64,000 nucleotides of DNA from Thioalkalivibrio sp. K90mix (GTDB taxonomy: Bacteria; Pseudomonadota; Gammaproteobacteria; Ectothiorhodospirales; Ectothiorhodospiraceae): assembly GCF_000025545.1 (NCBI RefSeq), contig NC_013889.1, positions 1,419,501 to 1,483,500 of the forward strand, written 5' to 3'. Shown one piece after another: positions 1 to 64,000 of this stretch. The notes below the pieces were generated by a model, which did not search any database, had not been told where the DNA came from, and saw only the letters and a program-made list of their open reading frames with translations. Numbering within the stretch: position 1 is the stretch's first letter; the number at the start of each line of letters is the position of its first letter. The position numbers were made by a program, and so were the translations under genes.

Positions 1-280
1 CCGTCATGCCGTTCAGGCGAATGCGCTCGTTGTACTGAAGCAAATGCGGAGAGGTGAACAGCCCGACCTTCAGACCCTGTGCCTGCAACAGCGCCGCCGT
101 GCGCGTAGTAACCGTGCCCTTGCCGTTGGTCCCCGCGACCATGACGGTGCGGGGCGTTCCCGGACCCCGCAGGCCCAGCCGATCGGCGACGAGGGCGATG
201 CGCTCCAGGGTGAGGTCCATCCCCACCGGGTGCAATCGCTCCTGGAAGGCCAGCCATTCAGCCAGGGTGGCGTAGCGCAC
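1..280 (-). CDS. folC: FolC folylpolyglutamate/dihydrofolate synthase, N-terminal part (cut by window edge)
   Basis: Bifunctional folate-pathway ligase of the cytoplasm; only about the first 93 residues lie in the window. The translation opens V/M-RYATLAEWLAF and contains the family's ATP-binding loop GTNGKGT followed by the TSPHL segment, both diagnostic for FolC and related Mur-type ligases. I start it at a GTG eight bases after the accD stop, because the RYATLAEWL opening is the usual FolC N-terminus and no better ATG precedes it. It is last in the visible minus-strand run after trpF-trpB-trpA-accD, and accD-folC adjacency is standard in Gammaproteobacteria. The start codon is the only uncertain point. 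Confidence 0.88.
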   Translation of the reverse strand, partial: MRYATLAEWLAFQERLHPVGMDLTLERIALVADRLGLRGPGTPRTVMVAGTNGKGTVTTRTAALLQAQGLKVGLFTSPHLLQYNERIRLNGMT

Positions 281-288
281 GGGTGGAA

Positions 289-1245
289 TCAGGTAGAGCG
301 CGGGGCGTCCGCCGATTCGCCGGTGTCCTCCGCGCGAATCACTTCCACCTCCGGCTCTTCTTCCTCGACGGGAGGTGCCTCGGGGGCCGGGGCCGGCCCG
401 TGCGTCAGCATGCCGAGCACGGAGGCCAGACGACGACGCATCTCGCCGCGTTCAATGATCATGTCGACCGCCCCGTGCTCGAGCAGGAACTCGGACCGCT
501 GGAACCCCTCGGGCAGCGTCTCGCGCACGGTCTGCTGGATCACGCGCGGACCGGCGAAACCGATCAGGGCGTTGGGCTCCGCAACATTCACATCACCCAG
601 CATCGCGAGGCTCGCGGAGACGCCACCCATCGTGGGGTCGGTCATCACCGAGATGAACGGGATACGCTCCTCGCGCATCCGCGCCAGCACCGCGCTGGTC
701 TTGGACATCTGCAGCAGCGAGAACAAGGCCTCCTGCATCCGCGCCCCGCCGGAGGCACTGAAGCAGACCAGCGGGATACGCTGCTCCAGGGAACGGTTGG
801 CGCCGCGGACAAAGCGCTCGCCCACCGCAGAACCCATGGATCCGCCCATGAAGCGGAAATCAAAGGCGGAGGCCACCAGCGGGCGCCCCATCAGCCGGCC
901 CTGCATGACGACCAGCGCGTCACGTTCGCCGGTCGCCTTCTGCGCGGCAACCAGACGGTCCTTGTATTTCTTGGAGTCGCGGAACTTCAGGACATCGGAA
1001 GATTCGATCTGGGCGGCGATTTCCTCGCGCCCCTCCTCGTCGAGGAAGGTCTCCAGCCGACGCCGCGCACTCATGCGTCGGTGATGCCCGCATTTCGGGC
1101 AGACATCCAGATTGCGTTCCACCTCGGGGCGATACAGCGTGGCGTCGCAGCCCTCGCAGCGCACCCACAGCCCCTCGGGCACGCCCCGCTTGCTGCTGTT
1201 GTCGGTACGGATGCGCGAAGGCATCAGTTTTTCAAACCAGCTCAT
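289..1245 (-). CDS. accD: Acetyl-CoA carboxylase carboxyltransferase subunit beta
   Basis: Beta half of the carboxyltransferase that moves the carboxyl group from biotin to acetyl-CoA in fatty-acid synthesis, working with AccA. The 318-residue product has the expected length and an N-terminal zinc ribbon (CEGC near residue 30 and CPKC near 50), followed by the crotonase-like core with SGGARMQE and the [13 protein letters not shown] segment that builds the acyl-CoA site. The C-terminus is acidic and proline-rich, as is common. It starts about 35 bases after the trpA stop and is followed at once by folC, so it is probably cotranscribed with trpBA. Confidence 0.97.
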
Positions 1246-1280
1246 CCTGAATCCCTTAGTCCTGCGAGCGCCGCATTCTA

Positions 1281-2114
1281 CTACACCGACGCCTCGACGC
1301 CGGATGCGCGCACGCGGTCCATTTCCACGCGCATCCCCGCGACGACTTCGGACGCGGCATGAGCGAAGCCGACCGGATCCCCGTCGAATTCCTCGGCGAG
1401 GCGCACGATCGCGCTGCCCACGACCACGGCATCAGCCACGCGCGCGACCTGCCCGGCCGTCTCGGCATCGCGGATACCAAAACCCACACCCAGCGGCAGG
1501 TCCGTGTGATGACGAATGGCCTCAAGGCGCGCGGCCAGCGCCGAGGTATCCAGCGTCTGCGAGCCGGTCACGCCCTTGAGCGACACGTAGTAGATGAAGC
1601 CCCGCGCCGCGCGCGCCACATGCGCGATGCGCTCGTCGGAGGTTGTCGGCGCCACCAGGAAGATCGGGGCGATCTGGGCGTTCTCCAGCAGCCCCGCGAC
1701 CTCGTCGCATTCCTCGGGCGGCAGATCCACGGTCAGCAGCCCATCCAGCCCCGCCTCGCGGGCCTTTTCAGCAAAGGTCTCGTAACCCATCCGCTCGACC
1801 GGATTCAGGTACCCCATCAGCACCACCGGCGTCTCGGCGTCGGTCTTGCGAAACTCGGCGACCATGCCCAGCACATCCCGCAAGCTGGTGCCATAGCGCA
1901 GTGCCCGCTCGCAGGCCTTCTGGATCACCGGCCCATCCGCCATCGGATCGGAGAACGGGACCCCCAGCTCGATCAGGTCGGCACCCGCCTTCACCAGCGC
2001 ATGCATCAGCGGGACGGTGGCGGCCGGCTCCGGGTCACCCGCGGTCACATACGGCACCAGCGCGGCGCGATTCTGCGCGCGTAGTTCGGCAAAGCGTTGC
2101 TCAATCCGGGTCAT
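1281..2114 (-). CDS. trpA: Tryptophan synthase alpha chain
   Basis: Cleaves indole-3-glycerol phosphate to indole and glyceraldehyde 3-phosphate in the TrpAB complex, passing indole to TrpB. The 277-residue TIM-barrel protein shows VPYVTAGDP near the start, the [14 protein letters not shown] signature carrying the catalytic Glu and Asp, and the phosphate-binding GVGFGI segment near residue 210. Its ATG overlaps the trpB stop by four bases (ATGA), which points to translational coupling. A longer open frame upstream in the same phase runs antiphase through trpB and is only a shadow. Nothing in this copy looks damaged. Confidence 0.97.
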
Positions 2115-3319
2115 AGCGTGATTCCTTCGCGTTCCGCCACGGTGTTGAGGTCCTTGTCCCCCCGGCCCGACAGATTGACGATGATGCTCTGGTCCGGACG
2201 CATGGTCGGGGCCAGCTCCAGGACATGCGCGATCGCGTGGGAGGTCTCCAGTGCCGGGATGATCCCCTCGGTACGGGTGAGCCGATGAAAGCCCTCCAGC
2301 GCCTGATCGTCGGTCACGGCGACGTAGCGCGCACGGCCCGTATCCTTCAGCCAGGCGTGTTCCGGCCCGACTCCGGGATAATCGAGCCCGGCGGAGACCG
2401 AGTGCGTCCCGATGATCTGCCCGTGCTCGTCCTCCATCAGATAGGTGCGGTTGCCATGCAGCACCCCTGGCTGGCCGGCACAAAGCGGCGCGGAGTGCCG
2501 GCCGGACTCGATCCCGGCACCCGCGGCCTCGACGCCGATCATTTCCACCGATTCGTCGTCCAGGAACGGATGGAACAACCCGATGGCGTTGGATCCTCCA
2601 CCCACACAAGCTACTAGCGCGTCCGGAAGCTTCCCGGTCATCTCCAGGTGCTGCGCACGCGCCTCGCGGCCGATCACCGCCTGGAAGTCCCGCACCATGG
2701 CCGGATAAGGATGTGGCCCTGCAACGGTGCCGATGATGTAGAAGGTGTCGTCCACGTTGGTAACCCAGTCGCGCATCGCCTCGTTCAGGGCGTCCTTCAG
2801 CGTGCGCGTGCCCGATTTCACCGCCACGACCTCGGCCCCGAGCAGACGCATCCGATAGACGTTCGGGGTCTGCCGGCGCGTGTCCTCCTCGCCCATATAG
2901 ATCACGCATTCCAGGCCCAGACGCGCGGCCACGGTCGCGGTCGCCACGCCATGCTGGCCGGCCCCGGTCTCCGCGATGATCCGGGTCTTGCCCAGGCGCT
3001 TGGCCAGCAGGGCCTGGCCGATGGTGTTGTTCACCTTGTGCGCACCGGTGTGGTTCAGGTCTTCCCGCTTGAAGTACACCTGCGCCCCGCCGAGCTCCTT
3101 CGACAGGCGCTCGGCGTGATACAGCGGATTGGGGCGCCCGACGAACTGCTTCAGGTCATGGTCCAACTCCGCCATGAAATCGGCATCGCCCATGTACTGC
3201 TCGTACGCCTTTTGCAGTTCGTCCAGCGCGCCCATCAGCGTCTCGGACACAAAGCGCCCGCCATAAGGCCCGAAATGCCCGCGGGCATCCGGGAACGCCG
3301 CCCAGTCGATCTTGCTCAT
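2111..3319 (-). CDS. trpB: Tryptophan synthase beta chain (operon copy)
   Basis: PLP enzyme condensing indole with serine to tryptophan. The 402-residue protein is full length. It carries the [14 protein letters not shown] segment with the PLP-binding lysine, the [10 protein letters not shown] loop, and the GGGSNAIG phosphate-binding loop. The first 38 codons lie in the downstream copy of a 377-bp tandem repeat, so the same start region also occurs at 3584-3696 in front of the trpF-derived chimera. The start ATG overlaps the chimera stop by ATGA, exactly as it would overlap trpF in an unduplicated operon. A second, divergent stand-alone trpB lies at 31376. Confidence 0.97.
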
Positions 3320-3960
3320 TCATTCACCTCGCATTGGCGCACGGCCTTCACGAAGGCCTCCATGCGCCGTGCATCCTTGATCCCCGGGGCACTCTCGACC
3401 CCGGAGCTTACGTCGACTCCGTACGGGCGCAGGTGTTCAAGCGCCTCGCGTACCGAATCCTCGTCCAGCCCACCGGCCAGCAGCCAGGGCCGATCCAGCG
3501 CCTCGGGCACTGTGTCCCAGTCGAAGCGGTGGCCGGATCCGCCGCTACGCCCGCCTCCATGGCTGTCCAGCAAAAAGCCCTGCGCCTTTTGCAGTTCGTC
3601 CAGCGCGCCCATCAGCGTCTCGGACACAAAGCGCCCGCCATAAGGCCCGAAATGCCCGCGGGCATCCGGGAACGCCGCCCAGTCGATCTTGCTCATTCAT
3701 TCACCTCGCATTGGCGCACGGCCTTCACGAAGGCCTCCATGCGCCGTGCATCCTTGATCCCCGGGGCACTCTCGACCCCGGAGCTTACGTCGACTCCGTA
3801 CGGGCGCAGGTGTTCAAGCGCCTCGCGTACCGAATCCTCGTCCAGCCCACCGGCCAGCAGCCAGGGCCGATCCAGCGCCTCGGGCACTGTGTCCCAGTCG
3901 AAGCGGTGGCCGGATCCGCCGCTACGCCCGCCTCCATGGCTGTCCAGCAAAAAGCCCTGC
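3207..3960. repeat. 377-bp direct tandem duplication across the trpF/trpB junction
   Basis: Unit 1 is 3207-3583 and unit 2 is 3584-3960. Read side by side they look identical: both contain the trpF 3' end, the ATGA overlap and the first 37-38 codons of trpB. Both breakpoints lie in CGCC (…GTAcgccTTTT on the trpB side and …CTGcgccCGGG on the trpF side), a 4-bp microhomology typical of slippage or illegitimate recombination. The unit length is 2 modulo 3, which places the repeated trpB start in frame with the repeated trpF end. Identity of the copies implies a recent event or an assembly artefact. Confidence 0.93.
3316..3696 (-). pseudogene. Chimeric TrpB N-terminus / TrpF C-terminus ORF made by the tandem duplication
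   Basis: A 126-residue open frame: residues 1-38 equal the TrpB N-terminus (MSKIDWAAF…LDELQKA) and residues 39-126 equal the last 88 residues of TrpF ([10 protein letters not shown]…RQCEVNE). The junction falls on the shared GGCG that encodes alanine in both parents. It cannot have TrpB activity, as it lacks the PLP lysine, and it holds only the C-terminal half of the TrpF barrel, so it is probably inactive or degraded. Its ATG overlaps the trpF stop and its stop overlaps the trpB ATG, so ribosomes may still pass from trpF through it to trpB. Whether it is translated is unknown. Confidence 0.85.
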
Positions 3961-4331
3961 GCCCGGGGGTGGGCATCCATCACCGGCCGCGGATCATCGG
4001 CCTCGTTCATCGACACAGCCTTGAGGTAGGGATGCCCGAAACGCGTACATTCCGCTGCCGACTCATGACCGTGAAACTGCAGGCAGTCCAGGCGCACACC
4101 GGCCAGGACCTGCTCGACGCGTGCCGGGTCCGGGTCCACGAACAGCCCCACCGTCGTCACGAACGGGGGCAGCGCCGCCACGATCTCCGCCGCCTGGTCA
4201 GGCTCGACATAACGGCGGCTGGGCGGGTGGAACACCAGGCCGATCGCGTCGGCCCCGGCACGCGCCGCGGCCACCGCCTGCTCCGGCGTCTTGATTCCGC
4301 AGATCTTGACCCTGTAGCGCATGCCCGCCAT
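3693..4331 (-). CDS. trpF: Phosphoribosylanthranilate isomerase
   Basis: Catalyses the Amadori rearrangement of phosphoribosylanthranilate to CdRP, the third dedicated step of tryptophan synthesis. The 212-residue single-domain barrel begins [19 protein letters not shown], with the catalytic cysteine in KICGI. It has the LQFHG strand, the FLLDSHGG segment with catalytic Asp, and the [10 protein letters not shown] phosphate-binding turn. ATGs at 4331 and 4322 are both possible starts. The gene follows truA by 59 bases. Its final 88 codons are duplicated downstream in the chimeric frame, but this copy is complete. Confidence 0.95.
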
Positions 4332-4390
4332 CTCGAAAAACGCAGTCGCAAGCCTACCAGAACCCGGGCGCCGCCCCGGCTTTCCCGCAA

Positions 4391-5248
4391 TCAGATCGCC
4401 CCATTGCCGGGGATCCCCTCCAGCACCGGCCCCTCGGCACTGGGGAGAGCGAACTCGGGTGGATAGTCGACATGCACGAAATAAAGCCCCCCGGCCGGAG
4501 CCGTGATGCCCGAGACCCGCCGGTCGCGGGCCGCGAGAATCTGCGCAGCCCAGCCCGGCTCTTCGCGCCCGTCCCCGATCGCCAGCAGCACCCCGGCGAT
4601 GTTGCGCACCATGTGATGCAGGAAGGCATTGGCATGGATATCCAGGACCACGTACGAACCGCGCCGCTGGACCGCAATGGAATGCACCTCCCGAATCGGC
4701 GATTTCGCCTGGCACCCGGCGGCACGCAGGCTGGAAAAATCGTGTTCGCCTACAAACGTCTGAGCCGCGTCATGCATCCGCGCGGTATCCAGCGGGCGTC
4801 GCCACCAGGCCACCCGCCCCGCCTCCAGCGCGGGCCGCACCGCTCGATTCGCGATCACATAGCGATAGCGGCGACCGCAGGCCTTGAAGCGCGCATGAAA
4901 GTCGTCATTGACCGGCTCGGCCCAGCGCAGGGCTATCCCGTCCGGCAGGCGACTGTTCACTCCCAGCACCCAGGAGTGCCGTTCACGCACCGCCGAAGTG
5001 TCAAAGTGCGCCACTTGAGCGGTCGCATGCACTCCCGCGTCCGTGCGGCCCGCGCAGGTGAGCTCGACCCCATCATTGGCCACGAAACTCAGCGCCGCTT
5101 CCAGATGCCCCTGCACGCTGGGGCCGTCTTTCTGGCGCTGCCAGCCCAGGAGCCCGCGCCCGTCGTACTCGACCCCCAACGCCCATCGCTGCCGTACCAC
5201 TCGAGGCACCCGGTCTGCATCACGCATTGTCGACGTCGTATTTGTCAT
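4391..5248 (-). CDS. truA: tRNA pseudouridine(38-40) synthase
   Basis: Converts uridines 38-40 of the tRNA anticodon arm to pseudouridine. The protein of about 285 residues has the catalytic aspartate motif CAGRTDAGVHA near residue 65, GVEYDGRGLLGWQRQ at the beginning, and the C-terminal NAFLHHMVRNIAGVL motif. I use the ATG at 5248 (MTNTTSTMRDAD); an ATG seven codons later is also usable. The open frame continues further upstream but loses similarity to the family. fimV-truA-trpF order is conserved in Pseudomonas-like genomes, and here a membrane-protein gene sits between fimV and truA. Confidence 0.95.
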   Translation of the reverse strand: MTNTTSTMRDADRVPRVVRQRWALGVEYDGRGLLGWQRQKDGPSVQGHLEAALSFVANDGVELTCAGRTDAGVHATAQVAHFDTSAVRERHSWVLGVNSRLPDGIALRWAEPVNDDFHARFKACGRRYRYVIANRAVRPALEAGRVAWWRRPLDTARMHDAAQTFVGEHDFSSLRAAGCQAKSPIREVHSIAVQRRGSYVVLDIHANAFLHHMVRNIAGVLLAIGDGREEPGWAAQILAARDRRVSGITAPAGGLYFVHVDYPPEFALPSAEGPVLEGIPGNGAI

Positions 5249-5255
5249 CACCCGA

Positions 5256-5990
5256 TCACCACCACCAGGCAATCCAGCCACCTGCGACCGCAACCATCCA
5301 CAACCACACCACGGCCCCCGCGCCCCCTTTCCGGACTCCAGCCATGCCCTGATTGAACTCGCCCCCCGCTGGCGCGGGCACCTCCCCACTCAAGGCACGG
5401 TCCAGCCGAACAATCAGCCAGTCGCGCGCCGCCTGCAGTCGTTCACGCCAACCACCACGGAGCTGCTCACGTTCGCATTCGGTGTTGACCCGATCCGACT
5501 CGAACAGCGCCAGAGCCAGAAAAAGCCGCTGCGAGAAGCGTGTGCCCCACGGGCCAAAACAACCCCGAGGGCCCGCCAACAACGACGACAGCGCCGAGGC
5601 CAGTTCCTCTCGCGAGAAACGCTCGGTCAGCCAGACCACCAGAACCACCACCAGCGCCAGCGCCCCGATGCGCCACGCGGCCTCGCTCAGGCCGGCCAGT
5701 GCCGAACCGCCTTGCGCCTCGACTGGCCATACGCCGAAGAACACCAGCAACGAGAGATAGAACCATTTCAACCGCCAGAGCAGGCGCCCGCAGCGACGCC
5801 AGGCGAACGGCCCGAGCCATACCAGCCCCGCCGCCCCGACCAGTACTGCCAGGACCACGGCCGGCTTTGCGGTCGCCAAAGCCACCGACACCAGCAAAAC
5901 GGCCGGGAGCGCCCAGAGGGACGCCAACCCGGCCGTTTCTTGTTCCCTGTCGAAGCCCTGCCGCATCATCGCGACAGGATACTGCTTCAC
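5256..5990 (-). CDS. CbiQ/EcfT-like integral membrane protein of unknown role
   Basis: The 244-residue product is strongly hydrophobic. Membrane segments lie around residues 25-65, 75-95 and 105-125, then a more polar half (SREELASALSSLL…RERLQAARDWL), and a final segment near 225-243 rich in tryptophan. The layout, with several membrane spans followed by a helix carrying SREELASAL, recalls the transmembrane component of ECF transporters (CbiQ/EcfT). I see no adjacent ECF ATPase or substrate-binding subunit, so transport is a guess. It starts at a GTG 14 bases after the fimV stop and ends 7 bases before truA, so it is probably cotranscribed with both. Confidence 0.7.
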   Translation of the reverse strand: MKQYPVAMMRQGFDREQETAGLASLWALPAVLLVSVALATAKPAVVLAVLVGAAGLVWLGPFAWRRCGRLLWRLKWFYLSLLVFFGVWPVEAQGGSALAGLSEAAWRIGALALVVVLVVWLTERFSREELASALSSLLAGPRGCFGPWGTRFSQRLFLALALFESDRVNTECEREQLRGGWRERLQAARDWLIVRLDRALSGEVPAPAGGEFNQGMAGVRKGGAGAVVWLWMVAVAGGWIAWWW

Positions 5991-6006
5991 AACACAGTTT
6001 GGCGGC

Positions 6007-8487
6007 TCAGGAGCTCTCCAGCTGCTGACGAATCGCCTCAGCCTTCGCCTTCTGATCCTCCGACCCGGTGGCCACGATCTCGTCGATCAGTTCGCGAGCA
6101 CCTTCGTCATCGCCCATGTCCGCATAGGCCTGCGCCAGGCTCAGGCGCGTTTCATTGTCTTCGTCGGCGCCGATGGGCGAGGACTCTCCGTCCTCTCGCG
6201 GCAAGGCATCTTCCTGGCCCGCAGCCGGCAGGTCCTCGTCGCCCAGATCCAGTGCCGGGATATCACTCCCGGCCGCATCCTCCCGGGTTTCTTCATCCAG
6301 GTTCGGCAGGTCGCTGTCGTCGATATCGAACGACAAGTCATTCAGGTCATCGCTGCGCGCTTCGTCCGTCTCCGAAGGGGTCTGCTCCGCTGGCGTCGAA
6401 GCCCCTTCATCGAAGGTCTCGTCAAAATCAAAGGTCAGCCCGGAGTCCGTCTCTTCCTGCGGCTCGGCGGTGTTACCGAGATCTTCGGCTTCGGATTGCA
6501 CATCCGGGAGATCCAGGCCGGAGAAATCGATCTCGTTCGGTGCTTCGCCGTCATCTGCCGCCTGCGGCTCCACCGCAGCGCCCAGACCTTCTACCCCCGC
6601 CGGAGCGCCCGCGGGCCCTGCGCTGTCATCACCAGCACCACCGATGCGCGATTCCAGCTCCGCCAGATGATTGCGCGTTTCAACATCGTCCGCCGGGAGG
6701 CGTTCGCGCAGGTTGGATGCCGCCTCGCGGGCGCCTTCTTCGTCGCCCAGCGCCACGCGCGCCTCGACGAGCTTCAGACGATACTGGGTATTGTCCGGGT
6801 CGCCCTCGATGGCCTGGGTCAGGGTCTCCTCGGCCTGATCATTCATCCCGTAGGCCAGGCAAACATCCACTTCGGCCAGCACGTCGTCCACCGAGGCATC
6901 GCCACTGGAGCTCACCACTACAGGCTCACTCACCGACTCCTCTGGCTCGTCCGAATCCGCCAGCGGTTCGCGATCATCGTCCTTGCCCGCCACAGCTCCG
7001 GCCGCCAGGCCCGCAGCAGCCCCGCCGGCTACGGCTGTAGTAGTGGCGCCGCCCGATCCCGCGCCGGCACTATCGATCTCACGTGCCTCGTAGCCGGCGG
7101 GATCCGCCGCCGCGGCCCACACACCGCTGTTGTCCGCCCGCGCCGGCATGCCGGAAGCACGCTCTTCAACCACCACTTCGCGCCGACCACCACGCGCAAA
7201 GGCCAGCAACACGAGCAGCAGCAGGATTACCAGCGCAATCGCCATCATCAGCAGCAGCGGATCATTCATGATCCGCTCGTGCAGCGGCGCATTGCGTTCG
7301 GCATCTGCCCGATCGAGCCGTGCCATCAGTTCATTGCGTTCCGCCCGCAGCTGGCTCAGCTGCTCCTCAAGCTCCGCCATGTTCTCGCTCGAAAGCTCCG
7401 CAAGGCGGCCACGCTCACCCAGTTCCTCGCGCAGTTCGGTGATCTGCTCGCGCATCCCCTCCATCTCGGCGCGCTGGGACAGCATGGCTTCCTGGAGCAG
7501 ATCGGGGGGATCGGCCGCGGCCGCCGCCCCTTCATCCGCCTCCGGCAGGAGTTCTGTCACGATCTCCAGGCGGTCGTCGGCCGCCGCCGCTTCATCGTCC
7601 TCGTCCGTCGCGGCCACGGCATCATCCGCGGCGGCCTCGTCGTCCTCGGACACGGCCTCATCGTCCTCCGCTACCGCCTCATCCTCTTCCGGGACCGCCT
7701 CGACTTCCGGCTCGGCCTCGGCGGCTTCCTCAGGCTGGGGTTCCTCGCGAGCTGCGGTCACCGTTCCCTCGCGCCAGGCCTGAACCTGTCGCTGCACTTC
7801 CTGGCGCGCCTCGGCCGCACTACGCGACTCCAGCTCCGAGCGCGACGGGACGGTCAGTTCAGCGCCCGCGCGCAGGCTGTTGATGTTCTCGTCAGAAAAC
7901 GCGTCGGGGTTGGCCTCCAGGAACGCCAGCATCGCCTGATCCGCCATGCCGGCCAGACCCGCGCGCTCCACGATGCGATAAAGGGTATCGCCACTACGCA
8001 CGGTGTAGGCCTCACCTTCACGCGGCATTGGCGCCTCTTGTCGACGCGGCGCCTCCCGGGCGGTGTCACGCGGGACCGGAGCGGCCGCCCCGGAAGGCAT
8101 GGTGTCCGGCGGATCAAGCAACAGGGAGACTTCACGCATTGAGCGCCCGCCATCCCAGCGGGCCTCGAGGAGGATGCCCACATACGGCTCGCGCACCGGC
8201 TGGCGCGTGGTCAGCATCACCCGGCGATCCGCCCCCTCACCCTGAACCTGGATGTTCAGGTCGCCCGGCACGCTGCCGCGGCTCATGCCGGCGCGCCGGT
8301 ATTCGTTTTCCGAAGCCTGACGCACCTGTAGCGAATCACTGGCCGCGGCACCGCCTCGCAGCGGAATCTCCGCCCGCAAGGTCTGGTTCAGATGGGATTG
8401 CAGGTTGACCTCACCAAAACTCACCGAATTCGATGATGCCGGTGCAACCAGCAGCAAGAGCAGTAGCCCGAGTAGTAACTTGTGCAC
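6007..8487 (-). CDS. fimV: FimV-family inner-membrane hub protein
   Basis: FimV organises polar type IV pilus and twitching functions in Pseudomonas-like bacteria. The 826-residue protein starts at GTG behind a strong AGGGGGG-type ribosome site. In order it has a signal peptide (residues 1-20), the FimV N-terminal domain beginning SFGEVNLQSHLNQTL, a LysM peptidoglycan-binding domain (about 160-215, YTVRSGDTLYRIVE), an acidic alanine-rich linker, a coiled coil near 340-395, one membrane helix near 410-430, and a long acidic cytoplasmic part. It ends in the conserved C-terminal TPR-like segment ETRLSLAQAYADMGD. No pilus genes are adjacent; the position between asd and truA is the conserved one. 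Confidence 0.95.
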   Translation of the reverse strand: MHKLLLGLLLLLLVAPASSNSVSFGEVNLQSHLNQTLRAEIPLRGGAAASDSLQVRQASENEYRRAGMSRGSVPGDLNIQVQGEGADRRVMLTTRQPVREPYVGILLEARWDGGRSMREVSLLLDPPDTMPSGAAAPVPRDTAREAPRRQEAPMPREGEAYTVRSGDTLYRIVERAGLAGMADQAMLAFLEANPDAFSDENINSLRAGAELTVPSRSELESRSAAEARQEVQRQVQAWREGTVTAAREEPQPEEAAEAEPEVEAVPEEDEAVAEDDEAVSEDDEAAADDAVAATDEDDEAAAADDRLEIVTELLPEADEGAAAAADPPDLLQEAMLSQRAEMEGMREQITELREELGERGRLAELSSENMAELEEQLSQLRAERNELMARLDRADAERNAPLHERIMNDPLLLMMAIALVILLLLVLLAFARGGRREVVVEERASGMPARADNSGVWAAAADPAGYEAREIDSAGAGSGGATTTAVAGGAAAGLAAGAVAGKDDDREPLADSDEPEESVSEPVVVSSSGDASVDDVLAEVDVCLAYGMNDQAEETLTQAIEGDPDNTQYRLKLVEARVALGDEEGAREAASNLRERLPADDVETRNHLAELESRIGGAGDDSAGPAGAPAGVEGLGAAVEPQAADDGEAPNEIDFSGLDLPDVQSEAEDLGNTAEPQEETDSGLTFDFDETFDEGASTPAEQTPSETDEARSDDLNDLSFDIDDSDLPNLDEETREDAAGSDIPALDLGDEDLPAAGQEDALPREDGESSPIGADEDNETRLSLAQAYADMGDDEGARELIDEIVATGSEDQKAKAEAIRQQLESS

Positions 8488-8526
8488 GAATCCCCCCTGA
8501 ATGTGCCGCGCGGCCTGTCATCGCAT

Positions 8527-8546
8527 GGGGCTTAAATAAAAGCCCC
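8527..8546. terminator. GGGGCTT…AAGCCCC hairpin between asd and fimV
   Basis: Seven-base arms (8527-8533 and 8540-8546) enclose an AAATAA loop in the asd-fimV gap. It could attenuate minus-strand readthrough from asd into fimV. There is no run of U after the stem on the minus strand, so intrinsic termination is not convincing. Confidence 0.35.
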
Positions 8547-8605
8547 AGCGCCCCCTGACCGCGTGTTGCCGGGTATGAATTTTCCCGGACTTTTACCGGA
8601 TTAAA

Positions 8606-9631
<1,026 letters not shown>

Positions 9632-9730
9632 CGTTCATTCCCGGTTTAATTATAATCTTCAAGCTATTGATATTTTGACCCGTTCGTAGGATGCGACGAG
9701 CGCTGCGAATCGCATCATTCACGACCACGC

Positions 9731-10804
9731 CTAGCTCTCCAGCGCGGCCACCAGGGCATCCCCCATCCCCTGGGTACCCACCAGCGTCATACCCTCGCCG
9801 AAGATGTCCGGCGTGCGCAGGCCCTGATCCAGCACCCGTCCCACGGCCTGCTCGATGCGCTCGGCCAGGTCATTGCGGTTCAGGCTGTGGCGCAGCAGCA
9901 TCGCGACGGACAGCACGGTTGCCATCGGATTGGCCTTGCCCTGCCCCGCAATATCCGGTGCGGAGCCGTGGATCGGCTCGTACAGACCAACCCCCTCGCT
10001 GTTCAGCGAGGCCGAGGGCAGCATGCCAATAGAGCCGGTCAGCATGGCTGCGGCGTCGGACAGGATGTCGCCAAACATGTTGCCGGTGACCATCACGTCG
10101 AACTGCTTGGGATCCCGCACCAACTGCATCGCCGCGTTGTCCACATACATGTGAGACAGCTCGACCTCGGGGAATTCCTTGCCGACGCGCTCGACGACCT
10201 CGCGCCACAGCTCGGAGACCTCGAGCACGTTGGCCTTGTCCACCGAGCACAGGCGCTTGCCCCGCTTCATCGCGGCCTCGAAGCCGACGCGGGCGATACG
10301 TTCGATCTCCGATTCGCTGTAGGCGGCCGTATTGAAGCCGTAGCGCTCGCCGTTACGCTCCTCGATCCCGCGCGGCTGGCCGAAGTAGATCCCGCCGGTC
10401 AGCTCGCGCACGATCAGGATATCCAGCCCGCTGACCACCTCCGGCTTCAGCGTGGAGGCCGAGGCCAGCTGCGGATACAGGATCGCCGGGCGCAGGTTTG
10501 CGAACAGCCCCAAATCCGAACGGATGCCCAGCAGCCCGCGCTCGGGGCGCAGATCACGTTCCAGCGATTCGTACTGCGGGCCGCCGACCGCGCCCAGCAG
10601 GATGGCGTCGGCGCGGCGCGCCGCCTCGCGAGTGGCCTCTGGGTAGGGGTGCCCGGCCGCATCGTGCGCCGCGCCCCCGATCAGGCCCTGTTCGATCTCC
10701 AGATCCAGCCCTCCGATCTCGCCGACGCGCTCCAGCACTTTCAGCGCCTCGGCCACGATCTCGGGCCCGATCCCGTCCCCGGGCAATACCAGAATTCGGC
10801 TCAC
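9731..10804 (-). CDS. leuB: 3-isopropylmalate dehydrogenase
   Basis: Oxidatively decarboxylates 3-isopropylmalate in leucine synthesis. The 357-residue enzyme begins with [12 protein letters not shown], carries the [10 protein letters not shown] substrate loop, and has the metal-binding stretch [16 protein letters not shown] and the NAD-binding [21 protein letters not shown]. It is third in the leuC-leuD-leuB series. A strong palindrome (10848-10918) separates it from leuD, which may lower or stabilise the leuB part of the message. No defect is seen. Confidence 0.97.
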
Positions 10805-10847
10805 AAACCTCTCCTAACCATCAGATCCATCGAATTTCTTCTCTACC

Positions 10848-10918
10848 TGTAGAAGGCCAGCCCTCTGGCCGATGGGCCTGTCCTGGCGCCCTATCGGCCA
10901 GAGGGCTGGCCTCCTACA
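10848..10918. repeat. REPIN-like long palindrome between leuD and leuB
   Basis: Two 26-base arms (10848-10873 and 10893-10918), differing at one position, are inverted around a 19-base spacer. The arm core is GGCCAGCCCTCTGGCCGAT. An almost identical palindrome lies at 14525-14591, so this is a dispersed repeat family of the REP/REPIN type rather than a gene-specific terminator. Each arm also contains its own short palindrome GGCCAGCCCTCTGGCC, as REP units do. It sits inside the leuCDB transcription unit. Confidence 0.85.
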
Positions 10919-10930
10919 AAGGGGCACGAC

Positions 10931-11581
10931 TCAGCCCTGCGAGTGCTCCGCCATCCAGGGCCACTCGTGGCGCTGGCGCTCCTCAAAGGCGCGGATGTCA
11001 TCGGCGTACTGCAACGTCAGGGCGATATCATCCAGGCCGTTCAGCAGGCGGTGGCGCCGGTCCTCGTCGAGCGTGAAACGAAACACGGTACCGTCCGGCG
11101 CCGTTACGGTCATCTCTTCCAGGTTCACCTCGACCTGCGCGCCCGGGTTCGCCTCGACCTGCTCGAACAGCGCCTGCACCTCGTCCTCGGCCAGCACCAC
11201 CGGCAGCAGCCCGTTCTTGCAGCTGTTGGAGAAGAAGATGTCCGCAAACGATGGCGCGATCACCGCGCGAAAACCGAAGTCCGTCAGCGCCCACACCGCG
11301 TGCTCGCGCGAGGAGCCGCAGCCGAAGTTCTTGCGCGCCAGCAGGATCGTCGCCTGGTCGAACGGCGCCTGGTTGAGCACGAAGTCCGGGTTGATGCGGC
11401 GCTGCGAGCTGTCCATGCCGGGCTCGCCCGGGTCCAGGTAGCGCCAGTCGTCGAAGGCATTGGGCCCGAAGCCCGTGCGCTTGACCGATTTCAGGTACTG
11501 CTTCGGGATAATCGCGTCGGTATCGACATTGGAGCGATCCAGCGGCGCGACAATCCCACGGTGTACGGTAAAGGCCTGCAT
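10931..11581 (-). CDS. leuD: 3-isopropylmalate dehydratase small subunit
   Basis: Small swivelling subunit of isopropylmalate isomerase, which converts 2- to 3-isopropylmalate with LeuC. The 216-residue product begins [30 protein letters not shown] and contains the [15 protein letters not shown] active-site segment near residue 85, both standard for bacterial LeuD. The gene starts only three bases after the leuC stop, so the subunits are very likely translated together. On the far side a REPIN-like palindrome begins shortly after the stop codon. Confidence 0.97.
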
Positions 11582-11584
11582 CGC

Positions 11585-12997
11585 TTACGCCTCCTTCAGT
11601 GCCGACGGCTCGACAAAGTGCCCGGCCACGGCGGCCGCCGCGGCCAGCGCCGGGCTGACCAGATGGGTACGCCCGCCCTGTCCCTGACGGCCCTCAAAGT
11701 TGCGGTTCGAGGTCGAGGCGCAGCGCTCGCCCGGCTCCAGTCGGTCCGCATTCATCGCCAGACACATGGAACAGCCCGGCTCGCGCCACTCGAAGCCGGC
11801 GTCCAGGAAGATGCGGTCCAGCCCTTCCTGCTCCGCCTGCTGCTTCACCAGCCCGGAGCCCGGCACCACCATCGCCAGCTTGATGTTCTCGGCCTTCCGG
11901 CGGCCCTTGACCACCTCGGCGGCGGCGCGCAGGTCCTCGATCCTAGAGTTCGTACAGGAGCCGATGAATACCTTGTCCGGACGGATCTCGGTCATCGGCG
12001 TGTTCGGCTGCAGGTCCATGTACTCCAGCGCCCGCTTCATACCCTCGGCACGCACCGGATCGGACTCGGCCGCCGGGTCCGGCACGCGGCCGTCGATCGG
12101 CGCGACCATCTCCGGCGAGGTACCCCAGCTCACCTGCGGGGCGATCTCGGCGGCATCCATCTCCACCACCGCGTCGAATTCGGCATCCGGGTCGGAGACC
12201 AGCGTGCGCCAGTAGGCGGCGGCCTGCTCGAACCGTTCGCCCGTCGGCGCCTGTGGCTTGCCACGCACGTATTCGATGGTCTTCTCGTCCACCGCGACCA
12301 TGCCCGCCCGGGCCCCGGCCTCGATGGACATATTGCACACGCTCATGCGGCCCTCGATCGACAGGCTGCGGATCGCCGAGCCGGCGAACTCGATCGCATA
12401 GCCGGTGCCGCCAGCGGTGCCAATGCGGCCGATGATCGCCAGCACCACATCCTTGGCGGTCACGCCCGGGCGCAGCTCGCCCTCCACGCGGACCTGCATG
12501 GCCTTGGTCTTCTTCTGCCACAGGCACTGCGTGGCCAGCACATGCTCCACCTCGGAGGTGCCGATGCCGAAGGCCAGCGCACCCAGCGCGCCGTGGGTCG
12601 AGGTGTGCGAGTCACCGCAGACGACCGTCATGCCCGGCAGGGTCGCCCCCTGCTCGGGGCCGATCACATGCACGATGCCCTGGCGAACATCGGCCATCGG
12701 GAAGAACTTCAGCCCCAGGCTGGTGACGTTGCTCTCCAGCGTCTCCACCTGGGTGCGCGACACCGGATCCTCGATCCCGCGGTCGCGATTGGCGGTAGGC
12801 ACGTTATGGTCCGGCACCGCCAGCACGGAATCGCCGCGCCAGGGCTTGCGCCCGGCCAGACGCAGACCCTCGAAGGCCTGCGGGCTGGTCACCTCGTGCA
12901 CCAGATGGCGGTCGATGTAGAGCAGCGTCGAGCCATCCGGCTCTTCGCGCACCACATGCGCCTCCCACAGCTTGTCGTACAGTGTCTTGCCTGCCAT
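11585..12997 (-). CDS. leuC: 3-isopropylmalate dehydratase large subunit
   Basis: Large [4Fe-4S] subunit of isopropylmalate isomerase. The 470-residue protein opens [16 protein letters not shown] and has [24 protein letters not shown]. Iron-sulphur cysteines are seen in [13 protein letters not shown] and in [10 protein letters not shown]. It is first in the leuCDB unit. Only 43 bases of native upstream sequence remain before a MITE-like insertion at 13042. A hexamer TAGAAT (complement of 13036-13041) straddles that junction and resembles a -10 box, so current expression may depend on sequence brought by the insertion; that is inference. Confidence 0.97.
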
Positions 12998-13041
12998 TAC
13001 CTGCTCCCGCGGACACGCCGCGATGTTCCTGCCATATTCTA

Positions 13042-13323
13042 GGGAGACGCTGATTTAATCGCACGCCCGCGCTCGAGTCGCTTTTGCGTGCGAACAAGGC
13101 GCGGTGACTGCCGTGCAGTCACCCTGCACAAGGGAACCGCAACGCCGTGCGCGCGCAAAAGCGGCCGAGCCCGATCTTTCAATCACTTGTCGGGTTGGTG
13201 CCCCCTGTTCCCCGATCCTGCGTTGCGCCGCTTGCGGGTAGAACCACTACCCGCTGCACGACGCGCCTTGCCTCGGAAAACAGGGGGCACCAACGCGGTC
13301 GCGCGATTAAATCAGCGTCTCCC
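13042..13323. mobile_element. 282-bp MITE-like element with 21-base terminal inverted repeats and TA flanks
   Basis: Ends GGGAGACGCTGATTTAATCG… and the exact complement at 13303-13323 form terminal inverted repeats of about 21 bases, flanked on both sides by TA (13040-13041 and 13324-13325). Inside, two 16-base arms (13194-13209 and 13279-13294, core GGTGCCCCCTGTT) form a second palindrome, and a third pair surrounds CGCTTTTGCG near 13080 and 13155. No open frame is convincing. Its termini differ from those of the neighbouring IS630, so another transposase, not seen here, would have moved it. Confidence 0.8.
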
Positions 13324-13325
13324 TA

Positions 13326-14499
13326 GTGTCGTTTAACAAAAGTTCATCGACTCCGTGACTGTCCCCCTGTATCCTGACAACAGGCACTCGGGAGGCGACC
13401 GGAATGGGACGACCGATCAAGACGTTGACGATCAGTGAAGCCGAACGCGACGAGCTCGAGAGCTGGCTGCGGCGGCGCCAGATGCCCGCGGCGGAACAAC
13501 AGCGCGCGCGCATGATTCTGCTGAGCACGCGAGGCCTGAAGGCTTCGGAGATTGGCGCGCGGGTTGGCGTCTCGGCGGAGACGGTGAGCAAGTGGCGCAA
13601 GCGCTTCGAGCAGGCACGCATCGGGGGGCTCACGGATGCCCCGAGAAGCGGACGTCCCCGTACGATCGATGACGACAAGGTGACCGAAGTCATCAACAAG
13701 ACGCTGCAGTCGAAGCCGGATAACGCGACGCACTGGTCGACCACGCTGATGGCCAAGGAGACCGGGCTCAATGCGATGGCCATCAGCCGGATTTGGCGGG
13801 CCTTCGGTCTCAAGCCGCATCGGCTCGAGACCTTCAAGTTGTCCACGGATCCGCACTTCGTGGCCAAGGTGCACGATATCGTGGGCCTGTACATGCACCC
13901 ACCGGACCGAGCCCTGGTGCTGTGCGTCGACGAAAAGAGCCAGATCCAGGCCCTGAACCGGTCCCAGCCGGCGTTGCCGTTGTCGTTCGGCCATCCCGAG
14001 ACCCGCACCCATGACTACCTGCGCCATGGCACGACCACCCTGTTCGCGGCACTGGATGTGGCCACCGGCGAGGTCATCGGCAAACTCCATAGAAGGCATC
14101 GCGCCAAGGAGTTCCTGGCGTTTCTCAACGAGATCGATCGCCAGGTCCCCGACGATCTCGACGTCCACCTCATCCTGGACAACTACGGCACCCACAAGAC
14201 CGAAAAGGTTCGGGCCTGGTTCGCTGCACGACCGCGCTACCACGTGCACTTCACGCCGACCTCGGCGTCCTGGATCAACCTGGTCGAACGCTTCTTCGCG
14301 CTCATCTCGCAGCGCTGGATCAAGCGTCAATCGCATCGCAGTACTCGCGAACTGGAAGACTCCATCCGCGAATACCTGAAGACGTACAACGATGAGCCTC
14401 GACCGTTCATCTGGCGCAAAACAGCCGATCAAATTATCGCGTCGATCGCCCGTCTAACCGATCGCCTCGATAAAAATACGAACTTTTGTTAAAGAACAC
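13326..14499. mobile_element. IS630-family insertion sequence, complete
   Basis: The element has imperfect 20-base terminal inverted repeats (left GTGTCGTTTAACAAAAGTTC, right complement GTGTTCTTTAACAAAAGTTC) and encloses one intact transposase. It is flanked by TA at 13324-13325 and 14500-14501, the target duplication typical of IS630/Tc1/mariner elements. The left TA is also the right-hand TA of the adjoining MITE-like element, so the two insertions share one target dinucleotide. The ends are well preserved, which suggests a recent or still mobile copy. Confidence 0.92.
13404..14492 (+). CDS. IS630-family DDE transposase
   Basis: The 362-residue transposase is intact. Residues 15-75 form a helix-turn-helix ([20 protein letters not shown]), with a second winged HTH-like part near 90-140. 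The DDE catalytic core follows: Asp in [11 protein letters not shown] (about residue 175), Asp in [11 protein letters not shown] (about 256), and Glu in [10 protein letters not shown] (about 293). The C-terminus runs into the right terminal repeat. It is transcribed away from leuC and toward the LysR gene. Confidence 0.95.
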
Positions 14500-14524
14500 T
14501 AGGTGAGTGCCCGCCAAAGCCCCC

Positions 14525-14591
14525 TGTAGGAGGCCAGCCCTCTGGCCGATGGGCCACGACGCCGGATCGGCCAGAGGGCTGGCCTCCTACA
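14525..14591. repeat. REPIN-like long palindrome, second copy
   Basis: Perfectly complementary 26-base arms (14525-14550 and 14566-14591) surround a 15-base spacer. The arm sequence matches the copy at 10848-10918 (core GGCCAGCCCTCTGGCCGAT), while the spacers differ. It sits 24 bases beyond the IS630 and 146 bases before the LysR start, in sequence that would have been the original leuC-LysR intergenic region. Confidence 0.85.
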
Positions 14592-14737
14592 GACGAGCGG
14601 TACCACCGCATTGCCAGTCTGCGGCCGCTCTTCTATTCTTTCAAATCCGATTTATTATCTTTACCATTCCACCTGGTTATAGATGGACGATCCGGCACCG
14701 CATCAGTCAGCCGGTCATTATCCCACGGAGGCGGCAG

Positions 14738-15610
14738 ATGCGCCCGGAACAGCTCAGCATCGAGTCCCTGCAGGCCTTCGTGGCGGTGGTCGATACCGGC
14801 GCCTTCTCCGCCGCGGCCGAGCGGCTGTACCTGACCCAGCCGGCGATCAGCAAGCGCATCCAGTCGCTGGAGGCGACGCTGCAACGCCCGCTGTTCGAGC
14901 GCCAGGGGCGCCGCGTGCGGCCCACCGAGGTCGCCGAACGCCTGCTACCCGAGGCCCGCGAGATCCTGGCCCGCCTGCACGCCATCGAGCAGCAGGTGGC
15001 GGACCTCGACCACGTCGTGCGCGGCCGCATCCGCCTCGCCACCTCGCACCACATCGCCCTGCACCGCCTGCCCGCCCCGCTGGCCGCTCTGCGCACCCGC
15101 TACCCCGAGCTGGAGCTGGAACTCGCGTTCATGGACTCCGAGGCCGGCATCGAGGCCGTCATGCACGGCGACGCCGATCTGGCCCTGGCCACCCTGCCCG
15201 AGGATCTGCCGAAGGCCGCCGACGCACACACCGTCTGGACCGATGAGCTTGTTCCAATGATCGCCCGCGGCCGCGCCCAGGATGCCCCGCTGGAGACGCT
15301 GCAACGGCTGCATGACTGGCCGGCGATCCTGCCGCCGGCGGGCTCCACCACCCGCCGCCAGATCGACCAGGCCCTGGCCGCACAGGGCCTGCACGCCGCC
15401 GCGGCTCAGGAAAGCCCGTACCTGGAGGTCATCCGCATGATGATCGCCGCCGGCCTCGGCATCGGCTTCCTGCCCCGCACCATGGCCACCGACGACCTGA
15501 CCATCCTCGAATGGCCCGCCCCACCCATCACCCGCCAGCTCGGCTGGGTTCGCCACGCGGACCGCTACCGCTCGCGAACCCTCGAGGCAGTCATCGAGGA
15601 ATTACCGTGA
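14738..15610 (+). CDS. LysR-family transcriptional regulator next to leuCDB
   Basis: The 290-residue protein has the LysR winged HTH at residues 5-65 (LSIESLQAFVAVVDTGAFSA, LTQPAISKRIQSLE) and a periplasmic-binding-like effector domain beginning near residue 90 (GRIRLATSHHIALHRLP). The ATG at 14738 is preceded by GGAGG at 14727-14731. Many gammaproteobacteria carry a divergent LysR gene beside leuC, so it may control leucine genes, but the effector is unknown. Here 1.7 kb of insertions separates it from leuC. It converges with arsJ, the stop codons lying 28 bases apart. Confidence 0.92.
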   Translation: MRPEQLSIESLQAFVAVVDTGAFSAAAERLYLTQPAISKRIQSLEATLQRPLFERQGRRVRPTEVAERLLPEAREILARLHAIEQQVADLDHVVRGRIRLATSHHIALHRLPAPLAALRTRYPELELELAFMDSEAGIEAVMHGDADLALATLPEDLPKAADAHTVWTDELVPMIARGRAQDAPLETLQRLHDWPAILPPAGSTTRRQIDQALAAQGLHAAAAQESPYLEVIRMMIAAGLGIGFLPRTMATDDLTILEWPAPPITRQLGWVRHADRYRSRTLEAVIEELP

Positions 15611-15637
15611 GTTGAAAACCGCGGTCGAACCACCGTC

Positions 15638-16867
15638 TCAGACGCGCGCCGCCTCGCGGGGGAGCAGGGAGGAGATCATCCAGGTGGCGAAGATGAACAG
15701 TGTGGAGGCGATCAGCACGCCCTCCAGGCCCCAGACCATGAAGATGGCACCGGAGGCAACGGTGCCGACCAGACGCCCACCGGCGTTGGCCATGTAGTAG
15801 AAGCCGACCTTCATCGCGACCCGGTCGGTCTCCGCATAGTCGAGGATCAGGAAGGAGTGCACGGCGGAGTTGATCGCAAAGACCACGCCGAACACGCCCA
15901 GCCCGACCATCAGCACCCAGGCCGGGTCCAGGCCCGTCTCCAGGCCGATCACGATGCCGATGGGCAGCAGCATCAGGATGAACGCCCACAACCGCGCGGT
16001 CAGCCCGGTCGGATGCAGCCCGCCACGGCCCAGCAAGCGCGGCACCGAGGCCTGCACGATCCCGTAGCCGATCACCCACAGCGCCAGAAACGCACCCACC
16101 TGCATGTGGTTCCAGTCCAGGGTCGCGCTCAGAAACACCGGCAACGCGACCACGAACCAGACATCGCGCGCACCGAACAGGAAGAAGCGCGCGGCCGAGA
16201 GCACGTTGATCGCGGTGGAATTCGAGAACATCTGGGTGAATTTCGGCTTGCCGCCGACCTTGCCCAGCCCGCGTGGCAGCCCGACGATGGAGAACAGCAT
16301 CACCACGGCCAGCATCCCGGCCAGGATCACCAGCGCCATCTGGAACCCGACGGTGTACAGAAGTGCGCCGCCGACGAAGAAGCCCACCCCCTTCAGCGCG
16401 TTCTTCGAGCCGGTGAGCACCGCGACCCAGCGAAACAGCCGCCCCTCCCCGTCCCCGGCGACCAGCTTCACGCCGGACTTCGCACTCATCTTGTTCAGAT
16501 CCTTGGCAATGCCCGACAGGGCCTGCGCAAACATCACGTAGGCCACACCCAGCCACGCCTCCGGCACCGTGAGCATCAGCAACGCCGCGACCTGCAGCAG
16601 CGTCCCGGCGATCATCGTCGTGTTCACCCCCAGCCGCGCAGCCAGCCAGCCGCCGGTGAGGTTGGTGATCACCCCGAACAGCTCGTAGAACAGGAACAGG
16701 AAGGCGATCTCCAGCGGGCTGTAGCCCAACTGGTGAAAGAACAGCACGACCAGCATGCGGATCGCGCCGTCGGTGACGGTGAATGCCCAGTAGTTCGCGG
16801 TGATGCGCGCGTAGGCGCCCAGGCCCAGGCTGGGCGGTGCGTTCGGCGTTTCGGCCGGGCTGCCCAT
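15638..16867 (-). CDS. arsJ: ArsJ organoarsenical (1-arseno-3-phosphoglycerate) efflux MFS transporter
   Basis: Exports 1-arseno-3-phosphoglycerate made by the partner GAPDH, giving arsenate resistance. The 409-residue MFS protein has about ten to twelve hydrophobic spans. It contains the ArsJ-type strings NYWAFTVTDGAIRMLVVLFF, ALSGIAKDLNKMSAKSGVKL and FLFGARDVWFVVALPVFL, which I recognise from Pseudomonas ArsJ. I start it at the ATG at 16867 (MGSPAETPN), five bases after the GAPDH stop; the open frame continues upstream but overlaps GAPDH. The pair is the known arsenate system, here without an adjacent arsR. Confidence 0.92.
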   Translation of the reverse strand: MGSPAETPNAPPSLGLGAYARITANYWAFTVTDGAIRMLVVLFFHQLGYSPLEIAFLFLFYELFGVITNLTGGWLAARLGVNTTMIAGTLLQVAALLMLTVPEAWLGVAYVMFAQALSGIAKDLNKMSAKSGVKLVAGDGEGRLFRWVAVLTGSKNALKGVGFFVGGALLYTVGFQMALVILAGMLAVVMLFSIVGLPRGLGKVGGKPKFTQMFSNSTAINVLSAARFFLFGARDVWFVVALPVFLSATLDWNHMQVGAFLALWVIGYGIVQASVPRLLGRGGLHPTGLTARLWAFILMLLPIGIVIGLETGLDPAWVLMVGLGVFGVVFAINSAVHSFLILDYAETDRVAMKVGFYYMANAGGRLVGTVASGAIFMVWGLEGVLIASTLFIFATWMISSLLPREAARV

Positions 16868-16872
16868 CCGTC

Positions 16873-17886
16873 CTACACGCCCTGCTCGGCCACGCGCGCG
16901 ACCAGTTCGACCAGCCGGTTGGCGTAACCCCATTCGTTGTCGTACCAGGCCAGCACCTTCACCTGTGTGCCATCCACCACCATCGTCGACTGCGCATCGA
17001 CAATGGACGAATGGGGGTCAGTGCGGAAGTCGCTGGAGACCAGCGGGCGTTCCTCGTAGCCGAGGATGCCGTTGAGATCGCCGTTCGCGGCCTCCCGCAG
17101 CAGGGCGTTGACCTCTTCCGCGGAGGTTTCGCGCGCCGCCTCGAAGGTGAAGTCCGTCAGCGAGGCATTCATCAGCGGCACACGCACCGCGTGGCCGTTC
17201 AGCCGCCCGTTCAGCTCGGGGAAGATGTCGCCGATCGCCTTCGCCGAGCCGGTGGTGGTCGGAATCAGGTTCAACCCGGCCGCACGGGCCCGGCGCAGGT
17301 TGTCGCGTGGCAGGTCCACCGGCGACTGCGTGGCGGTCATGTCATGTACCGTCAGAATCGTCCCGTGCCGGATCGACAGCGCCGGGTGCAGCACCTTCAC
17401 CAGCGGCGCCAGGCAGTTGGTGGTGCAGGAGGCGGCGGTGACCACACGGTGCCGCGCCGGATCATAGGCGGCATCGTTGACACCCATCACCACGTTCAGC
17501 GCACGCTCATCCTTCACCGGCGCCGCGACGACTACACGCCGTGCCCCGCGATCGAGGTGCGGCTGCAGGGTCTCCATGGTGCGGAAGGCGCCGCTGGCAT
17601 CGACCACGATATCCACCCCGGACTCGGCCCAGGGCACCTGCCCCGGTTCACCCAGCTGCGTGTGGCGCAGGCTGCGGCCGTCGATCCGCAGAGCATCCGG
17701 CTCGGCCTGGATGCCGTGATCCCAGCGCCCATGCACCGAATCGAACTCCAGGAGGTGCCCGGTGACCGTACCATCGGCCGCGACCTCGTTCAGGTGCACG
17801 ATCTCGAGATCATCACGATCCCAGGCCGCGCGCAGCGCGAGCCGACCGATCCGTCCCATCCCGTTGATGCCAACCCGTACGGCCAT
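16873..17886 (-). CDS. ArsJ-associated glyceraldehyde-3-phosphate dehydrogenase
   Basis: GAPDH-fold enzyme that in arsJ operons uses arsenate in place of phosphate to form 1-arseno-3-phosphoglycerate. The 337-residue protein begins [20 protein letters not shown] (NAD-binding), has the catalytic cysteine in [12 protein letters not shown] near residue 150, and ends with [14 protein letters not shown]. All are intact, so it should be an active dehydrogenase. Assignment to the arsenic system rests on its position directly before arsJ rather than in a glycolytic cluster. A housekeeping GAPDH role cannot be excluded from sequence alone. Confidence 0.92.
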
Positions 17887-17962
17887 GACGCCCTCCCGCG
17901 AAAAATCGCGTCAGGATACCCCCCGAACATGACGACCGCATTACAGGCGGACCCGTGTTTCC

Positions 17963-18439
17963 CTAGTTCAGCAGGACGATTGCCGCGTTCAGGTAGATCG
18001 CAAAGCCCACCCACAGCAGGTAAGGCACCAGCAGCGCGCTCGCGATCCGGTCATGGCGCCAGAAGGCGATCAGGGTCGCCAGAATCAGGGGCCACAGGAT
18101 CAGGATCTCGATCAATGCCAGATCGGGTCGTTGCATGCCGAAGAACAGTACGGACCAGCCAAGGTTCAACACCAGCTGGGCAAGGAACAGCCCGATCGCG
18201 AGCGGTGGACCCGCGAAGCCGGTGCGACGCCATACCCGCCAGGCGGCCACGGCCATCAGCGCAAACAGGACGGTCCAGACCGGACCGAATAGGGCATCGG
18301 GCGGATTCAGCTCGGGTCGCTCCAGCGTCTGGTACCAGTCCTGTACCGACAGGCTGGTGGCATAGCCACCCGCAGAAGCCACCAGGAACACAAGGGCCAC
18401 CCAGCCCACCAGTCCGACCCCATCCCTTGTATTGATCAT
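17963..18439 (-). CDS. tspO: TspO/MBR-family membrane protein
   Basis: TspO proteins bind porphyrins and heme-like ligands in membranes and affect tetrapyrrole and stress responses. The 158-residue product has five hydrophobic spans and family signatures: GGYATSLSVQDWYQTLERPELNPP early, FGPVWTVLFALMAVAAW, and QLVLNLGWSVLFFG. The ATG at 18439 follows GAGGAGG. It ends 76 bases before the GAPDH start on the same strand, so it may be cotranscribed with the arsenate pair, though no functional link is known to me. The RND operon diverges upstream. Confidence 0.9.
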   Translation of the reverse strand: MINTRDGVGLVGWVALVFLVASAGGYATSLSVQDWYQTLERPELNPPDALFGPVWTVLFALMAVAAWRVWRRTGFAGPPLAIGLFLAQLVLNLGWSVLFFGMQRPDLALIEILILWPLILATLIAFWRHDRIASALLVPYLLWVGFAIYLNAAIVLLN

Positions 18440-18599
18440 CGCCCCTCCTCTCACACCTCGCCCATCGTTGTTTTTAGGCACCTGTCCGCGCCATTTGAAC
18501 GGAAATCAGCAAAATGAACGAGGTTCATGCGCGATTCAGCCGCTTGCGGCACACTCGCAGCATACCGTGATCCCGTTCACCCATTTCGAGCCCGCGTGC

Positions 18600-19829
18600 A
18601 TGCCCAAGCTCTCCACCCTGATCACCTTGGTCCTGTTCCTGTTGGCGGGCGGTGTACTCGCATGGCTCTTTTGGGGCCCGGACGACGAACAGGCCTCTTC
18701 CGCGCGCGCGGGTGGCGGCGAGACACGGCCCGTGGCCGTCGCCGTGGCCAGCGTGCAACAGCAGGATCTGGTGGAACGCCGCCGTTTCACCGGCAGTATC
18801 GAGGGTGGCGACCGCATTGTGATCACTCCGCGCGTCGGGGGCCGTGTGGCCGAGGTCTTCGTGAACCTGGGCGACCGAGTCGAGCCGGGCGACCCCCTGC
18901 TGCAGCTGGATACCGAGGAATTCGAGCAGGACGTCACCCAGGCCGAAGCGGAACTTGAAGTGGCCGAAGCCAGCCTGGCGGAGGCCGTCGCCAGCCGCAA
19001 CGCCGCCCAGCGCGACCTGCAGCGCACCCGCGAGTTGCGGGACCAGGGGATCGCCTCTCGCTCGGAACTGGAGGCCGCCGAGACCGAGCTCGCCCTGGCC
19101 CAGACCCGGGTCGCCCTGGCCGAGTCGCAGATCCGACAACGCCGCTCTGCCCTGCGTACCCGCGAGATCCAGCTGGGCTACACGCGTATCGATGCCGACC
19201 CGGGAAGCACCACCCGCTGGGTGGCCGAGCGCCTGGTCGACCCCGGTTCAGTGATCAGCGCCAACGAACCCGCGCTGGCACTCGTCACCCTGCAGCCGGT
19301 GCGCGCGATCCTGGCCGTCACCGAGGCGGATTATTCGAGGATCTCGCGCGGCCAGGAAGCCACCGTGCGCACCTCCTCGTACCCCGACGCGTTATTCGAA
19401 GGCACCATCACGCGGATCTCCCCCGAGTTTCGCCCGGGTTCGCGCCAGGCGCGGATCGAGGTCGAGGTACCGAACGATGATGAACGGCTGCGGCCCGGGA
19501 TGTTTGTCGAGACCGCGATCACCCTTGGCCAGCGCTCGGACACCCTGGCGATCCCTCGGGATGCCATCATTCAGCGTGAAGCGGGCCCCACCCTGTTCAG
19601 CGTAGACCGTAGCGGCGAACGGCCCACGGCGCGCCGCCACATGGCCGTTACCGGCGTGCGGGACGGCAACTGGATCGAACTGCTGGAGCCCGAGCTGCCC
19701 GAGGGCACCGAAGTGGTGGTGCTCGGGCAGCACCTGCTCGCCGATGGCACCCCGCTTCGCCTGACCGACCCGCGCAGTGTGCCCGGGGCGGACTTCGCCC
19801 CGGGCCTGTCGGAGACCGAAGAGCCGTGA
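18600..19829 (+). CDS. RND efflux periplasmic adaptor (membrane fusion protein)
   Basis: Links the inner-membrane pump to the outer-membrane channel. The product of about 409 residues has an N-terminal membrane anchor (residues 1-25), a lipoyl/biotinyl-like half motif (VITPRVGGRVAEVFVNLGDR near 80), a long alpha-helical hairpin coiled coil (about 110-180), a beta barrel around 215-290 and a membrane-proximal domain. I use the ATG at 18600; the open frame upstream lacks family character. Its stop overlaps the pump GTG by GTGA, so the two are coupled. Substrate is not predictable. Confidence 0.93.
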   Translation: MPKLSTLITLVLFLLAGGVLAWLFWGPDDEQASSARAGGGETRPVAVAVASVQQQDLVERRRFTGSIEGGDRIVITPRVGGRVAEVFVNLGDRVEPGDPLLQLDTEEFEQDVTQAEAELEVAEASLAEAVASRNAAQRDLQRTRELRDQGIASRSELEAAETELALAQTRVALAESQIRQRRSALRTREIQLGYTRIDADPGSTTRWVAERLVDPGSVISANEPALALVTLQPVRAILAVTEADYSRISRGQEATVRTSSYPDALFEGTITRISPEFRPGSRQARIEVEVPNDDERLRPGMFVETAITLGQRSDTLAIPRDAIIQREAGPTLFSVDRSGERPTARRHMAVTGVRDGNWIELLEPELPEGTEVVVLGQHLLADGTPLRLTDPRSVPGADFAPGLSETEEP

Positions 19830-22800
19830 ATCCGGCTCGACTTACCGTCCACCGCCCCGTGCTGACCAGCATGGTGGCCCTGATCGTGGTAATCCTGGGC
19901 CTGACCGCGCTGACCCGCCTCCCGGTCGATCTCCTGCCCGACATCACCTATCCGGTGGTCACGGTGATGACCTCCTACCCCAACGCCGGGGCCGAGGAGG
20001 TCGAGCAACTGGTGACCCGCCCGGTGGAACAGGCAGCGGCCGCAATCACCGGGGCCCAGGAGATCCGGTCCACTTCGGCCGAAGGCAACAGCAATGTGCG
20101 CGTCAACTTTGCCTGGGGCACCGATATCCGACAGGCCGTTGATGACCTGCGCGATCGCCTGGCGCGCATTGAAGGTCAGCTGCCGGATGAGGCAGACCGG
20201 CCCCTGGTGCGCCAGTTCGACACCCAGGACTCGCCCATCATGCGCCTGGGCGTCGGCTCGCAGCTCGACGCCATCCATCTGCGCACCCTGATCGACAACC
20301 GCATTGCCCCCCGCCTGGAGCGCATCCCCGGCGTGGCCGCGGTGGATACGTTTGGGGGACTGGAAAGGGAAGTGCGCGTCGAGGTCGACCCAGACCGGAT
20401 ACAGGCGATCGACCTGGGGCTGGACGACCTGCGCAACCGGATTCGCGATGCCAACGTGATTACCCCTGGTGGCCCGATCATGGACGGTCGCCGTGAATAC
20501 CGGCTGCGTACACCAGCCGAGTTCCGCTCGGTGGGCGAGATACGCGATACCGTGGTCCAGCGCAGCGAAGATGGCGTCACCTACCTGCATCAAGTCGCCG
20601 AGGTCCGCGATACCCACCAGCGCGTCACCCGTCGTTTCCGGGTCAACCAGGAAGAAGGTGTCCAGCTGGCCGTGCGCAAATTGGCGGACGCCAATACCGT
20701 CGAGGTGTCCGAGGCGGTCCACGCCGAACTGGTCCGTCTCAACCGCGACTTCCCGCAGATCGACATCCGCGCGGTAACGGACGAGGCGGGCTTCATCCGC
20801 AGCTCCATTACCAATGTCGGGCAGTCCATCCTCTACGGGAGCGCACTGGCCGTTTTGGTCCTGCTGGTCTTCCTGCGCAACATTCGTTACACGCTGGTGG
20901 CGGCCACCGCGATTCCTCTCGCGGTCATCTCGACGTTTGGCCTCGTCTACTTCGGCGGGCACTCGCTCAACCTGATGACCATGGGCGGGATCGCATTGGG
21001 TGTGGGACTGATGGTCGACAACGCGATCGTAGTGATCGAGAGCATCGCCCGAAGGCGAGAGGAACACGCGGAGCAAAGCGCCATCGAGGCGGCCGTCACT
21101 GGTACGGGGCGTGTGGCACCCGCAATCATCGCCAGTACGCTGACCACCGTCGCCATCTTCCTGCCGTTGTTCTTCGCCCAGGAACTGGCCGGGCAGCTGT
21201 TCAAACCACTCGCCGCTGTGGTGGCCTTCGCGCTGGCCGCCTCGCTGATCGTGGCCCTGACCGTGGTGCCGATGCTGATGGCACGCGCCCCGATGCCCAG
21301 GCGCGACACCAGCGCCCTCGCCCGCATGGAACGGCGCTACCAGGGCCTTTTGCGCGGCACGCTGGCGCATCCCTGGATGGTGATCGGGGTCAGTGCCTTG
21401 CTGATGGTCATCGCACTGGCCGGTCTGCGGGGCGTCGGCACCGAATTTCTACCGGCCACCGACGAGGGCGAACTGCGCGTGCATGTCTCCATGGAACCGG
21501 GGACACCACTCGACGAACTGTACTCCACCATGGCCAGCCTGGAAGAGGTGATTCGCGACGAGGTGCCTGAGCTCCAGAACCTGGTGTCCAGCTCTGGCGC
21601 CTCTGCCTTCAGGGCATCGTCGCCCGCCTCCGGCAACATGCGCGTAATGGTCGGCTCGCGCGACAGTCGCAGCCGTTCTTCGGAGGAGATTGCCGCTGCC
21701 CTGCGCGAGGCCCTGGGTACCCCACCGGGAACCGAGATCCGTGTCCGCGCCTCCAGCAACATCTTCTTCCGCGGATTCGGCCGCGGCGATGACGAGGAAC
21801 GCCTGTCGGTCGAAGTGCGCGGCTTCGAGCTGTCGACCATGAATGCGGTGCTCGAGCGGTTCGAGGAGGCGCTGGCCGATGTCCCCGGCATTACCGACAC
21901 GCGGGTGGGAACCGATGGCGGCCAGCCCGAGTTCGCCACTCGCATCCATCGCGATCGCGCTGCAGATCTCGGCGTGGATGTACGCACTATTGCCCAGACG
22001 CTGGAAACCGCGCTGGGCGGCTCCAGCGCCGGCCAGCTGCGTGCGGGGGGCGACGAGACCCGGATCTGGGTCCAGTTGCGCGACGCGGATCAGAGCTCAC
22101 TGGAGGACCTGCTCAACCTGACCGTGCGCAGCGAGGACGGCGAACGCGTCGCCTTGCGCAGCCTGATTTCCTTCGACACCGAGATCGGGCCCGACAGCAT
22201 CGAACGACGTGAACAGGCCCGCGTACGTACGCTATTCATCAATCTGGGGGATCGCTCGCTGGGCGAAGTGGCGGCCTCGGTCCGCGAGGCCCTGGCAGAC
22301 ATCCCGCTGCCCGAGGAGATCGACTACTCCGTCACGGGCGACATCGAAGAACAGGAAGCCGCATTCTCGGAGCTGCTGCTGGGTACGATGCTGGCCACCC
22401 TGCTCGTGTACATGGTCATGGCCAGCCTGTATGAATCCCTGCGCGATCCCCTGATCGTGATGTTCTCGATCCCGCTCGCGATCATCGGGGTCACCGGCGC
22501 GCTGCTGGTCACCGACACCACGTTGAATGTGCAGTCACTGATCGGCGTCCTGCTGCTGGTCGGCATCGTCGTCAACAACGCGATCCTGCTGGTGGACCGT
22601 ATGGCCCGGCGGCACCGCGATGACGGAATGGAACTGCACGAGGCGGTCGTGGCCGCCGCCGGCGAGCGCCTGCGTCCGATCCTGATGACCACGCTGACCA
22701 CGATTCTCGCGCTCTCACCCCTGGCCATCGGAATGGGTGATGGCGGCGAGGCCCAGGCCCCGATGGCACGCGTAGTGATCGGCGGACTGCTGTCGTCTAC

Positions 22801-22900
22801 GCTGATCACCCTGGTGCTGATCCCGACGCTCTACCTGCTGTTCCACCGTCGCGGCAAGCATCCCCAACCCGTCTACCGAGTCGGAGCCGAAAATGCCTAG
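19826..22900 (+). CDS. RND (HAE-1-like) efflux pump inner-membrane subunit
   Basis: A 1024-residue proton-driven pump of the AcrB fold. Twelve membrane spans are arranged as one after the N-terminus (VLTSMVALIVVILGL), six in the middle (325-540) and five near the end (860-1015), with two large periplasmic porter domains between. The relay motif in TM4 reads GVGLMVDNAIVVIE, that is Asp-Asn rather than the Asp-Asp of AcrB, as in several related subfamilies. Start is a GTG overlapping the adaptor stop; the end overlaps the outer-membrane gene by eight bases. The trio forms one operon. Confidence 0.96.
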   Translation: MNPARLTVHRPVLTSMVALIVVILGLTALTRLPVDLLPDITYPVVTVMTSYPNAGAEEVEQLVTRPVEQAAAAITGAQEIRSTSAEGNSNVRVNFAWGTDIRQAVDDLRDRLARIEGQLPDEADRPLVRQFDTQDSPIMRLGVGSQLDAIHLRTLIDNRIAPRLERIPGVAAVDTFGGLEREVRVEVDPDRIQAIDLGLDDLRNRIRDANVITPGGPIMDGRREYRLRTPAEFRSVGEIRDTVVQRSEDGVTYLHQVAEVRDTHQRVTRRFRVNQEEGVQLAVRKLADANTVEVSEAVHAELVRLNRDFPQIDIRAVTDEAGFIRSSITNVGQSILYGSALAVLVLLVFLRNIRYTLVAATAIPLAVISTFGLVYFGGHSLNLMTMGGIALGVGLMVDNAIVVIESIARRREEHAEQSAIEAAVTGTGRVAPAIIASTLTTVAIFLPLFFAQELAGQLFKPLAAVVAFALAASLIVALTVVPMLMARAPMPRRDTSALARMERRYQGLLRGTLAHPWMVIGVSALLMVIALAGLRGVGTEFLPATDEGELRVHVSMEPGTPLDELYSTMASLEEVIRDEVPELQNLVSSSGASAFRASSPASGNMRVMVGSRDSRSRSSEEIAAALREALGTPPGTEIRVRASSNIFFRGFGRGDDEERLSVEVRGFELSTMNAVLERFEEALADVPGITDTRVGTDGGQPEFATRIHRDRAADLGVDVRTIAQTLETALGGSSAGQLRAGGDETRIWVQLRDADQSSLEDLLNLTVRSEDGERVALRSLISFDTEIGPDSIERREQARVRTLFINLGDRSLGEVAASVREALADIPLPEEIDYSVTGDIEEQEAAFSELLLGTMLATLLVYMVMASLYESLRDPLIVMFSIPLAIIGVTGALLVTDTTLNVQSLIGVLLLVGIVVNNAILLVDRMARRHRDDGMELHEAVVAAAGERLRPILMTTLTTILALSPLAIGMGDGGEAQAPMARVVIGGLLSSTLITLVLIPTLYLLFHRRGKHPQPVYRVGAENA

Positions 22901-24479
22901 GCGTTACCGTGCCGCCCTGCCACTGCTGGCCTCGCTGGCCCTGGCCATTCCCGCCACTGCAGAGGATGACGAGCCGACAGGCAACGGGTTGCGCCTATCG
23001 TTGCCGGCAGAGCAACTCATGGCCATCGATCCGTTTGGCCGTGAGCCCGTGGGCGAGGAGACCCTGTCCCTCGAAGAAGCTGTCGCACGGGCGCTGGAAG
23101 GGAACCGTGGCCTGCGCGCGGAGCGCCTGCAGACCGCGATTGCCGGTACCTTCGAAGCACAGGAGCGCGCCGTATTCGATCCCGAGCTGTTTGCCGAGGT
23201 CGAGGTCACCCGGGACCAGAGCGTACGCCTGCTGGAGGAGGCCGAGGAAGACACCGACGAGGTCACCTCGACCCAGCGTTTTGGCGAGGCCGGTGTTCGT
23301 CAGTCGCTGCCGACGGGTACCGACCTGAGCCTGTCCGTGCGCAGCCAGCGCGCGACCAGTTCGCGCGTCGATCAAACCCAGTTCTCGTCCCGCGCCGGCC
23401 TGACGCTCACCCAGGCCCTGCTGCGAGGTGGGCGCATCGAATCCAATCTGGTGCGCCTGCAACAGGCCGGCCTGGACGTCGAGGCAACCGAATACGAAGT
23501 CCGCGCGTTCGTCGAACAGCTCATAACCGACGTGGAGACCGCCTACTGGGATCTGGTGCTGGCCGGCGAGCAGATCGAGATTTTCGAGGAGGCCCTGGCC
23601 GTCGCGAGCCAGCAACTCGACGAGACCCAGCGCCGCATCGATGCCGGCGATCGCCCGGAAACCGAAGCCGTCTCTGCACGCGCCGAGGTCGCCCTGCGGC
23701 GCCAGGGGCTCATCGACGCGCGCAGCGAGCGTGCGCGCGCGCAAGACACCCTCGCGCGCCTGATTCAGGGTGATGGAGGCCTGTGGGACACCCGGCTGCT
23801 GACGAGTTCCGAGCCGGCCCTCGACCGCTACGAGATCGAACCACTCGATACCTACGTGGCACTGGCGCGCGACCATCGCGCCGACCTCAACGAGACCCGC
23901 CTGCGGGTCCAGCGCGACGAGCTGGAGGTCATTCGCACCCGCAATGGCCTCCTCCCCCGCCTGGACTTCTTTGTCACGCTTGGACAATCGGGCTATGCGG
24001 ACAGCTTCGGGCGTACCTTCCGCGACACCCAGGGCGACGGCTACGACCTCGCCGCCGGACTGCGGTTCGAGATGCCGATCGGCAACCGTGCCGCCGAGGC
24101 GGAACACACACGCGCGCGCCTGACGCGCCAGCAAATCAGCGAAACCCTCGCCAATCTGGAGCAGTTGGCGATCGAAGACGTGCGCGCCGTCTGGTTCGAC
24201 GCCGCCCGCGTTCGGGAGCAGATTCGCGCCCAGGAAGAGACCATCGAGCTCCAGGAAGAACTCTTGCGCGTGGAACAGACCCGCTATCGCGTCGGCGCAG
24301 GGACGGCACTGGCCGTGGCCCAGGCCCAGCGTGACTTGCTCGAGAGCCGTCTGCGCCTGACCGAGACCGTCGTGCGCTTTCGCCAGCTGACCACCGAACT
24401 CCTGAACGCAAGTGGTACGCTACTGCTGCACCGCGGCATCGACGCGCCGGGCTCTGAACGCGTGGACCTGCGTATGTAG
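22893..24479 (+). CDS. TolC-family outer-membrane efflux channel
   Basis: A 528-residue outer-membrane factor for the RND pump just upstream. It has a signal peptide ending near ATAEDDEP (residues 1-23), two TolC repeats made of long helices (TLSLEEAVARALEGNRGLRA near 56 and the second repeat near 310), and conserved helix-end segments such as VETAYWDLVLAGEQIEI. The ATG lies inside the last codons of the pump gene. The stop converges with the ABC permease stop 26 bases away. The opening helix lengths look normal. Confidence 0.93.
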   Translation: MPRRYRAALPLLASLALAIPATAEDDEPTGNGLRLSLPAEQLMAIDPFGREPVGEETLSLEEAVARALEGNRGLRAERLQTAIAGTFEAQERAVFDPELFAEVEVTRDQSVRLLEEAEEDTDEVTSTQRFGEAGVRQSLPTGTDLSLSVRSQRATSSRVDQTQFSSRAGLTLTQALLRGGRIESNLVRLQQAGLDVEATEYEVRAFVEQLITDVETAYWDLVLAGEQIEIFEEALAVASQQLDETQRRIDAGDRPETEAVSARAEVALRRQGLIDARSERARAQDTLARLIQGDGGLWDTRLLTSSEPALDRYEIEPLDTYVALARDHRADLNETRLRVQRDELEVIRTRNGLLPRLDFFVTLGQSGYADSFGRTFRDTQGDGYDLAAGLRFEMPIGNRAAEAEHTRARLTRQQISETLANLEQLAIEDVRAVWFDAARVREQIRAQEETIELQEELLRVEQTRYRVGAGTALAVAQAQRDLLESRLRLTETVVRFRQLTTELLNASGTLLLHRGIDAPGSERVDLRM

Positions 24480-24505
24480 TTCCGGACCCTTGTTTCTCCT
24501 GCCCC

Positions 24506-25270
24506 TTAGCCCCGAGCCAGACGCCGATTCAGGGCCCAGACGGACAGCGGTGCAAAGATCACCGCTATCACGGCAGCCCACACAAGGGTCCACAAAGCGG
24601 GCTCCAGCGCATGCCCCCCACTCAGCAGGGCACGCGAGGCCTCCGCCAGCAACGAGACGGGGTTGGCCTGCACAAAGGGCTGCAGGACGGCAGGCATCGT
24701 CTCCAGCGGGACAAAGGCGGTGGAGACGAACGTGACCGGGAACAACGCCGTAAAACCGAACAGCTGGACATGCTCCGGATCACGCGACAATACGCCGACC
24801 AGCACCATCATCCAGGATGCGGCCGACGCGAAGACCAGCACCAGCGCCACCATCGCCAGCACCTCCCAAACCGACGTCTCGATCCGGAAGCCCAGCAACA
24901 CCCCCACGACCAGCAGCAGCGCGATACAAAGCGCCTGTTTCAGAAGATCGGCCAGGATCCGCCCCGCCAGCGGCGCCCAGCGCGGAATCGGCAGGGCGCG
25001 AAAGCGGTCGAACACCCCACGCGTCAGATCGGTGTTCAGGCCATGCCCGACATAGACGGTGACAAACAGCATGTTCATCGCGATCACGCCCGGCAGCACA
25101 AACGGCAGGTAGGCTTCGGTCGAGCCCGCGACCGCTCCGCCGAACACATACAGGAAAAGCACCAGAAACAGGATCGGCTGGATGGAATAATCCCCCAGCT
25201 CCCACGGATTGCGGCGCACCTGCACGAGACTTCGCCACGCCAGAGCCAGGGTCTGGTCGAGTACCTTCAT
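24506..25270 (-). CDS. DrrB/ABC-2-type transporter permease
   Basis: A 254-residue ABC-2 permease with six hydrophobic spans (for example ILFLVLFLYVFGGAVAG, ALCIALLLVVGVLLGF and the last span near 225-245). The GVFDRFRALPIPRWAPLAGR loop is a hallmark of the DrrB/NodJ subfamily that exports drugs or lipids. Its start overlaps the ATPase stop by a few bases, giving a two-gene exporter. Substrate cannot be told from sequence; antibiotic or polysaccharide export are the usual roles. Confidence 0.92.
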   Translation of the reverse strand: MKVLDQTLALAWRSLVQVRRNPWELGDYSIQPILFLVLFLYVFGGAVAGSTEAYLPFVLPGVIAMNMLFVTVYVGHGLNTDLTRGVFDRFRALPIPRWAPLAGRILADLLKQALCIALLLVVGVLLGFRIETSVWEVLAMVALVLVFASAASWMMVLVGVLSRDPEHVQLFGFTALFPVTFVSTAFVPLETMPAVLQPFVQANPVSLLAEASRALLSGGHALEPALWTLVWAAVIAVIFAPLSVWALNRRLARG

Positions 25271-26244
25271 GTGCCCTCCTCCGCCGGCTCCGCCGTTGCC
25301 TCGGCGGCATGACCGGTAAGGGCCAGAAAGACATCATCAAGGCTCGCGGTGCGCAAGCCGACCTCGACAACCTCAATGCCCGCCTGGTCCAGAGCCCGCA
25401 GCACCTTCGGCACTACGGCACTGGTCGTCACGGCCACACTCAGGGTGTTGTCCCTCGCCTGCGGCCGTTCCCCGACCGTCCGCGCGATCACCTCGGCCGC
25501 ATCGTCTATCCGGGTGACATCCGCCAGCACCACGAACAGGGAGCGTCCACCCACGCGTTCCTTCAGCTCCGAGGCGGTCCCCTCGGCGATAATCCGTCCG
25601 CGATCCAGCACCACGATTCGATCCGCCAGGGCGTCCGCTTCGTCGAGGTACTGCGTCGTGAGCAGGACGGTGGTGCCCTGCGCCCGCAGTTCCCTTACCA
25701 GGCGCCACAGGTCACGTCGCGCCCGCGGGTCGAGCCCCGTGGTCGGCTCGTCGAGAAAGAGTATGGCGGGATTCCCCACCAGGCTCGCCGCCAGATCCAG
25801 ACGGCGCCGCATGCCACCGGAATAGGTCTGTGCCGGACGATTCGCCGCATTGAGAAGATGAAACTGCCCCAGCAGCTCGTCCGCACGCCGACGCGCATCG
25901 CGACGGCCCAGACCCAGTAGTCGTGAAATCAACAACAGGTTCTCGCGCCCCGTCAGCTTCTCGTCGACCGAGGCGTACTGCCCGGTCAGGCCGATGATCT
26001 CGCGCACCCGCGCTGCATCGTGCACCACATCGAAGCCGCCGACCTCCGCCGTCCCCGCATCCGGAGCGATCAGGGTGGCGAGCATGCGAACGATCGTGGT
26101 CTTTCCAGCACCATTCGGCCCCAACAGACCCAGGATACTCCCGGTTGGGACTTCCAGATCGACACCATCGACGGCGCGAGTGCCGTTATAGCTGCGTACC
26201 AGTCCCTGCAAGCGAATCGCGATTTTCATGTACGCAGCATTCAC
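25267..26244 (-). CDS. DrrA-type ABC exporter ATP-binding protein
   Basis: A 325-residue ATPase partner of the DrrB-like permease. It shows Walker A GPNGAGKTT, the Q-loop in GLTGQYASVDEKLTG, the ABC signature YSGGMRRRLDLA, Walker B AILFLDEPTTGLDP and the switch histidine position replaced by glutamine (TTQYLDEADALAD), as is common in the DrrA group. A C-terminal DUF4162-like domain follows residue 240. I start at the ATG at 26244, which has GGGGCGG just upstream; an ATG at 26229 is nearly as good. Confidence 0.93.
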   Translation of the reverse strand: MNAAYMKIAIRLQGLVRSYNGTRAVDGVDLEVPTGSILGLLGPNGAGKTTIVRMLATLIAPDAGTAEVGGFDVVHDAARVREIIGLTGQYASVDEKLTGRENLLLISRLLGLGRRDARRRADELLGQFHLLNAANRPAQTYSGGMRRRLDLAASLVGNPAILFLDEPTTGLDPRARRDLWRLVRELRAQGTTVLLTTQYLDEADALADRIVVLDRGRIIAEGTASELKERVGGRSLFVVLADVTRIDDAAEVIARTVGERPQARDNTLSVAVTTSAVVPKVLRALDQAGIEVVEVGLRTASLDDVFLALTGHAAEATAEPAEEGT

Positions 26245-26274
26245 CGCCCCAGCCGGTGGCGCAACCGGATGACG

Positions 26275-26745
26275 TTACAAATGCCGGCTGAACAGTCCGT
26301 GCCGAGCCGCTCCCAGCAGGTCTCTCCAGGCCAGGGCGGGCAGCTTGACCAGGGTCTCGTGGTCACCACCCTCCAGGTAGACATCCCCTTCGGTGGGGGC
26401 ATGTTCGTCCAGGATGGGCTCGAGACCATACGGCGCGGCCAGGGCCGGAATCGCCCCCAGGGCACAGTCGGGGAAGCGTTCCGCCACCTCCTGCTCTGTG
26501 GCCAGGCCGACATGTTCTCCGATCAGGTGGTGGAGTTGTCCAAGATGCAGGCGCCGTGATGCCGGCAGGATGGCCAGCATGTAATGCCCCGCATCCTCGA
26601 CGAGAACAGCCTTCGCCAACCGGTCCCCTGGCACATGCGCGGCCTCCGCCGTGCGAGTAGCACTGCTGGCATACGGATGCCGGACCAATTCAAAGGAGAC
26701 GCCCTGCGCCGCCAGATAATCACTCAGGGTTCTCGCGATGCCCAT
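26275..26745 (-). CDS. YbaK/ProX-family aminoacyl-tRNA deacylase
   Basis: A 156-residue single-domain protein of the YbaK/INS-like fold, which hydrolyses misacylated tRNA in trans. Recognisable parts are SFELVRHPYASSATRTAEAAHVPGDRLAKAVL (the lysine in the ALAKAVL-like segment is the family's key residue), HLGQLHHLIGEHVGLATEQEVAERFPDC, and GAIPALAAPYGLEPILDE. Amino-acid specificity is not clear. It stands alone between the ABC exporter and the first diguanylate cyclase, on the same strand as both. Confidence 0.88.
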   Translation of the reverse strand: MGIARTLSDYLAAQGVSFELVRHPYASSATRTAEAAHVPGDRLAKAVLVEDAGHYMLAILPASRRLHLGQLHHLIGEHVGLATEQEVAERFPDCALGAIPALAAPYGLEPILDEHAPTEGDVYLEGGDHETLVKLPALAWRDLLGAARHGLFSRHL

Positions 26746-26790
26746 GCTGTGGCCCTCTTGCCGTCCTCATCCTCGGACTATAGACCCGCA

Positions 26791-27867
26791 TCATCCAACC
26801 GGCTGGACAACTCGCTGCTTGTCCTCGGTCTCCGCGATTTGAAGGCGATTACGTCCGGCGTCCTTGGCGTGGTAGAGGCACTGGTCCGCCCGGGCGAGGG
26901 CCGTCTCGAAATCTCGTGCATCGCGCATACTGGCCAGCCCCGCGCTGAACGTTACTCGCAGTCCATTGCCGCCAATCGGGAGCGTCGTGCCGGCGAAGGC
27001 CCGTCGAATGTCGTCGAGTACGGCCCATCCCTCATCCGGCTGCGCATGGCCCAGGAGCACCACAAACTCCTCGCCACCCCAGCGGCAAAGGAGATCGCGG
27101 CCCTTGAGATTGCGGCGAAGATGCTCGGCAAAGGCACGGATCACTTCATCGCCTGCCTCGTGGCCATGCACGTCATTGACGGTCTTGAAATGATCGAGAT
27201 CCATCAACGAAAGCACCGCGGGAAAACGTTCCGATGGAAACTCGGCGATCGCTTCCTCGAAGCCTCACCGGTTCAACAACCCTGTCAGGGGGTCCCGGCG
27301 CGCGTCGACGCTCAGTTGTTCATGGGTATCGACCGTCGCGGAGTACGAGCGCACCCGCATCCACTCGGCAAGCACGGCCAGCAGAACCAGCGCCGCGAGG
27401 GCCACCATGATCCGGCTCTTCTCCACCAGGCTGTAGGGGTAGACCCATTCCTGGCTATAGGGCCCGTACAGCCCCAGCGCCACGACCGCGATGAACAGCG
27501 CGCAAACCCACATGGTGAAACGCACACTGGTGAACCCGGCCATCACCATGATGATCGCCACCGGAAACGCGAAATAGACGCCAGTGCCTTCCACACCCCC
27601 GTGCAGGATCAGAAAGACCCCCAGTAGAAAGGCGAGCGCCGAAAGGAAGTAGCTCACATCCCGAGCTCGTCCCGTCAGGCGGCTGTACAACATGAACGCC
27701 AGACACAGGACCGCCGTCACCAGTAGCACCAGCGCCAGGCCGGAGCGCCCGGCCATCACGGCCAATGTCCCGAATATCACGAGGATCGTCGAACCGACGG
27801 TCGCAAACAGCGATACGAGCAGTACGCGACGCTCGGCCTCGATCGCCTCGGGTGTCCTTCCAGCCAT
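26791..27867 (-). pseudogene. Membrane diguanylate cyclase interrupted by an in-frame TGA
   Basis: If read through, this is a protein of about 358 residues: five or six membrane helices (residues 15-185) then a GGDEF domain that would make c-di-GMP. The domain begins DPLTGLLNR, then TGA (27265-27267), and continues in the same frame GFEEAIAEFPSERFP and so on to CRWGGEEFVVLL. The neighbouring paralogue has NRRGFEEA, so TGA stands where CGA (Arg) is expected: one C-to-T change. The GGEEF site and downstream residues are intact. A GTG at 27216 could restart a partial domain. Start ATG 27867 follows GGAGGGGG. Confidence 0.88.
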
Positions 27868-28537
27868 CCGCCCCCTCCGCCGGAAACGCCGGGCTCGCCC
27901 TCCTGGCCCTGGTCAGCGCAAGCATCCTGTCGCGCTCGTCAAACTCCCTGCTGCCCAGCGGCAGCCCTTCCCGCACTGCCATTCGCCGCCCCACACGGGA
28001 GGCCAGCCGTGTCGAGTGCGGACCGCCACGCTCGGCAACAAACCGCCCTGACACCGGATGGGCCGCAACCATCGCCCACCGCGGCAGCAGCCGTGTACAG
28101 AGGCGTAGACAGAAAGGCCGCCATCGGCCGCCAATGGATTGAATAAAATAAAGCCCACGAGTATTGCGCCCCTGTTGAACAGGAGACGGCCCAGATGACG
28201 CAAACCTTCCGTTCGCCGCGATGTACCCCCTGGTTAGGTTCCTCGCTCCCGAACCATGCACCGACTGAACGCAGGCCCTGATCCAAGGTTCCCCTGGCAC
28301 GAACTGCCTCGTGGGAGGCCCTCAATCGGCCGTTCTGCTGGCCGCTATTCCGAGAGCCTTCCCGCCCGTTGGCCGAACGGCGAACGGCCGTTGAAGAAGC
28401 CTTTAATGCGTTCGCCAGGCGATCGAGAGACGGCCATCAGGGGAGACGTCGGCACCAGAATGGCACCGTTGAAGGAAGCCGACCGACGATGCCCAGAGGC
28501 CCTGATGGATTCCATGAAGGAACCCTGCATTACGGGC
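27868..28537. other. 670-bp intergenic stretch without a convincing gene
   Basis: Sequence between the two tandem cyclase genes. Short open frames on both strands show no family resemblance, no clear ribosome sites and irregular composition. It should contain the promoter of the first cyclase gene on the minus strand, but I cannot pick one with confidence. I saw no RNA gene or repeat here. Confidence 0.5.
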
Positions 28538-29680
28538 TCAAGCCGGGAGAATATCTGGAGGTTCCTGGTCTTTGTTCCGGGGTACCGCGGCAGACACAGG
28601 CTGAAGCCCGGCATCGTCAGGTTCCCCCGCCGTATTTTCCGCTTCAGACAACTCTAGATGGTTGCGCCCCCTGTCCTTGGCGCGATAGAGGCTTTCATCG
28701 GCTTCGACCAATGCCTGTTCAAATCCCCCGGCATTCTGCAAGCAAGACAACCCCGCACTGAAGGTCAGCTTCAAGCCGTTTTCGCCAACGGGCAACACCG
28801 TCCTCGCGAAGCCGATTCGAATGTCGTCCACGACGGCCAAGGCCTCGTCTGGCCCGGCTTCGGTGATCAGCAAGAGGAACTCTTCCCCCCCCCAGCGGCA
28901 AAGCAGATCCCCTCCCCTCACGCAGGGGCGCAGATGCCGGGCAAAGGCGCGAAGTGCATGGTCTCCCGCCTCGTGCCCGTGCTCGTCATTCACTGACTTG
29001 AAATGATCCAGATCCAGTATCGCCAGCACCACAGGAAAGCGTTCGGGGGGGAGACCTGCCATCGCTTCCTCGAACCCACGCCTGTTCAGCAGTTTGGTCA
29101 ACGCGTCGTATCGTGCATCCGTCCTGAGTTGCTCGTGGGTGTTGAGCGTTGCGGAGTAGGAACGCAACCGTATCCATTCCGAGAACACCGCCAGCAAAAC
29201 GAGAACGGCCAGCCCGAGCATGATGTGCATCTTTTCATCGGCGCCATAGGGATAAACCAATCCCTCGTCTACTGGGCCAAAAAGTGCAAGCGCGACAACC
29301 GATAGAAACAGGGAACAAATCGTCAATGTAAAACGAACGCTCGTAAATCCTGTCATCACCATGATGATAGCCAGCGGGAAGGAAAAGTAGGCTCCGGCAC
29401 CTTTCACACCACCATGAACAACAAGGAAGATTGCCAACATGAACGCAAGTGCTGAGAAAAGGTAACTAACCGTTCTGATCCTTCCAGACAGCCGACCATA
29501 TACCATCAATCCTAAACTTAATACCGATGCCCCAAGGACAACAGAACCCAGAACCACGAACCCCGCCGACATCGACAGAATGCCAAAGATAAACAAAATC
29601 AATGAACCTGACGTTGCAAAGATGTTCACGAGCACAGTGCGACGCTCGTTCTCGATTTCTTCCGGTGTTCTTACAGTCAT
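28538..29680 (-). CDS. Membrane diguanylate cyclase (intact paralogue)
   Basis: A protein of about 380 residues closely similar to the broken gene beside it: N-terminal cytosolic helix (TPEEIENERRTVLVN), five or six membrane spans to about residue 185, then a GGDEF domain from DALTKLLNRRGFEEAM to the end. The active site reads RWGGEEF, encoded by a run of nine G (complement of 28885-28893). The metal Asp is in LAILDLDHFKSVNDEHGHEAGD. I start at the ATG at 29680, preceded by AGGAG; the longer open frame lacks conservation. The membrane domain should sense an unknown signal. Confidence 0.93.
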   Translation of the reverse strand: MTVRTPEEIENERRTVLVNIFATSGSLILFIFGILSMSAGFVVLGSVVLGASVLSLGLMVYGRLSGRIRTVSYLFSALAFMLAIFLVVHGGVKGAGAYFSFPLAIIMVMTGFTSVRFTLTICSLFLSVVALALFGPVDEGLVYPYGADEKMHIMLGLAVLVLLAVFSEWIRLRSYSATLNTHEQLRTDARYDALTKLLNRRGFEEAMAGLPPERFPVVLAILDLDHFKSVNDEHGHEAGDHALRAFARHLRPCVRGGDLLCRWGGEEFLLLITEAGPDEALAVVDDIRIGFARTVLPVGENGLKLTFSAGLSCLQNAGGFEQALVEADESLYRAKDRGRNHLELSEAENTAGEPDDAGLQPVSAAVPRNKDQEPPDILPA

Positions 29681-29808
29681 CCGTTCTCCTAAAACGCACC
29701 GGCCTTGGTCTTCTGTTGATGCGACGAATATCGTGTTTCGCGAGGGCCGCACCCAGCTCCGTCGACGCTCACAGTGCAGAGGATTCACGACGCGAAAGCT
29801 ACGCCACG

Positions 29809-29861
29809 CCCTTAACCCAAGTTAATATTCGTGAGCGACAACCCTTAACCCATGTTAAGGG
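29809..29861. promoter_or_regulatory. Two CCCTTAACCC-type dyads, possible operator pair upstream of the cyclase gene
   Basis: The 20-base palindrome CCCTTAACCCATGTTAAGGG (29842-29861) is preceded exactly 33 bases earlier by a matching half and partial second half, CCCTTAACCCAAGTTAATAT (29809-29828). Spacing of 33 bases puts them on the same face of the helix, three turns apart. They lie 129-181 bases upstream of the cyclase start. This looks like a tandem regulator site; the protein is unknown. Confidence 0.45.
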
Positions 29862-30195
29862 AGGCCAATACCAATTTCCTGCCAGCAATCTACACGACCC
29901 ACCACCCCTTCAGAGGGGATTTTTTGTGACGCGATATACAAAACCCTGCATGTACAGGAAACCTCCACGGCCATTCCCTGACAGGGATCTCGTGACCAAT
30001 GGATGAGAGAAGCCATAGTAATCCAATCGTTGAGACTGGGGTGATTCAGTTTCAACAATTGCCGAACAGCATAAGCAAACTTAGTGGAACTGGTCAGGCA
30101 GCAGGGGTGCAGACATACATGGCCATACCAATATTATGGGAACGTCAGCAGGTGCTTATTCAGACATTCGATGCGCAAGTTTCGATCACACATTA

Positions 30196-30217
30196 ACGAA
30201 CTAGAAAACTAGTTCGT
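30196..30217. other. ACGAACTAG…CTAGTTCGT hairpin
   Basis: Perfect nine-base arms with an AAAA loop, followed four bases later by a CCGCG-TTT-CGCGG hairpin, 60-100 bases before the luciferase-like gene. There is no U-run on either side, so it is not a clear terminator. It could be an operator or the end of a decayed repeat. Confidence 0.4.
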
Positions 30218-30293
30218 CTACCGCGTTTCGCGGGAATGAGGAAGCGCACCCTGGATCCCGGGAAGGGGACCGCAGCGGGCGTATAATGGGCGA

Positions 30294-31292
30294 ATGACTC
30301 AATATTCAGTTCTCGATCTCGCTCCGATCACCGCGCACGCTGACGCCGGCCAGGCCCTTCACAACACCCTAGATCTGGCCCAGTTGGCGGAGACACTCGG
30401 ATTTGGACGCTACTGGCTCGCCGAACACCACAACATGCCCGGGATCGCCAGTGCCGCGACTGCGGTGGTAATCGGCCAGGTGGCGGCCGCCACGACTCGG
30501 ATCCGCGTGGGTGCCGGCGGCATCATGCTGCCCAACCATGCGCCGCTGATCGTGGCCGAGCAGTTCGGCACCCTGAATGCTCTGTTTCCGGGTCGAATCG
30601 ACCTCGGGCTCGGACGGGCGCCGGGCACGGACCCGGCGACAGCCCGTGCCCTGCGCCGCAGCGCGGAGAGCGACCCCGACCAGTTCCCGCGGGATGTCGC
30701 GGAGCTGCAGAGCTATCTCGCCGATCCCGTTCCCGATCAGGCCATTCGTGCGATCCCGGGCGCCGGTTCGCGCGTTCCCGTCTGGATCCTCGGGTCCAGC
30801 CTTTTCGGGGCCCAGCTCGCAGCATACCTGGGGCTGCCCTACGCCTTTGCCTCGCACTTCGCCCCGGGACAACTACATGACGCGATCGCGATCTACCGCC
30901 GCGAGTTCCGGCCCTCCCCGGAGCTGGACGCACCCTGGGTGATGGCCGGCTACAACGTCTATGTGGCCGACACCGATACCGATGCGCAGACGCTGGCCAG
31001 TTCCATGGAGCAGGCCTTCATCAGCCTGCGGCGCGGCCGGCCGGAGCCGATCCAGCCCCCGATTCCGCACTACCGCGAGCAGCTCGACCGCGCCGAGCGG
31101 GCGATGGTCGAACAGACCATGGCCTGCTCCGCGATCGGGGCACCCGACACCGTCGAGCGGGAGATGCGCCGCTTTCTCGAGGCCACTCAGGCCGACGAAC
31201 TGATCCTGACCACCACGACCTTTGATCACGAGGCCCGTCGTCGCTCCCTGGCACTCACCGCCCAGGTCTGCGACCGCCTCTCGCGTTCCTGA
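30294..31292 (+). CDS. Luciferase-like (LLM class) flavin monooxygenase, YhbW type
   Basis: A 332-residue TIM-barrel flavoprotein of the bacterial luciferase superfamily. Signatures are [18 protein letters not shown] at the start, [44 protein letters not shown] and [16 protein letters not shown], typical of the MsnO8/YhbW subgroup of LLM oxidoreductases. Substrate is not known for this subgroup. The gene begins at an ATG preceded by weak Shine-Dalgarno sequence and is followed 83 bases later by the second trpB, both on the plus strand. Confidence 0.93.
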
Positions 31293-31375
31293 GGGCCGCG
31301 TTTAAGCAAACGTGCTTGGCAACGGGCGCCCGGGACAGGATCATTTGCCCTTTCGAACATGCACGAGGGCGGGCG

Positions 31376-32575
31376 ATGTCGTACCTGAAGGATTTTCCGA
31401 ACCAGGAAGGCTTTTTCGGCGAGTTCGGGGGTGCGTTCCTGCCCCCCGAACTGGAACCGCATTTTGCCGAGATCAACCGGGCCTACCTCGCCCTCGCCCG
31501 CTCGGCCGATTTCCTGAACGAGCTGCGCTACATCCGCAAGCACTATCAGGGTCGCCCCACCCCGGTGTACTACGCCCACAACCTGAGCCGCGAGGCCGGC
31601 GCACATATCTATCTCAAGCGCGAAGACCTGAACCACTCCGGAGCACACAAGCTGAACCACTGCATGGGCGAGGCCCTGCTGGCCAAGCACATGGGCAAGC
31701 GCAAGCTGATCGCCGAGACCGGCGCCGGCCAGCACGGGGTCGCGCTGGCCACGGCAGCTGCCTACTTCGGCATGGAATGCGAGATCCACATGGGCGAGAT
31801 CGACATCGCCAAGGAAGCGCCCAACGTCACCCGCATGAAGCTCATGGGCGCACAGGTCGTGCCGGTGTCCTTCGGCGGGCGCTCGCTCAAGGAGGCCGTG
31901 GACTCCGCCTTCCAGTCCTACCTGTCGCAAGCCGAGCAGGCGCTGTTCGCGATCGGCTCCGTGGTGGGTCCGCACCCCTTCCCGCTGATGGTGCGCAACT
32001 TCCAGTCGGTGGTCGGCATCAAGGCGCGCGAGCAGTTCATGGAGATGACCGGCGGGGAACTGCCCGACCACGTGGTCGCCTGCGTTGGCGGCGGATCCAA
32101 CGCGATGGGCATGTTTGCCGGCTTCATCGAGGACGCCGGCGTCCAGCTGAACGGGGTCGAGCCACTCGGACGCGGCACGACGCTGGGCGAGCACTCCGCC
32201 ACCATGACCTACGGCAAGCCCGGCATGATCCACGGGTTCAAGTGCATGTTGCTGGCCGACGAGGAAGGCAACCCGGCCCCGGTCCACTCCATCGCCTCGG
32301 GCCTCGACTACCCCGGCGTCGGCCCGGAGCACTCCTACCTGAAGACCATCGAGCGCGTGGCCTACCATGCGATCAGCGACGACGAAACGCTGGAGGCCTT
32401 CTATCGACTGTCGCGCGCCGAGGGCATCATTCCGGCGCTGGAGAGTGCCCATGCCGTCGCCTGGGCGATGAAATATGGCCGCGAGAATCCCGGCGTCACG
32501 ATCCTCGCCAACCTGTCCGGCCGGGGCGACAAGGACATCGACTACGTCACCCGCGAATTCGGCCACGGCGACTAA
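31376..32575 (+). CDS. Stand-alone TrpB paralogue (tryptophan synthase beta-like)
   Basis: A 399-residue PLP enzyme of the TrpB family, far from trpA. It keeps [18 protein letters not shown] with the PLP lysine, [12 protein letters not shown], the GGGSNAMG phosphate loop and the C-terminal [12 protein letters not shown]. It differs throughout from the operon copy and begins [30 protein letters not shown], a form I recognise from orphan TrpB-like proteins of proteobacteria. It probably uses free indole or another nucleophile with serine; which is not shown. I start at the ATG at 31376 because upstream residues are unrelated to TrpB. Confidence 0.93.
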
Positions 32576-32640
32576 CGCCTCGGGAACTCCCTCCCAGGGC
32601 CTGGGTATCTAACACCCACAGGTTTTGACGGAGCGGTGTG

Positions 32641-32907
32641 ATGGCGGGTGGCTGGTCCAAAGACGGCGCGGAACAGGAGCAGATCGACAACACCGTCGAG
32701 GACGCGCTGGCACGTGTGCGCAGCCAGCTCCCCGAGGGCGAGAGCCTGGAGACGTGCGAGGAATGCGGGGCCACGATCCCCGAGGCCCGCCGCCGTGCCC
32801 TGCCCGGCGTACGCCTGTGCGTCCCCTGCCAGGAAGCGCATGACGAGGCGAACGCGGCCTTCAGCCCCTACAACCGGCGCGCCTCCAAGGACAGCCAGTT
32901 GCGCTGA
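32641..32907 (+). CDS. DksA/TraR-type zinc-finger protein (YbiI-like)
   Basis: An 88-residue protein with a four-cysteine zinc finger (CEEC and CVPC, 17 residues apart) in the arrangement of DksA/TraR C4 proteins, behind a short acidic helix (DNTVEDALARVRSQLPEG). It lacks the long coiled coil of DksA, so it resembles the short YbiI/TraR-like group that can bind the RNA polymerase secondary channel. A GTG lies one codon upstream of the chosen ATG. It sits between the second trpB and the deacetylase-like gene on the same strand. Confidence 0.85.
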   Translation: MAGGWSKDGAEQEQIDNTVEDALARVRSQLPEGESLETCEECGATIPEARRRALPGVRLCVPCQEAHDEANAAFSPYNRRASKDSQLR

Positions 32908-32949
32908 ACACTGCCGTTCCCCGCGGCCACTATGCCGAGGTCGATGCCG

Positions 32950-33873
32950 ATGGCCCGCACCCTGTACATCACCCACCCCGCCTGCCGGCTTCACGATGGC
33001 GGGCCCGGACACCCGGAGTGCCCGCAGCGCCTGGCCGCGATCGATGCGGCACTGCAAAACCTGAATGGACTGGAACGCATCGAGGACCCGCCGGCGGCCA
33101 CCGACGAGGACCTTTTGCGCGCCCACACCCGCGCCCATGTGGACGCGATCTACGCGGCACAACCCGACCCGGGCGTTCGCGTTGCCGTGGACCCCGACAC
33201 GCACATCAACGAACATTCCATTCGCGCGGCCCACCATGCAGCCGGCGCGGCAATCGAAGGGACGCGCCAGGTCCTTGATGGCAAGTCCACCAATGCCTTC
33301 TGCGCAGTTCGCCCTCCGGGACACCACGCGGAGCGGGACCAGGCGATGGGCTTTTGCCTGTTCAACAACGTCGCGATCGCGGCGCGATGGGCCCTGGACG
33401 TACACGGCCTGAGCCGTGTTGCAATCGCGGACTTCGACGTCCATCACGGCAACGGGACCGAGGACATCTTTCGCGATGACCCCCGGGTGCTGTTCTGCTC
33501 CAGCTTCCAGCATCCGTTCTATCCGAACCGCCCGCTGTCCCGCCGCGAGCACCTCGTCCATACACCGCTTGCGGCGGGGACAGACGGCCCCGCCTTTCGT
33601 ATGGCGATCGAACGCGACTGGCTGTCCGCCCTGGAGCGATTCCGGCCCGAGCTGATCCTGGTATCGGCCGGGTTCGATGCCCACCGGGACGACCCGCTCG
33701 CTGGGCTCAATCTGCTCGAGAGTGACTTCGAGTGGATCACGCGCAAGCTGGTCGCGATTGCCGAGCGGCTCGCGGGTGGCCGCCTGGTCTCGGTGCTGGA
33801 AGGTGGCTACGATCTCGCGGCGCTGGGACGCAGCGTACGCAGCCATGTGCATGCGCTGACGGAAACCACGTAA
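32950..33873 (+). CDS. Histone-deacetylase-family (acetylpolyamine/acetoin-type) hydrolase
   Basis: Zinc-dependent deacetylase of about 307 residues in the class II HDAC-like bacterial family. Visible motifs are GPGHPECPQRL near the start, RPPGHHAERDQAMGFCLFNN with the paired histidines, ADFDVHHGNGTEDIF with zinc ligands Asp and His, SAGFDAHRDDPL with the third ligand, and LEGGYDL near the end. All catalytic residues are present. Likely substrates are acetylated small molecules or proteins; none is indicated by context. An ATG six codons upstream is also possible. Confidence 0.92.
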   Translation: MARTLYITHPACRLHDGGPGHPECPQRLAAIDAALQNLNGLERIEDPPAATDEDLLRAHTRAHVDAIYAAQPDPGVRVAVDPDTHINEHSIRAAHHAAGAAIEGTRQVLDGKSTNAFCAVRPPGHHAERDQAMGFCLFNNVAIAARWALDVHGLSRVAIADFDVHHGNGTEDIFRDDPRVLFCSSFQHPFYPNRPLSRREHLVHTPLAAGTDGPAFRMAIERDWLSALERFRPELILVSAGFDAHRDDPLAGLNLLESDFEWITRKLVAIAERLAGGRLVSVLEGGYDLAALGRSVRSHVHALTETT

Positions 33874-33901
33874 CCACCCCATGGTGCGCTACCCTGCGCC
33901 C

Positions 33902-34459
33902 ATGAACCTGCGCAGCCACCCCCTCTTGATCGGCCTGATGTTCCAGGCCGCTCTGATCCCCCTGGCATTCTTCCTGGCCGCAATCGCCGGGATTCCGCTC
34001 GGCGAGCACCTGCACTGGGATCCGGATCATGCGCTGATCGGGGTGATCGCGGTCCTGCCGATGCTGGCGATGCTGGGGCTGGTCGCGCATTTCGGCGGGT
34101 CCGCCTATGACACCCTTTCGGGCCAGGTGCGCGACTTCATCGCGCGGCTGTTCGGTAACGCCTGGCCGGGGGCCATCCTGCTGATCTCGCTGCTGGCCGG
34201 GCTCGGCGAGGAGCTCCTGATTCGCGGCGTGCTGCAGACCTGGCTGGACACCCACCTCCCGGCGTTCCTGGCCATCCTGATCGCCGGGGTGATCTTCGGC
34301 CTGGCCCATGCGATCACGCGGCTCTATTTCGCCTTTGCGACAGCCATCGGCCTTTATCTGGGGCTCGTCTATTATCTGACGGACAACCTGCTGGTGGTCA
34401 TCATTACCCACGCGCTGTACGACTGGATCGTGATCCACTGGTACCGGCGCAAGCTCTAA
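33902..34459 (+). CDS. CPBP-family intramembrane metalloprotease-like protein
   Basis: A protein of about 185 residues with several membrane helices. It carries the CPBP/Abi motifs: GLGEELLIRGVLQTWL (EE…R), VIFGLAHAITRLY and HALYDWIVI near the C-terminus, which in this family form the putative metal site. Members process prenylated or membrane proteins; the substrate here is unknown. I start at MNLRSHP; an ATG seven codons upstream (33881) is possible. It lies 48 bases before the flavoreductase-like gene. Confidence 0.88.
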   Translation: MNLRSHPLLIGLMFQAALIPLAFFLAAIAGIPLGEHLHWDPDHALIGVIAVLPMLAMLGLVAHFGGSAYDTLSGQVRDFIARLFGNAWPGAILLISLLAGLGEELLIRGVLQTWLDTHLPAFLAILIAGVIFGLAHAITRLYFAFATAIGLYLGLVYYLTDNLLVVIITHALYDWIVIHWYRRKL

Positions 34460-34507
34460 CACCCACTTGCAGCGATTTCCTTAACGGACATTCTCAAGGG
34501 CGCCGCC

Positions 34508-35800
34508 GTGAACCGACTCCACCGGGGCGATTTTCTGTTACTGCTGGCGCTGCTCGTCCCACTCTGGGCCGGTGGCCACCTGGCGCCCATCATCTGGGAG
34601 CGCGACGAGGTCATCCGCTGGCTGACGCAGGTCTCCGGGGTACTCGCCCTCACCAGCATGCTGCTGGCCGGCATCCTGAGCATCCGGCTCCCGCACAGCG
34701 ACCGCCTGTTCGGCGGGCTGATCGATCTCTGGAGACGCCACCATGCCCTGGGCGCCGCCTCCCTGCTCCTGGCCATCGCCCATGTCTGGCTCGTCGCCGC
34801 CGGGGGTCTGGGGCACTCGGTAGCATCCGCCGTTCACCGCCTGTTCCCGGGCCCCGATCACTGGCCCATCCTCGCCGGCTGGGCGGCACTGATCGTGCTG
34901 GTCATCGTGCTGGCGCCAACCTTCAAGTTCTTCGGCGAACCCGGCTACGCCCGCTGGAAACGCCTGCACGCATTCTCGGGGCTCGCGCTTTTGTTGGGGA
35001 TTGTCCATGCCTGGCCTCTGGCTCAGGCCACCTGGCCCTGGTGGGTACTTGGACTACTGGCCCTCGCCGCCTACCTCTGGCGCAAGCTGCTGTCACCCCG
35101 AATCGGGCGGTACACCTATCGCGTGGAGCGCCTGGACCGGCTGACCTCGAGCATGGTCGAGCTGTGTCTGCGCCCCGAAGAAAAGCCACTGGATTACCAC
35201 CCGGCGCAGTTTGTCTATCTGACACCGCTCGACCCGGGACTGGCCAACGGCCAGGGTGAGGAACACCCATTCACCATTGCCTCCGCACCGGGCGAGGAGC
35301 ACCTGCGCATCGGGATCAAGGCGCTGGGGGACGGGTCGCGCGCGTTGCAGGAGATCGCTCCGGGCAGCCCAATCCAGGTCGAAGGCCCGTACGGAACCTT
35401 CCTGCAGGGGCATAACCGCAAGCGGCAGGCGGTCTGGCTGGGCGCGGGAGTCGGTATCACCCCCTTTGTGTCCGCGGTACGCGCGCTGGCGCGCGAAGGA
35501 CGTTCGGCCAACCCTCCCGTGCACCTTTTCCAGCTGGCCGATCGGCGGGAGGCGGCGGCCTACCATGACGAACTCGAGCGTCTCGCCAACACGATCGAGG
35601 ATCTGGACCTGACATTGCACCTGCGCGAACGGGACGGCCTGCTCAACGCCGATTTCCTGCGGCAGCACGGTGCGGATTTCGCATCCGCCGAGTTCTGGGT
35701 CTGTGGTCCGGGGGTTGTCGATCGTTACGTCCGCGGACTCCTGCATGCCGAAGGCGTGCCGAACTCGCGTATCCACTCAGAGGCCTTCCATCTACTGTGA
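34508..35800 (+). CDS. Ferric-reductase-like transmembrane flavoprotein (NOX/FRE fold)
   Basis: A 430-residue fusion: six membrane helices in residues 8-205 with histidines placed as in heme-binding ferric reductase domains (RRHHALGAASLLLAIAHVWL, KRLHAFSGLALLLGIVHAW), then an FAD domain (HPFTIASAPGEEHLRIGIK) and an NAD domain (WLGAGVGITPFVSAVR, FWVCGPGVVDRYVRG). It should pass electrons from NAD(P)H across the membrane. It starts at GTG. The next gene, seven bases on, encodes a cytochrome b5 that could accept or pass on these electrons. Confidence 0.9.
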   Translation: MNRLHRGDFLLLLALLVPLWAGGHLAPIIWERDEVIRWLTQVSGVLALTSMLLAGILSIRLPHSDRLFGGLIDLWRRHHALGAASLLLAIAHVWLVAAGGLGHSVASAVHRLFPGPDHWPILAGWAALIVLVIVLAPTFKFFGEPGYARWKRLHAFSGLALLLGIVHAWPLAQATWPWWVLGLLALAAYLWRKLLSPRIGRYTYRVERLDRLTSSMVELCLRPEEKPLDYHPAQFVYLTPLDPGLANGQGEEHPFTIASAPGEEHLRIGIKALGDGSRALQEIAPGSPIQVEGPYGTFLQGHNRKRQAVWLGAGVGITPFVSAVRALAREGRSANPPVHLFQLADRREAAAYHDELERLANTIEDLDLTLHLRERDGLLNADFLRQHGADFASAEFWVCGPGVVDRYVRGLLHAEGVPNSRIHSEAFHLL

Positions 35801-35807
35801 GCACGCC

Positions 35808-36176
35808 ATGACAAGAACCGGCCAGACTGTCTATACGCTCCTAGTCGCCTTCATCGCGAGCCTGCTGACCCTCCTGGCCGTGCATCTGCTGGGCCCGGAC
35901 ACCACTCCACCGGTCGTGGAGGGCGACGAGGGCATCACGTACGAGGAACTGGCCCGCCACGCCAGCGAAGACAACTGCTGGATGGCAATCCATGGCGTGG
36001 TCTATGACCTCACGGAGTACCTGCCGCGCCATCCGACGCCGATCGAGGACGACTGCGGAACGGATGCCTCGCACGGATGGGATACGAAAGGCACCGGCCG
36101 CCCCCACAGCCGCCGTGCCCACGACATGCTCCCCGACTACCGCATCGGCGTACTCGCCGGCGAGGGGTCGCCTTGA
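35808..36176 (+). CDS. Membrane-anchored cytochrome b5-like heme protein
   Basis: A 122-residue protein with an N-terminal membrane helix (YTLLVAFIASLLTLLAVHLL, residues 9-28) and a cytochrome b5 domain: ITYEELARHASEDNCWMAIHGVVYDLTEYLPRHP, then GRPHSRRAHDMLPDYRIG. The two heme-ligand histidines are those in RHPTP, where the family norm is HPGG, and RPHSRRA. The anchor orients the domain to the periplasm if the usual positive-inside pattern holds (MTRTGQ). It directly follows the ferric-reductase-like gene and is very likely its redox partner. Confidence 0.9.
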   Translation: MTRTGQTVYTLLVAFIASLLTLLAVHLLGPDTTPPVVEGDEGITYEELARHASEDNCWMAIHGVVYDLTEYLPRHPTPIEDDCGTDASHGWDTKGTGRPHSRRAHDMLPDYRIGVLAGEGSP

Positions 36177-36182
36177 ATCGCG

Positions 36183-38555
36183 TCAGGACCGCGCCTCGCA
36201 GATCGCCAGGGCCAGCTGATTCCGAACCGATTTCAGCGCGCGCAGCACCAGCGGGTCCAGTTCCGTACTGCCCGGCGCCAACTCCAGGTACAGCAGCCCC
36301 ACACAGCGCTCACGCACACCCAGAGGCAGCAAGAGAAAACTGCGCGCATCCAGCGCATCACGGAACTCCGCCGGAATGTAGCGGCTGATCGCCGGGTCCG
36401 AACTGTCGCTGATCACCATGTCCTTGCGCTGTGTCATGGCCAGCGAGAGCACATTGCCCGAGCCACTCAGCGACAGGCGCAGACGCCCGGACAGGGATTC
36501 CGCCTCATGCCCGAACGCGGTATGGGCCACCAGCGTGCGGCGTTCCCGATCCGCCAGCATCAGCATCGCGCGGCGCAGTCCGAGCACCTGGTAGATATTC
36601 TCCAGCGTCGCCTGGACCAGCGGGTTCAGCTCGAACCCCTCGACCATCGCATCGAGCATGTCCGTCAGCGACTCCATCAGGGCCGCCGCCTGCTCGGCCG
36701 GTGACGCCGCCCCGGAACCCGGGCCGTCGGCCGCCAGGCCGCCATTGGCATCCAGCAGGGCCTCCTCGTCCGGAACATCGCCACCCTGCGCGGTCTCGCC
36801 AACCCCCAGATTCCGCCGCAGTTGCCGCAGATGTTCCTGCCCCTCACGCGGCAGCTTGACCACGCTCAGAAACTGCTCGAGATGCTCGCGCCCGCCCTGA
36901 ATGGCCCGCCGCATACCCGTAGCTTCGACGTCCAGCGACGCCTTGTAGCGGCGCCGTAGTTCGGCCAGGGCGAGATCCTGCTCCGCCGGGTCCTGGTGGA
37001 TAATGCGACCCGCCATCTCGCTGGCCAGGGTTACGATCCGATGCAGACGCTGGTCCGGGTCGCGTACGGCCGGCAGCGTGCCCTCGGGCGCCCGTTCGAC
37101 CGCCTGCACGATCTCGCGCGGGAAGTTCCAGTCCTCCAGCACGGCACGCGCCAGTGCCTCGTACGAGAGGCCAAGCACCTGGCGCGCCGCACTGCCCTCG
37201 GAAACGCCCTGCGTCTGCCGGATCTGAATCTCGTCGGCCTCCTCGGGGAGGTAGTAGAGGGCCAGCATCCGACCGATGTCGTGGAACAGTGCGCAGACAA
37301 ACGCCTGTTCGCTTTCGACCCCGCCGAGCTGCCGGGCCAGCGTGCGTGCCAGCATCGCGCTGAACAGCGTTTGCACCATCGCCTGCATCAGGCGAGCGGA
37401 CTGGCTGCCGCCCTTGAGGTTCTCCAGCAGCACGAGGCCAAGCGCCGCCGTGCGCACCTGCTCGAATCCCAGCAGGACGACCGCCCGGGAGACCGTGCGG
37501 ATGTTGCCGCCGAAGTTGCTGTAGAAAGGGGAATTGGCCAGCCGCAGAAGCTTTTGTGTGGTCGCGTAGTCCTTCAGCACCGCATTCGACAACTCGGCGA
37601 CCGAGCGCTGCTGGCTGTCGCCCGAGCACTGCGTAATCTCGCGAATGTGGGCCGAGATCCCCGGGAAATCCGGCTTGCGCCGGATCCGGCGAAGGATGAA
37701 ATCGCCCGGATCCCCCGCCTCGGTCTCGCGGCCCTCGGTCACGGCGAGAAACGCCTCGCGCAGCGCCTGGGCCGATGCGTAACGCTCGTGCGGATCGGGG
37801 CGCAGTGCCCTCAGGGCGATGGCATCCAGGCGTTCGTCGCCCTCGCCTGTGTGCTTCGACGGCGGTTCGGGAACATCGGCTTCCATCTCACCCGGCGCAT
37901 CCCGGTCGGCGTCCCCGGAAAAGGCCCGCCGTCCCGCCAGGAGTTCGTAGAACAGCGCGCCCAGCGAGAACACGTCCGCTGCCACTGTCGGCGGCCCTCC
38001 ACACAGCTGCTCCCGGGCCAGGTAATGGCGCGTCTGTGTCTGATGCCCCGCGGCCTGTTCGCTACCCTCAGGCAACGCGAGCCCCAGACCGGTGACTCGC
38101 GCATGACCGTCCGCACCAACCGTGATGTTCGCAGGCTGCAGCGACCCATGAACAATCCCCTGCTCGTGCGCAGCCGCCAGGGCATCGACAATCTCGCGCA
38201 TCAGCGCCAGGGCGCGGTCCAGCGGCAGCCGTCCCCTGGCGAGCAGGGCATCCAGCGTTTCGCCCTCGATGTACTCGCATACGAGATAGAGACCCTCGTC
38301 CCAGGGCCCCGCTTCGAAGATCGCCGCGCTGTGGGGATGCCGGAAACGGCTCACCGCGCGGGCCGCGCGCATCAGGTCATCACGCGCCTCGGCATCGCCC
38401 AGAGCCTGGTGCGTCAGCGTACGTACCATCACGCGTCGGTCCAGTACGCCGTCATGCGCGACATACAGGCCGTCGCGCGCACTCTCCCCCAGTGTCTCCA
38501 GCACACGAAACCGATCGATCCAGCGTTCCTGGCTCGCGTCACGCGACCTCGCCAT
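36183..38555 (-). CDS. Pseudokinase-HDOD-GAF signalling protein
   Basis: A 790-residue cytoplasmic protein. Residues 15-270 have the Hanks-type kinase fold, but key residues are lost: the VAIK lysine is Arg (RVMVRTL), HRDLKPEN reads HGSLQPAN, and DFG reads GLG. Residues about 300-500 are an HDOD domain (ITQCSGDSQQRSVAELSNAV, LFHDIGRMLALYYLP). Residues 630-785 are a GAF domain. HDOD proteins often act in c-di-GMP and motility regulation; an inactive kinase head suggests ligand or partner sensing instead of phosphorylation. It converges with the cytochrome b5 gene, the stops six bases apart. Confidence 0.9.
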   Translation of the reverse strand: MARSRDASQERWIDRFRVLETLGESARDGLYVAHDGVLDRRVMVRTLTHQALGDAEARDDLMRAARAVSRFRHPHSAAIFEAGPWDEGLYLVCEYIEGETLDALLARGRLPLDRALALMREIVDALAAAHEQGIVHGSLQPANITVGADGHARVTGLGLALPEGSEQAAGHQTQTRHYLAREQLCGGPPTVAADVFSLGALFYELLAGRRAFSGDADRDAPGEMEADVPEPPSKHTGEGDERLDAIALRALRPDPHERYASAQALREAFLAVTEGRETEAGDPGDFILRRIRRKPDFPGISAHIREITQCSGDSQQRSVAELSNAVLKDYATTQKLLRLANSPFYSNFGGNIRTVSRAVVLLGFEQVRTAALGLVLLENLKGGSQSARLMQAMVQTLFSAMLARTLARQLGGVESEQAFVCALFHDIGRMLALYYLPEEADEIQIRQTQGVSEGSAARQVLGLSYEALARAVLEDWNFPREIVQAVERAPEGTLPAVRDPDQRLHRIVTLASEMAGRIIHQDPAEQDLALAELRRRYKASLDVEATGMRRAIQGGREHLEQFLSVVKLPREGQEHLRQLRRNLGVGETAQGGDVPDEEALLDANGGLAADGPGSGAASPAEQAAALMESLTDMLDAMVEGFELNPLVQATLENIYQVLGLRRAMLMLADRERRTLVAHTAFGHEAESLSGRLRLSLSGSGNVLSLAMTQRKDMVISDSSDPAISRYIPAEFRDALDARSFLLLPLGVRERCVGLLYLELAPGSTELDPLVLRALKSVRNQLALAICEARS

Positions 38556-38681
38556 GCTCCCTCCACGGAGTCCTTGCTACCCTTTCGTCCCGAGTCCGGC
38601 ACCCCCGCCAAACCGGGGGCTATACCTCCAAACGCCCTCGTGCCGGTGCATTCATGATGACACGACCCGGCGCCAGTGAGG

Positions 38682-39707
38682 TCACCTGTCGCGGGATCGC
38701 TTGTCGAGATAGGCCTTGAGGTTTGGAGGACGGTAGTCGCGGGACTGCCGGTAGCGTGCTTCGACCGACGGGTGCAGCCGCGTCGGAGAATCCCCCTGGT
38801 CGAGGTCCCGGACCAGTGTGCGGCGCAAGCGATAGATGTGACGCCGCGACTGGTGGATCGCGGCGCGAGAGTCGGGGCGCAGGCTGGCCGGAAGGTGCGG
38901 CTCGAACTCCAGTCCTCCGGCGGATGCCTGCTCCAGCATCCAGTCCAGGGCAATATCGGCGACCCGCAGCCCCTGGGCATCGGGTGGATAGCCGCCCCCG
39001 ATATCCGCGTGCACCCCGGCGAACCACTGCTGGTCCAGGTCCAGTCCTTCGCGCGGCTCCCACAGGGTGGGTTCGAAATCTGCCCGGCGCTCGTCGATGG
39101 CCAGTGCATGGCGCGCGATGCGGACGTTCGGGCCCAACTTGGTGTCGTAGAACTCGTCCGTGCGGTCGAACAGTCCGAGCACCGAAAACGGGATGCCCAG
39201 TGCCCCGACGGTATCCCAGGCACCCACGAAACGGATCTCCCGCGAGGGGTGGCTGTGCGCCTCGCGAAAGGCGCGCGAGTGCTTGCCTTCGGGCTTGTAC
39301 GCCGCCCCCGTGCGTTTGTACAGGCGAAAGGCCTCCTCGATCAGACGCGCATCCGGACGCCGGAGAATCCCGCAGTTGTTGATCAGACCGCACAGGCTGC
39401 GCACGGTGTACGCACCCCGGCTGAATCCAAACAGGAAAAGCTCGGTCCCCGAGGCGTAGTTCTGCACGATGTAGCGGTAGGCATCGGTGATGTTCTTGTG
39501 GATGCCCCGCCCGGTCACGCCGCCACTGATCCGGGCGTGGTACGACCCCACACCCCAGTCATAGAACACCTGCTGGGTATCGCCGGCGGCGTCCACGGGC
39601 GCTACCGCGCGGGCCAGGCGCAAGACGTTGGTGGGGACGTCGGATTCGACGTCCTCCTCCGGACGGTTCCAGGTCCCGTCCGCGCAGATCACGATACGAC
39701 GCGTCAT
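38682..39707 (-). CDS. DUF2235 alpha/beta-hydrolase (Tle1-like phospholipase fold)
   Basis: A 341-residue protein of the DUF2235 family, related to type VI lipase effectors of the Tle1 group. It begins RRIVICADGTWNRPEED and has the nucleophile elbow LFLFGFSRGAYTVRSL (GFSRG) near residue 95, RFVGAWDTVGALG, and the later acid/histidine region QQWFAGVHADIGGGYPP. No signal peptide is seen and no type VI genes are nearby, so it may be a housekeeping or lipid-acting hydrolase. It ends 126 bases upstream of the pseudokinase start on the same strand. Confidence 0.88.
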   Translation of the reverse strand: MTRRIVICADGTWNRPEEDVESDVPTNVLRLARAVAPVDAAGDTQQVFYDWGVGSYHARISGGVTGRGIHKNITDAYRYIVQNYASGTELFLFGFSRGAYTVRSLCGLINNCGILRRPDARLIEEAFRLYKRTGAAYKPEGKHSRAFREAHSHPSREIRFVGAWDTVGALGIPFSVLGLFDRTDEFYDTKLGPNVRIARHALAIDERRADFEPTLWEPREGLDLDQQWFAGVHADIGGGYPPDAQGLRVADIALDWMLEQASAGGLEFEPHLPASLRPDSRAAIHQSRRHIYRLRRTLVRDLDQGDSPTRLHPSVEARYRQSRDYRPPNLKAYLDKRSRDR

Positions 39708-39793
39708 TATCGGCCTCCCTGCCGCCTACCCTTCCTTCAGCCTAGACGGCGCCGAGCCGATCCGCATATCCCGACTGCCTCGTTCCGGTCACG

Positions 39794-40324
39794 CTAACGT
39801 TCAATCTCGATTCGCCGCACCCCGGGGCGCTCACCATCCTTGCGGCGAGGGACTTGGACATCCAGCACCCCGTTCTTGAAGCGGGCCGATATACGATCCG
39901 TGTCGGCATCACCGGGAAGGCTCAGGACCCGACGAAACTGCCCGTAACTGCGCTCGATCCGGTGGTAGCCCTCCTCGTCTTCCTCGTGTTCCTGGCGTTT
40001 CTCGCCCGAGATGATCAGATCGTCCCCATCGATGGAAAGGTCGATCTCGTCCTCCGAGATCCCGGGCACCTCCACCGATATCCGGTAGGCCTTGCGTCCC
40101 TCGGCGATATCCACGCTGGGCTTCAGCCACAGCGAGCCGGTACGGCCCGCGAGGGCGCTGCCTGGCACACGGCCAAGGAACTGGTCGAACATCCGGTCCA
40201 TCTCCTGGTGCATCCGCAGCAGCGGGTCGCCCGTGGCGTCATCGCGCCGCGCGGGCAGGACCTCGGGCTGTTCCTGTTCCTCGCGCTTGAACCAGTTCCA
40301 CGGCTTCAGCTTTTGCAGGTCCAT
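39794..40324 (-). CDS. Hsp20 small heat-shock protein
   Basis: A 176-residue alpha-crystallin-domain chaperone that holds unfolding proteins. The N-terminal arm (PWNWFKREEQEQ, MDRMFDQFLGR) leads into the ACD from about residue 68 (LWLKPSVDIAEGRKAYRISVEVPG), with RSYGQFRRVLSLPGDADTDRISARFKNGVLDVQVPR near the end and a C-terminal RRIEIER in place of a clear I-x-I tail. Ribosome site GAGGAGG lies just before the ATG. A heat-shock-type promoter is seen 60-90 bases upstream. Confidence 0.95.
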   Translation of the reverse strand: MDLQKLKPWNWFKREEQEQPEVLPARRDDATGDPLLRMHQEMDRMFDQFLGRVPGSALAGRTGSLWLKPSVDIAEGRKAYRISVEVPGISEDEIDLSIDGDDLIISGEKRQEHEEDEEGYHRIERSYGQFRRVLSLPGDADTDRISARFKNGVLDVQVPRRKDGERPGVRRIEIER

Positions 40325-40381
40325 GCAGTCACCTCCTCGTATCGTGTGTCGTGAGCACTTGCATTCAGGGCTCCTACCCCA

Positions 40382-40411
40382 ATAGGTAGGAAGTCGACAG
40401 AAGTTTTCAAG
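40382..40411 (-). promoter_or_regulatory. Sigma-32-like heat-shock promoter of hsp20
   Basis: On the minus strand CTTGAAA (complement of 40405-40411) is followed after 14 bases by CCTACCTAT (complement of 40382-40390). This fits the CTTGAAA / CCCCATnT pattern with good spacing: a perfect -35 and a weaker -10. It lies 58 bases upstream of the hsp20 ATG, as expected for a heat-shock gene. Confidence 0.55.
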
Positions 40412-40463
40412 ATCCGGGCCGAAGCCTTGAGAAAAACCGGCCCTCGGGAGCAGCCGATCATCA

Positions 40464-41081
40464 ATGGAACAGGACTTTTACATCACGCTGTTCATCATCG
40501 CGGGTACCGTCGCGACCTCCGTCTGGGCCTGGCAGCGCCCGCGCGTACTCGAGCGGATGATCTACTGGCCACCGGCGGTGGCCCGCGGCGAATACTGGCG
40601 GCTGATCACCCACGGGTTCATCCACGCGGACGGCACCCATCTCGCGTTCAACATGATTACGCTGTTCTTCTTCGGCATGGCCATGGAGCGTGTGCTGGTC
40701 CCAGAGATTGGCGTACTCGGCTTTGTGGCGTTCTACCTGGCCGGCATCGTGCTGGCGATCCTGCCCACCCACCTGCGTCACCGGAACAACCGCTTCTATC
40801 GCAGCCTGGGGGCCTCGGGTGCGGTCTCGGCCGTTTTGTTCGCCTATATCCTGCTTCAGCCCTGGTCGATGCTGTTCGTGTTCTTCATCCCGATGCCGGC
40901 GATCGTGTTCGCGGCCGCCTACGTGGCCTATTCGTTCTGGGCGCAGCGGCAGGCGCGCGACAACGTGAATCACAGCGCCCACCTCTGGGGCGGTGCCTGG
41001 GGCGTGGGCTTCATGCTTCTACTCGAGCCGGCCCTGTTCGGTCGCTTCGTGCAGGAACTCCTGTCGCCGCTTGGGGGCTAG
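40464..41081 (+). CDS. Rhomboid-family intramembrane serine protease
   Basis: A 205-residue six-helix membrane protease. Family features are WRLITHGFIHADGTHLAFNMITLFFFG (His/Asn of the oxyanion side), RSLGASGAVSAVLFAYIL with the catalytic serine of GASG near residue 116, and NHSAHLWGGAWG carrying the catalytic histidine near 171. All three are present, so it should be active. The gene diverges from hsp20 across a 139-bp gap. Its substrate is unknown. Confidence 0.93.
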   Translation: MEQDFYITLFIIAGTVATSVWAWQRPRVLERMIYWPPAVARGEYWRLITHGFIHADGTHLAFNMITLFFFGMAMERVLVPEIGVLGFVAFYLAGIVLAILPTHLRHRNNRFYRSLGASGAVSAVLFAYILLQPWSMLFVFFIPMPAIVFAAAYVAYSFWAQRQARDNVNHSAHLWGGAWGVGFMLLLEPALFGRFVQELLSPLGG

Positions 41082-41118
41082 GAGCCAGTTGGACTGGGGC
41101 TGATCGGCTGCGCGTGCG

Positions 41119-41144
41119 GGAGAGCGGAAAAGGGACCGCTCTCC
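41119..41144. terminator. GGAGAGCGG…CCGCTCTCC hairpin downstream of rhomboid gene
   Basis: Nine-base perfect arms (41119-41127 and 41136-41144) around AAAAGGGA, 38 bases after the rhomboid stop. It has the place and strength of a terminator stem, but no T-run follows. Confidence 0.4.
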
Positions 41145-41269
41145 TGCCCCACGCTCGCGACGACCGCCAAAATCCGACAGGCTCCTGGACGTGAATCCTT
41201 CCGGGCACCCGGTGGTCCCATAAAGCGCCACTGCACGAAACCGGGCCGTATTTCGCCACAGGAGGTCGC

Positions 41270-42637
41270 ATGCCTCGAACCACGTACATACACGCCTGGC
41301 CCGCCCTCGGCATCCTTGCCGGGTTGGCTCTCGCGTTTGGGCCCACACCCACCCTCGCGGACGAGGAGCCCCACACCCGAATCCTCTGGCAGGATCCCGT
41401 CGAGGTCGCCCGTGGCGAAGCCTACCGAGGCCCCTGGCGCATGAATGCCTCCGACTTTCGCTATGTGGACGATGCCTCGGTGGCGATCAACGACCACGGC
41501 GACGTGGTCGTCGTCTGGGTTGACCAGGTGGAGCAGGCGATCTTGCTGCAACGCTACGACCGCGACGGTCAGGCGGTCCTGGACGAACCCACTCGCATCG
41601 GCGGCGAGCCCGACACCTTCTCCTGGCTGCCGCGCGTCGCGATCGAGCCGGTGCCGGATGACGAGGACGAATTCACCGTTCACCTGCTCTGGCAGGAGAT
41701 CCTGTTTACCGGTGGCGACCACGGCGGGGAGATCCTCTATGCCCGCTCCCGGGACGGCGGCCGCTCGTTCGAGGATCATCAAAACCTGTCGAACTCGCGC
41801 GACGGGGCCGGCAAGGGACGCATCACCGCACATCGCTGGGACAACGGCAGCCTGGATCTGCTGCTGGCCGCGGAGGGTCAGGTCGTCGCGGCCTGGACCG
41901 AATACCGGGGTCCGTTGCGCGTCACCTATTCGTCCGACAACGGCGAGAGCTTCGCGGAACCCGAGACGGTCAACGACGGCGCCGAAAAACCGGCCCGCGC
42001 ACCGAGTCTGGCCCAGACCCCCTCCGGGCGCGTCCTGCTGGTCTGGTCGGAGGGCGACGATCCGTATGCCGACCTCCGCATTGCCACCTCGGAGGAGATG
42101 GGCCAAGGCTTTTCCGCTCCCACAACAGCCCTGGAAACCCCGGGTCATGCCGATGCGCCTTCGCTCGTGGTGGATGATGACGGCACCGTGCACCTCGCCT
42201 TCGGCGCGATCCCCGCAAACGACCTGGAAGACTACCGCCAGCCCTACCACCGCCGACTGCATCTCGCCCAGGCCGATGCCGACAGCCTGGAGTTCACCTC
42301 GGCGAAGAAACTGGACGCGGACGACTGGGCGGGCGGCTTCCCTACGCTGGCCCGCTCCGCCGACCGGCTCTATCTCGTCTGGCAGCGCTATCAACACCCG
42401 ACCGACCGCCCGTACGGCCTCGCGTTTACCCACGCCCCACTGGACACCCTGGAGTTCGCGCGCGTCGAGCCCGTCCCGGGGACCGTCGACCGGCCCTACA
42501 GCGGCGGGCTTCAGGGGCAGCTGAAACGGCGGATGGCGGTCAACGCGGCTGGCGAGATCGCGATTGCCCAGAGCCGCTTTGTCCCCGGTAGCCACAGCGA
42601 CATCCTGTTGATCCGCGGACAGGCGCAGGACCGCTGA
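41270..42637 (+). CDS. Exported beta-propeller (sialidase/BNR-like) protein
   Basis: A 455-residue protein with a signal peptide (residues 1-30, cleavage near TLADEEP). It has repeated propeller blades with Asp-box-type strings, such as ARSRDGGRSFED near 160 and TYSSDNGESFAEP near 225, and alternating VVVVWVDQ / VLLVWSEG strands. The overall form is that of exo-alpha-sialidase-like proteins, but I cannot find the arginine triad needed to call it an active sialidase. Its stop overlaps the next gene's ATG (TGATG), suggesting coupling to the isoaspartyl peptidase. Confidence 0.8.
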   Translation: MPRTTYIHAWPALGILAGLALAFGPTPTLADEEPHTRILWQDPVEVARGEAYRGPWRMNASDFRYVDDASVAINDHGDVVVVWVDQVEQAILLQRYDRDGQAVLDEPTRIGGEPDTFSWLPRVAIEPVPDDEDEFTVHLLWQEILFTGGDHGGEILYARSRDGGRSFEDHQNLSNSRDGAGKGRITAHRWDNGSLDLLLAAEGQVVAAWTEYRGPLRVTYSSDNGESFAEPETVNDGAEKPARAPSLAQTPSGRVLLVWSEGDDPYADLRIATSEEMGQGFSAPTTALETPGHADAPSLVVDDDGTVHLAFGAIPANDLEDYRQPYHRRLHLAQADADSLEFTSAKKLDADDWAGGFPTLARSADRLYLVWQRYQHPTDRPYGLAFTHAPLDTLEFARVEPVPGTVDRPYSGGLQGQLKRRMAVNAAGEIAIAQSRFVPGSHSDILLIRGQAQDR

Positions 42638-43560
42638 TGGCCTCGAAGGCCTTTTCGTTGATGATCCACGGCGGGGCCGGACGCATCCGCGAGGTGCAGG
42701 ACCCGCTGGTTGCCGAGCAGTACCACGCCGCGATGCTGCGGGTACTGGAGGCCGGCCGCGAGCGCCTGGCCCGTGGCGAACGTGCGCTGGATACCGTTGA
42801 ATACTGCGCGGCGCTGCTCGAGGACGACCCGCTGTTCAACGCCGGTACGGGAGCCGCGTTGACGCGCGCGGGCACGGTCGAGCTGGACGCCGCGATCATG
42901 GACGGCACAACCCTCGGAGTGGGGGCCGTGGGCGCGGTGCGCGGGATCGCCAATCCCATCCGCCTGGCCCGCGCAATCCTGGAGGACGGCGCGCATGTGC
43001 TGCTGGTTGCGGAGGGGGCCGCAAACTTTGCCCGGCAGGCCGGGCTGCCCCCGATCGACGAAAGCCGACTGATCACGGCGCAACGGCGGGAGCAACTGGA
43101 ACGAACACTACGACGCGGCACAGTCACGCTGGACCATGACGAGTCCGCCCCGGGGACCATCGGCGCCGTCGCCCGCGATCAGCGCGGCCACCTGGCGGCG
43201 GCGACTTCCACCGGAGGCATGAATGGCCAGCGTCCCGGGCGCGTCGGGGATTCGCCCATTGCGGGCGCGGGCGTCTACGCGGACGATCACACTGCCGCCA
43301 TCTCCGCGACCGGCCTCGGCGAGCATTTCCTGCGCAGTGTCTTCGCCAAGGACTTGGCCGACCGTATCGAACTGCTGGATCTCGGTGGCACCGAGGCCCT
43401 GGCCGCGAGCCTGCGGCGGCTGCGCGACCGACTGGACGGCTACGGCGGGGCGATCGTGATCGACCACGCGGGGCGCTGTGCGGCCGGCACCACCACCCCG
43501 CGCATGATCCACGGCTGGATCGAGCATGGCGGCGCCAGCGAGACACGTATCGACCCGTAA
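42637..43560 (+). CDS. iaaA: Isoaspartyl peptidase / L-asparaginase (Ntn hydrolase)
   Basis: A 307-residue Ntn-hydrolase precursor that self-cleaves before the catalytic threonine. It begins FSLMIHGGAGRIRE and has FNAGTGAALTRAGTVELDAAIMDG. The cleavage/nucleophile site is APGTIGAVARDQRG near residue 172, followed by AAATSTGGMNGQRPGRVGDSPIAGAGVYAD. All signature residues are present. Such enzymes remove isoaspartyl dipeptides from protein breakdown. The ATG overlaps the propeller gene's stop. Confidence 0.93.
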   Translation: MASKAFSLMIHGGAGRIREVQDPLVAEQYHAAMLRVLEAGRERLARGERALDTVEYCAALLEDDPLFNAGTGAALTRAGTVELDAAIMDGTTLGVGAVGAVRGIANPIRLARAILEDGAHVLLVAEGAANFARQAGLPPIDESRLITAQRREQLERTLRRGTVTLDHDESAPGTIGAVARDQRGHLAAATSTGGMNGQRPGRVGDSPIAGAGVYADDHTAAISATGLGEHFLRSVFAKDLADRIELLDLGGTEALAASLRRLRDRLDGYGGAIVIDHAGRCAAGTTTPRMIHGWIEHGGASETRIDP

Positions 43561-43575
43561 TCGCGGCATCATTGA

Positions 43576-44643
<1,068 letters not shown>

Positions 44644-44669
44644 CCGGAATCGGACGCAAGGATGATGCT

Positions 44670-46199
44670 TCAGCCCTGCCCTGTGCCCGGCAGGGGTGGC
44701 GGCACCCGGTCAAACCAGGGCTGCACGGCCTCCAGCTGAGTCGCCAGCGACAGCAGCCGCCCTTCCTCGCCCCAGGGCGCCATGAACTGCACGCCCACAG
44801 GCAGCCCGGCACGATCCCAGTGCAGCGGTACCGACATCGCGGGGATCCCGGCCAGGTTGGCCGTCAGGGTGAACGGGGTACGCTCCAGGTTCTCGAAGGT
44901 CATCCGCTCCAGAAAGCGGCTGTTCAGCATCCAGCGCCCCACCGGCAGGTACAGGGCGAGCTCCTGCAGGGCACGAACCAGGGGCGCTGGCTCCAGCTCG
45001 CCGATCCGCGGCGGCGGCATCGCCACGGTCGGTAGTAGCAGGAGGTCATGGCGCTCGAATAGCGTCGCCAGCGCCAGACTGACGCGATGCCAGCCCTGCC
45101 GCGCGCGGGCGTATTCCCCCGCGGTCAAAGCCCGCCCCAGCCGCGCCAGTGTGCGTGTATCCAGCTCGAAGTCGTCCCAGCGCGCACCCCGTTCGCGCGC
45201 ACGCGCCACGAATGCCGCCACCTGCCCGTACAACAACGCCAGTACCGACCGCGCCACATGCCGGCCATCCACCGGCCAGTTGGTCACACGCTCAACGACG
45301 TGCCCTTGGGCTTCCAGTAAACCGGCGGTCCGCTCGACCGCCTCCACACAGTCGCGATCGACCCGTCCGTCCACGGGCGAATCGACGTTCCAGCCGATCC
45401 GCAGGCGTCCCGCCTCGTGCCGGGCGAGCGCCTCGAAGCTTGCCGGAGGGGGCTCCACCCGAAAGGGCGCGGAAGCACTGTGTCCGGAGGACAAGACATC
45501 GAGCATTCGAGCACTGTCGCGCACACTGCGCGAAAGCACCCCCTCGCTCACCGCGCCTTCCCAGGCCTCGCCCGCCAGCGGCGTCACCGGCACCCGACCG
45601 CGCGAAGGTTTCAGTCCGAACAGGCCGCAGTACGAGGCCGGTATGCGAATCGACCCGGCGCCGTCATTGGCACCCGCCATGGGCACAATCCCGGCCGCCA
45701 CGGCCGCCGCCGCGCCACCACTGGAACCGCCGGGCGAGCGCTCGGTATCCCAAGGATTGCGGGTTGCCCCCCAGAGCGCGGACTCCGTAATCCCCTTGAG
45801 CCCGAATTCGGGCGTCGTGGTCTTGCCCAGAATTACCAGCCCCGCCGCTTCGGCTCGTTTTACGGTGTCGGCACTCGCCGGCGCAATCACCTGACGGCAG
45901 GATCGACTACCCAGGGTCGAAGGAAGCCCCTTGACGTCCTGCAGGAGGTCCTTGACCAGGTACGGGACCCCGGCGAATGGTCCCTTAACGCCCTCGTCGA
46001 TTCGTGCCTTGGCACGCGATCGGGCATCGATGCAAACCGCATTGAGCACGGGGTTCACCGCATCCAGGCGCCCCAGCGCGCACCGCAGCAGGGACTCGGG
46101 AACGACCTCCCCGTCACGCACGGCCGCCGCACAGGCGCAGGCATCCAATTGGTGATACTCGCGCGCTCCCGGGGTCTGGCCAGCGTCGTCTCCTTTCAT
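44670..46199 (-). CDS. Amidase-signature family hydrolase
   Basis: A 509-residue amidase. The catalytic Ser-cisSer-Lys triad is visible: lysine in GVPYLVKDLLQ near residue 83, the GGSSGGAAAAVAAG motif near 157, and NDGAGSIRIPASYCGLFGLKPSRGRVP near 180 with the serine nucleophile. The C-terminus (NLAGIPAMSVPLHWDRAGLPVGVQFMAPWGEEGRLL) is typical. No gatB/gatC neighbours are present, so a free-amide hydrolase rather than GatA is likely. It diverges from the double-receiver cyclase across 216 bases that hold both promoters. Confidence 0.93.
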   Translation of the reverse strand: MKGDDAGQTPGAREYHQLDACACAAAVRDGEVVPESLLRCALGRLDAVNPVLNAVCIDARSRAKARIDEGVKGPFAGVPYLVKDLLQDVKGLPSTLGSRSCRQVIAPASADTVKRAEAAGLVILGKTTTPEFGLKGITESALWGATRNPWDTERSPGGSSGGAAAAVAAGIVPMAGANDGAGSIRIPASYCGLFGLKPSRGRVPVTPLAGEAWEGAVSEGVLSRSVRDSARMLDVLSSGHSASAPFRVEPPPASFEALARHEAGRLRIGWNVDSPVDGRVDRDCVEAVERTAGLLEAQGHVVERVTNWPVDGRHVARSVLALLYGQVAAFVARARERGARWDDFELDTRTLARLGRALTAGEYARARQGWHRVSLALATLFERHDLLLLPTVAMPPPRIGELEPAPLVRALQELALYLPVGRWMLNSRFLERMTFENLERTPFTLTANLAGIPAMSVPLHWDRAGLPVGVQFMAPWGEEGRLLSLATQLEAVQPWFDRVPPPLPGTGQG

Positions 46200-46415
46200 G
46201 AGGGAACTGTACCGTGGGTTCGCTTACGCAGTCAGGCGACCCACACGCCATTCATGCCCCGGCACCACAGCCAAAGTGCCGCAGTTGTTGCAAACGCTGG
46301 CAACGCGCACTATACGGAGCGGCAGCACGGACGCTGCGGTTGCTGGACGGAATGGGAGCAAGGACATGCGCGGGCACAGGGGGCCACGGCCGGATCGCCA
46401 ACGGGAGCCGGGATC

Positions 46416-47726
46416 ATGAGGATCCTGGTCGTCGATCGCTCGCGCGTGTTCCGGGCACTGTGGAGCCGCATGGTGGGCACCGCCGGGCATGAAGCCAGCA
46501 TGGCCGGCACCGGCGCCGAGGGGCTCGCACGTCTGGACATCTTCCGCGCAGAGCTGGCCTGCGTTTCGCTAAGCCTGCCCGACATGGATGGCCTGGAATT
46601 CTGCCGCGCGGCGCGCAAGAGGCGTTACGGCCGCGGGCTCCCGCTGATCATCCTTACGTCCAACCCTGATATGCGCATTCGCGAACGCGCCTTCGCCGCG
46701 GGCGCGACCGATGTCCATGACCGAACCAACATTGGGGAACTGTTCCAGCAGGCCGAACGCTACGCGCAGCCGCTGGAGAGCCTCCTCAGCGGACGGATTC
46801 TGTATGTGGAGGACAGCCCCACTGCCGCACGCTACCTGCGTCGCGCCCTGGAGCCCATGGGCCTCGATATCGTGCACTACACCAGTGCCTCCGATGCCCT
46901 CGCGGCCTTCGACCCCTCGCAGTTTGACCTGGTCCTGAGCGACATCCTGGTTGAGGGAGAGCTGAGCGGAATGGGGCTTGTGGGTTGCATCCGGCAGCAA
47001 TGCCCGGACATGACCGAGATGCCAATCGTCGCCATGTCGGGCCTGGATGACCAGCATCGACGGGCGGAAATTTTTCGACTCGGTGTCAATGACTTCGTTA
47101 CCAAACCTTTCCAGGGAGATGAACTTCGGGCGCGCCTGTACAACCTGTTGAACAACAAACGCCTGATGGAAGAGGTCCGCCTTCAGCGCCAGAAGCACTA
47201 CGAGATGGCGATGGTTGATCCACTGACCGGTCTGAGCAATCGCAATGCCCTGACGGAGTTCGCCAGCCGATTCTTCGATGAACCCTGCAGCCACGACCAA
47301 CCGCTGGCCCTGATCCTGATGGACCTCGACCACTTCAAGGACATCAATGACCGTCACGGCCACCTGGTCGGCGACGAGGTCCTCGCGGCCATTGGCCAAC
47401 TGCTGCGCGCGGTTGCCGCGCCCGGCGAGATCCCCGTCCGCTTCGGCGGCGAGGAGTTGCTGATGCTAATGCCAGGCAGCGACTTGTTCGATGCCCATAC
47501 CCGTGCCGAGGACCTGCGCCAGCGGGTCCAGGATCTGCACCCGGCGGGCCTGCCGCTCACCGCGTCCTTCGGAGTCACCAGCCGAGAGCCCGGGAGTGAT
47601 GCCGAACTCAACGACCTGTTCCGCGCAGCCGACGAGGCGGTCTACAACGCCAAGGCCCAGGGGCGGAACTGCGTCGTCTCCCTACCCGGAAAGCATCACA
47701 ACTCTGCCGCGGAATACTACGGCTGA
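46416..47726 (+). CDS. Double-receiver (REC-REC) GGDEF diguanylate cyclase
   Basis: A 436-residue soluble response regulator. The first REC (residues 1-115) begins MRILVVDRSRVFRAL but has Ser where the phospho-acceptor Asp should be (VSLSLPDMDG), and its conserved lysine is lost (TDVHDRT). The second REC (128-250) keeps Asp in LVLSDILVE, Ser in VAMSG and Lys in DFVTKPF. The GGDEF domain follows (DPLTGLSNR, LILMDLDHFKDINDRHG, FGGEELLMLM) with a GGEEL active site. This WspR/PleD-like layout makes c-di-GMP on phosphorylation. The H-NOX gene follows 81 bases on. Confidence 0.92.
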   Translation: MRILVVDRSRVFRALWSRMVGTAGHEASMAGTGAEGLARLDIFRAELACVSLSLPDMDGLEFCRAARKRRYGRGLPLIILTSNPDMRIRERAFAAGATDVHDRTNIGELFQQAERYAQPLESLLSGRILYVEDSPTAARYLRRALEPMGLDIVHYTSASDALAAFDPSQFDLVLSDILVEGELSGMGLVGCIRQQCPDMTEMPIVAMSGLDDQHRRAEIFRLGVNDFVTKPFQGDELRARLYNLLNNKRLMEEVRLQRQKHYEMAMVDPLTGLSNRNALTEFASRFFDEPCSHDQPLALILMDLDHFKDINDRHGHLVGDEVLAAIGQLLRAVAAPGEIPVRFGGEELLMLMPGSDLFDAHTRAEDLRQRVQDLHPAGLPLTASFGVTSREPGSDAELNDLFRAADEAVYNAKAQGRNCVVSLPGKHHNSAAEYYG

Positions 47727-47807
47727 GCCACTCGCGTCGCCCACTCTGTTTTCCGCGGGTTCAATCCTTTAGGGTCACGGGACGGACACGCGAACGGGAA
47801 CAATGGA

Positions 47808-48356
47808 ATGAAAGGCATCGTATTCAACGTCCTTGAAGAAATCGTGACGGAACACTACGGCGAGGAAGGCTGGGAGGATCTCCTGGACCGGGCGCAGGTT
47901 ACCGGCGCCTACACCTCGCTCGGAAACTACGAGGACGACGAGATGATGCGACTGGTCGGCGCCGCCTGCGAGGTTACGGGCCTCAATACCGCCGACTGTT
48001 TGCAGTGGATCGGACGCGAGATGCTTCCGCGCTTCGAGCAGGCCTATCCAGGCGTCTTCGATCACTACCCAGACTCGATTGGGCTGCTCCAGGCCCTGAA
48101 CGATGTGATCCATCCCGAAGTCGTGAAGCTCTATCCGGGCGCTCGGGTCCCCGTTTTTGACTGCACGCGGACGGGGCCGCAAGAGCTGGCGATGGACTAC
48201 CGCTCGGAACGGGGACTTTGTTCACTGGCGCACGGGTTGATACTGGGCACGGGCGACCGCTATGGGCAGACCGTCCACGTCGAGCACCCGGAGTGCCAGC
48301 ATCGAGGCGACGGCCGTTGCCATTTCCAGATCCACGTCGAGCCAAACGTTGGCTGA
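47808..48356 (+). CDS. H-NOX heme nitric-oxide sensor
   Basis: A 182-residue heme-based gas sensor. It begins MKGIVFNVLEEIVTEHYGEE. By count the proximal heme ligand is His102 (IHPEVVKLYPGA), Pro115 is present, and the heme-propionate YxSxR motif is Tyr131-Ser133-Arg135 (YRSERGL). These are the residues and numbers known for Thermoanaerobacter H-NOX. Position 140 is Leu, not the Tyr that stabilises O2, so NO rather than O2 sensing is expected. It overlaps the TTG start of a GAF-GGDEF-EAL gene, the classic partner type. Confidence 0.95.
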   Translation: MKGIVFNVLEEIVTEHYGEEGWEDLLDRAQVTGAYTSLGNYEDDEMMRLVGAACEVTGLNTADCLQWIGREMLPRFEQAYPGVFDHYPDSIGLLQALNDVIHPEVVKLYPGARVPVFDCTRTGPQELAMDYRSERGLCSLAHGLILGTGDRYGQTVHVEHPECQHRGDGRCHFQIHVEPNVG

Positions 48357-50226
48357 CTCCTACCACCAGGATCGTGCCAAGGCGCCAGCACTGCGCGACC
48401 GCCGCCTGGAACGCGAGCGCCAAGCTCGCCAGGAAGCCGAGCGAATCGCCGAAGACGCAACCCGGCGTCTGTATCGGGAACAGGTCAAGCTCGAGACGAT
48501 CCTGGAAGTCACTCGACTAGCCAATGCCAGCGACAGCCTGGAGGACACCACTACCCAGGGCCTGCAACAGCTCGCTGACCACACCGTCTGGCGGCGCGCT
48601 CACGCCCTTTACCGCGACCCGGCGGGTCAGCTACGCCGAATCGCCAACCTGAACCTGCCGGCACGGGATGACGAGGTCGAGCCCACGCCGGCCGGTCGCG
48701 CACTACTGGACTCGGCCTGCGGCATCGAGAGCCAGCTTGGGCTCGCCAGCTAACACCCCAACCGCCCGGAACGCTGCTGCATCTGCAGCATTTATGTCCA
48801 TGGTCATTGCTATGGGTTGATCGAGGCATTCGCCGACACCCCGGATATCGACCCGGACCTTAGCCGCGAGGTCATCGAGGGGATCGCCCAGGCACTCGGC
48901 CATGTGTACAAGCGGGAACACGATCGCCGCGTGATCGAGCACATGGCCTACTTCGACAGCCTGACCGGGCTGGGTAACCGCGCCCTGTTCTTCGACCGCC
49001 TTGAGCTCGCCCTGCGCCGCGCACGACGAGCCGATCAATGCGTAGCGGTTCTGGCACTCAACATCGACCGCTTCCGCGACATCAACGACATGGTCGGGAA
49101 GCAGGCCGGCGATCAGCTCCTGATCACACTCGCGCAAGGCCTGCAGGACGTCATCCGCGAGACCGATACGGCGGCGCGCATCGGCGGCGACGAGTTTGTA
49201 GTGGTATTCGACGGGATCGACTCCTCAGAGGATGTCGAGGGGCTTTGTCAGCGCGTGTTGAAGGCCTTGCATCACCACCATTCCATGCACACAGCCGAAG
49301 AATTCCATCCCCGATTGAGTGCGGGTGTTGCGGTATTTCCCGGGGATGCCCCTAACGCCGAGGCCCTGACCCGCTGTGCGGAAACCGCCCTGCAGCGTTC
49401 CAAGACAGAGGGTGGAGCCCGCCTGACCGTATTCGACCCCGCACTGGCCGAGCGCAGCGCGCGGCGGCGTGAGCTGGAACAGGAAGTCCGTGCTGCCGTG
49501 AGCAACGGCGAACTAACCCCCTGGTTTCAGCCGATCGTAGCCCTGCCCGGTGGGCGCATTATCGGGGCCGAGGCCCTGCTACGCTGGCAGCGCGCCGGGG
49601 CACCCGGGCCGGATCAGTTCGTACCGATACTGGAAGAACTCGGCTTGATGCTGGAGGTCGGCGACCAAGTGTTGCACACCGCGATGCAGCAGGCCGCCGA
49701 CTGGCGCGCGGCGGGACACGAGTTTCAGCGCATCTCGGTGAACGTCTCGCCGGTACAGCTCAAGCGCGACCACTTTCTTACCGTGCTGGACCAAGCCCTG
49801 GCCAACACGGGCCTGCCCGCCGAGTGCGTCTGCCTGGAGGTCACCGAAAATGTGTATCTGGAGGGCGACTCCAGCATCCGCGACCGGATCGCGGCCATCA
49901 GCGAGCGCGGGGTACATATCGCGCTCGACGATTTCGGTACCGGGTACTCGGCCCTCGGCTACCTGCAATGGCTACGCCTGGACACCCTCAAGATCGACAA
50001 GAGCTTCGTTCAGCCACTCGGCCAGGACCCCTACTACAGCAATCTTGTTCGCTCGATCATTGGTCTGGCCCAGGCGCTGGATTTGCAAGTGACCGCCGAG
50101 GGCATCGAGCACCCGGAAGCGGCGCGCATGCTGGCCTCGATGGACTGCACCTATGGCCAGGGCTATTACTTTGGTCGCGCCATGCCGGCGGATGCCCTCA
50201 CCCCGCTGCTGCACAAGCGTCTTTAG
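48349..50226 (+). pseudogene. H-NOX-partner GAF-GGDEF-EAL protein interrupted by in-frame TAA
   Basis: Read through the stop, this is a protein of about 625 residues: N-terminal coiled coil (RLERERQARQEAERIAEDA), GAF domain (about 45-185), GGDEF with intact RIGGDEFVVVF and EAL with AEALLRW, VNVSPVQL, LEVTENVYL and IALDDFGTGYSALGYL. TAA (48751-48753) cuts it within the GAF domain. The frame is unchanged beyond it, continuing HPNRPERCCICSIYVHGHCY and GLIEAFADTP, which looks like normal GAF C-terminus. A TTG at 48349 overlaps the H-NOX stop. The downstream half could be made alone from the open frame at 48817. Confidence 0.83.
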
Positions 50227-50275
50227 AAACCCGGACCCGTTCACAGCTTCCCACATGCGCCCCCGGGTAACCGCC

Positions 50276-51079
50276 ATGGCGCCAGACAGAACCCCTATAC
50301 TCGTCACATATTCGCTCCCGGTATTCTGCTTGTCTGATCCAGCCTCCCCGCATACCGCCGATCACGATCGGCTGCTCGACACCAATCGCCGTTTCTACAA
50401 TGACTTGTGGAAAGATTCGCAACTGGTGTCGCCCGATCAGTTCAATACCTGGCCGCTGGTCTGTCGGCTGAATCGCGACGGCTTCGAGCGCCTTGAAGTC
50501 GGGCCCGGCATGCGTCCACGGCTGCCCATCGCCGGCACGCACTTCGCCGATATCAGCGAGCCCGCCCTGCGCACGTTGCGCGCCGAAGGCGGTCACACGG
50601 AATCTGCCGTCATCGGCGACCTTCCCTACGAAGACGGCCGCTTCGACCTGATCTCTGCACTCGACATCATCGAGCACGTCGAGAATGACGAGCAGGCCAT
50701 GCGCGAACTGACGCGTGTCGCCGCGCCGGGGGCGCGCATCCTGCTCTCGACGCCCCTCCATCCGGAATACTGGACCCGCTTCGACGAAATCGTGGGGCAC
50801 TATCGCCGCTACACGCCCAACAGCCTGTTCGCGTTGCTGGAACGCCACGGTCTTACCATCGACCAAAGCGGCGTGTTCGGCATGAAACCACGCTCGTCAC
50901 TCCTCACCCGCCTGGGCATGTGGTTCCTGCAGCATCACCGCGATACGGCCATGCATTACTACAACCGCTACTTCATGCCGCTGGCCCTGAAGCGGCAAAA
51001 GGCGCTCCAGCTCTACCCGGGCATGATCCCCACAGAAGACGTCGGCGAGGTCTTTCTGGTCTGCCGCCGAGTGACCTGA
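50276..51079 (+). CDS. SAM-dependent class I methyltransferase (methyltransf_11 type)
   Basis: A protein of about 268 residues with a Rossmann methyltransferase core: SAM-binding motif I is FERLEVGPGMRPRLP, the post-I acid is in HFADISEPAL, and motif IV reads FDLISALDIIEHVENDEQAM. The C-terminal half (FGMKPRSSLLTRLGMWFLQ, YYNRYFMPLALKRQKAL) has no recognised fold and may bind membrane or lipid. The start is unsure: an ATG at 50276 is used here, while TTG at 50330, just before the conserved part, is an alternative. A TATACT at 50298 lies between them. Confidence 0.85.
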   Translation: MAPDRTPILVTYSLPVFCLSDPASPHTADHDRLLDTNRRFYNDLWKDSQLVSPDQFNTWPLVCRLNRDGFERLEVGPGMRPRLPIAGTHFADISEPALRTLRAEGGHTESAVIGDLPYEDGRFDLISALDIIEHVENDEQAMRELTRVAAPGARILLSTPLHPEYWTRFDEIVGHYRRYTPNSLFALLERHGLTIDQSGVFGMKPRSSLLTRLGMWFLQHHRDTAMHYYNRYFMPLALKRQKALQLYPGMIPTEDVGEVFLVCRRVT

Positions 51080-51171
51080 GGCGCGCACTCTCGGCCGGAG
51101 CGTGGTTGCTTGAAGGAACCCGCTCCCGCGGGTATTGTCCATGGATCAGGAACCTGACCCAGGCTGCATCG

Positions 51172-51489
51172 ATGTTCGATACCCGTCCGCTGCATACGGC
51201 CCAACAACAGCACCCGTTTATCCTGTCGCTGCTCGTGCTGGCGACCGGCTTCGTGCTGACGATGCAGAATCCGCAGGCCCAGGACGCCACTGCCGAGCTG
51301 GTCTCGAAGGTCGAGCTGCCCACCCTCGCGCAGGTCATGGAAATGCGGCCTCAAAGCCCGCCGCCCGGGGTCGAAGGTGACCAGATGGTGAGCGAGGAGA
51401 CTGAGGAGACGCAGGCCCTGATCATGCTGGACCGCGAAGCCCAGGTCACCCGTTCCGCGAGTGACCTGCGCGAACGCCCGCAACGGTAG
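51172..51489 (+). CDS. Small hypothetical protein with one membrane helix
   Basis: A 105-residue product: an N-terminal hydrophobic stretch (FILSLLVLATGFVLTMQ, residues 16-32), which may be a signal anchor, then a charged, glutamate-rich tail (VEGDQMVSEETEETQALIMLDREA) ending in RERPQR. I recognise no family. It lies between the methyltransferase and the GspE-like ATPase in the same direction, 57 bases before the latter, so it may belong to the same unit. Coding character is fair but there is no strong ribosome site. Confidence 0.5.
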   Translation: MFDTRPLHTAQQQHPFILSLLVLATGFVLTMQNPQAQDATAELVSKVELPTLAQVMEMRPQSPPPGVEGDQMVSEETEETQALIMLDREAQVTRSASDLRERPQR

Positions 51490-51545
51490 CTCTTGCCGGC
51501 TTCGGCCGGTATCGCAACCTCCCCAACCCTTTCACCGGGGGCTGA

Positions 51546-52805
51546 ATGCCGGAATCGCTCCGACCAACGCCCGGTGACGGGCGCGCACTGAAACCCCATC
51601 TGGTCCCCGGCCTGCGCGACTACCTCAACGAGGACGAACACGCCGAGGGCCGACTCGAGGCCCATGCCCTGATCGAAGACGCCGTCGCCGTACGCGCCTC
51701 CGACATCCATCTCGACCCCGAGCCTGACGGCTACCGCATTCGGTTGCGCATCGATGGCCTGATGGTGGACGCCACAACACTCGAGACCGGCCTGGGGGAA
51801 CTGCTGTCCAATCAGCTCAAGACCCTGGCCAGTCTCGATCCAATGCCCACCCTGAACTCCGCGGAAGGCAGCTTCGCCTGGCGCGACGAAGACACGGGGC
51901 ACATGGATCTGCGTGTGACGGCCGTACCCTGCGTCAACGGCGACAAGCTGTCCGTGCGCATCCTGGCAGAGCCCGATGCCTTCCAGGACATCAGCGACCT
52001 GGGGCTGCCGGAACAGGAAGTCGAGGCCATTCGCCAGTGGACACAGACAGCCGGTGGCGTACTGCTGGTGACCGGCCCCACCGGCAGCGGAAAGACCACG
52101 ACCCTGTACGCCCTTCTGCACGAAATCGGGCAGACACCCCAGCAGATCATCACGCTCGAGGACCCAGTCGAGTACGCCATCCCGGGCGTGAACCAGATCC
52201 AGATCAATACCGACCAGGGGCTCGACTTCGAACAAGGCACCCAGACCCTGCTGCGACTCGATCCGGATTATGTACTGGTCGGGGAGGTCCGCGACGGGCC
52301 ATCCGCCCGCGGCGCGATCAACATCGCCACCAGCGGGCGTTCCCTGATGGCCACCCTGCACAGTCGTGATGCAGTCGGTACCGTCGCCTCCCTGCGCAAC
52401 ATGGGCCTTGAAGACTTCGAGATCGCGCCGACACTCGAGCTGGTGATCGCACAACGGCTTGTGCGGCGTCTGTGCCCGCATTGCCATGAGCGCCGGGCGC
52501 CGAACGACCGAGAACAACAGTGGCTCGGCATCAGCGGGCGCAAGGCGCCCGAGGCGGTCTGGGCCGCGCGCGGCTGCTCCGCCTGCAACAATCTGGGCTA
52601 CCACGGCCGCATCGGTATCTTCGAGGTCTGGCACCTGGACGAGTCCGACAGCGCGGCCATCCTCGACCACCACGACGACAGAGGCCTGCGCCAGCGCCTG
52701 GCCGACAAGGGCCAGCGCATGCTCCTTGATAACGGGATGGACAAGGCCGAACGCGGCCTGACGACCTATGACGAGTTGTTCCGCGCCGGCCTGCTTTCCC
52801 CGTAG
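51546..52805 (+). CDS. Lone GspE/PilB-type secretion ATPase
   Basis: A 419-residue ATPase of the type II secretion / type IV pilus family. It shows RASDIHLDPEPDGYRIRLRIDGLM near residue 50, Walker A VTGPTGSGKTTTLYALL near 180, the Asp box ITLEDPVEY, Walker B-like LRLDPDYVLVGEVRD, the His box ATLHSRDAVGTVASLRNMG and a zinc module CPHC…CSAC near 315-350. It is shorter than GspE or PilB because the N-terminal N1 domain is missing. No other secretion genes are nearby, so its machine must lie elsewhere or its role is different. Confidence 0.92.
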   Translation: MPESLRPTPGDGRALKPHLVPGLRDYLNEDEHAEGRLEAHALIEDAVAVRASDIHLDPEPDGYRIRLRIDGLMVDATTLETGLGELLSNQLKTLASLDPMPTLNSAEGSFAWRDEDTGHMDLRVTAVPCVNGDKLSVRILAEPDAFQDISDLGLPEQEVEAIRQWTQTAGGVLLVTGPTGSGKTTTLYALLHEIGQTPQQIITLEDPVEYAIPGVNQIQINTDQGLDFEQGTQTLLRLDPDYVLVGEVRDGPSARGAINIATSGRSLMATLHSRDAVGTVASLRNMGLEDFEIAPTLELVIAQRLVRRLCPHCHERRAPNDREQQWLGISGRKAPEAVWAARGCSACNNLGYHGRIGIFEVWHLDESDSAAILDHHDDRGLRQRLADKGQRMLLDNGMDKAERGLTTYDELFRAGLLSP

Positions 52806-52843
52806 CGGAACCACACATCGTCAAACCCTGATTACACCCCCCA

Positions 52844-53851
52844 ATGACCCCGAACGACACCTTCAACGCATTGCTGTTGCAAGCGGGCGATCCACGACCG
52901 ATCGCCGAGGTATCCACCCTGAACCCGACCGATCTCCCGGCAGGGGAAGTACTGGTCGCCGTTGAGTACTCGGGGCTGAACTACAAGGATGCGATGATCC
53001 TCAACGGACTGGGTCGCCTGGTACGGGAGTACCCCCATGTGCCGGGGATCGACCTGGCGGGCACCGTGAGCGAATCGACCGACGAACGTTATCGTTCGGG
53101 GGATCGCGTCCTGCTGACCGGCTGGCATGTCGGGGAACGCCACTGGGGCGGCTTCGCGGAATACGCTCGGGTCCAGGGCGACTGGCTGACCCCGATGCCG
53201 GACACCCAGGATGCGCGTGGCGCGATGATCGTGGGCACGGCCGGGTTTACCGCCATGCTGGCGATCGAGGCGCTGGAGCACGGTGGCATCACCCCCGAGA
53301 GCGGAGAGATCCTGGTCACAGGCGCCTCCGGCGGCGTGGGAAACCTGGCGATCGCACTCCTTGCCGCGCTGGGCTATCGCGTCGCGGCCGCCACCGGCCG
53401 GCCGGAAAACGCCCAGCACCTGCAGGCCCTGGGCGCCCGTTCGATCGTGCCCCGAGGCGAGCTCGCCGAGCGGCCCGACCGCCCGCTGCTGTCCGAACGC
53501 TGGGCGGGCGTGATCGACAGCGTGGGGGGCGACACCCTGGCCCACGCACTCGCCGAAACGCGGGCCCGCGGCGTCGTCGCAGCCTGCGGACTCGCGGGCG
53601 GTGCGGGGCTGACGACCACGGTCATCCCGTTCCTGCTGCGCGGCATTCGGCTGCAGGGCATCGACTCGGTGCAGTATCCCGCGAACGACCGCGAACGGGT
53701 CTGGCAACGCATCGGCCGCCTCCTCTCAACCGAGACGCTCGAGCGGTGCCTGGCAGAAGAGATCGGCCTGTCTCAGCTCCCGGAACGCGCGGAGGCGCTG
53801 CTGGCCGGTCAGGTCCGCGGACGGGTCCTCGTCCGTCCAACCGACCACTGA
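52844..53851 (+). CDS. acuI: YhdH/YhfP-family acrylyl-CoA reductase-like quinone oxidoreductase
   Basis: A 335-residue zinc-free medium-chain dehydrogenase. It has VEYSGLNYKDAMILNGLG near 45 with the YKDAM motif of the YhdH/AcuI group, HVPGIDLAGTV, and the NADPH-binding VTGASGGVGNLAIALLAALG near 165. The C-terminus (GIDSVQYPANDRERVWQRI) is also typical. AcuI members reduce acryloyl-CoA with NADPH and protect against this electrophile. The gene stands alone, converging with thiI ten bases away. Confidence 0.92.
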   Translation: MTPNDTFNALLLQAGDPRPIAEVSTLNPTDLPAGEVLVAVEYSGLNYKDAMILNGLGRLVREYPHVPGIDLAGTVSESTDERYRSGDRVLLTGWHVGERHWGGFAEYARVQGDWLTPMPDTQDARGAMIVGTAGFTAMLAIEALEHGGITPESGEILVTGASGGVGNLAIALLAALGYRVAAATGRPENAQHLQALGARSIVPRGELAERPDRPLLSERWAGVIDSVGGDTLAHALAETRARGVVAACGLAGGAGLTTTVIPFLLRGIRLQGIDSVQYPANDRERVWQRIGRLLSTETLERCLAEEIGLSQLPERAEALLAGQVRGRVLVRPTDH

Positions 53852-53860
53852 CGAGAGCGC

Positions 53861-55342
53861 TCAGACATCCACCTCGGTCGCGGGCTGCCTGTCCCAATGC
53901 CGGCGCAGCCTGCTCACGTCGCCCGCAAAGGCGCGCGCGTCATAGCCCGCCGCACGCATGCGTTCGGCCAGTACCGCGGACTGCGTACCGCGAAAGCAGT
54001 AGAGCACGTACGCGCGGTCGCGCGGGAGCTGCTCGAAGCTCGCCGCGAGTTCATCGGCCGGGTGGTTCACCGCGCCCGGCAGGTGCCAGTCCCGATACAG
54101 ATCGGGCGGCTGACAATCGATGATCTCCGCCGCCGCGGGGATGCGCTCGACCAGTACCGGGCTCGCGCGAGCCGCGGATGGCGCCGGCGTCCCCAGGTCA
54201 TGCATCCGCGCCTTGGCGACGGCGCGGTCGAGACAGTCGTCACTGAGCACGGCTTCCAGCTTTTCGATGTGAGCGCGCGTGCTGGTCACCATCGGCCGCT
54301 GGTTCGCAATCGCGCAGAACTCGGGGACCTTCTCGCACAGCTCGAATGTGCCGATCGCGCGCGCACGATTCATGATTTCCGTCTTGTCGAAACCGATCAG
54401 TGGCCGCAACACCGGGAGATCCGCCGCGGCATCGATTGTTTCCAGATTCGACAACGTCTGCGAAGAGACCTGGCTGAGTGCTTCGCCGGTCACCAGCGCC
54501 TCTGCGCCGCGCTCGCGCGCGATCGGCTCGGCGGCCCGATACATCAGCCGTTTCAGCACGATCTGCCAGGCATCGCCCGGCACCTTCGCGCGCAGGTCAT
54601 CGACCACGCCGGAAAAGTCGACACTGAACATCCTGGGGCGAATGCCCGCGCCCCAGTCGCTGACCAGGCGGCGACAGACCGCGAGCACCATCTCCTCGTG
54701 CACGGTCCCGCCGAGGTTGCAGAATACAAAGTCCACGGCGGTCCCGCGGCGCATGATGTACCAGGCCGCGACCGCCGAATCGAACCCGCCCGAGATCAGC
54801 ACCATGGCGCGCCCCTGCACCCCCAGCGGCAATCCCCCGCCCCCCTGCTCGCGCCTGGAATAGACCCAGGCCTGTTCGCGGTCCAGATCGATGCGGACGA
54901 CGACCTCGGGGCGGTCGAGATCGACCCGGCCGGGCCCGTCCAGAACCGCACCCACCCGCCGCTCGACCTCCGTTGCCGAGATATCCTTGCGGCCATGGCG
55001 CTTGCAGCGAACGGCATACCGGCGCCCGCGCACGGCCTCCGTGAAATGAGCGCCCACGACCTCGCAAAGGCGTTCCACCGAGACCTCCTTGAGCACCACC
55101 TCGACCGGCGAGAAGGTGCTGACCCCGAAGGTCTTGTGCAGGATCGACTGCGCCGCCTCCGGCTTGGGCGTATAGAGCACCAGCCGGCCCTGGTGGGTCC
55201 GCAAGTCATGCGGGATGCCGGTCAGCGCACGCTTGAGGTTCCGCCGCAGGACCCGCGTGAAGTGGCGCCGGGTGCTGGGCGACTTCAGGTGAATCTCGGG
55301 GGCCAGGCGTACGATGATCGGGGTGGCGGCGACGTCAGTCAT
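53861..55342 (-). CDS. thiI: tRNA 4-thiouridine synthase ThiI, rhodanese-type
   Basis: Sulfurtransferase that makes 4-thiouridine at tRNA position 8 and may serve thiamine synthesis. The 493-residue protein has an NFLD/THUMP N-terminus (residues 1-165, EIHLKSPSTRRHFTRVLRRN), the PP-loop MVLISGGFDSAVAAW near 180, the cysteine in CEKVPEFCAI near 340, and a C-terminal rhodanese domain with active-site Cys in YVLYCFRGTQSAV. All catalytic parts are present. The ATG lies within the last codons of the upstream RudS-like gene (eight-base overlap), so the two are coupled. Confidence 0.95.
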   Translation of the reverse strand: MTDVAATPIIVRLAPEIHLKSPSTRRHFTRVLRRNLKRALTGIPHDLRTHQGRLVLYTPKPEAAQSILHKTFGVSTFSPVEVVLKEVSVERLCEVVGAHFTEAVRGRRYAVRCKRHGRKDISATEVERRVGAVLDGPGRVDLDRPEVVVRIDLDREQAWVYSRREQGGGGLPLGVQGRAMVLISGGFDSAVAAWYIMRRGTAVDFVFCNLGGTVHEEMVLAVCRRLVSDWGAGIRPRMFSVDFSGVVDDLRAKVPGDAWQIVLKRLMYRAAEPIARERGAEALVTGEALSQVSSQTLSNLETIDAAADLPVLRPLIGFDKTEIMNRARAIGTFELCEKVPEFCAIANQRPMVTSTRAHIEKLEAVLSDDCLDRAVAKARMHDLGTPAPSAARASPVLVERIPAAAEIIDCQPPDLYRDWHLPGAVNHPADELAASFEQLPRDRAYVLYCFRGTQSAVLAERMRAAGYDARAFAGDVSRLRRHWDRQPATEVDV

Positions 55343-56273
55343 GGATCTCTTCGTTCAGGAGTTCCTGGGGAAACGGGTTCAGGATGCTTTGCTCGCGCAC
55401 CCACTGGATGTCCAGTTCCCGGGCGATCGCGCGAATCCGTGCGTAAATGTCGCGTGGCGGGCACTCGCCGCGCCGACAGGCGTCGATCGCGCCGTGCAGG
55501 CTCGCCTGACGGGACGGATCGAGATGCTCGCGAAAATGCCCGGCCATATGCTGCAACACGTTCACATGTTGGCCAACCGACACCGGTGTGGCCAGCACCC
55601 GCATAAACCGCTGCAGGTATCCGTGCGCGACCTCGTTTCGCGGTTGCCCGGCGGCTTTCGCGACAAAGCGCCCCAGCTGGTCGTAGCCGACACGGTCGTG
55701 GCTGAGCAGGAGCATCTTTTCGCGCGTATGGAAACGCACCAGATCCGCCGGAGTCCACGGCGCGGCAAACAACTCGCGCACCCGCGCATGCGCGAAAATG
55801 CGCTCGACAAAGGCCTCGCGGGTATTGGAGATGGCCATCCCGGCCTCCTCGACGACGGGCAGGTCAGGTAGCGCATCGGTCAGTGCGGCGGCGAACAGGC
55901 CCGCAGCAGGCTCGGCCTCGTTCGCCACCCGAACCTCCAGCCCGCAACTGGGCGATCGTGCCTTGAATATGTAGCCATCCAGTCCGGCGTCCGCGAGGGC
56001 CGGCACACGCCCTTGAACAAAGTCCTGCACGGGTCCTGTGCAGTCACCACCCGTTTCGTTCCCGCGCAGCGCCAGGCGTCCCCCTTCACGAACCAGGTGC
56101 ATCGGCTCGCGCGGCGTGCCCAGCACCGCCTCCGGGCAGACAGGTACCCAGGTGACATGGCGTGCCAGCCGTTCGACCAGAAAGGCCTCCCGCCGATGGC
56201 CGCCGTCGTAGCGCACGGGTTCGCCGAGCAAACACTGCGACACGCCGAGATTGGGGGTTGGGTGCGGATTCAT
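55335..56273 (-). CDS. TudS (DUF523)-DUF1722 fusion, RudS-like tRNA 4-thiouridine desulfidase
   Basis: A 312-residue two-domain protein. Residues 1-150 are the TudS/DUF523 desulfidase, with the three [4Fe-4S] cysteines seen as Cys14 (SQCLLGEPVRYDG), Cys46 (PVCPEAVLGTPREP) and Cys110 (RSPSCGLEV). Residues 165-310 are DUF1722 (RFHTREKMLLLSHD, HVNVLQHMAGHF). This fusion is the architecture of RudS, which removes sulphur from 4-thiouridine of tRNA. Its stop overlaps the thiI start by eight bases, so the eraser and the writer of the same mark are coupled. The ATG at 56273 is used. Confidence 0.88.
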   Translation of the reverse strand: MNPHPTPNLGVSQCLLGEPVRYDGGHRREAFLVERLARHVTWVPVCPEAVLGTPREPMHLVREGGRLALRGNETGGDCTGPVQDFVQGRVPALADAGLDGYIFKARSPSCGLEVRVANEAEPAAGLFAAALTDALPDLPVVEEAGMAISNTREAFVERIFAHARVRELFAAPWTPADLVRFHTREKMLLLSHDRVGYDQLGRFVAKAAGQPRNEVAHGYLQRFMRVLATPVSVGQHVNVLQHMAGHFREHLDPSRQASLHGAIDACRRGECPPRDIYARIRAIARELDIQWVREQSILNPFPQELLNEEIHD

Positions 56274-56370
56274 CTGCCATGCGGATGGATATGCAGGACA
56301 TTCAGGGTAGCAAGCCACGCCATGCGACACCGACCGCTATACTGCCAACAGTATCTGCCGGAGCATCCGC

Positions 56371-57363
56371 GTGTTCGCGATCAAATCCCTCCAGCGCCGC
56401 ATCTCGAAGACCCGCCCTGGCCTGGTTCTGCTGCTGGCCCTGATGCTGCTGGCGTGGGTGGCCATGCCGGCGAACGCCGACGACACGGAATCAGCCAGCG
56501 ATACCCGTCCGACTATTGGTCTGGCCCTGGGCTCCGGCGGTGCGGGCGGTCTGGCCCACATCGCAATACTGCAGGCCTTCGATGACCTGGGTCTGCAACC
56601 GGACCATATCGCGGGGACCAGCATTGGCGCGATCATCGGCGGCCTGTATGCCGCCGGTCTCAGTGCGGAAGAGATCCTCGACATCTTTGACGACTTCGCC
56701 GGATCGGAGATGGACGCCCTCTCGCGCCTGGCGCGCTCGGATCTCGAGCTGTTCGAACTCATCCCCCTGCGCCTGGGCCGCAACGCCCTGCTGGACGCCG
56801 ACACCTTCCTGCGTTTTCTCGCCACGCACACCCCGACCCGCCGCTTCGACGAACTGCGCATCCCGCTGACCGTGGTGGCGACCGACTACTGGACCAGCCA
56901 GACGGTCACGCTCCAGGAGGGCGAGCTCTTTCCGGCCATTGCAGCGAGCATGGCGGTGCCCGGTCTGTTCGAGCCCGTACCGTCGGACGACGGCCGGTTG
57001 CTGATCGACGGCGGGGCCTCCAATCCACTGCCGTACGACCGACTCCGCGACAAGGTCGACATCGTGATCGCGGTCGACGTATCCGGCGCATGGAATGCCA
57101 CCGACCGGCCACCCCCCGGGCTGACCGACCTCCTGTTCAAGACCTTCAGCATCATGCAGAAATCGCTGATCCGCGAGATGATGCGGCGTGAACAACCGGA
57201 CCTTTACCTGGCCCCCGATACCGGCGGCGCGCAGCTGCTCCACTTCAACCGCATTCACCTGATCCTGGAGGCCGCCCAGCCGAGCGCCGCCGAGCTGCGC
57301 CAGCACCTGAAGGACTGGCTACCCAGCGACTCTGTCACGCGTGATCAGGGCGCCCGACAATGA
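56371..57363 (+). CDS. Exported patatin-like phospholipase (RssA/NTE type)
   Basis: A 330-residue lipid hydrolase with an N-terminal signal or anchor (residues 16-36, ending ANADDTES). Patatin motifs are complete: oxyanion loop GLALGSGGAGGLAH near 50, nucleophile elbow GTSIGAIIGGLY with Ser near 84, and the catalytic Asp in LLIDGGASNPLP near 213. It should therefore act in the periplasm or on the membrane. Start is GTG. The stop overlaps the pentapeptide-repeat gene by ATGA, so the two are translated as a pair. Confidence 0.92.
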   Translation: MFAIKSLQRRISKTRPGLVLLLALMLLAWVAMPANADDTESASDTRPTIGLALGSGGAGGLAHIAILQAFDDLGLQPDHIAGTSIGAIIGGLYAAGLSAEEILDIFDDFAGSEMDALSRLARSDLELFELIPLRLGRNALLDADTFLRFLATHTPTRRFDELRIPLTVVATDYWTSQTVTLQEGELFPAIAASMAVPGLFEPVPSDDGRLLIDGGASNPLPYDRLRDKVDIVIAVDVSGAWNATDRPPPGLTDLLFKTFSIMQKSLIREMMRREQPDLYLAPDTGGAQLLHFNRIHLILEAAQPSAAELRQHLKDWLPSDSVTRDQGARQ

Positions 57364-58343
57364 CCACGCAGCCTTCCGATCCATCGGACGCGGCCACCGG
57401 GTCCACGGACCCGCCCGCCTCCTCGCCCGAGGCCGTGCGCCACGAACGCTGGTTCCTGCGCCGCCCGGATGGCGTCTGCGGGCCCTACCCGGCGCGCCAG
57501 ATCGGCCGTTTCCTGATCCTGGGACGCCTGACCGAACAGGACGAGATCAGCCAGGACCGGGAGTTCTGGGTACGGATCGCCGAACGCCCCCACCTGATTC
57601 CCGAGGAAGTGCGTCTGGCCAACACCCCGGGTGGCAAGGAACGCCTGGAGCGCGCCCGGCTGCGCGAGGACGAACGCCTGCGGGAACGCCGTTCGCGGGC
57701 ATCGGAACCGTTCTACCGCGAGCAGCGCAAGGGCGACCGCCGCTGTCCCGAGAACCTGGAGACGTTGAGCCATCGCCAGCTATGGGCCGCCCTGCTCGAC
57801 CGTACGCCATTTCCCTGGCGGCAATGGGTACAGGGTCCACGCCCCTGGATCCTGTCTGGCATTGCGCTTTTGCTTGCCACGGGCCTGCTGGTCTGGTTTG
57901 CGCTGCAACAGGAAATCACGCCGGCACCGGATTGCAATGCGCCACCCGGGCCCTCGGTGAACTGGAACTACTGCAACAAGGCCGGCGCTGCGCTGCGCGG
58001 AGCTGACCTGGCCGGTGCCAGCCTGTATGACGCCCACCTGAGCGCCGCGCGGCTGGAACGCGCGCAACTCGCGGATGCCGATTTGCGCTACGCAAGCCTC
58101 GACCGAGCCCGCCTGGACGGGGCCGATCTTTCACGCGGCCAATTAACTGGTGCCGACCTGCGGAACGCTCGACTCCGGGGCACCCGTCTGGAAGATGCGG
58201 ACCTGCGCCATGCCGACCTTTCCGGCGCGGATCTGACCGACGCCCGGCTGGAAGGGGCTCGACTGGACCGCGCCATCTGGATTGATGGGCGCATCTGCGC
58301 GGCAGGCTCCGTTGGCCATTGCGCATCCAGCGCGACCGACTGA
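57360..58343 (+). CDS. Membrane-spanning pentapeptide-repeat protein with GYF-like head
   Basis: A 327-residue protein. Residues 28-85 (RHERWFLRRPDGVCGPYPARQIGRFL) resemble a GYF_2-type domain, residues 90-125 are a charged helix, one membrane helix lies near 165-182 (SGIALLLATGLLVWFALQQ), and the rest is periplasmic. There some 20 tandem pentapeptides of the A(D/N/R)Lxx form (GADLAGASLYDAHLSAARLE) build a beta-helix, ending in a C-rich cap. It is coupled by ATGA to the patatin gene, so it may scaffold or position that lipase; its function is otherwise unknown. Confidence 0.85.
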   Translation: MTTQPSDPSDAATGSTDPPASSPEAVRHERWFLRRPDGVCGPYPARQIGRFLILGRLTEQDEISQDREFWVRIAERPHLIPEEVRLANTPGGKERLERARLREDERLRERRSRASEPFYREQRKGDRRCPENLETLSHRQLWAALLDRTPFPWRQWVQGPRPWILSGIALLLATGLLVWFALQQEITPAPDCNAPPGPSVNWNYCNKAGAALRGADLAGASLYDAHLSAARLERAQLADADLRYASLDRARLDGADLSRGQLTGADLRNARLRGTRLEDADLRHADLSGADLTDARLEGARLDRAIWIDGRICAAGSVGHCASSATD

Positions 58344-58545
58344 CCGTACCGGACAATAATTTGACCGACGTACGATTCCTCCCGTCTGTGCAGTGAAGGC
58401 GTTCGCACCTTCCCGCCCATCCCCTTTCGTTCCCCTGCCCGGGGAGCTAGACCTGTACACGCAGACCGACACGAGCCGATGGCCGATCGGTCGGTCGCGA
58501 GGCACGGAAGTACCGTTCCTAAATCCGAAACAGGAGGTTGTACTG

Positions 58546-58959
58546 ATGTATAGCTATCGCAAGACTGCAATTGCCTTTGCCCTCGCCTCGATGTTCGCGC
58601 TGGGTGGTCTCGCCACCGCACAGGCGCAAAACCTGGGTGCGGCTGCCGAAGGCGCCGCCGAGACCGGCGCCGAAGCCAGCGGTGGAGCCGCCGGCGGCTC
58701 CGAAATGGGCAGCGAAGCCAGTGGCGGGAGCGCCGGCGGTGCGGCGGCCGAAGGCCAGGCCCCGGGTGCCGAGGGGGGTGCTGGCGCGAGCGGCGGTGCC
58801 GGCGCCAGCGGTGATGTTCGTCAGGACGACGATGCCCGTGGTGGCGTGGGCGCCGATGCAGGTGCCGGAGCCGGTGCGGGCGGTGAAGCCGAAGGCGACG
58901 ACGGTGGTGCCGAAGCCGGCGCTGAAGGCGGTGCCGAAGGCTCCGTCGAGGTCGAGTAA
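58546..58959 (+). CDS. Secreted low-complexity Gly/Ala/Glu-rich protein
   Basis: A 137-residue product with a clear signal peptide (MYSYRKTAIAFALASMFALG, cleavage near AQAQNLG) and a mature part made almost only of Gly, Ala, Glu, Asp and Ser in irregular repeats (GGAAGGSEMG, GASGGAGASGD, GAEGGAEG). A perfect CAGGAGG ribosome site lies nine bases before the ATG, and the codon use looks like a real gene. The mature protein is very acidic and probably disordered. No family is recognised. A strong GC hairpin follows the stop. Confidence 0.8.
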   Translation: MYSYRKTAIAFALASMFALGGLATAQAQNLGAAAEGAAETGAEASGGAAGGSEMGSEASGGSAGGAAAEGQAPGAEGGAGASGGAGASGDVRQDDDARGGVGADAGAGAGAGGEAEGDDGGAEAGAEGGAEGSVEVE

Positions 58960-59150
58960 TCACCTCCCGGCCGGGCGGCACTTGCCGCCCGGTCCGGCTT
59001 GTCCGACTGCGGATCGATCCCCATTTCCGCGGCAACCTCCCACCAATAGGGCTCCGCCTCGCACGAGCAACAGTCGCAGGCCACCGACACGCCTTCGTGC
59101 TGGCTGAGTGACAACCCCGATTTTTCCCTCGCAGCGACCTTTTTGTTCAT
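58821..59150 (-). CDS. Possible small cysteine-rich protein, antisense to the low-complexity gene's 3' end
   Basis: An open frame of 109 codons. The first 60 residues look protein-like (MNKKVAAREKSGLSLSQHE, then ACDCCSCEAEPYWWEVAAEM) with a CDCCSC cluster that could bind metal, and GAGGA lies eight bases before the ATG. The last 45 residues are merely the complement of the Gly/Ala repeat and are Ser/Pro/Ala-rich, and the frame crosses the hairpin at 58971-58992. It is either a small real gene with a long tail or a chance frame. Confidence 0.4.
   Translation of the reverse strand: MNKKVAAREKSGLSLSQHEGVSVACDCCSCEAEPYWWEVAAEMGIDPQSDKPDRAASAARPGGDYSTSTEPSAPPSAPASAPPSSPSASPPAPAPAPASAPTPPRASSS
58971..58992. 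terminator. CCGGGCGGCA…TGCCGCCCGG hairpin after the low-complexity gene
   Basis: Ten-base perfect arms with a two-base centre (effective loop CACTTG), 11 bases after the stop at 58959. It is a very stable stem in terminator position, but the following TCCGGCTTGTCCG has no T-run, so termination may be Rho-assisted or bidirectional. Confidence 0.5.
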
Positions 59151-59271
59151 CGTGATTCCTCACGGTGTGGCCATCCTTCTCACCATCCTCCCGGATGCGG
59201 CAGGATCCCAATAACCCCATGCTACACTCTTGAAATCCCGTCTATTCGGGGCTCGCGGAGGATGGAACGCC

Positions 59272-60841
59272 ATGGCTACACGGCGCGACAAGCTGCTGTT
59301 TGCCGTCTTTGGCGTAACCGTCCTGGGGCTCCTGCTACCGCTGTTCCTCCTGGGCTGGTATCTCTGGCAGGGCTCCGTGGTCGCGGAGGAACAGCGTCTG
59401 GATGAACTCGCGCAGAAGCTCGGCCAGCAAACCGAGCAGGCGATCCTCGACGCGCGCGACCTGCTCGACGAACTCAACGCCCTCGATGTGACTCCCTGCT
59501 CGCCGCAGCACCTCAACCAGTTGCAGGAAGCCGCGATTTCGCGGCCCCATATTCGGGCTGTGGGTTACTGGCGAGCGGTAGAACGCGAATGCGGCGCCGG
59601 CTTTGTCCAGGGCGATGCGCTCACCCCCCCCCCAGGCGAGCCGTATCTACGACAGCGGCCTGGTGGCCTGGTGGCCCGGCCCCACGACGGCAATCGGCGG
59701 CGTAGAACTCTTCCTGATGCGCTATGGCCAGCACGACGTGGCCATCGATCCGCGCCTGCTGGTGAACCCGGGCATGCTGGAGGATCAGGAAGTCGGGCTC
59801 TGGGTCGAGTCCATGCCGATGATCACCCATCCCCCGGGTGCCGAAGTCCCGGATCCCCAGTCATTCGCACCCGGACTCACGGTGGATCGCGCCGAACAGC
59901 GGCTGGTCAGCCGGTCGTCGCTGGACACGATCCTGCCCATCGACATCATCGCCGTGCAGCCGATGGCGCAGTTCTGGCAGCGCTATCTGCCCACGCTGGC
60001 CGGGGCCGGGGCCTTTGGCCTATTACTGGTTGGGCTGTGGCTGTTTCTGATCCTGCGCTATTTCCGCCACCAGCTCAGTCTGGCTCAGGAGCTACGCCAG
60101 GCCATCGCGCAGGACCAGCTGCAGGTGGTATTTCAGCCCATCGTTCATTTGGAGTCAGGCGCCTGCCAGGGTGCCGAGGCCCTGGCGCGCTGGCGGCGCG
60201 ATAACCGGGAAACCATTGGCCCGGATGTCTTCGTGCCCCTGGCCGAAGATACCGAACAGGGAACCGACTTGACCCTCGCGATCCTGCGCTGTGTTCTCCG
60301 CGAGCTGGGGCCACAACTGCGCGAGCGGCCCGATTGCCCGGTCAACCTGAACATCACCGGGCAGGATCTGGCCTCGACTCGCTTTAGCGAAGCCCTCCAG
60401 CGCGAGTTGGAGCGTGCCAAGGTGCCGGCCCGCGCGATCAAACTCGAGATTACAGAGCGCTCGCTGCTTAACACGGATGACGTTCGCAAGAGAATCCAGG
60501 ATTTGCGCGCCCGCGGCCATCGCATCGCCATTGACGATTTTGGCACTGGCTACTCCAGCCTGGCCTACCTCGAGAGCTTCGAACTGGACACCCTCAAGAT
60601 TGACAAAACATTTGCCGACGCCATTGGCCACGAAGCGGTGACCAGCAACATCATTAGCCATATCATCGTGATGGCCCGCTCGCTGAAGCTGAACATCGTC
60701 GCCGAAGGCATCGAGTCCAGGCATCAGGTCGAGTGGCTGCGCCAGCAAGGGGTTGGATTCGGGCAAGGTTATCGCTTCAGCCGCCCCCTCTCAGCGCGCG
60801 CATTCCGTGATTGGTGCCAACAAGCCGGGGACTCGAAGTGA
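59272..60841 (+). pseudogene. CSS-motif EAL c-di-GMP phosphodiesterase, off-frame at a C10 tract
   Basis: The N-terminal frame (ATG at 59272) encodes a membrane helix (LFAVFGVTVLGLLLPLFLL) and a periplasmic CSS-type domain with PCSPQHLNQLQ and RECGAGF. At ten consecutive C (59624-59633) the frame shifts from phase 1 to phase 2. The phase-2 frame continues QASRIYDSGLVAWWPG, a second membrane helix and a complete EAL domain (GAEALARW, LEITERSLL, AIDDFGTGYSSLAYL, VAEGIE). With nine C the whole protein reads in frame (…ALTPPQASRIY…). So this copy is off, or phase variable. Its stop overlaps the next gene's GTG. Confidence 0.87.
59624..59633. repeat. C10 homopolymer at the frameshift in the EAL gene
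   Basis: Ten C in a row sit exactly where the reading frame is lost. Removing one C, or adding two, restores a single frame through both halves. Tracts of this kind slip readily in replication, and in sequencing, so it may be a phase-variation switch. Confidence 0.75.
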
Positions 60842-61554
60842 ACGCGATTATTCGCCACAACATGCTTGCCGCCATCGTCGCGACACTGTTGTTGACCGGG
60901 TGTAACGTCATTCCCACCCAGGGAGAACGCGCGCCTGACGAAGCCGCCAACGCCAACGGCGAGCCGGCGCGCGACGCTCGCGATACCGCCCACCGGGACG
61001 ATTCTCACGCGGCGCCCCGGAACGCGGTCTATCTGGCGCGCGATGACGACGCCGTCAGTGCACGTCGCCAGCACCTGCTGGACGAGGGGCATGAATCCGT
61101 CGCCCTGGATCGGGTGGGCTTCTATATGGACGTATTGACCGCACGCTTGCGCCAGAAGCTGGCGGGTCACGACGTGGAAATGGAACGCGAAGGGCGAATC
61201 ATCACCCTGATATTTCCGGGCGCCAAGGCCTTCGAGACCAACAGCGCGGAGATTCACCCGGACATGGTATCCACCCTCGATGCCCTGGGGCAGGTGCTCG
61301 AAGAGTACGACGCCAGCCTGGTGACGATCGCCGGGCATACCGATTCCGCCGGTGCACGCGGTTACAACCAGCACCTGTCGGAACAACGGGCACTGTCGGT
61401 CGGGCGTCACCTGCACGACAATGGTGTCGGAGAGGCGCGCATCATTGCGATCGGCTACGGACCGGACCGCCCCATTGCCGATAACGACACGCCACATGGG
61501 CGCGCCCTGAACCGCCGCGTGGAGCTACGCGTGGAACCACTCACGGCCACCTGA
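60838..61554 (+). CDS. OmpA/Pal-like lipoprotein downstream of the EAL gene
   Basis: A 238-residue outer-membrane lipoprotein: signal peptide with lipobox LLLTGCNV (Cys near residue 22), a linker of about 60 charged residues, a helix region, and a C-terminal OmpA-like peptidoglycan-binding domain (residues 115-235; LVTIAGHTDSAGARGYNQHLSEQRALSVGRHL, AIGYGPDRPIADNDT). Start is GTG overlapping the EAL gene's stop (GTGA), so the pair is coupled, as YfiB-type lipoproteins are with YfiN-type c-di-GMP genes; a related role is plausible. Confidence 0.9.
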   Translation: MNAIIRHNMLAAIVATLLLTGCNVIPTQGERAPDEAANANGEPARDARDTAHRDDSHAAPRNAVYLARDDDAVSARRQHLLDEGHESVALDRVGFYMDVLTARLRQKLAGHDVEMEREGRIITLIFPGAKAFETNSAEIHPDMVSTLDALGQVLEEYDASLVTIAGHTDSAGARGYNQHLSEQRALSVGRHLHDNGVGEARIIAIGYGPDRPIADNDTPHGRALNRRVELRVEPLTAT

Positions 61555-61555
61555 T

Positions 61556-62566
61556 TCACAAAGCGTCTGGCGTTCCATCCGCGCGGTGGACCTCAACACG
61601 ATTTCGACCACGCGCCTTGGCGCGGTAGAGCGCCGCATCCGCCTTGCGCACAAGATCTTCCAGGGCATCTCCGGGCTCGCGTGACACCACCCCCAGGCTG
61701 ATCGACATCGGCTGGCCATGGGCCGCCGGTGTGTCCGCAATGGCCTGGCGGAGTTTTTCCGCCAGCAACGCTGCACGGTCCGAGTCGGCGTGCGGCACGA
61801 GAATCAGGAACTCCTCGCCGCCCCACCGGCCGAGACGGTCCGATTCGCGCAGGCACGCCTGCAGCCGCTGACACATCTCCCGCAGGATGGCATCCCCCGT
61901 CGCATGACCGTAGCGGTCGTTAACCTCCTTGAAATAGTCCAGATCGAGGAAAATCAACGAAAGTGGCAGATTGTAACGCTCCGCCCGAGCCACCTCGTGT
62001 TCCGCCTCGGTCTTGAACTTCTGGCGGTTCCACACCCCCGTCAAGGCGTCCGTACTGGCCAGACGCACCAGTTCCTCCTGCTGCTGACGCAGTGTTGCCT
62101 CAACCTCCTGGCGCAGGGCGGCCTCCTGCCGCAGACGGCGGCTTACGCGCACGTAATGCAGCAGAAGCAGAGTCACCAGAAGCAAGGTAGCGCCTGCGAT
62201 CAGTGCAATCCGGTACCACCATGCCTGATCGAGTTCCACGCGTGCCGCGTGCTCGCTCGGCAGGTTTGGCCTGTCCTGGTAGAGCACACGCCGGCCGGCA
62301 TCCTGATCATCCAACCGGTCAAACGCATTCCGTGTCCCCTGGGGCGGAATCGATTCCCTGCCCCACGGCGGCTCCGGCCCACCGGACCCCGGCAGCCGCC
62401 AAGGGACCAGGTGACCCTGGGCATCGCTGCCCTGCAGAAAGACTCCGGCATGAGACAACGTCTGCGAGCTGGCGCAAACGGGGATGGAGAGGAACAGCCA
62501 CAACAGTCCCCCGAAGCCAAGCCAAAAGCATTGGCTACGAAAGCCACGGTTCTGGACGAGCGTCAT
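61556..62566 (-). CDS. Membrane diguanylate cyclase with periplasmic region
   Basis: A protein of about 336 residues. A signal or first membrane helix (WLGFGGLLWLFLSIPVCASS, residues 13-32) is followed by a periplasmic region of some 100 residues, a second helix (IALIAGATLLLVTLLLLHYV), a coiled coil, and a GGDEF domain (DALTGVWNRQKFKTEAEHE, LIFLDLDYFKEVNDRYGHATGD) with the active site RLGRWGGEEFLIL. No interruption is seen. I start at the ATG at 62566, where the signal-like helix begins. It converges with the OmpA lipoprotein gene, one base between stops. Confidence 0.9.
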   Translation of the reverse strand: MTLVQNRGFRSQCFWLGFGGLLWLFLSIPVCASSQTLSHAGVFLQGSDAQGHLVPWRLPGSGGPEPPWGRESIPPQGTRNAFDRLDDQDAGRRVLYQDRPNLPSEHAARVELDQAWWYRIALIAGATLLLVTLLLLHYVRVSRRLRQEAALRQEVEATLRQQQEELVRLASTDALTGVWNRQKFKTEAEHEVARAERYNLPLSLIFLDLDYFKEVNDRYGHATGDAILREMCQRLQACLRESDRLGRWGGEEFLILVPHADSDRAALLAEKLRQAIADTPAAHGQPMSISLGVVSREPGDALEDLVRKADAALYRAKARGRNRVEVHRADGTPDAL

Positions 62567-62880
62567 CGGCGTCTCTCGGATCGACGGGCGCTTGCGTGCC
62601 GGCCCTCCTGCTGAGCCTAGCACCCCGTCGGGCAAACGACCGGCGGATAACATCCAGTTGCCTGCACAGCTCGAATCGTCCTGCCAATAACCCAACGTTC
62701 ATCGCACTCCTGGTCCCTATTGCGGCCATTTGTGGTCCGGCGTACAGACCGACATTGCAACCGACCACATGATCGGGGACGCGTATGCATCGTGCGGGGC
62801 GAAACCCTGGCGATGAGCGTGACACTGACCTCCGGCGTCAACGAGTTATGGTCAAGTCTGGTGTATGAGCGATGGCGGGT
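62567..62880. other. 314-bp gap between cyclase and IS256 transposase gene
   Basis: No convincing open frame. It should contain the minus-strand promoter region of the cyclase gene and, near 62800-62870, one end of the IS256 element. I cannot define the terminal repeat because the other end lies beyond the window. Confidence 0.45.
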
Positions 62881-64000
62881 TCAGGCGGCGCTCCGGTCGG
62901 TGATGGAGGATGCCTCGTCGTTGGTCGGTTCGGTCTGCTCGATGCCGTCGATGAACTTGACCCCGCGCTCGAGCTTGTCGAGCCATTCGTAACCCCGGAG
63001 CCGACGCCAGCGCTTCTGCGTGCTCTGACCGAGCTTGAACGTCAGGCTCAAGACGGTGTTGCGGGTCACGCAGCCCCGGGTCTTGTCGGTGCGCAGCCGC
63101 ACGGTGGCGAAGGTCGATTCGATCGGATTGGTGGTCCGGATCGACTGCCAGTGCGCGGCTGGGAAGTCGTAGAACGCGAGCAGGTCTTCCCGGTCCTTGG
63201 CCAGCGTCTCGGCGGCTTTCGGGTACTTGTCGCCGTAGGCGGTCAGGAAGGCGTCGAAGGCCTGTTCGGCGTCGGCGCGGGTCTCGGCCATCCAGATCGC
63301 CTGCAAGGCGGACTTGGCCTTGGGCTGACTGCGCTTGGGCAGCCGGTTCAGCACATTGGCGGTCTTGTGGACCCAGCAGCGCTGGCGGCGGGTGTCCGGG
63401 TAGACCCGGGCCAGGGCCTTCCAGAAGCCCAGCGCGCCATCGCCGATGGCGAGCTTCGGGCCGTTCGCGAGGCCCTGATGATCCCGCAGGCGCACCAGCA
63501 GTTCGTACCAGCTCTGCTCGGACTCGCGCATCCCGTCGTCGAGGGCAACAAACTCCTTGGTCCCGTCGGGCAGGACCCCGATGATGACCAGCACACAGGC
63601 GCGTTCGTCGTCCTCCCCGCGCAGGTTGAAGTGGATACCGTCCGCCCACCAGTAGCTGTAGCGGTAGGCGCGGAGATCACGCTCGCGCCATTCGGCGTGC
63701 TCGGTCAGCCACTGCTGCTTGAGGCGGCCCAGTGTCGAGGCCGACAGCCCCTGGGCCTGCTCGCCCAGCAGCGCGCTCAGCGCCTCCTGGAAGTCGCCCG
63801 AGGACACCCCCTTGAGATAGAGCCAGGGCAGCAGCTCCTCGACCGAGCGCGCCCGGCGCAGATACGGGGGCAGCAGGCTCGACGTGAAGTGCCGGCCACC
63901 GCCGGACCGATCCCGGGTCTTCGGCACCTGCACCGGTACATCGCCGATGCCGGTCTGAACCCGGCGCTGGGGCTGATAGCCATTGCGTACGACCGCCCGG
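62881..64000 (-). CDS. IS256-family transposase (5' end outside the window)
   Basis: At least 373 residues of an IS256/MULE-type DDE transposase; the frame is open to the window edge, with residues like RAVVRNGYQPQRRVQTGIGD before MQVPKTRDRSG. Core motifs are YSYWWADGIHFNLRGEDDERA with the first Asp, KLAIGDGALGFWKAL with the second Asp, the CWVHKTANVLNRLPKRSQP stretch, and WQSIRTTNPIESTFATVRLRTDKTRG with Glu. The gene ends NDEASSITDRSAA. It looks intact where seen and is part of an insertion sequence that runs off the right edge. Confidence 0.93.
   Translation of the reverse strand, partial: RAVVRNGYQPQRRVQTGIGDVPVQVPKTRDRSGGGRHFTSSLLPPYLRRARSVEELLPWLYLKGVSSGDFQEALSALLGEQAQGLSASTLGRLKQQWLTEHAEWRERDLRAYRYSYWWADGIHFNLRGEDDERACVLVIIGVLPDGTKEFVALDDGMRESEQSWYELLVRLRDHQGLANGPKLAIGDGALGFWKALARVYPDTRRQRCWVHKTANVLNRLPKRSQPKAKSALQAIWMAETRADAEQAFDAFLTAYGDKYPKAAETLAKDREDLLAFYDFPAAHWQSIRTTNPIESTFATVRLRTDKTRGCVTRNTVLSLTFKLGQSTQKRWRRLRGYEWLDKLERGVKFIDGIEQTEPTNDEASSITDRSAA

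Follow-up and report, generated by a model that had tools for sequence, protein, structure and literature searches.

RudS is a recently described bacterial eraser of a tRNA modification. Its role in removing 4-thiouridine (s4U) from tRNA and its phyletic co-occurrence with ThiI have already been published (PMC11417400). RudS proteins of the same architecture, including distant ones from Thermus and from phage, remove s4U from tRNA in E. coli, where the Thermus protein reduced s4U 8.7-fold (PMC11417400). The published rudS neighbourhoods contain photolyase genes, LitR and carotenoid operons, and RudS genomes that lack ThiI were also noted, for which a different writer was guessed (PMC11417400).

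The window, a 64,000-nucleotide stretch of the Thioalkalivibrio sp. K90mix genome, carries a rudS-like gene that overlaps thiI. What is new here is a physically linked, co-inherited rudS-thiI pair, together with a divergent RudS lineage. A thiI-rudS operon is not described in the open-access literature that we searched. We consider that the two genes form an s4U module, with ThiI as the writer and RudS as the co-translated eraser, and give this reading a probability of roughly 0.6. The features of the locus are as follows.

53861-55342, minus strand: thiI, tRNA uracil 4-sulfurtransferase with a C-terminal rhodanese domain, 493 aa (TIGR00342, Pfam, conserved residues)
55335-56273, minus strand: rudS-like gene, TudS-DUF1722 fusion, 312 aa, predicted [4Fe-4S] tRNA 4-thiouridine desulfidase (Pfam, catalytic residues, AlphaFold2/Foldseek)
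55845-56246, minus strand: TudS (DUF523) domain with C14, C46, C110, E48, R55, S107 and S109 (PF04463, residues 10-143; alignment)
55368-55718, minus strand: DUF1722 domain of the fusion, divergent, predicted to bind tRNA (PF08349, residues 186-302; role from PMC11417400)
55335-55342, minus strand: 8-bp stop/start overlap ATGACTGA between rudS and thiI (sequence; conservation in relatives)
56340-56353, no strand assigned: perfect dyad TACTG-N4-CAGTA, candidate operator, between rudS and a divergent patatin-like gene (motif count and comparison)

The rudS and thiI genes of the window

Both reading frames are intact. The rudS product, which starts at an ATG at 56273, matches PF04463 (E = 3e-30) and then PF08349 (E = 3e-26), both far over the cut-off, and thus has the TudS domain followed by DUF1722 within one protein, as in RudS. 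Alignment places all three RudS cluster cysteines in the window protein (C14, C46 and C110), and the catalytic residues E51, R60, S111 and S113 in RudS_KT numbering correspond to E48, R55, S107 and S109. In a Foldseek comparison of the AlphaFold2 model (mean pLDDT 94.6) with solved structures, the best matches were TudS, and only TudS was found at E < 0.001. The fusion is likely to remove s4U from tRNA.

The thiI product gives a TIGR00342 equivalog match of 270.2 bits (cut-off 264.5) and is complete by Pfam, with ThiI_fer (ferredoxin-like), THUMP, ThiI (PP-loop) and Rhodanese domains. Comparison with the E. coli ThiI sequence identifies the PP-loop motif SGGFDS and equivalents of the catalytic C344 and the rhodanese C456, and the window protein has the domains and motifs expected of ThiI, the SGGxDS signature among them. 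Its predicted function is most likely the formation of s4U at tRNA position 8. Estimates of dN/dS (about 0.2 for rudS and 0.1-0.15 for thiI) indicate purifying selection on both genes.

The thiI ATG sits within the 3′ end of rudS, and the overlap ATGACTGA is exactly 8 bp long. The sequence-only reading of this DNA had described an upstream gene with a three-cysteine TudS core and a DUF1722 tail, a downstream thiI and an eight-base overlap between them; each part of that description is borne out by the domain matches, the cysteines and the coordinates given above. The same overlap is kept in five species, and a 4-bp ATGA overlap occurs in two further species, in which RudS is only about 52% identical. 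Ectothiorhodospira mobilis and T. denitrificans have short gaps between rudS and thiI instead. An intact pair with a conserved overlap and purifying selection is far beyond chance.

From the overlap we infer that rudS and thiI are co-transcribed. An AcuI-like reductase gene lies on one side of the pair and genes for patatin-like and pentapeptide proteins lie on the other, all on the opposite strand, and the unit therefore comprises two genes only. The GC content of rudS and thiI is close to the window average, and a recent foreign origin was rejected on grounds of composition. The dyad TACTG-N4-CAGTA has one match in the window against 0.19 expected, and is present in five species that share the AcuI/patatin arrangement, with conserved arms and a variable spacer; it is absent from those loci of pair-less relatives that were read here. 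The dyad is a candidate operator for either rudS or the patatin gene. The window gave no Rfam match to an RNA element, no match in a sigma-70 promoter scan and no tRNA genes.

Distribution and neighbourhood of the pair

Forty-seven species genomes of the window's family were each searched with both proteins. Both genes are present in 10 genomes and neither in 37, and no genome (0/47) carries one alone. In all 10 pair-bearing genomes the genes are adjacent, on one strand and in the order rudS, thiI. Random placement would give this split with a probability of 1 in C(47,10), or about 2e-10, when relatedness is ignored. On an rpoB tree, which holds one partial and unreliable row (G410), the pair label needs at least four changes, in which both genes always go together; the sign test gives p = 0.125, as about four independent gain or loss events are too few for the co-distribution to be significant. 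The nearest named relatives are Thioalkalivibrio, with the RudS of strain ALJ21 being 88% identical, and there are additional relatives in T. denitrificans and E. mobilis.

Could the adjacency be merely an old family gene order that says nothing of shared function? It was found in one family only, and two pair-bearing lineages share synteny with a pentapeptide-repeat gene, a residue that suggests vertical descent with losses; joint loss would then explain at least some of the pattern. However, the pair stays intact in several contexts. Five species have the AcuI/patatin arrangement. By translations, one species has a betaine-type ABC transporter and a pentapeptide protein beside the pair, another has the pair behind a GGDEF protein, and in T. 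denitrificans it adjoins a membrane protein. The AcuI-patatin interval of pair-less sister species is filled by genes whose translations indicate a zinc-ribbon protein, a thioredoxin and a membrane protein. Persistence across deep divergence (about 50% identity in RudS), overlaps of differing length and the fact that the genes are found separately in none of the 47 genomes likewise make neutral gene order an improbable explanation, and the survey supports a functional link in this family between the writer and its predicted eraser. As genome evidence that is independent of overexpression, it argues that RudS function depends on ThiI. In E. mobilis (L085, 4489-8954), genes encoding a sensor histidine kinase and a response regulator of the OmpR type immediately precede the pair. 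The stop codon of the regulator gene runs into the start of rudS, and two-component control of the pair is possible in this species.

Outside the family the picture differs. A RudS scan was run over 84,980 species genomes and the best 80 RudS loci were examined. The thiI gene is adjacent in all eight of these loci that come from the window's family, and it occurs in none of the flanks examined, some of them short, of the other 72 (0/72), which come from many lineages. The neighbourhood survey that the sequence-only reading had proposed thus found adjacency in every pair-bearing family genome and in no locus examined elsewhere. By coordinates, DUF1722 and ThiI genes lie side by side only in the two pair-carrying family members among 369 Gammaproteobacteria sampled across the class, and the one Actinobacterium with both RudS and ThiI does not have them paired.

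RudS genes also occur on many enterobacterial plasmids (172 of 275 matching plasmids were typed as conjugative) and in lambdoid phages (L178, L179, L182). The plasmid and phage RudS regions that were read contain no thiI and so give no case of a pair borne on such elements; ThiI itself occurs on a few large replicons. On a Pseudoalteromonas plasmid (L183, 1756-5319), rudS is flanked by a sigma factor/ChrR anti-sigma pair on one side and by phrB on the other, a light-stress context of the singlet-oxygen type.

A link of the family pair to light was considered and rejected. The flanks of the family pair loci contain no photolyase gene in any locus examined, and the photolyase gene of the window genome is about 0.6 Mb from the pair. 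Photolyase occurs in nearly all family genomes, whether or not they carry the pair, and there is accordingly no correlation between the two.

In the class sample of 369 genomes, DUF1722 is found in 98 and full ThiI in 29, with 16 genomes common to both. ThiI is missing from 82 of the DUF1722 genomes, and 78 of these encode a PP-loop protein of approximately 350 aa that carries an NFACT-R_2 domain at its C-terminus, its presence being called by an E-value threshold. This protein is PF02568-like, matches PF18297 and has conserved PCxxC and GGC cysteines; its identity was established by Pfam in three genomes and by BLAST against those three in 20 more, 10 of which have DUF1722. The genes are located as follows.

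L233, 1489-2535; L234, 1486-2538; L235, 1492-2535; plus strand in these three: PP-loop/NFACT-R genes
L237-L256: further PP-loop/NFACT-R genes

Either ThiI or the PP-loop/NFACT-R protein is present in 94 of the 98 DUF1722 genomes, against 108 of the 271 without DUF1722 (Fisher p about 4e-25, relatedness ignored). This side result points to a specific candidate for a second s4U writer: the PP-loop/NFACT-R protein may be an alternative s4U-forming enzyme or tRNA thiolase that partners RudS.

A divergent RudS lineage and the role of the pair

The ten family RudS proteins group in a single clade on a long stem. R118, the arginine of the MERVKVY loop, is deleted in all ten and kept in 105 of 114 other RudS. 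R155 is replaced in all ten and kept in 112 of 114, and its loss is almost peculiar to these ten; in the window's clade R244 is also changed to V. The window RudS thus lacks conserved tRNA-side residues (R118, R155, R244 and others), although these do not strictly define RudS. Elsewhere among the relatives, 37 of 114 have SPSSG in place of SPSCG, which puts Ser at the position of the third predicted cluster cysteine; these include deltaproteobacterial and Anaerolineae MAGs (L136, L142, L143, L145, L146, L149, L153, L154, L159, L160, L162, L167 and others).

Together with p = 0.125 on the tree, the changes at R118, R155 and R244 count against a writer-eraser module, and the loss of R118 and R155 as predicted tRNA-side contacts would fit a role in salvage or detoxification. 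The fusion would then act on 4-thio-UMP or on short thio-oligonucleotides from the decay of s4U-tRNA, not on intact tRNA, and would be needed only where ThiI makes s4U, which would also account for rudS tracking thiI. Stand-alone TudS does exactly this (PMC10611767). Against such a role, DUF1722 is retained under purifying selection, and every RudS tested so far is active on tRNA but has little activity towards free thiouracil. The R244 mutation halves the effect of RudS_KT, and its R155M variant still removes most s4U (PMC11417400). As R118 and R244 are missing from the active Thermus RudS too in our alignment, and R155M is active, the losses are no strong argument against tRNA erasure, and we regard salvage as unlikely.

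The altered RNA-contact surface and the strict pairing with one ThiI lineage could also be read as proofreading, in which RudS removes sulfur that ThiI has misplaced at wrong uridines or in aberrant tRNAs and s4U8 is not regulated. We know of no precedent for this, no sequence feature demands it, and it is the least probable of the explanations considered.

The writer-eraser module is favoured by the domain content of both enzymes and their catalytic residues, the TudS fold of the model, the published removal of tRNA s4U by other RudS in E. coli, the 10/37/0 co-distribution, universal adjacency, the two overlap lengths and purifying selection on both genes. The class-wide tracking of ThiI or the PP-loop/NFACT-R protein by DUF1722 also counts in its favour. 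In such a module, ThiI would take sulfur from a cysteine desulfurase via its rhodanese cysteine and convert tRNA U8 to s4U. The TudS-DUF1722 protein would bind tRNA through DUF1722, strip the sulfur at its [4Fe-4S] cluster and restore U8. One overlapping message would keep the two enzymes in step, giving a limited and steady partial level of s4U.

The sequence-only reading had gone further and proposed that coupled synthesis provides dynamic control of this UV-sensing mark. The functional link stands, given the co-distribution and the adjacency in 10 of 10 genomes. Dynamic control does not follow from the overlap, because one message makes both proteins together; co-expression by itself gives a steady ratio, no light gene is linked to the pair, and this part of the proposal is speculation. 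As shared transcription raises writer and eraser together, any switching would act on translation or on eraser activity, through the redox or iron-sulfur cluster state, and oxidation of the cluster is a plausible route for modulating the eraser.

More tentatively, and with rather less confidence than for the module itself, the pair may be a self-contained accessory cassette that is gained or lost as a unit and is independent of light regulators, its specialized RudS having co-evolved with its ThiI. Its role could be, for example, editing or the setting of a partial s4U level, and if this is true bacteria would have an optional s4U8 module. Across the family, some of whose soda-lake and photosynthetic members carry the pair, rudS and thiI are either both there or both missing, and this points to a single linked unit for the s4U mark. 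An eraser-writer unit set among sister species that lack both genes offers a natural experiment, in which s4U with an eraser is compared with neither.

Comparison with described systems

The window protein shares its domain architecture, the three cluster cysteines and the catalytic E/R/S/S residues with the RudS of Jamontas et al. 2024 (PMC11417400). It differs in that its gene overlaps thiI and has no photolyase, LitR or carotenoid genes alongside. Its clade lacks R118 and R155, and the identity of the window protein is about 33% to the phage RudS that has been tested and 32% to that of Thermus. The light-responsive RudS operons (phrB-LitR-rudS and similar) have rudS in common with the window, whereas the window pair has no adjacent photolyase (phr), MerR/B12 regulator or carotenoid gene.

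Stand-alone TudS (PDB 6z92-6z96 and 6zw9) provides the nearest solved structures and shares the catalytic fold and predicted [4Fe-4S] chemistry with the window RudS. In contrast to the fusion, TudS has no DUF1722, and it is known to act on free 4-thio-UMP, not on tRNA. The window ThiI resembles the E. coli-type enzyme with rhodanese in all domains and catalytic cysteines, at an identity of about 33%, but thiI is here partnered by rudS and is an accessory gene, missing from 37 of the 47 family genomes.
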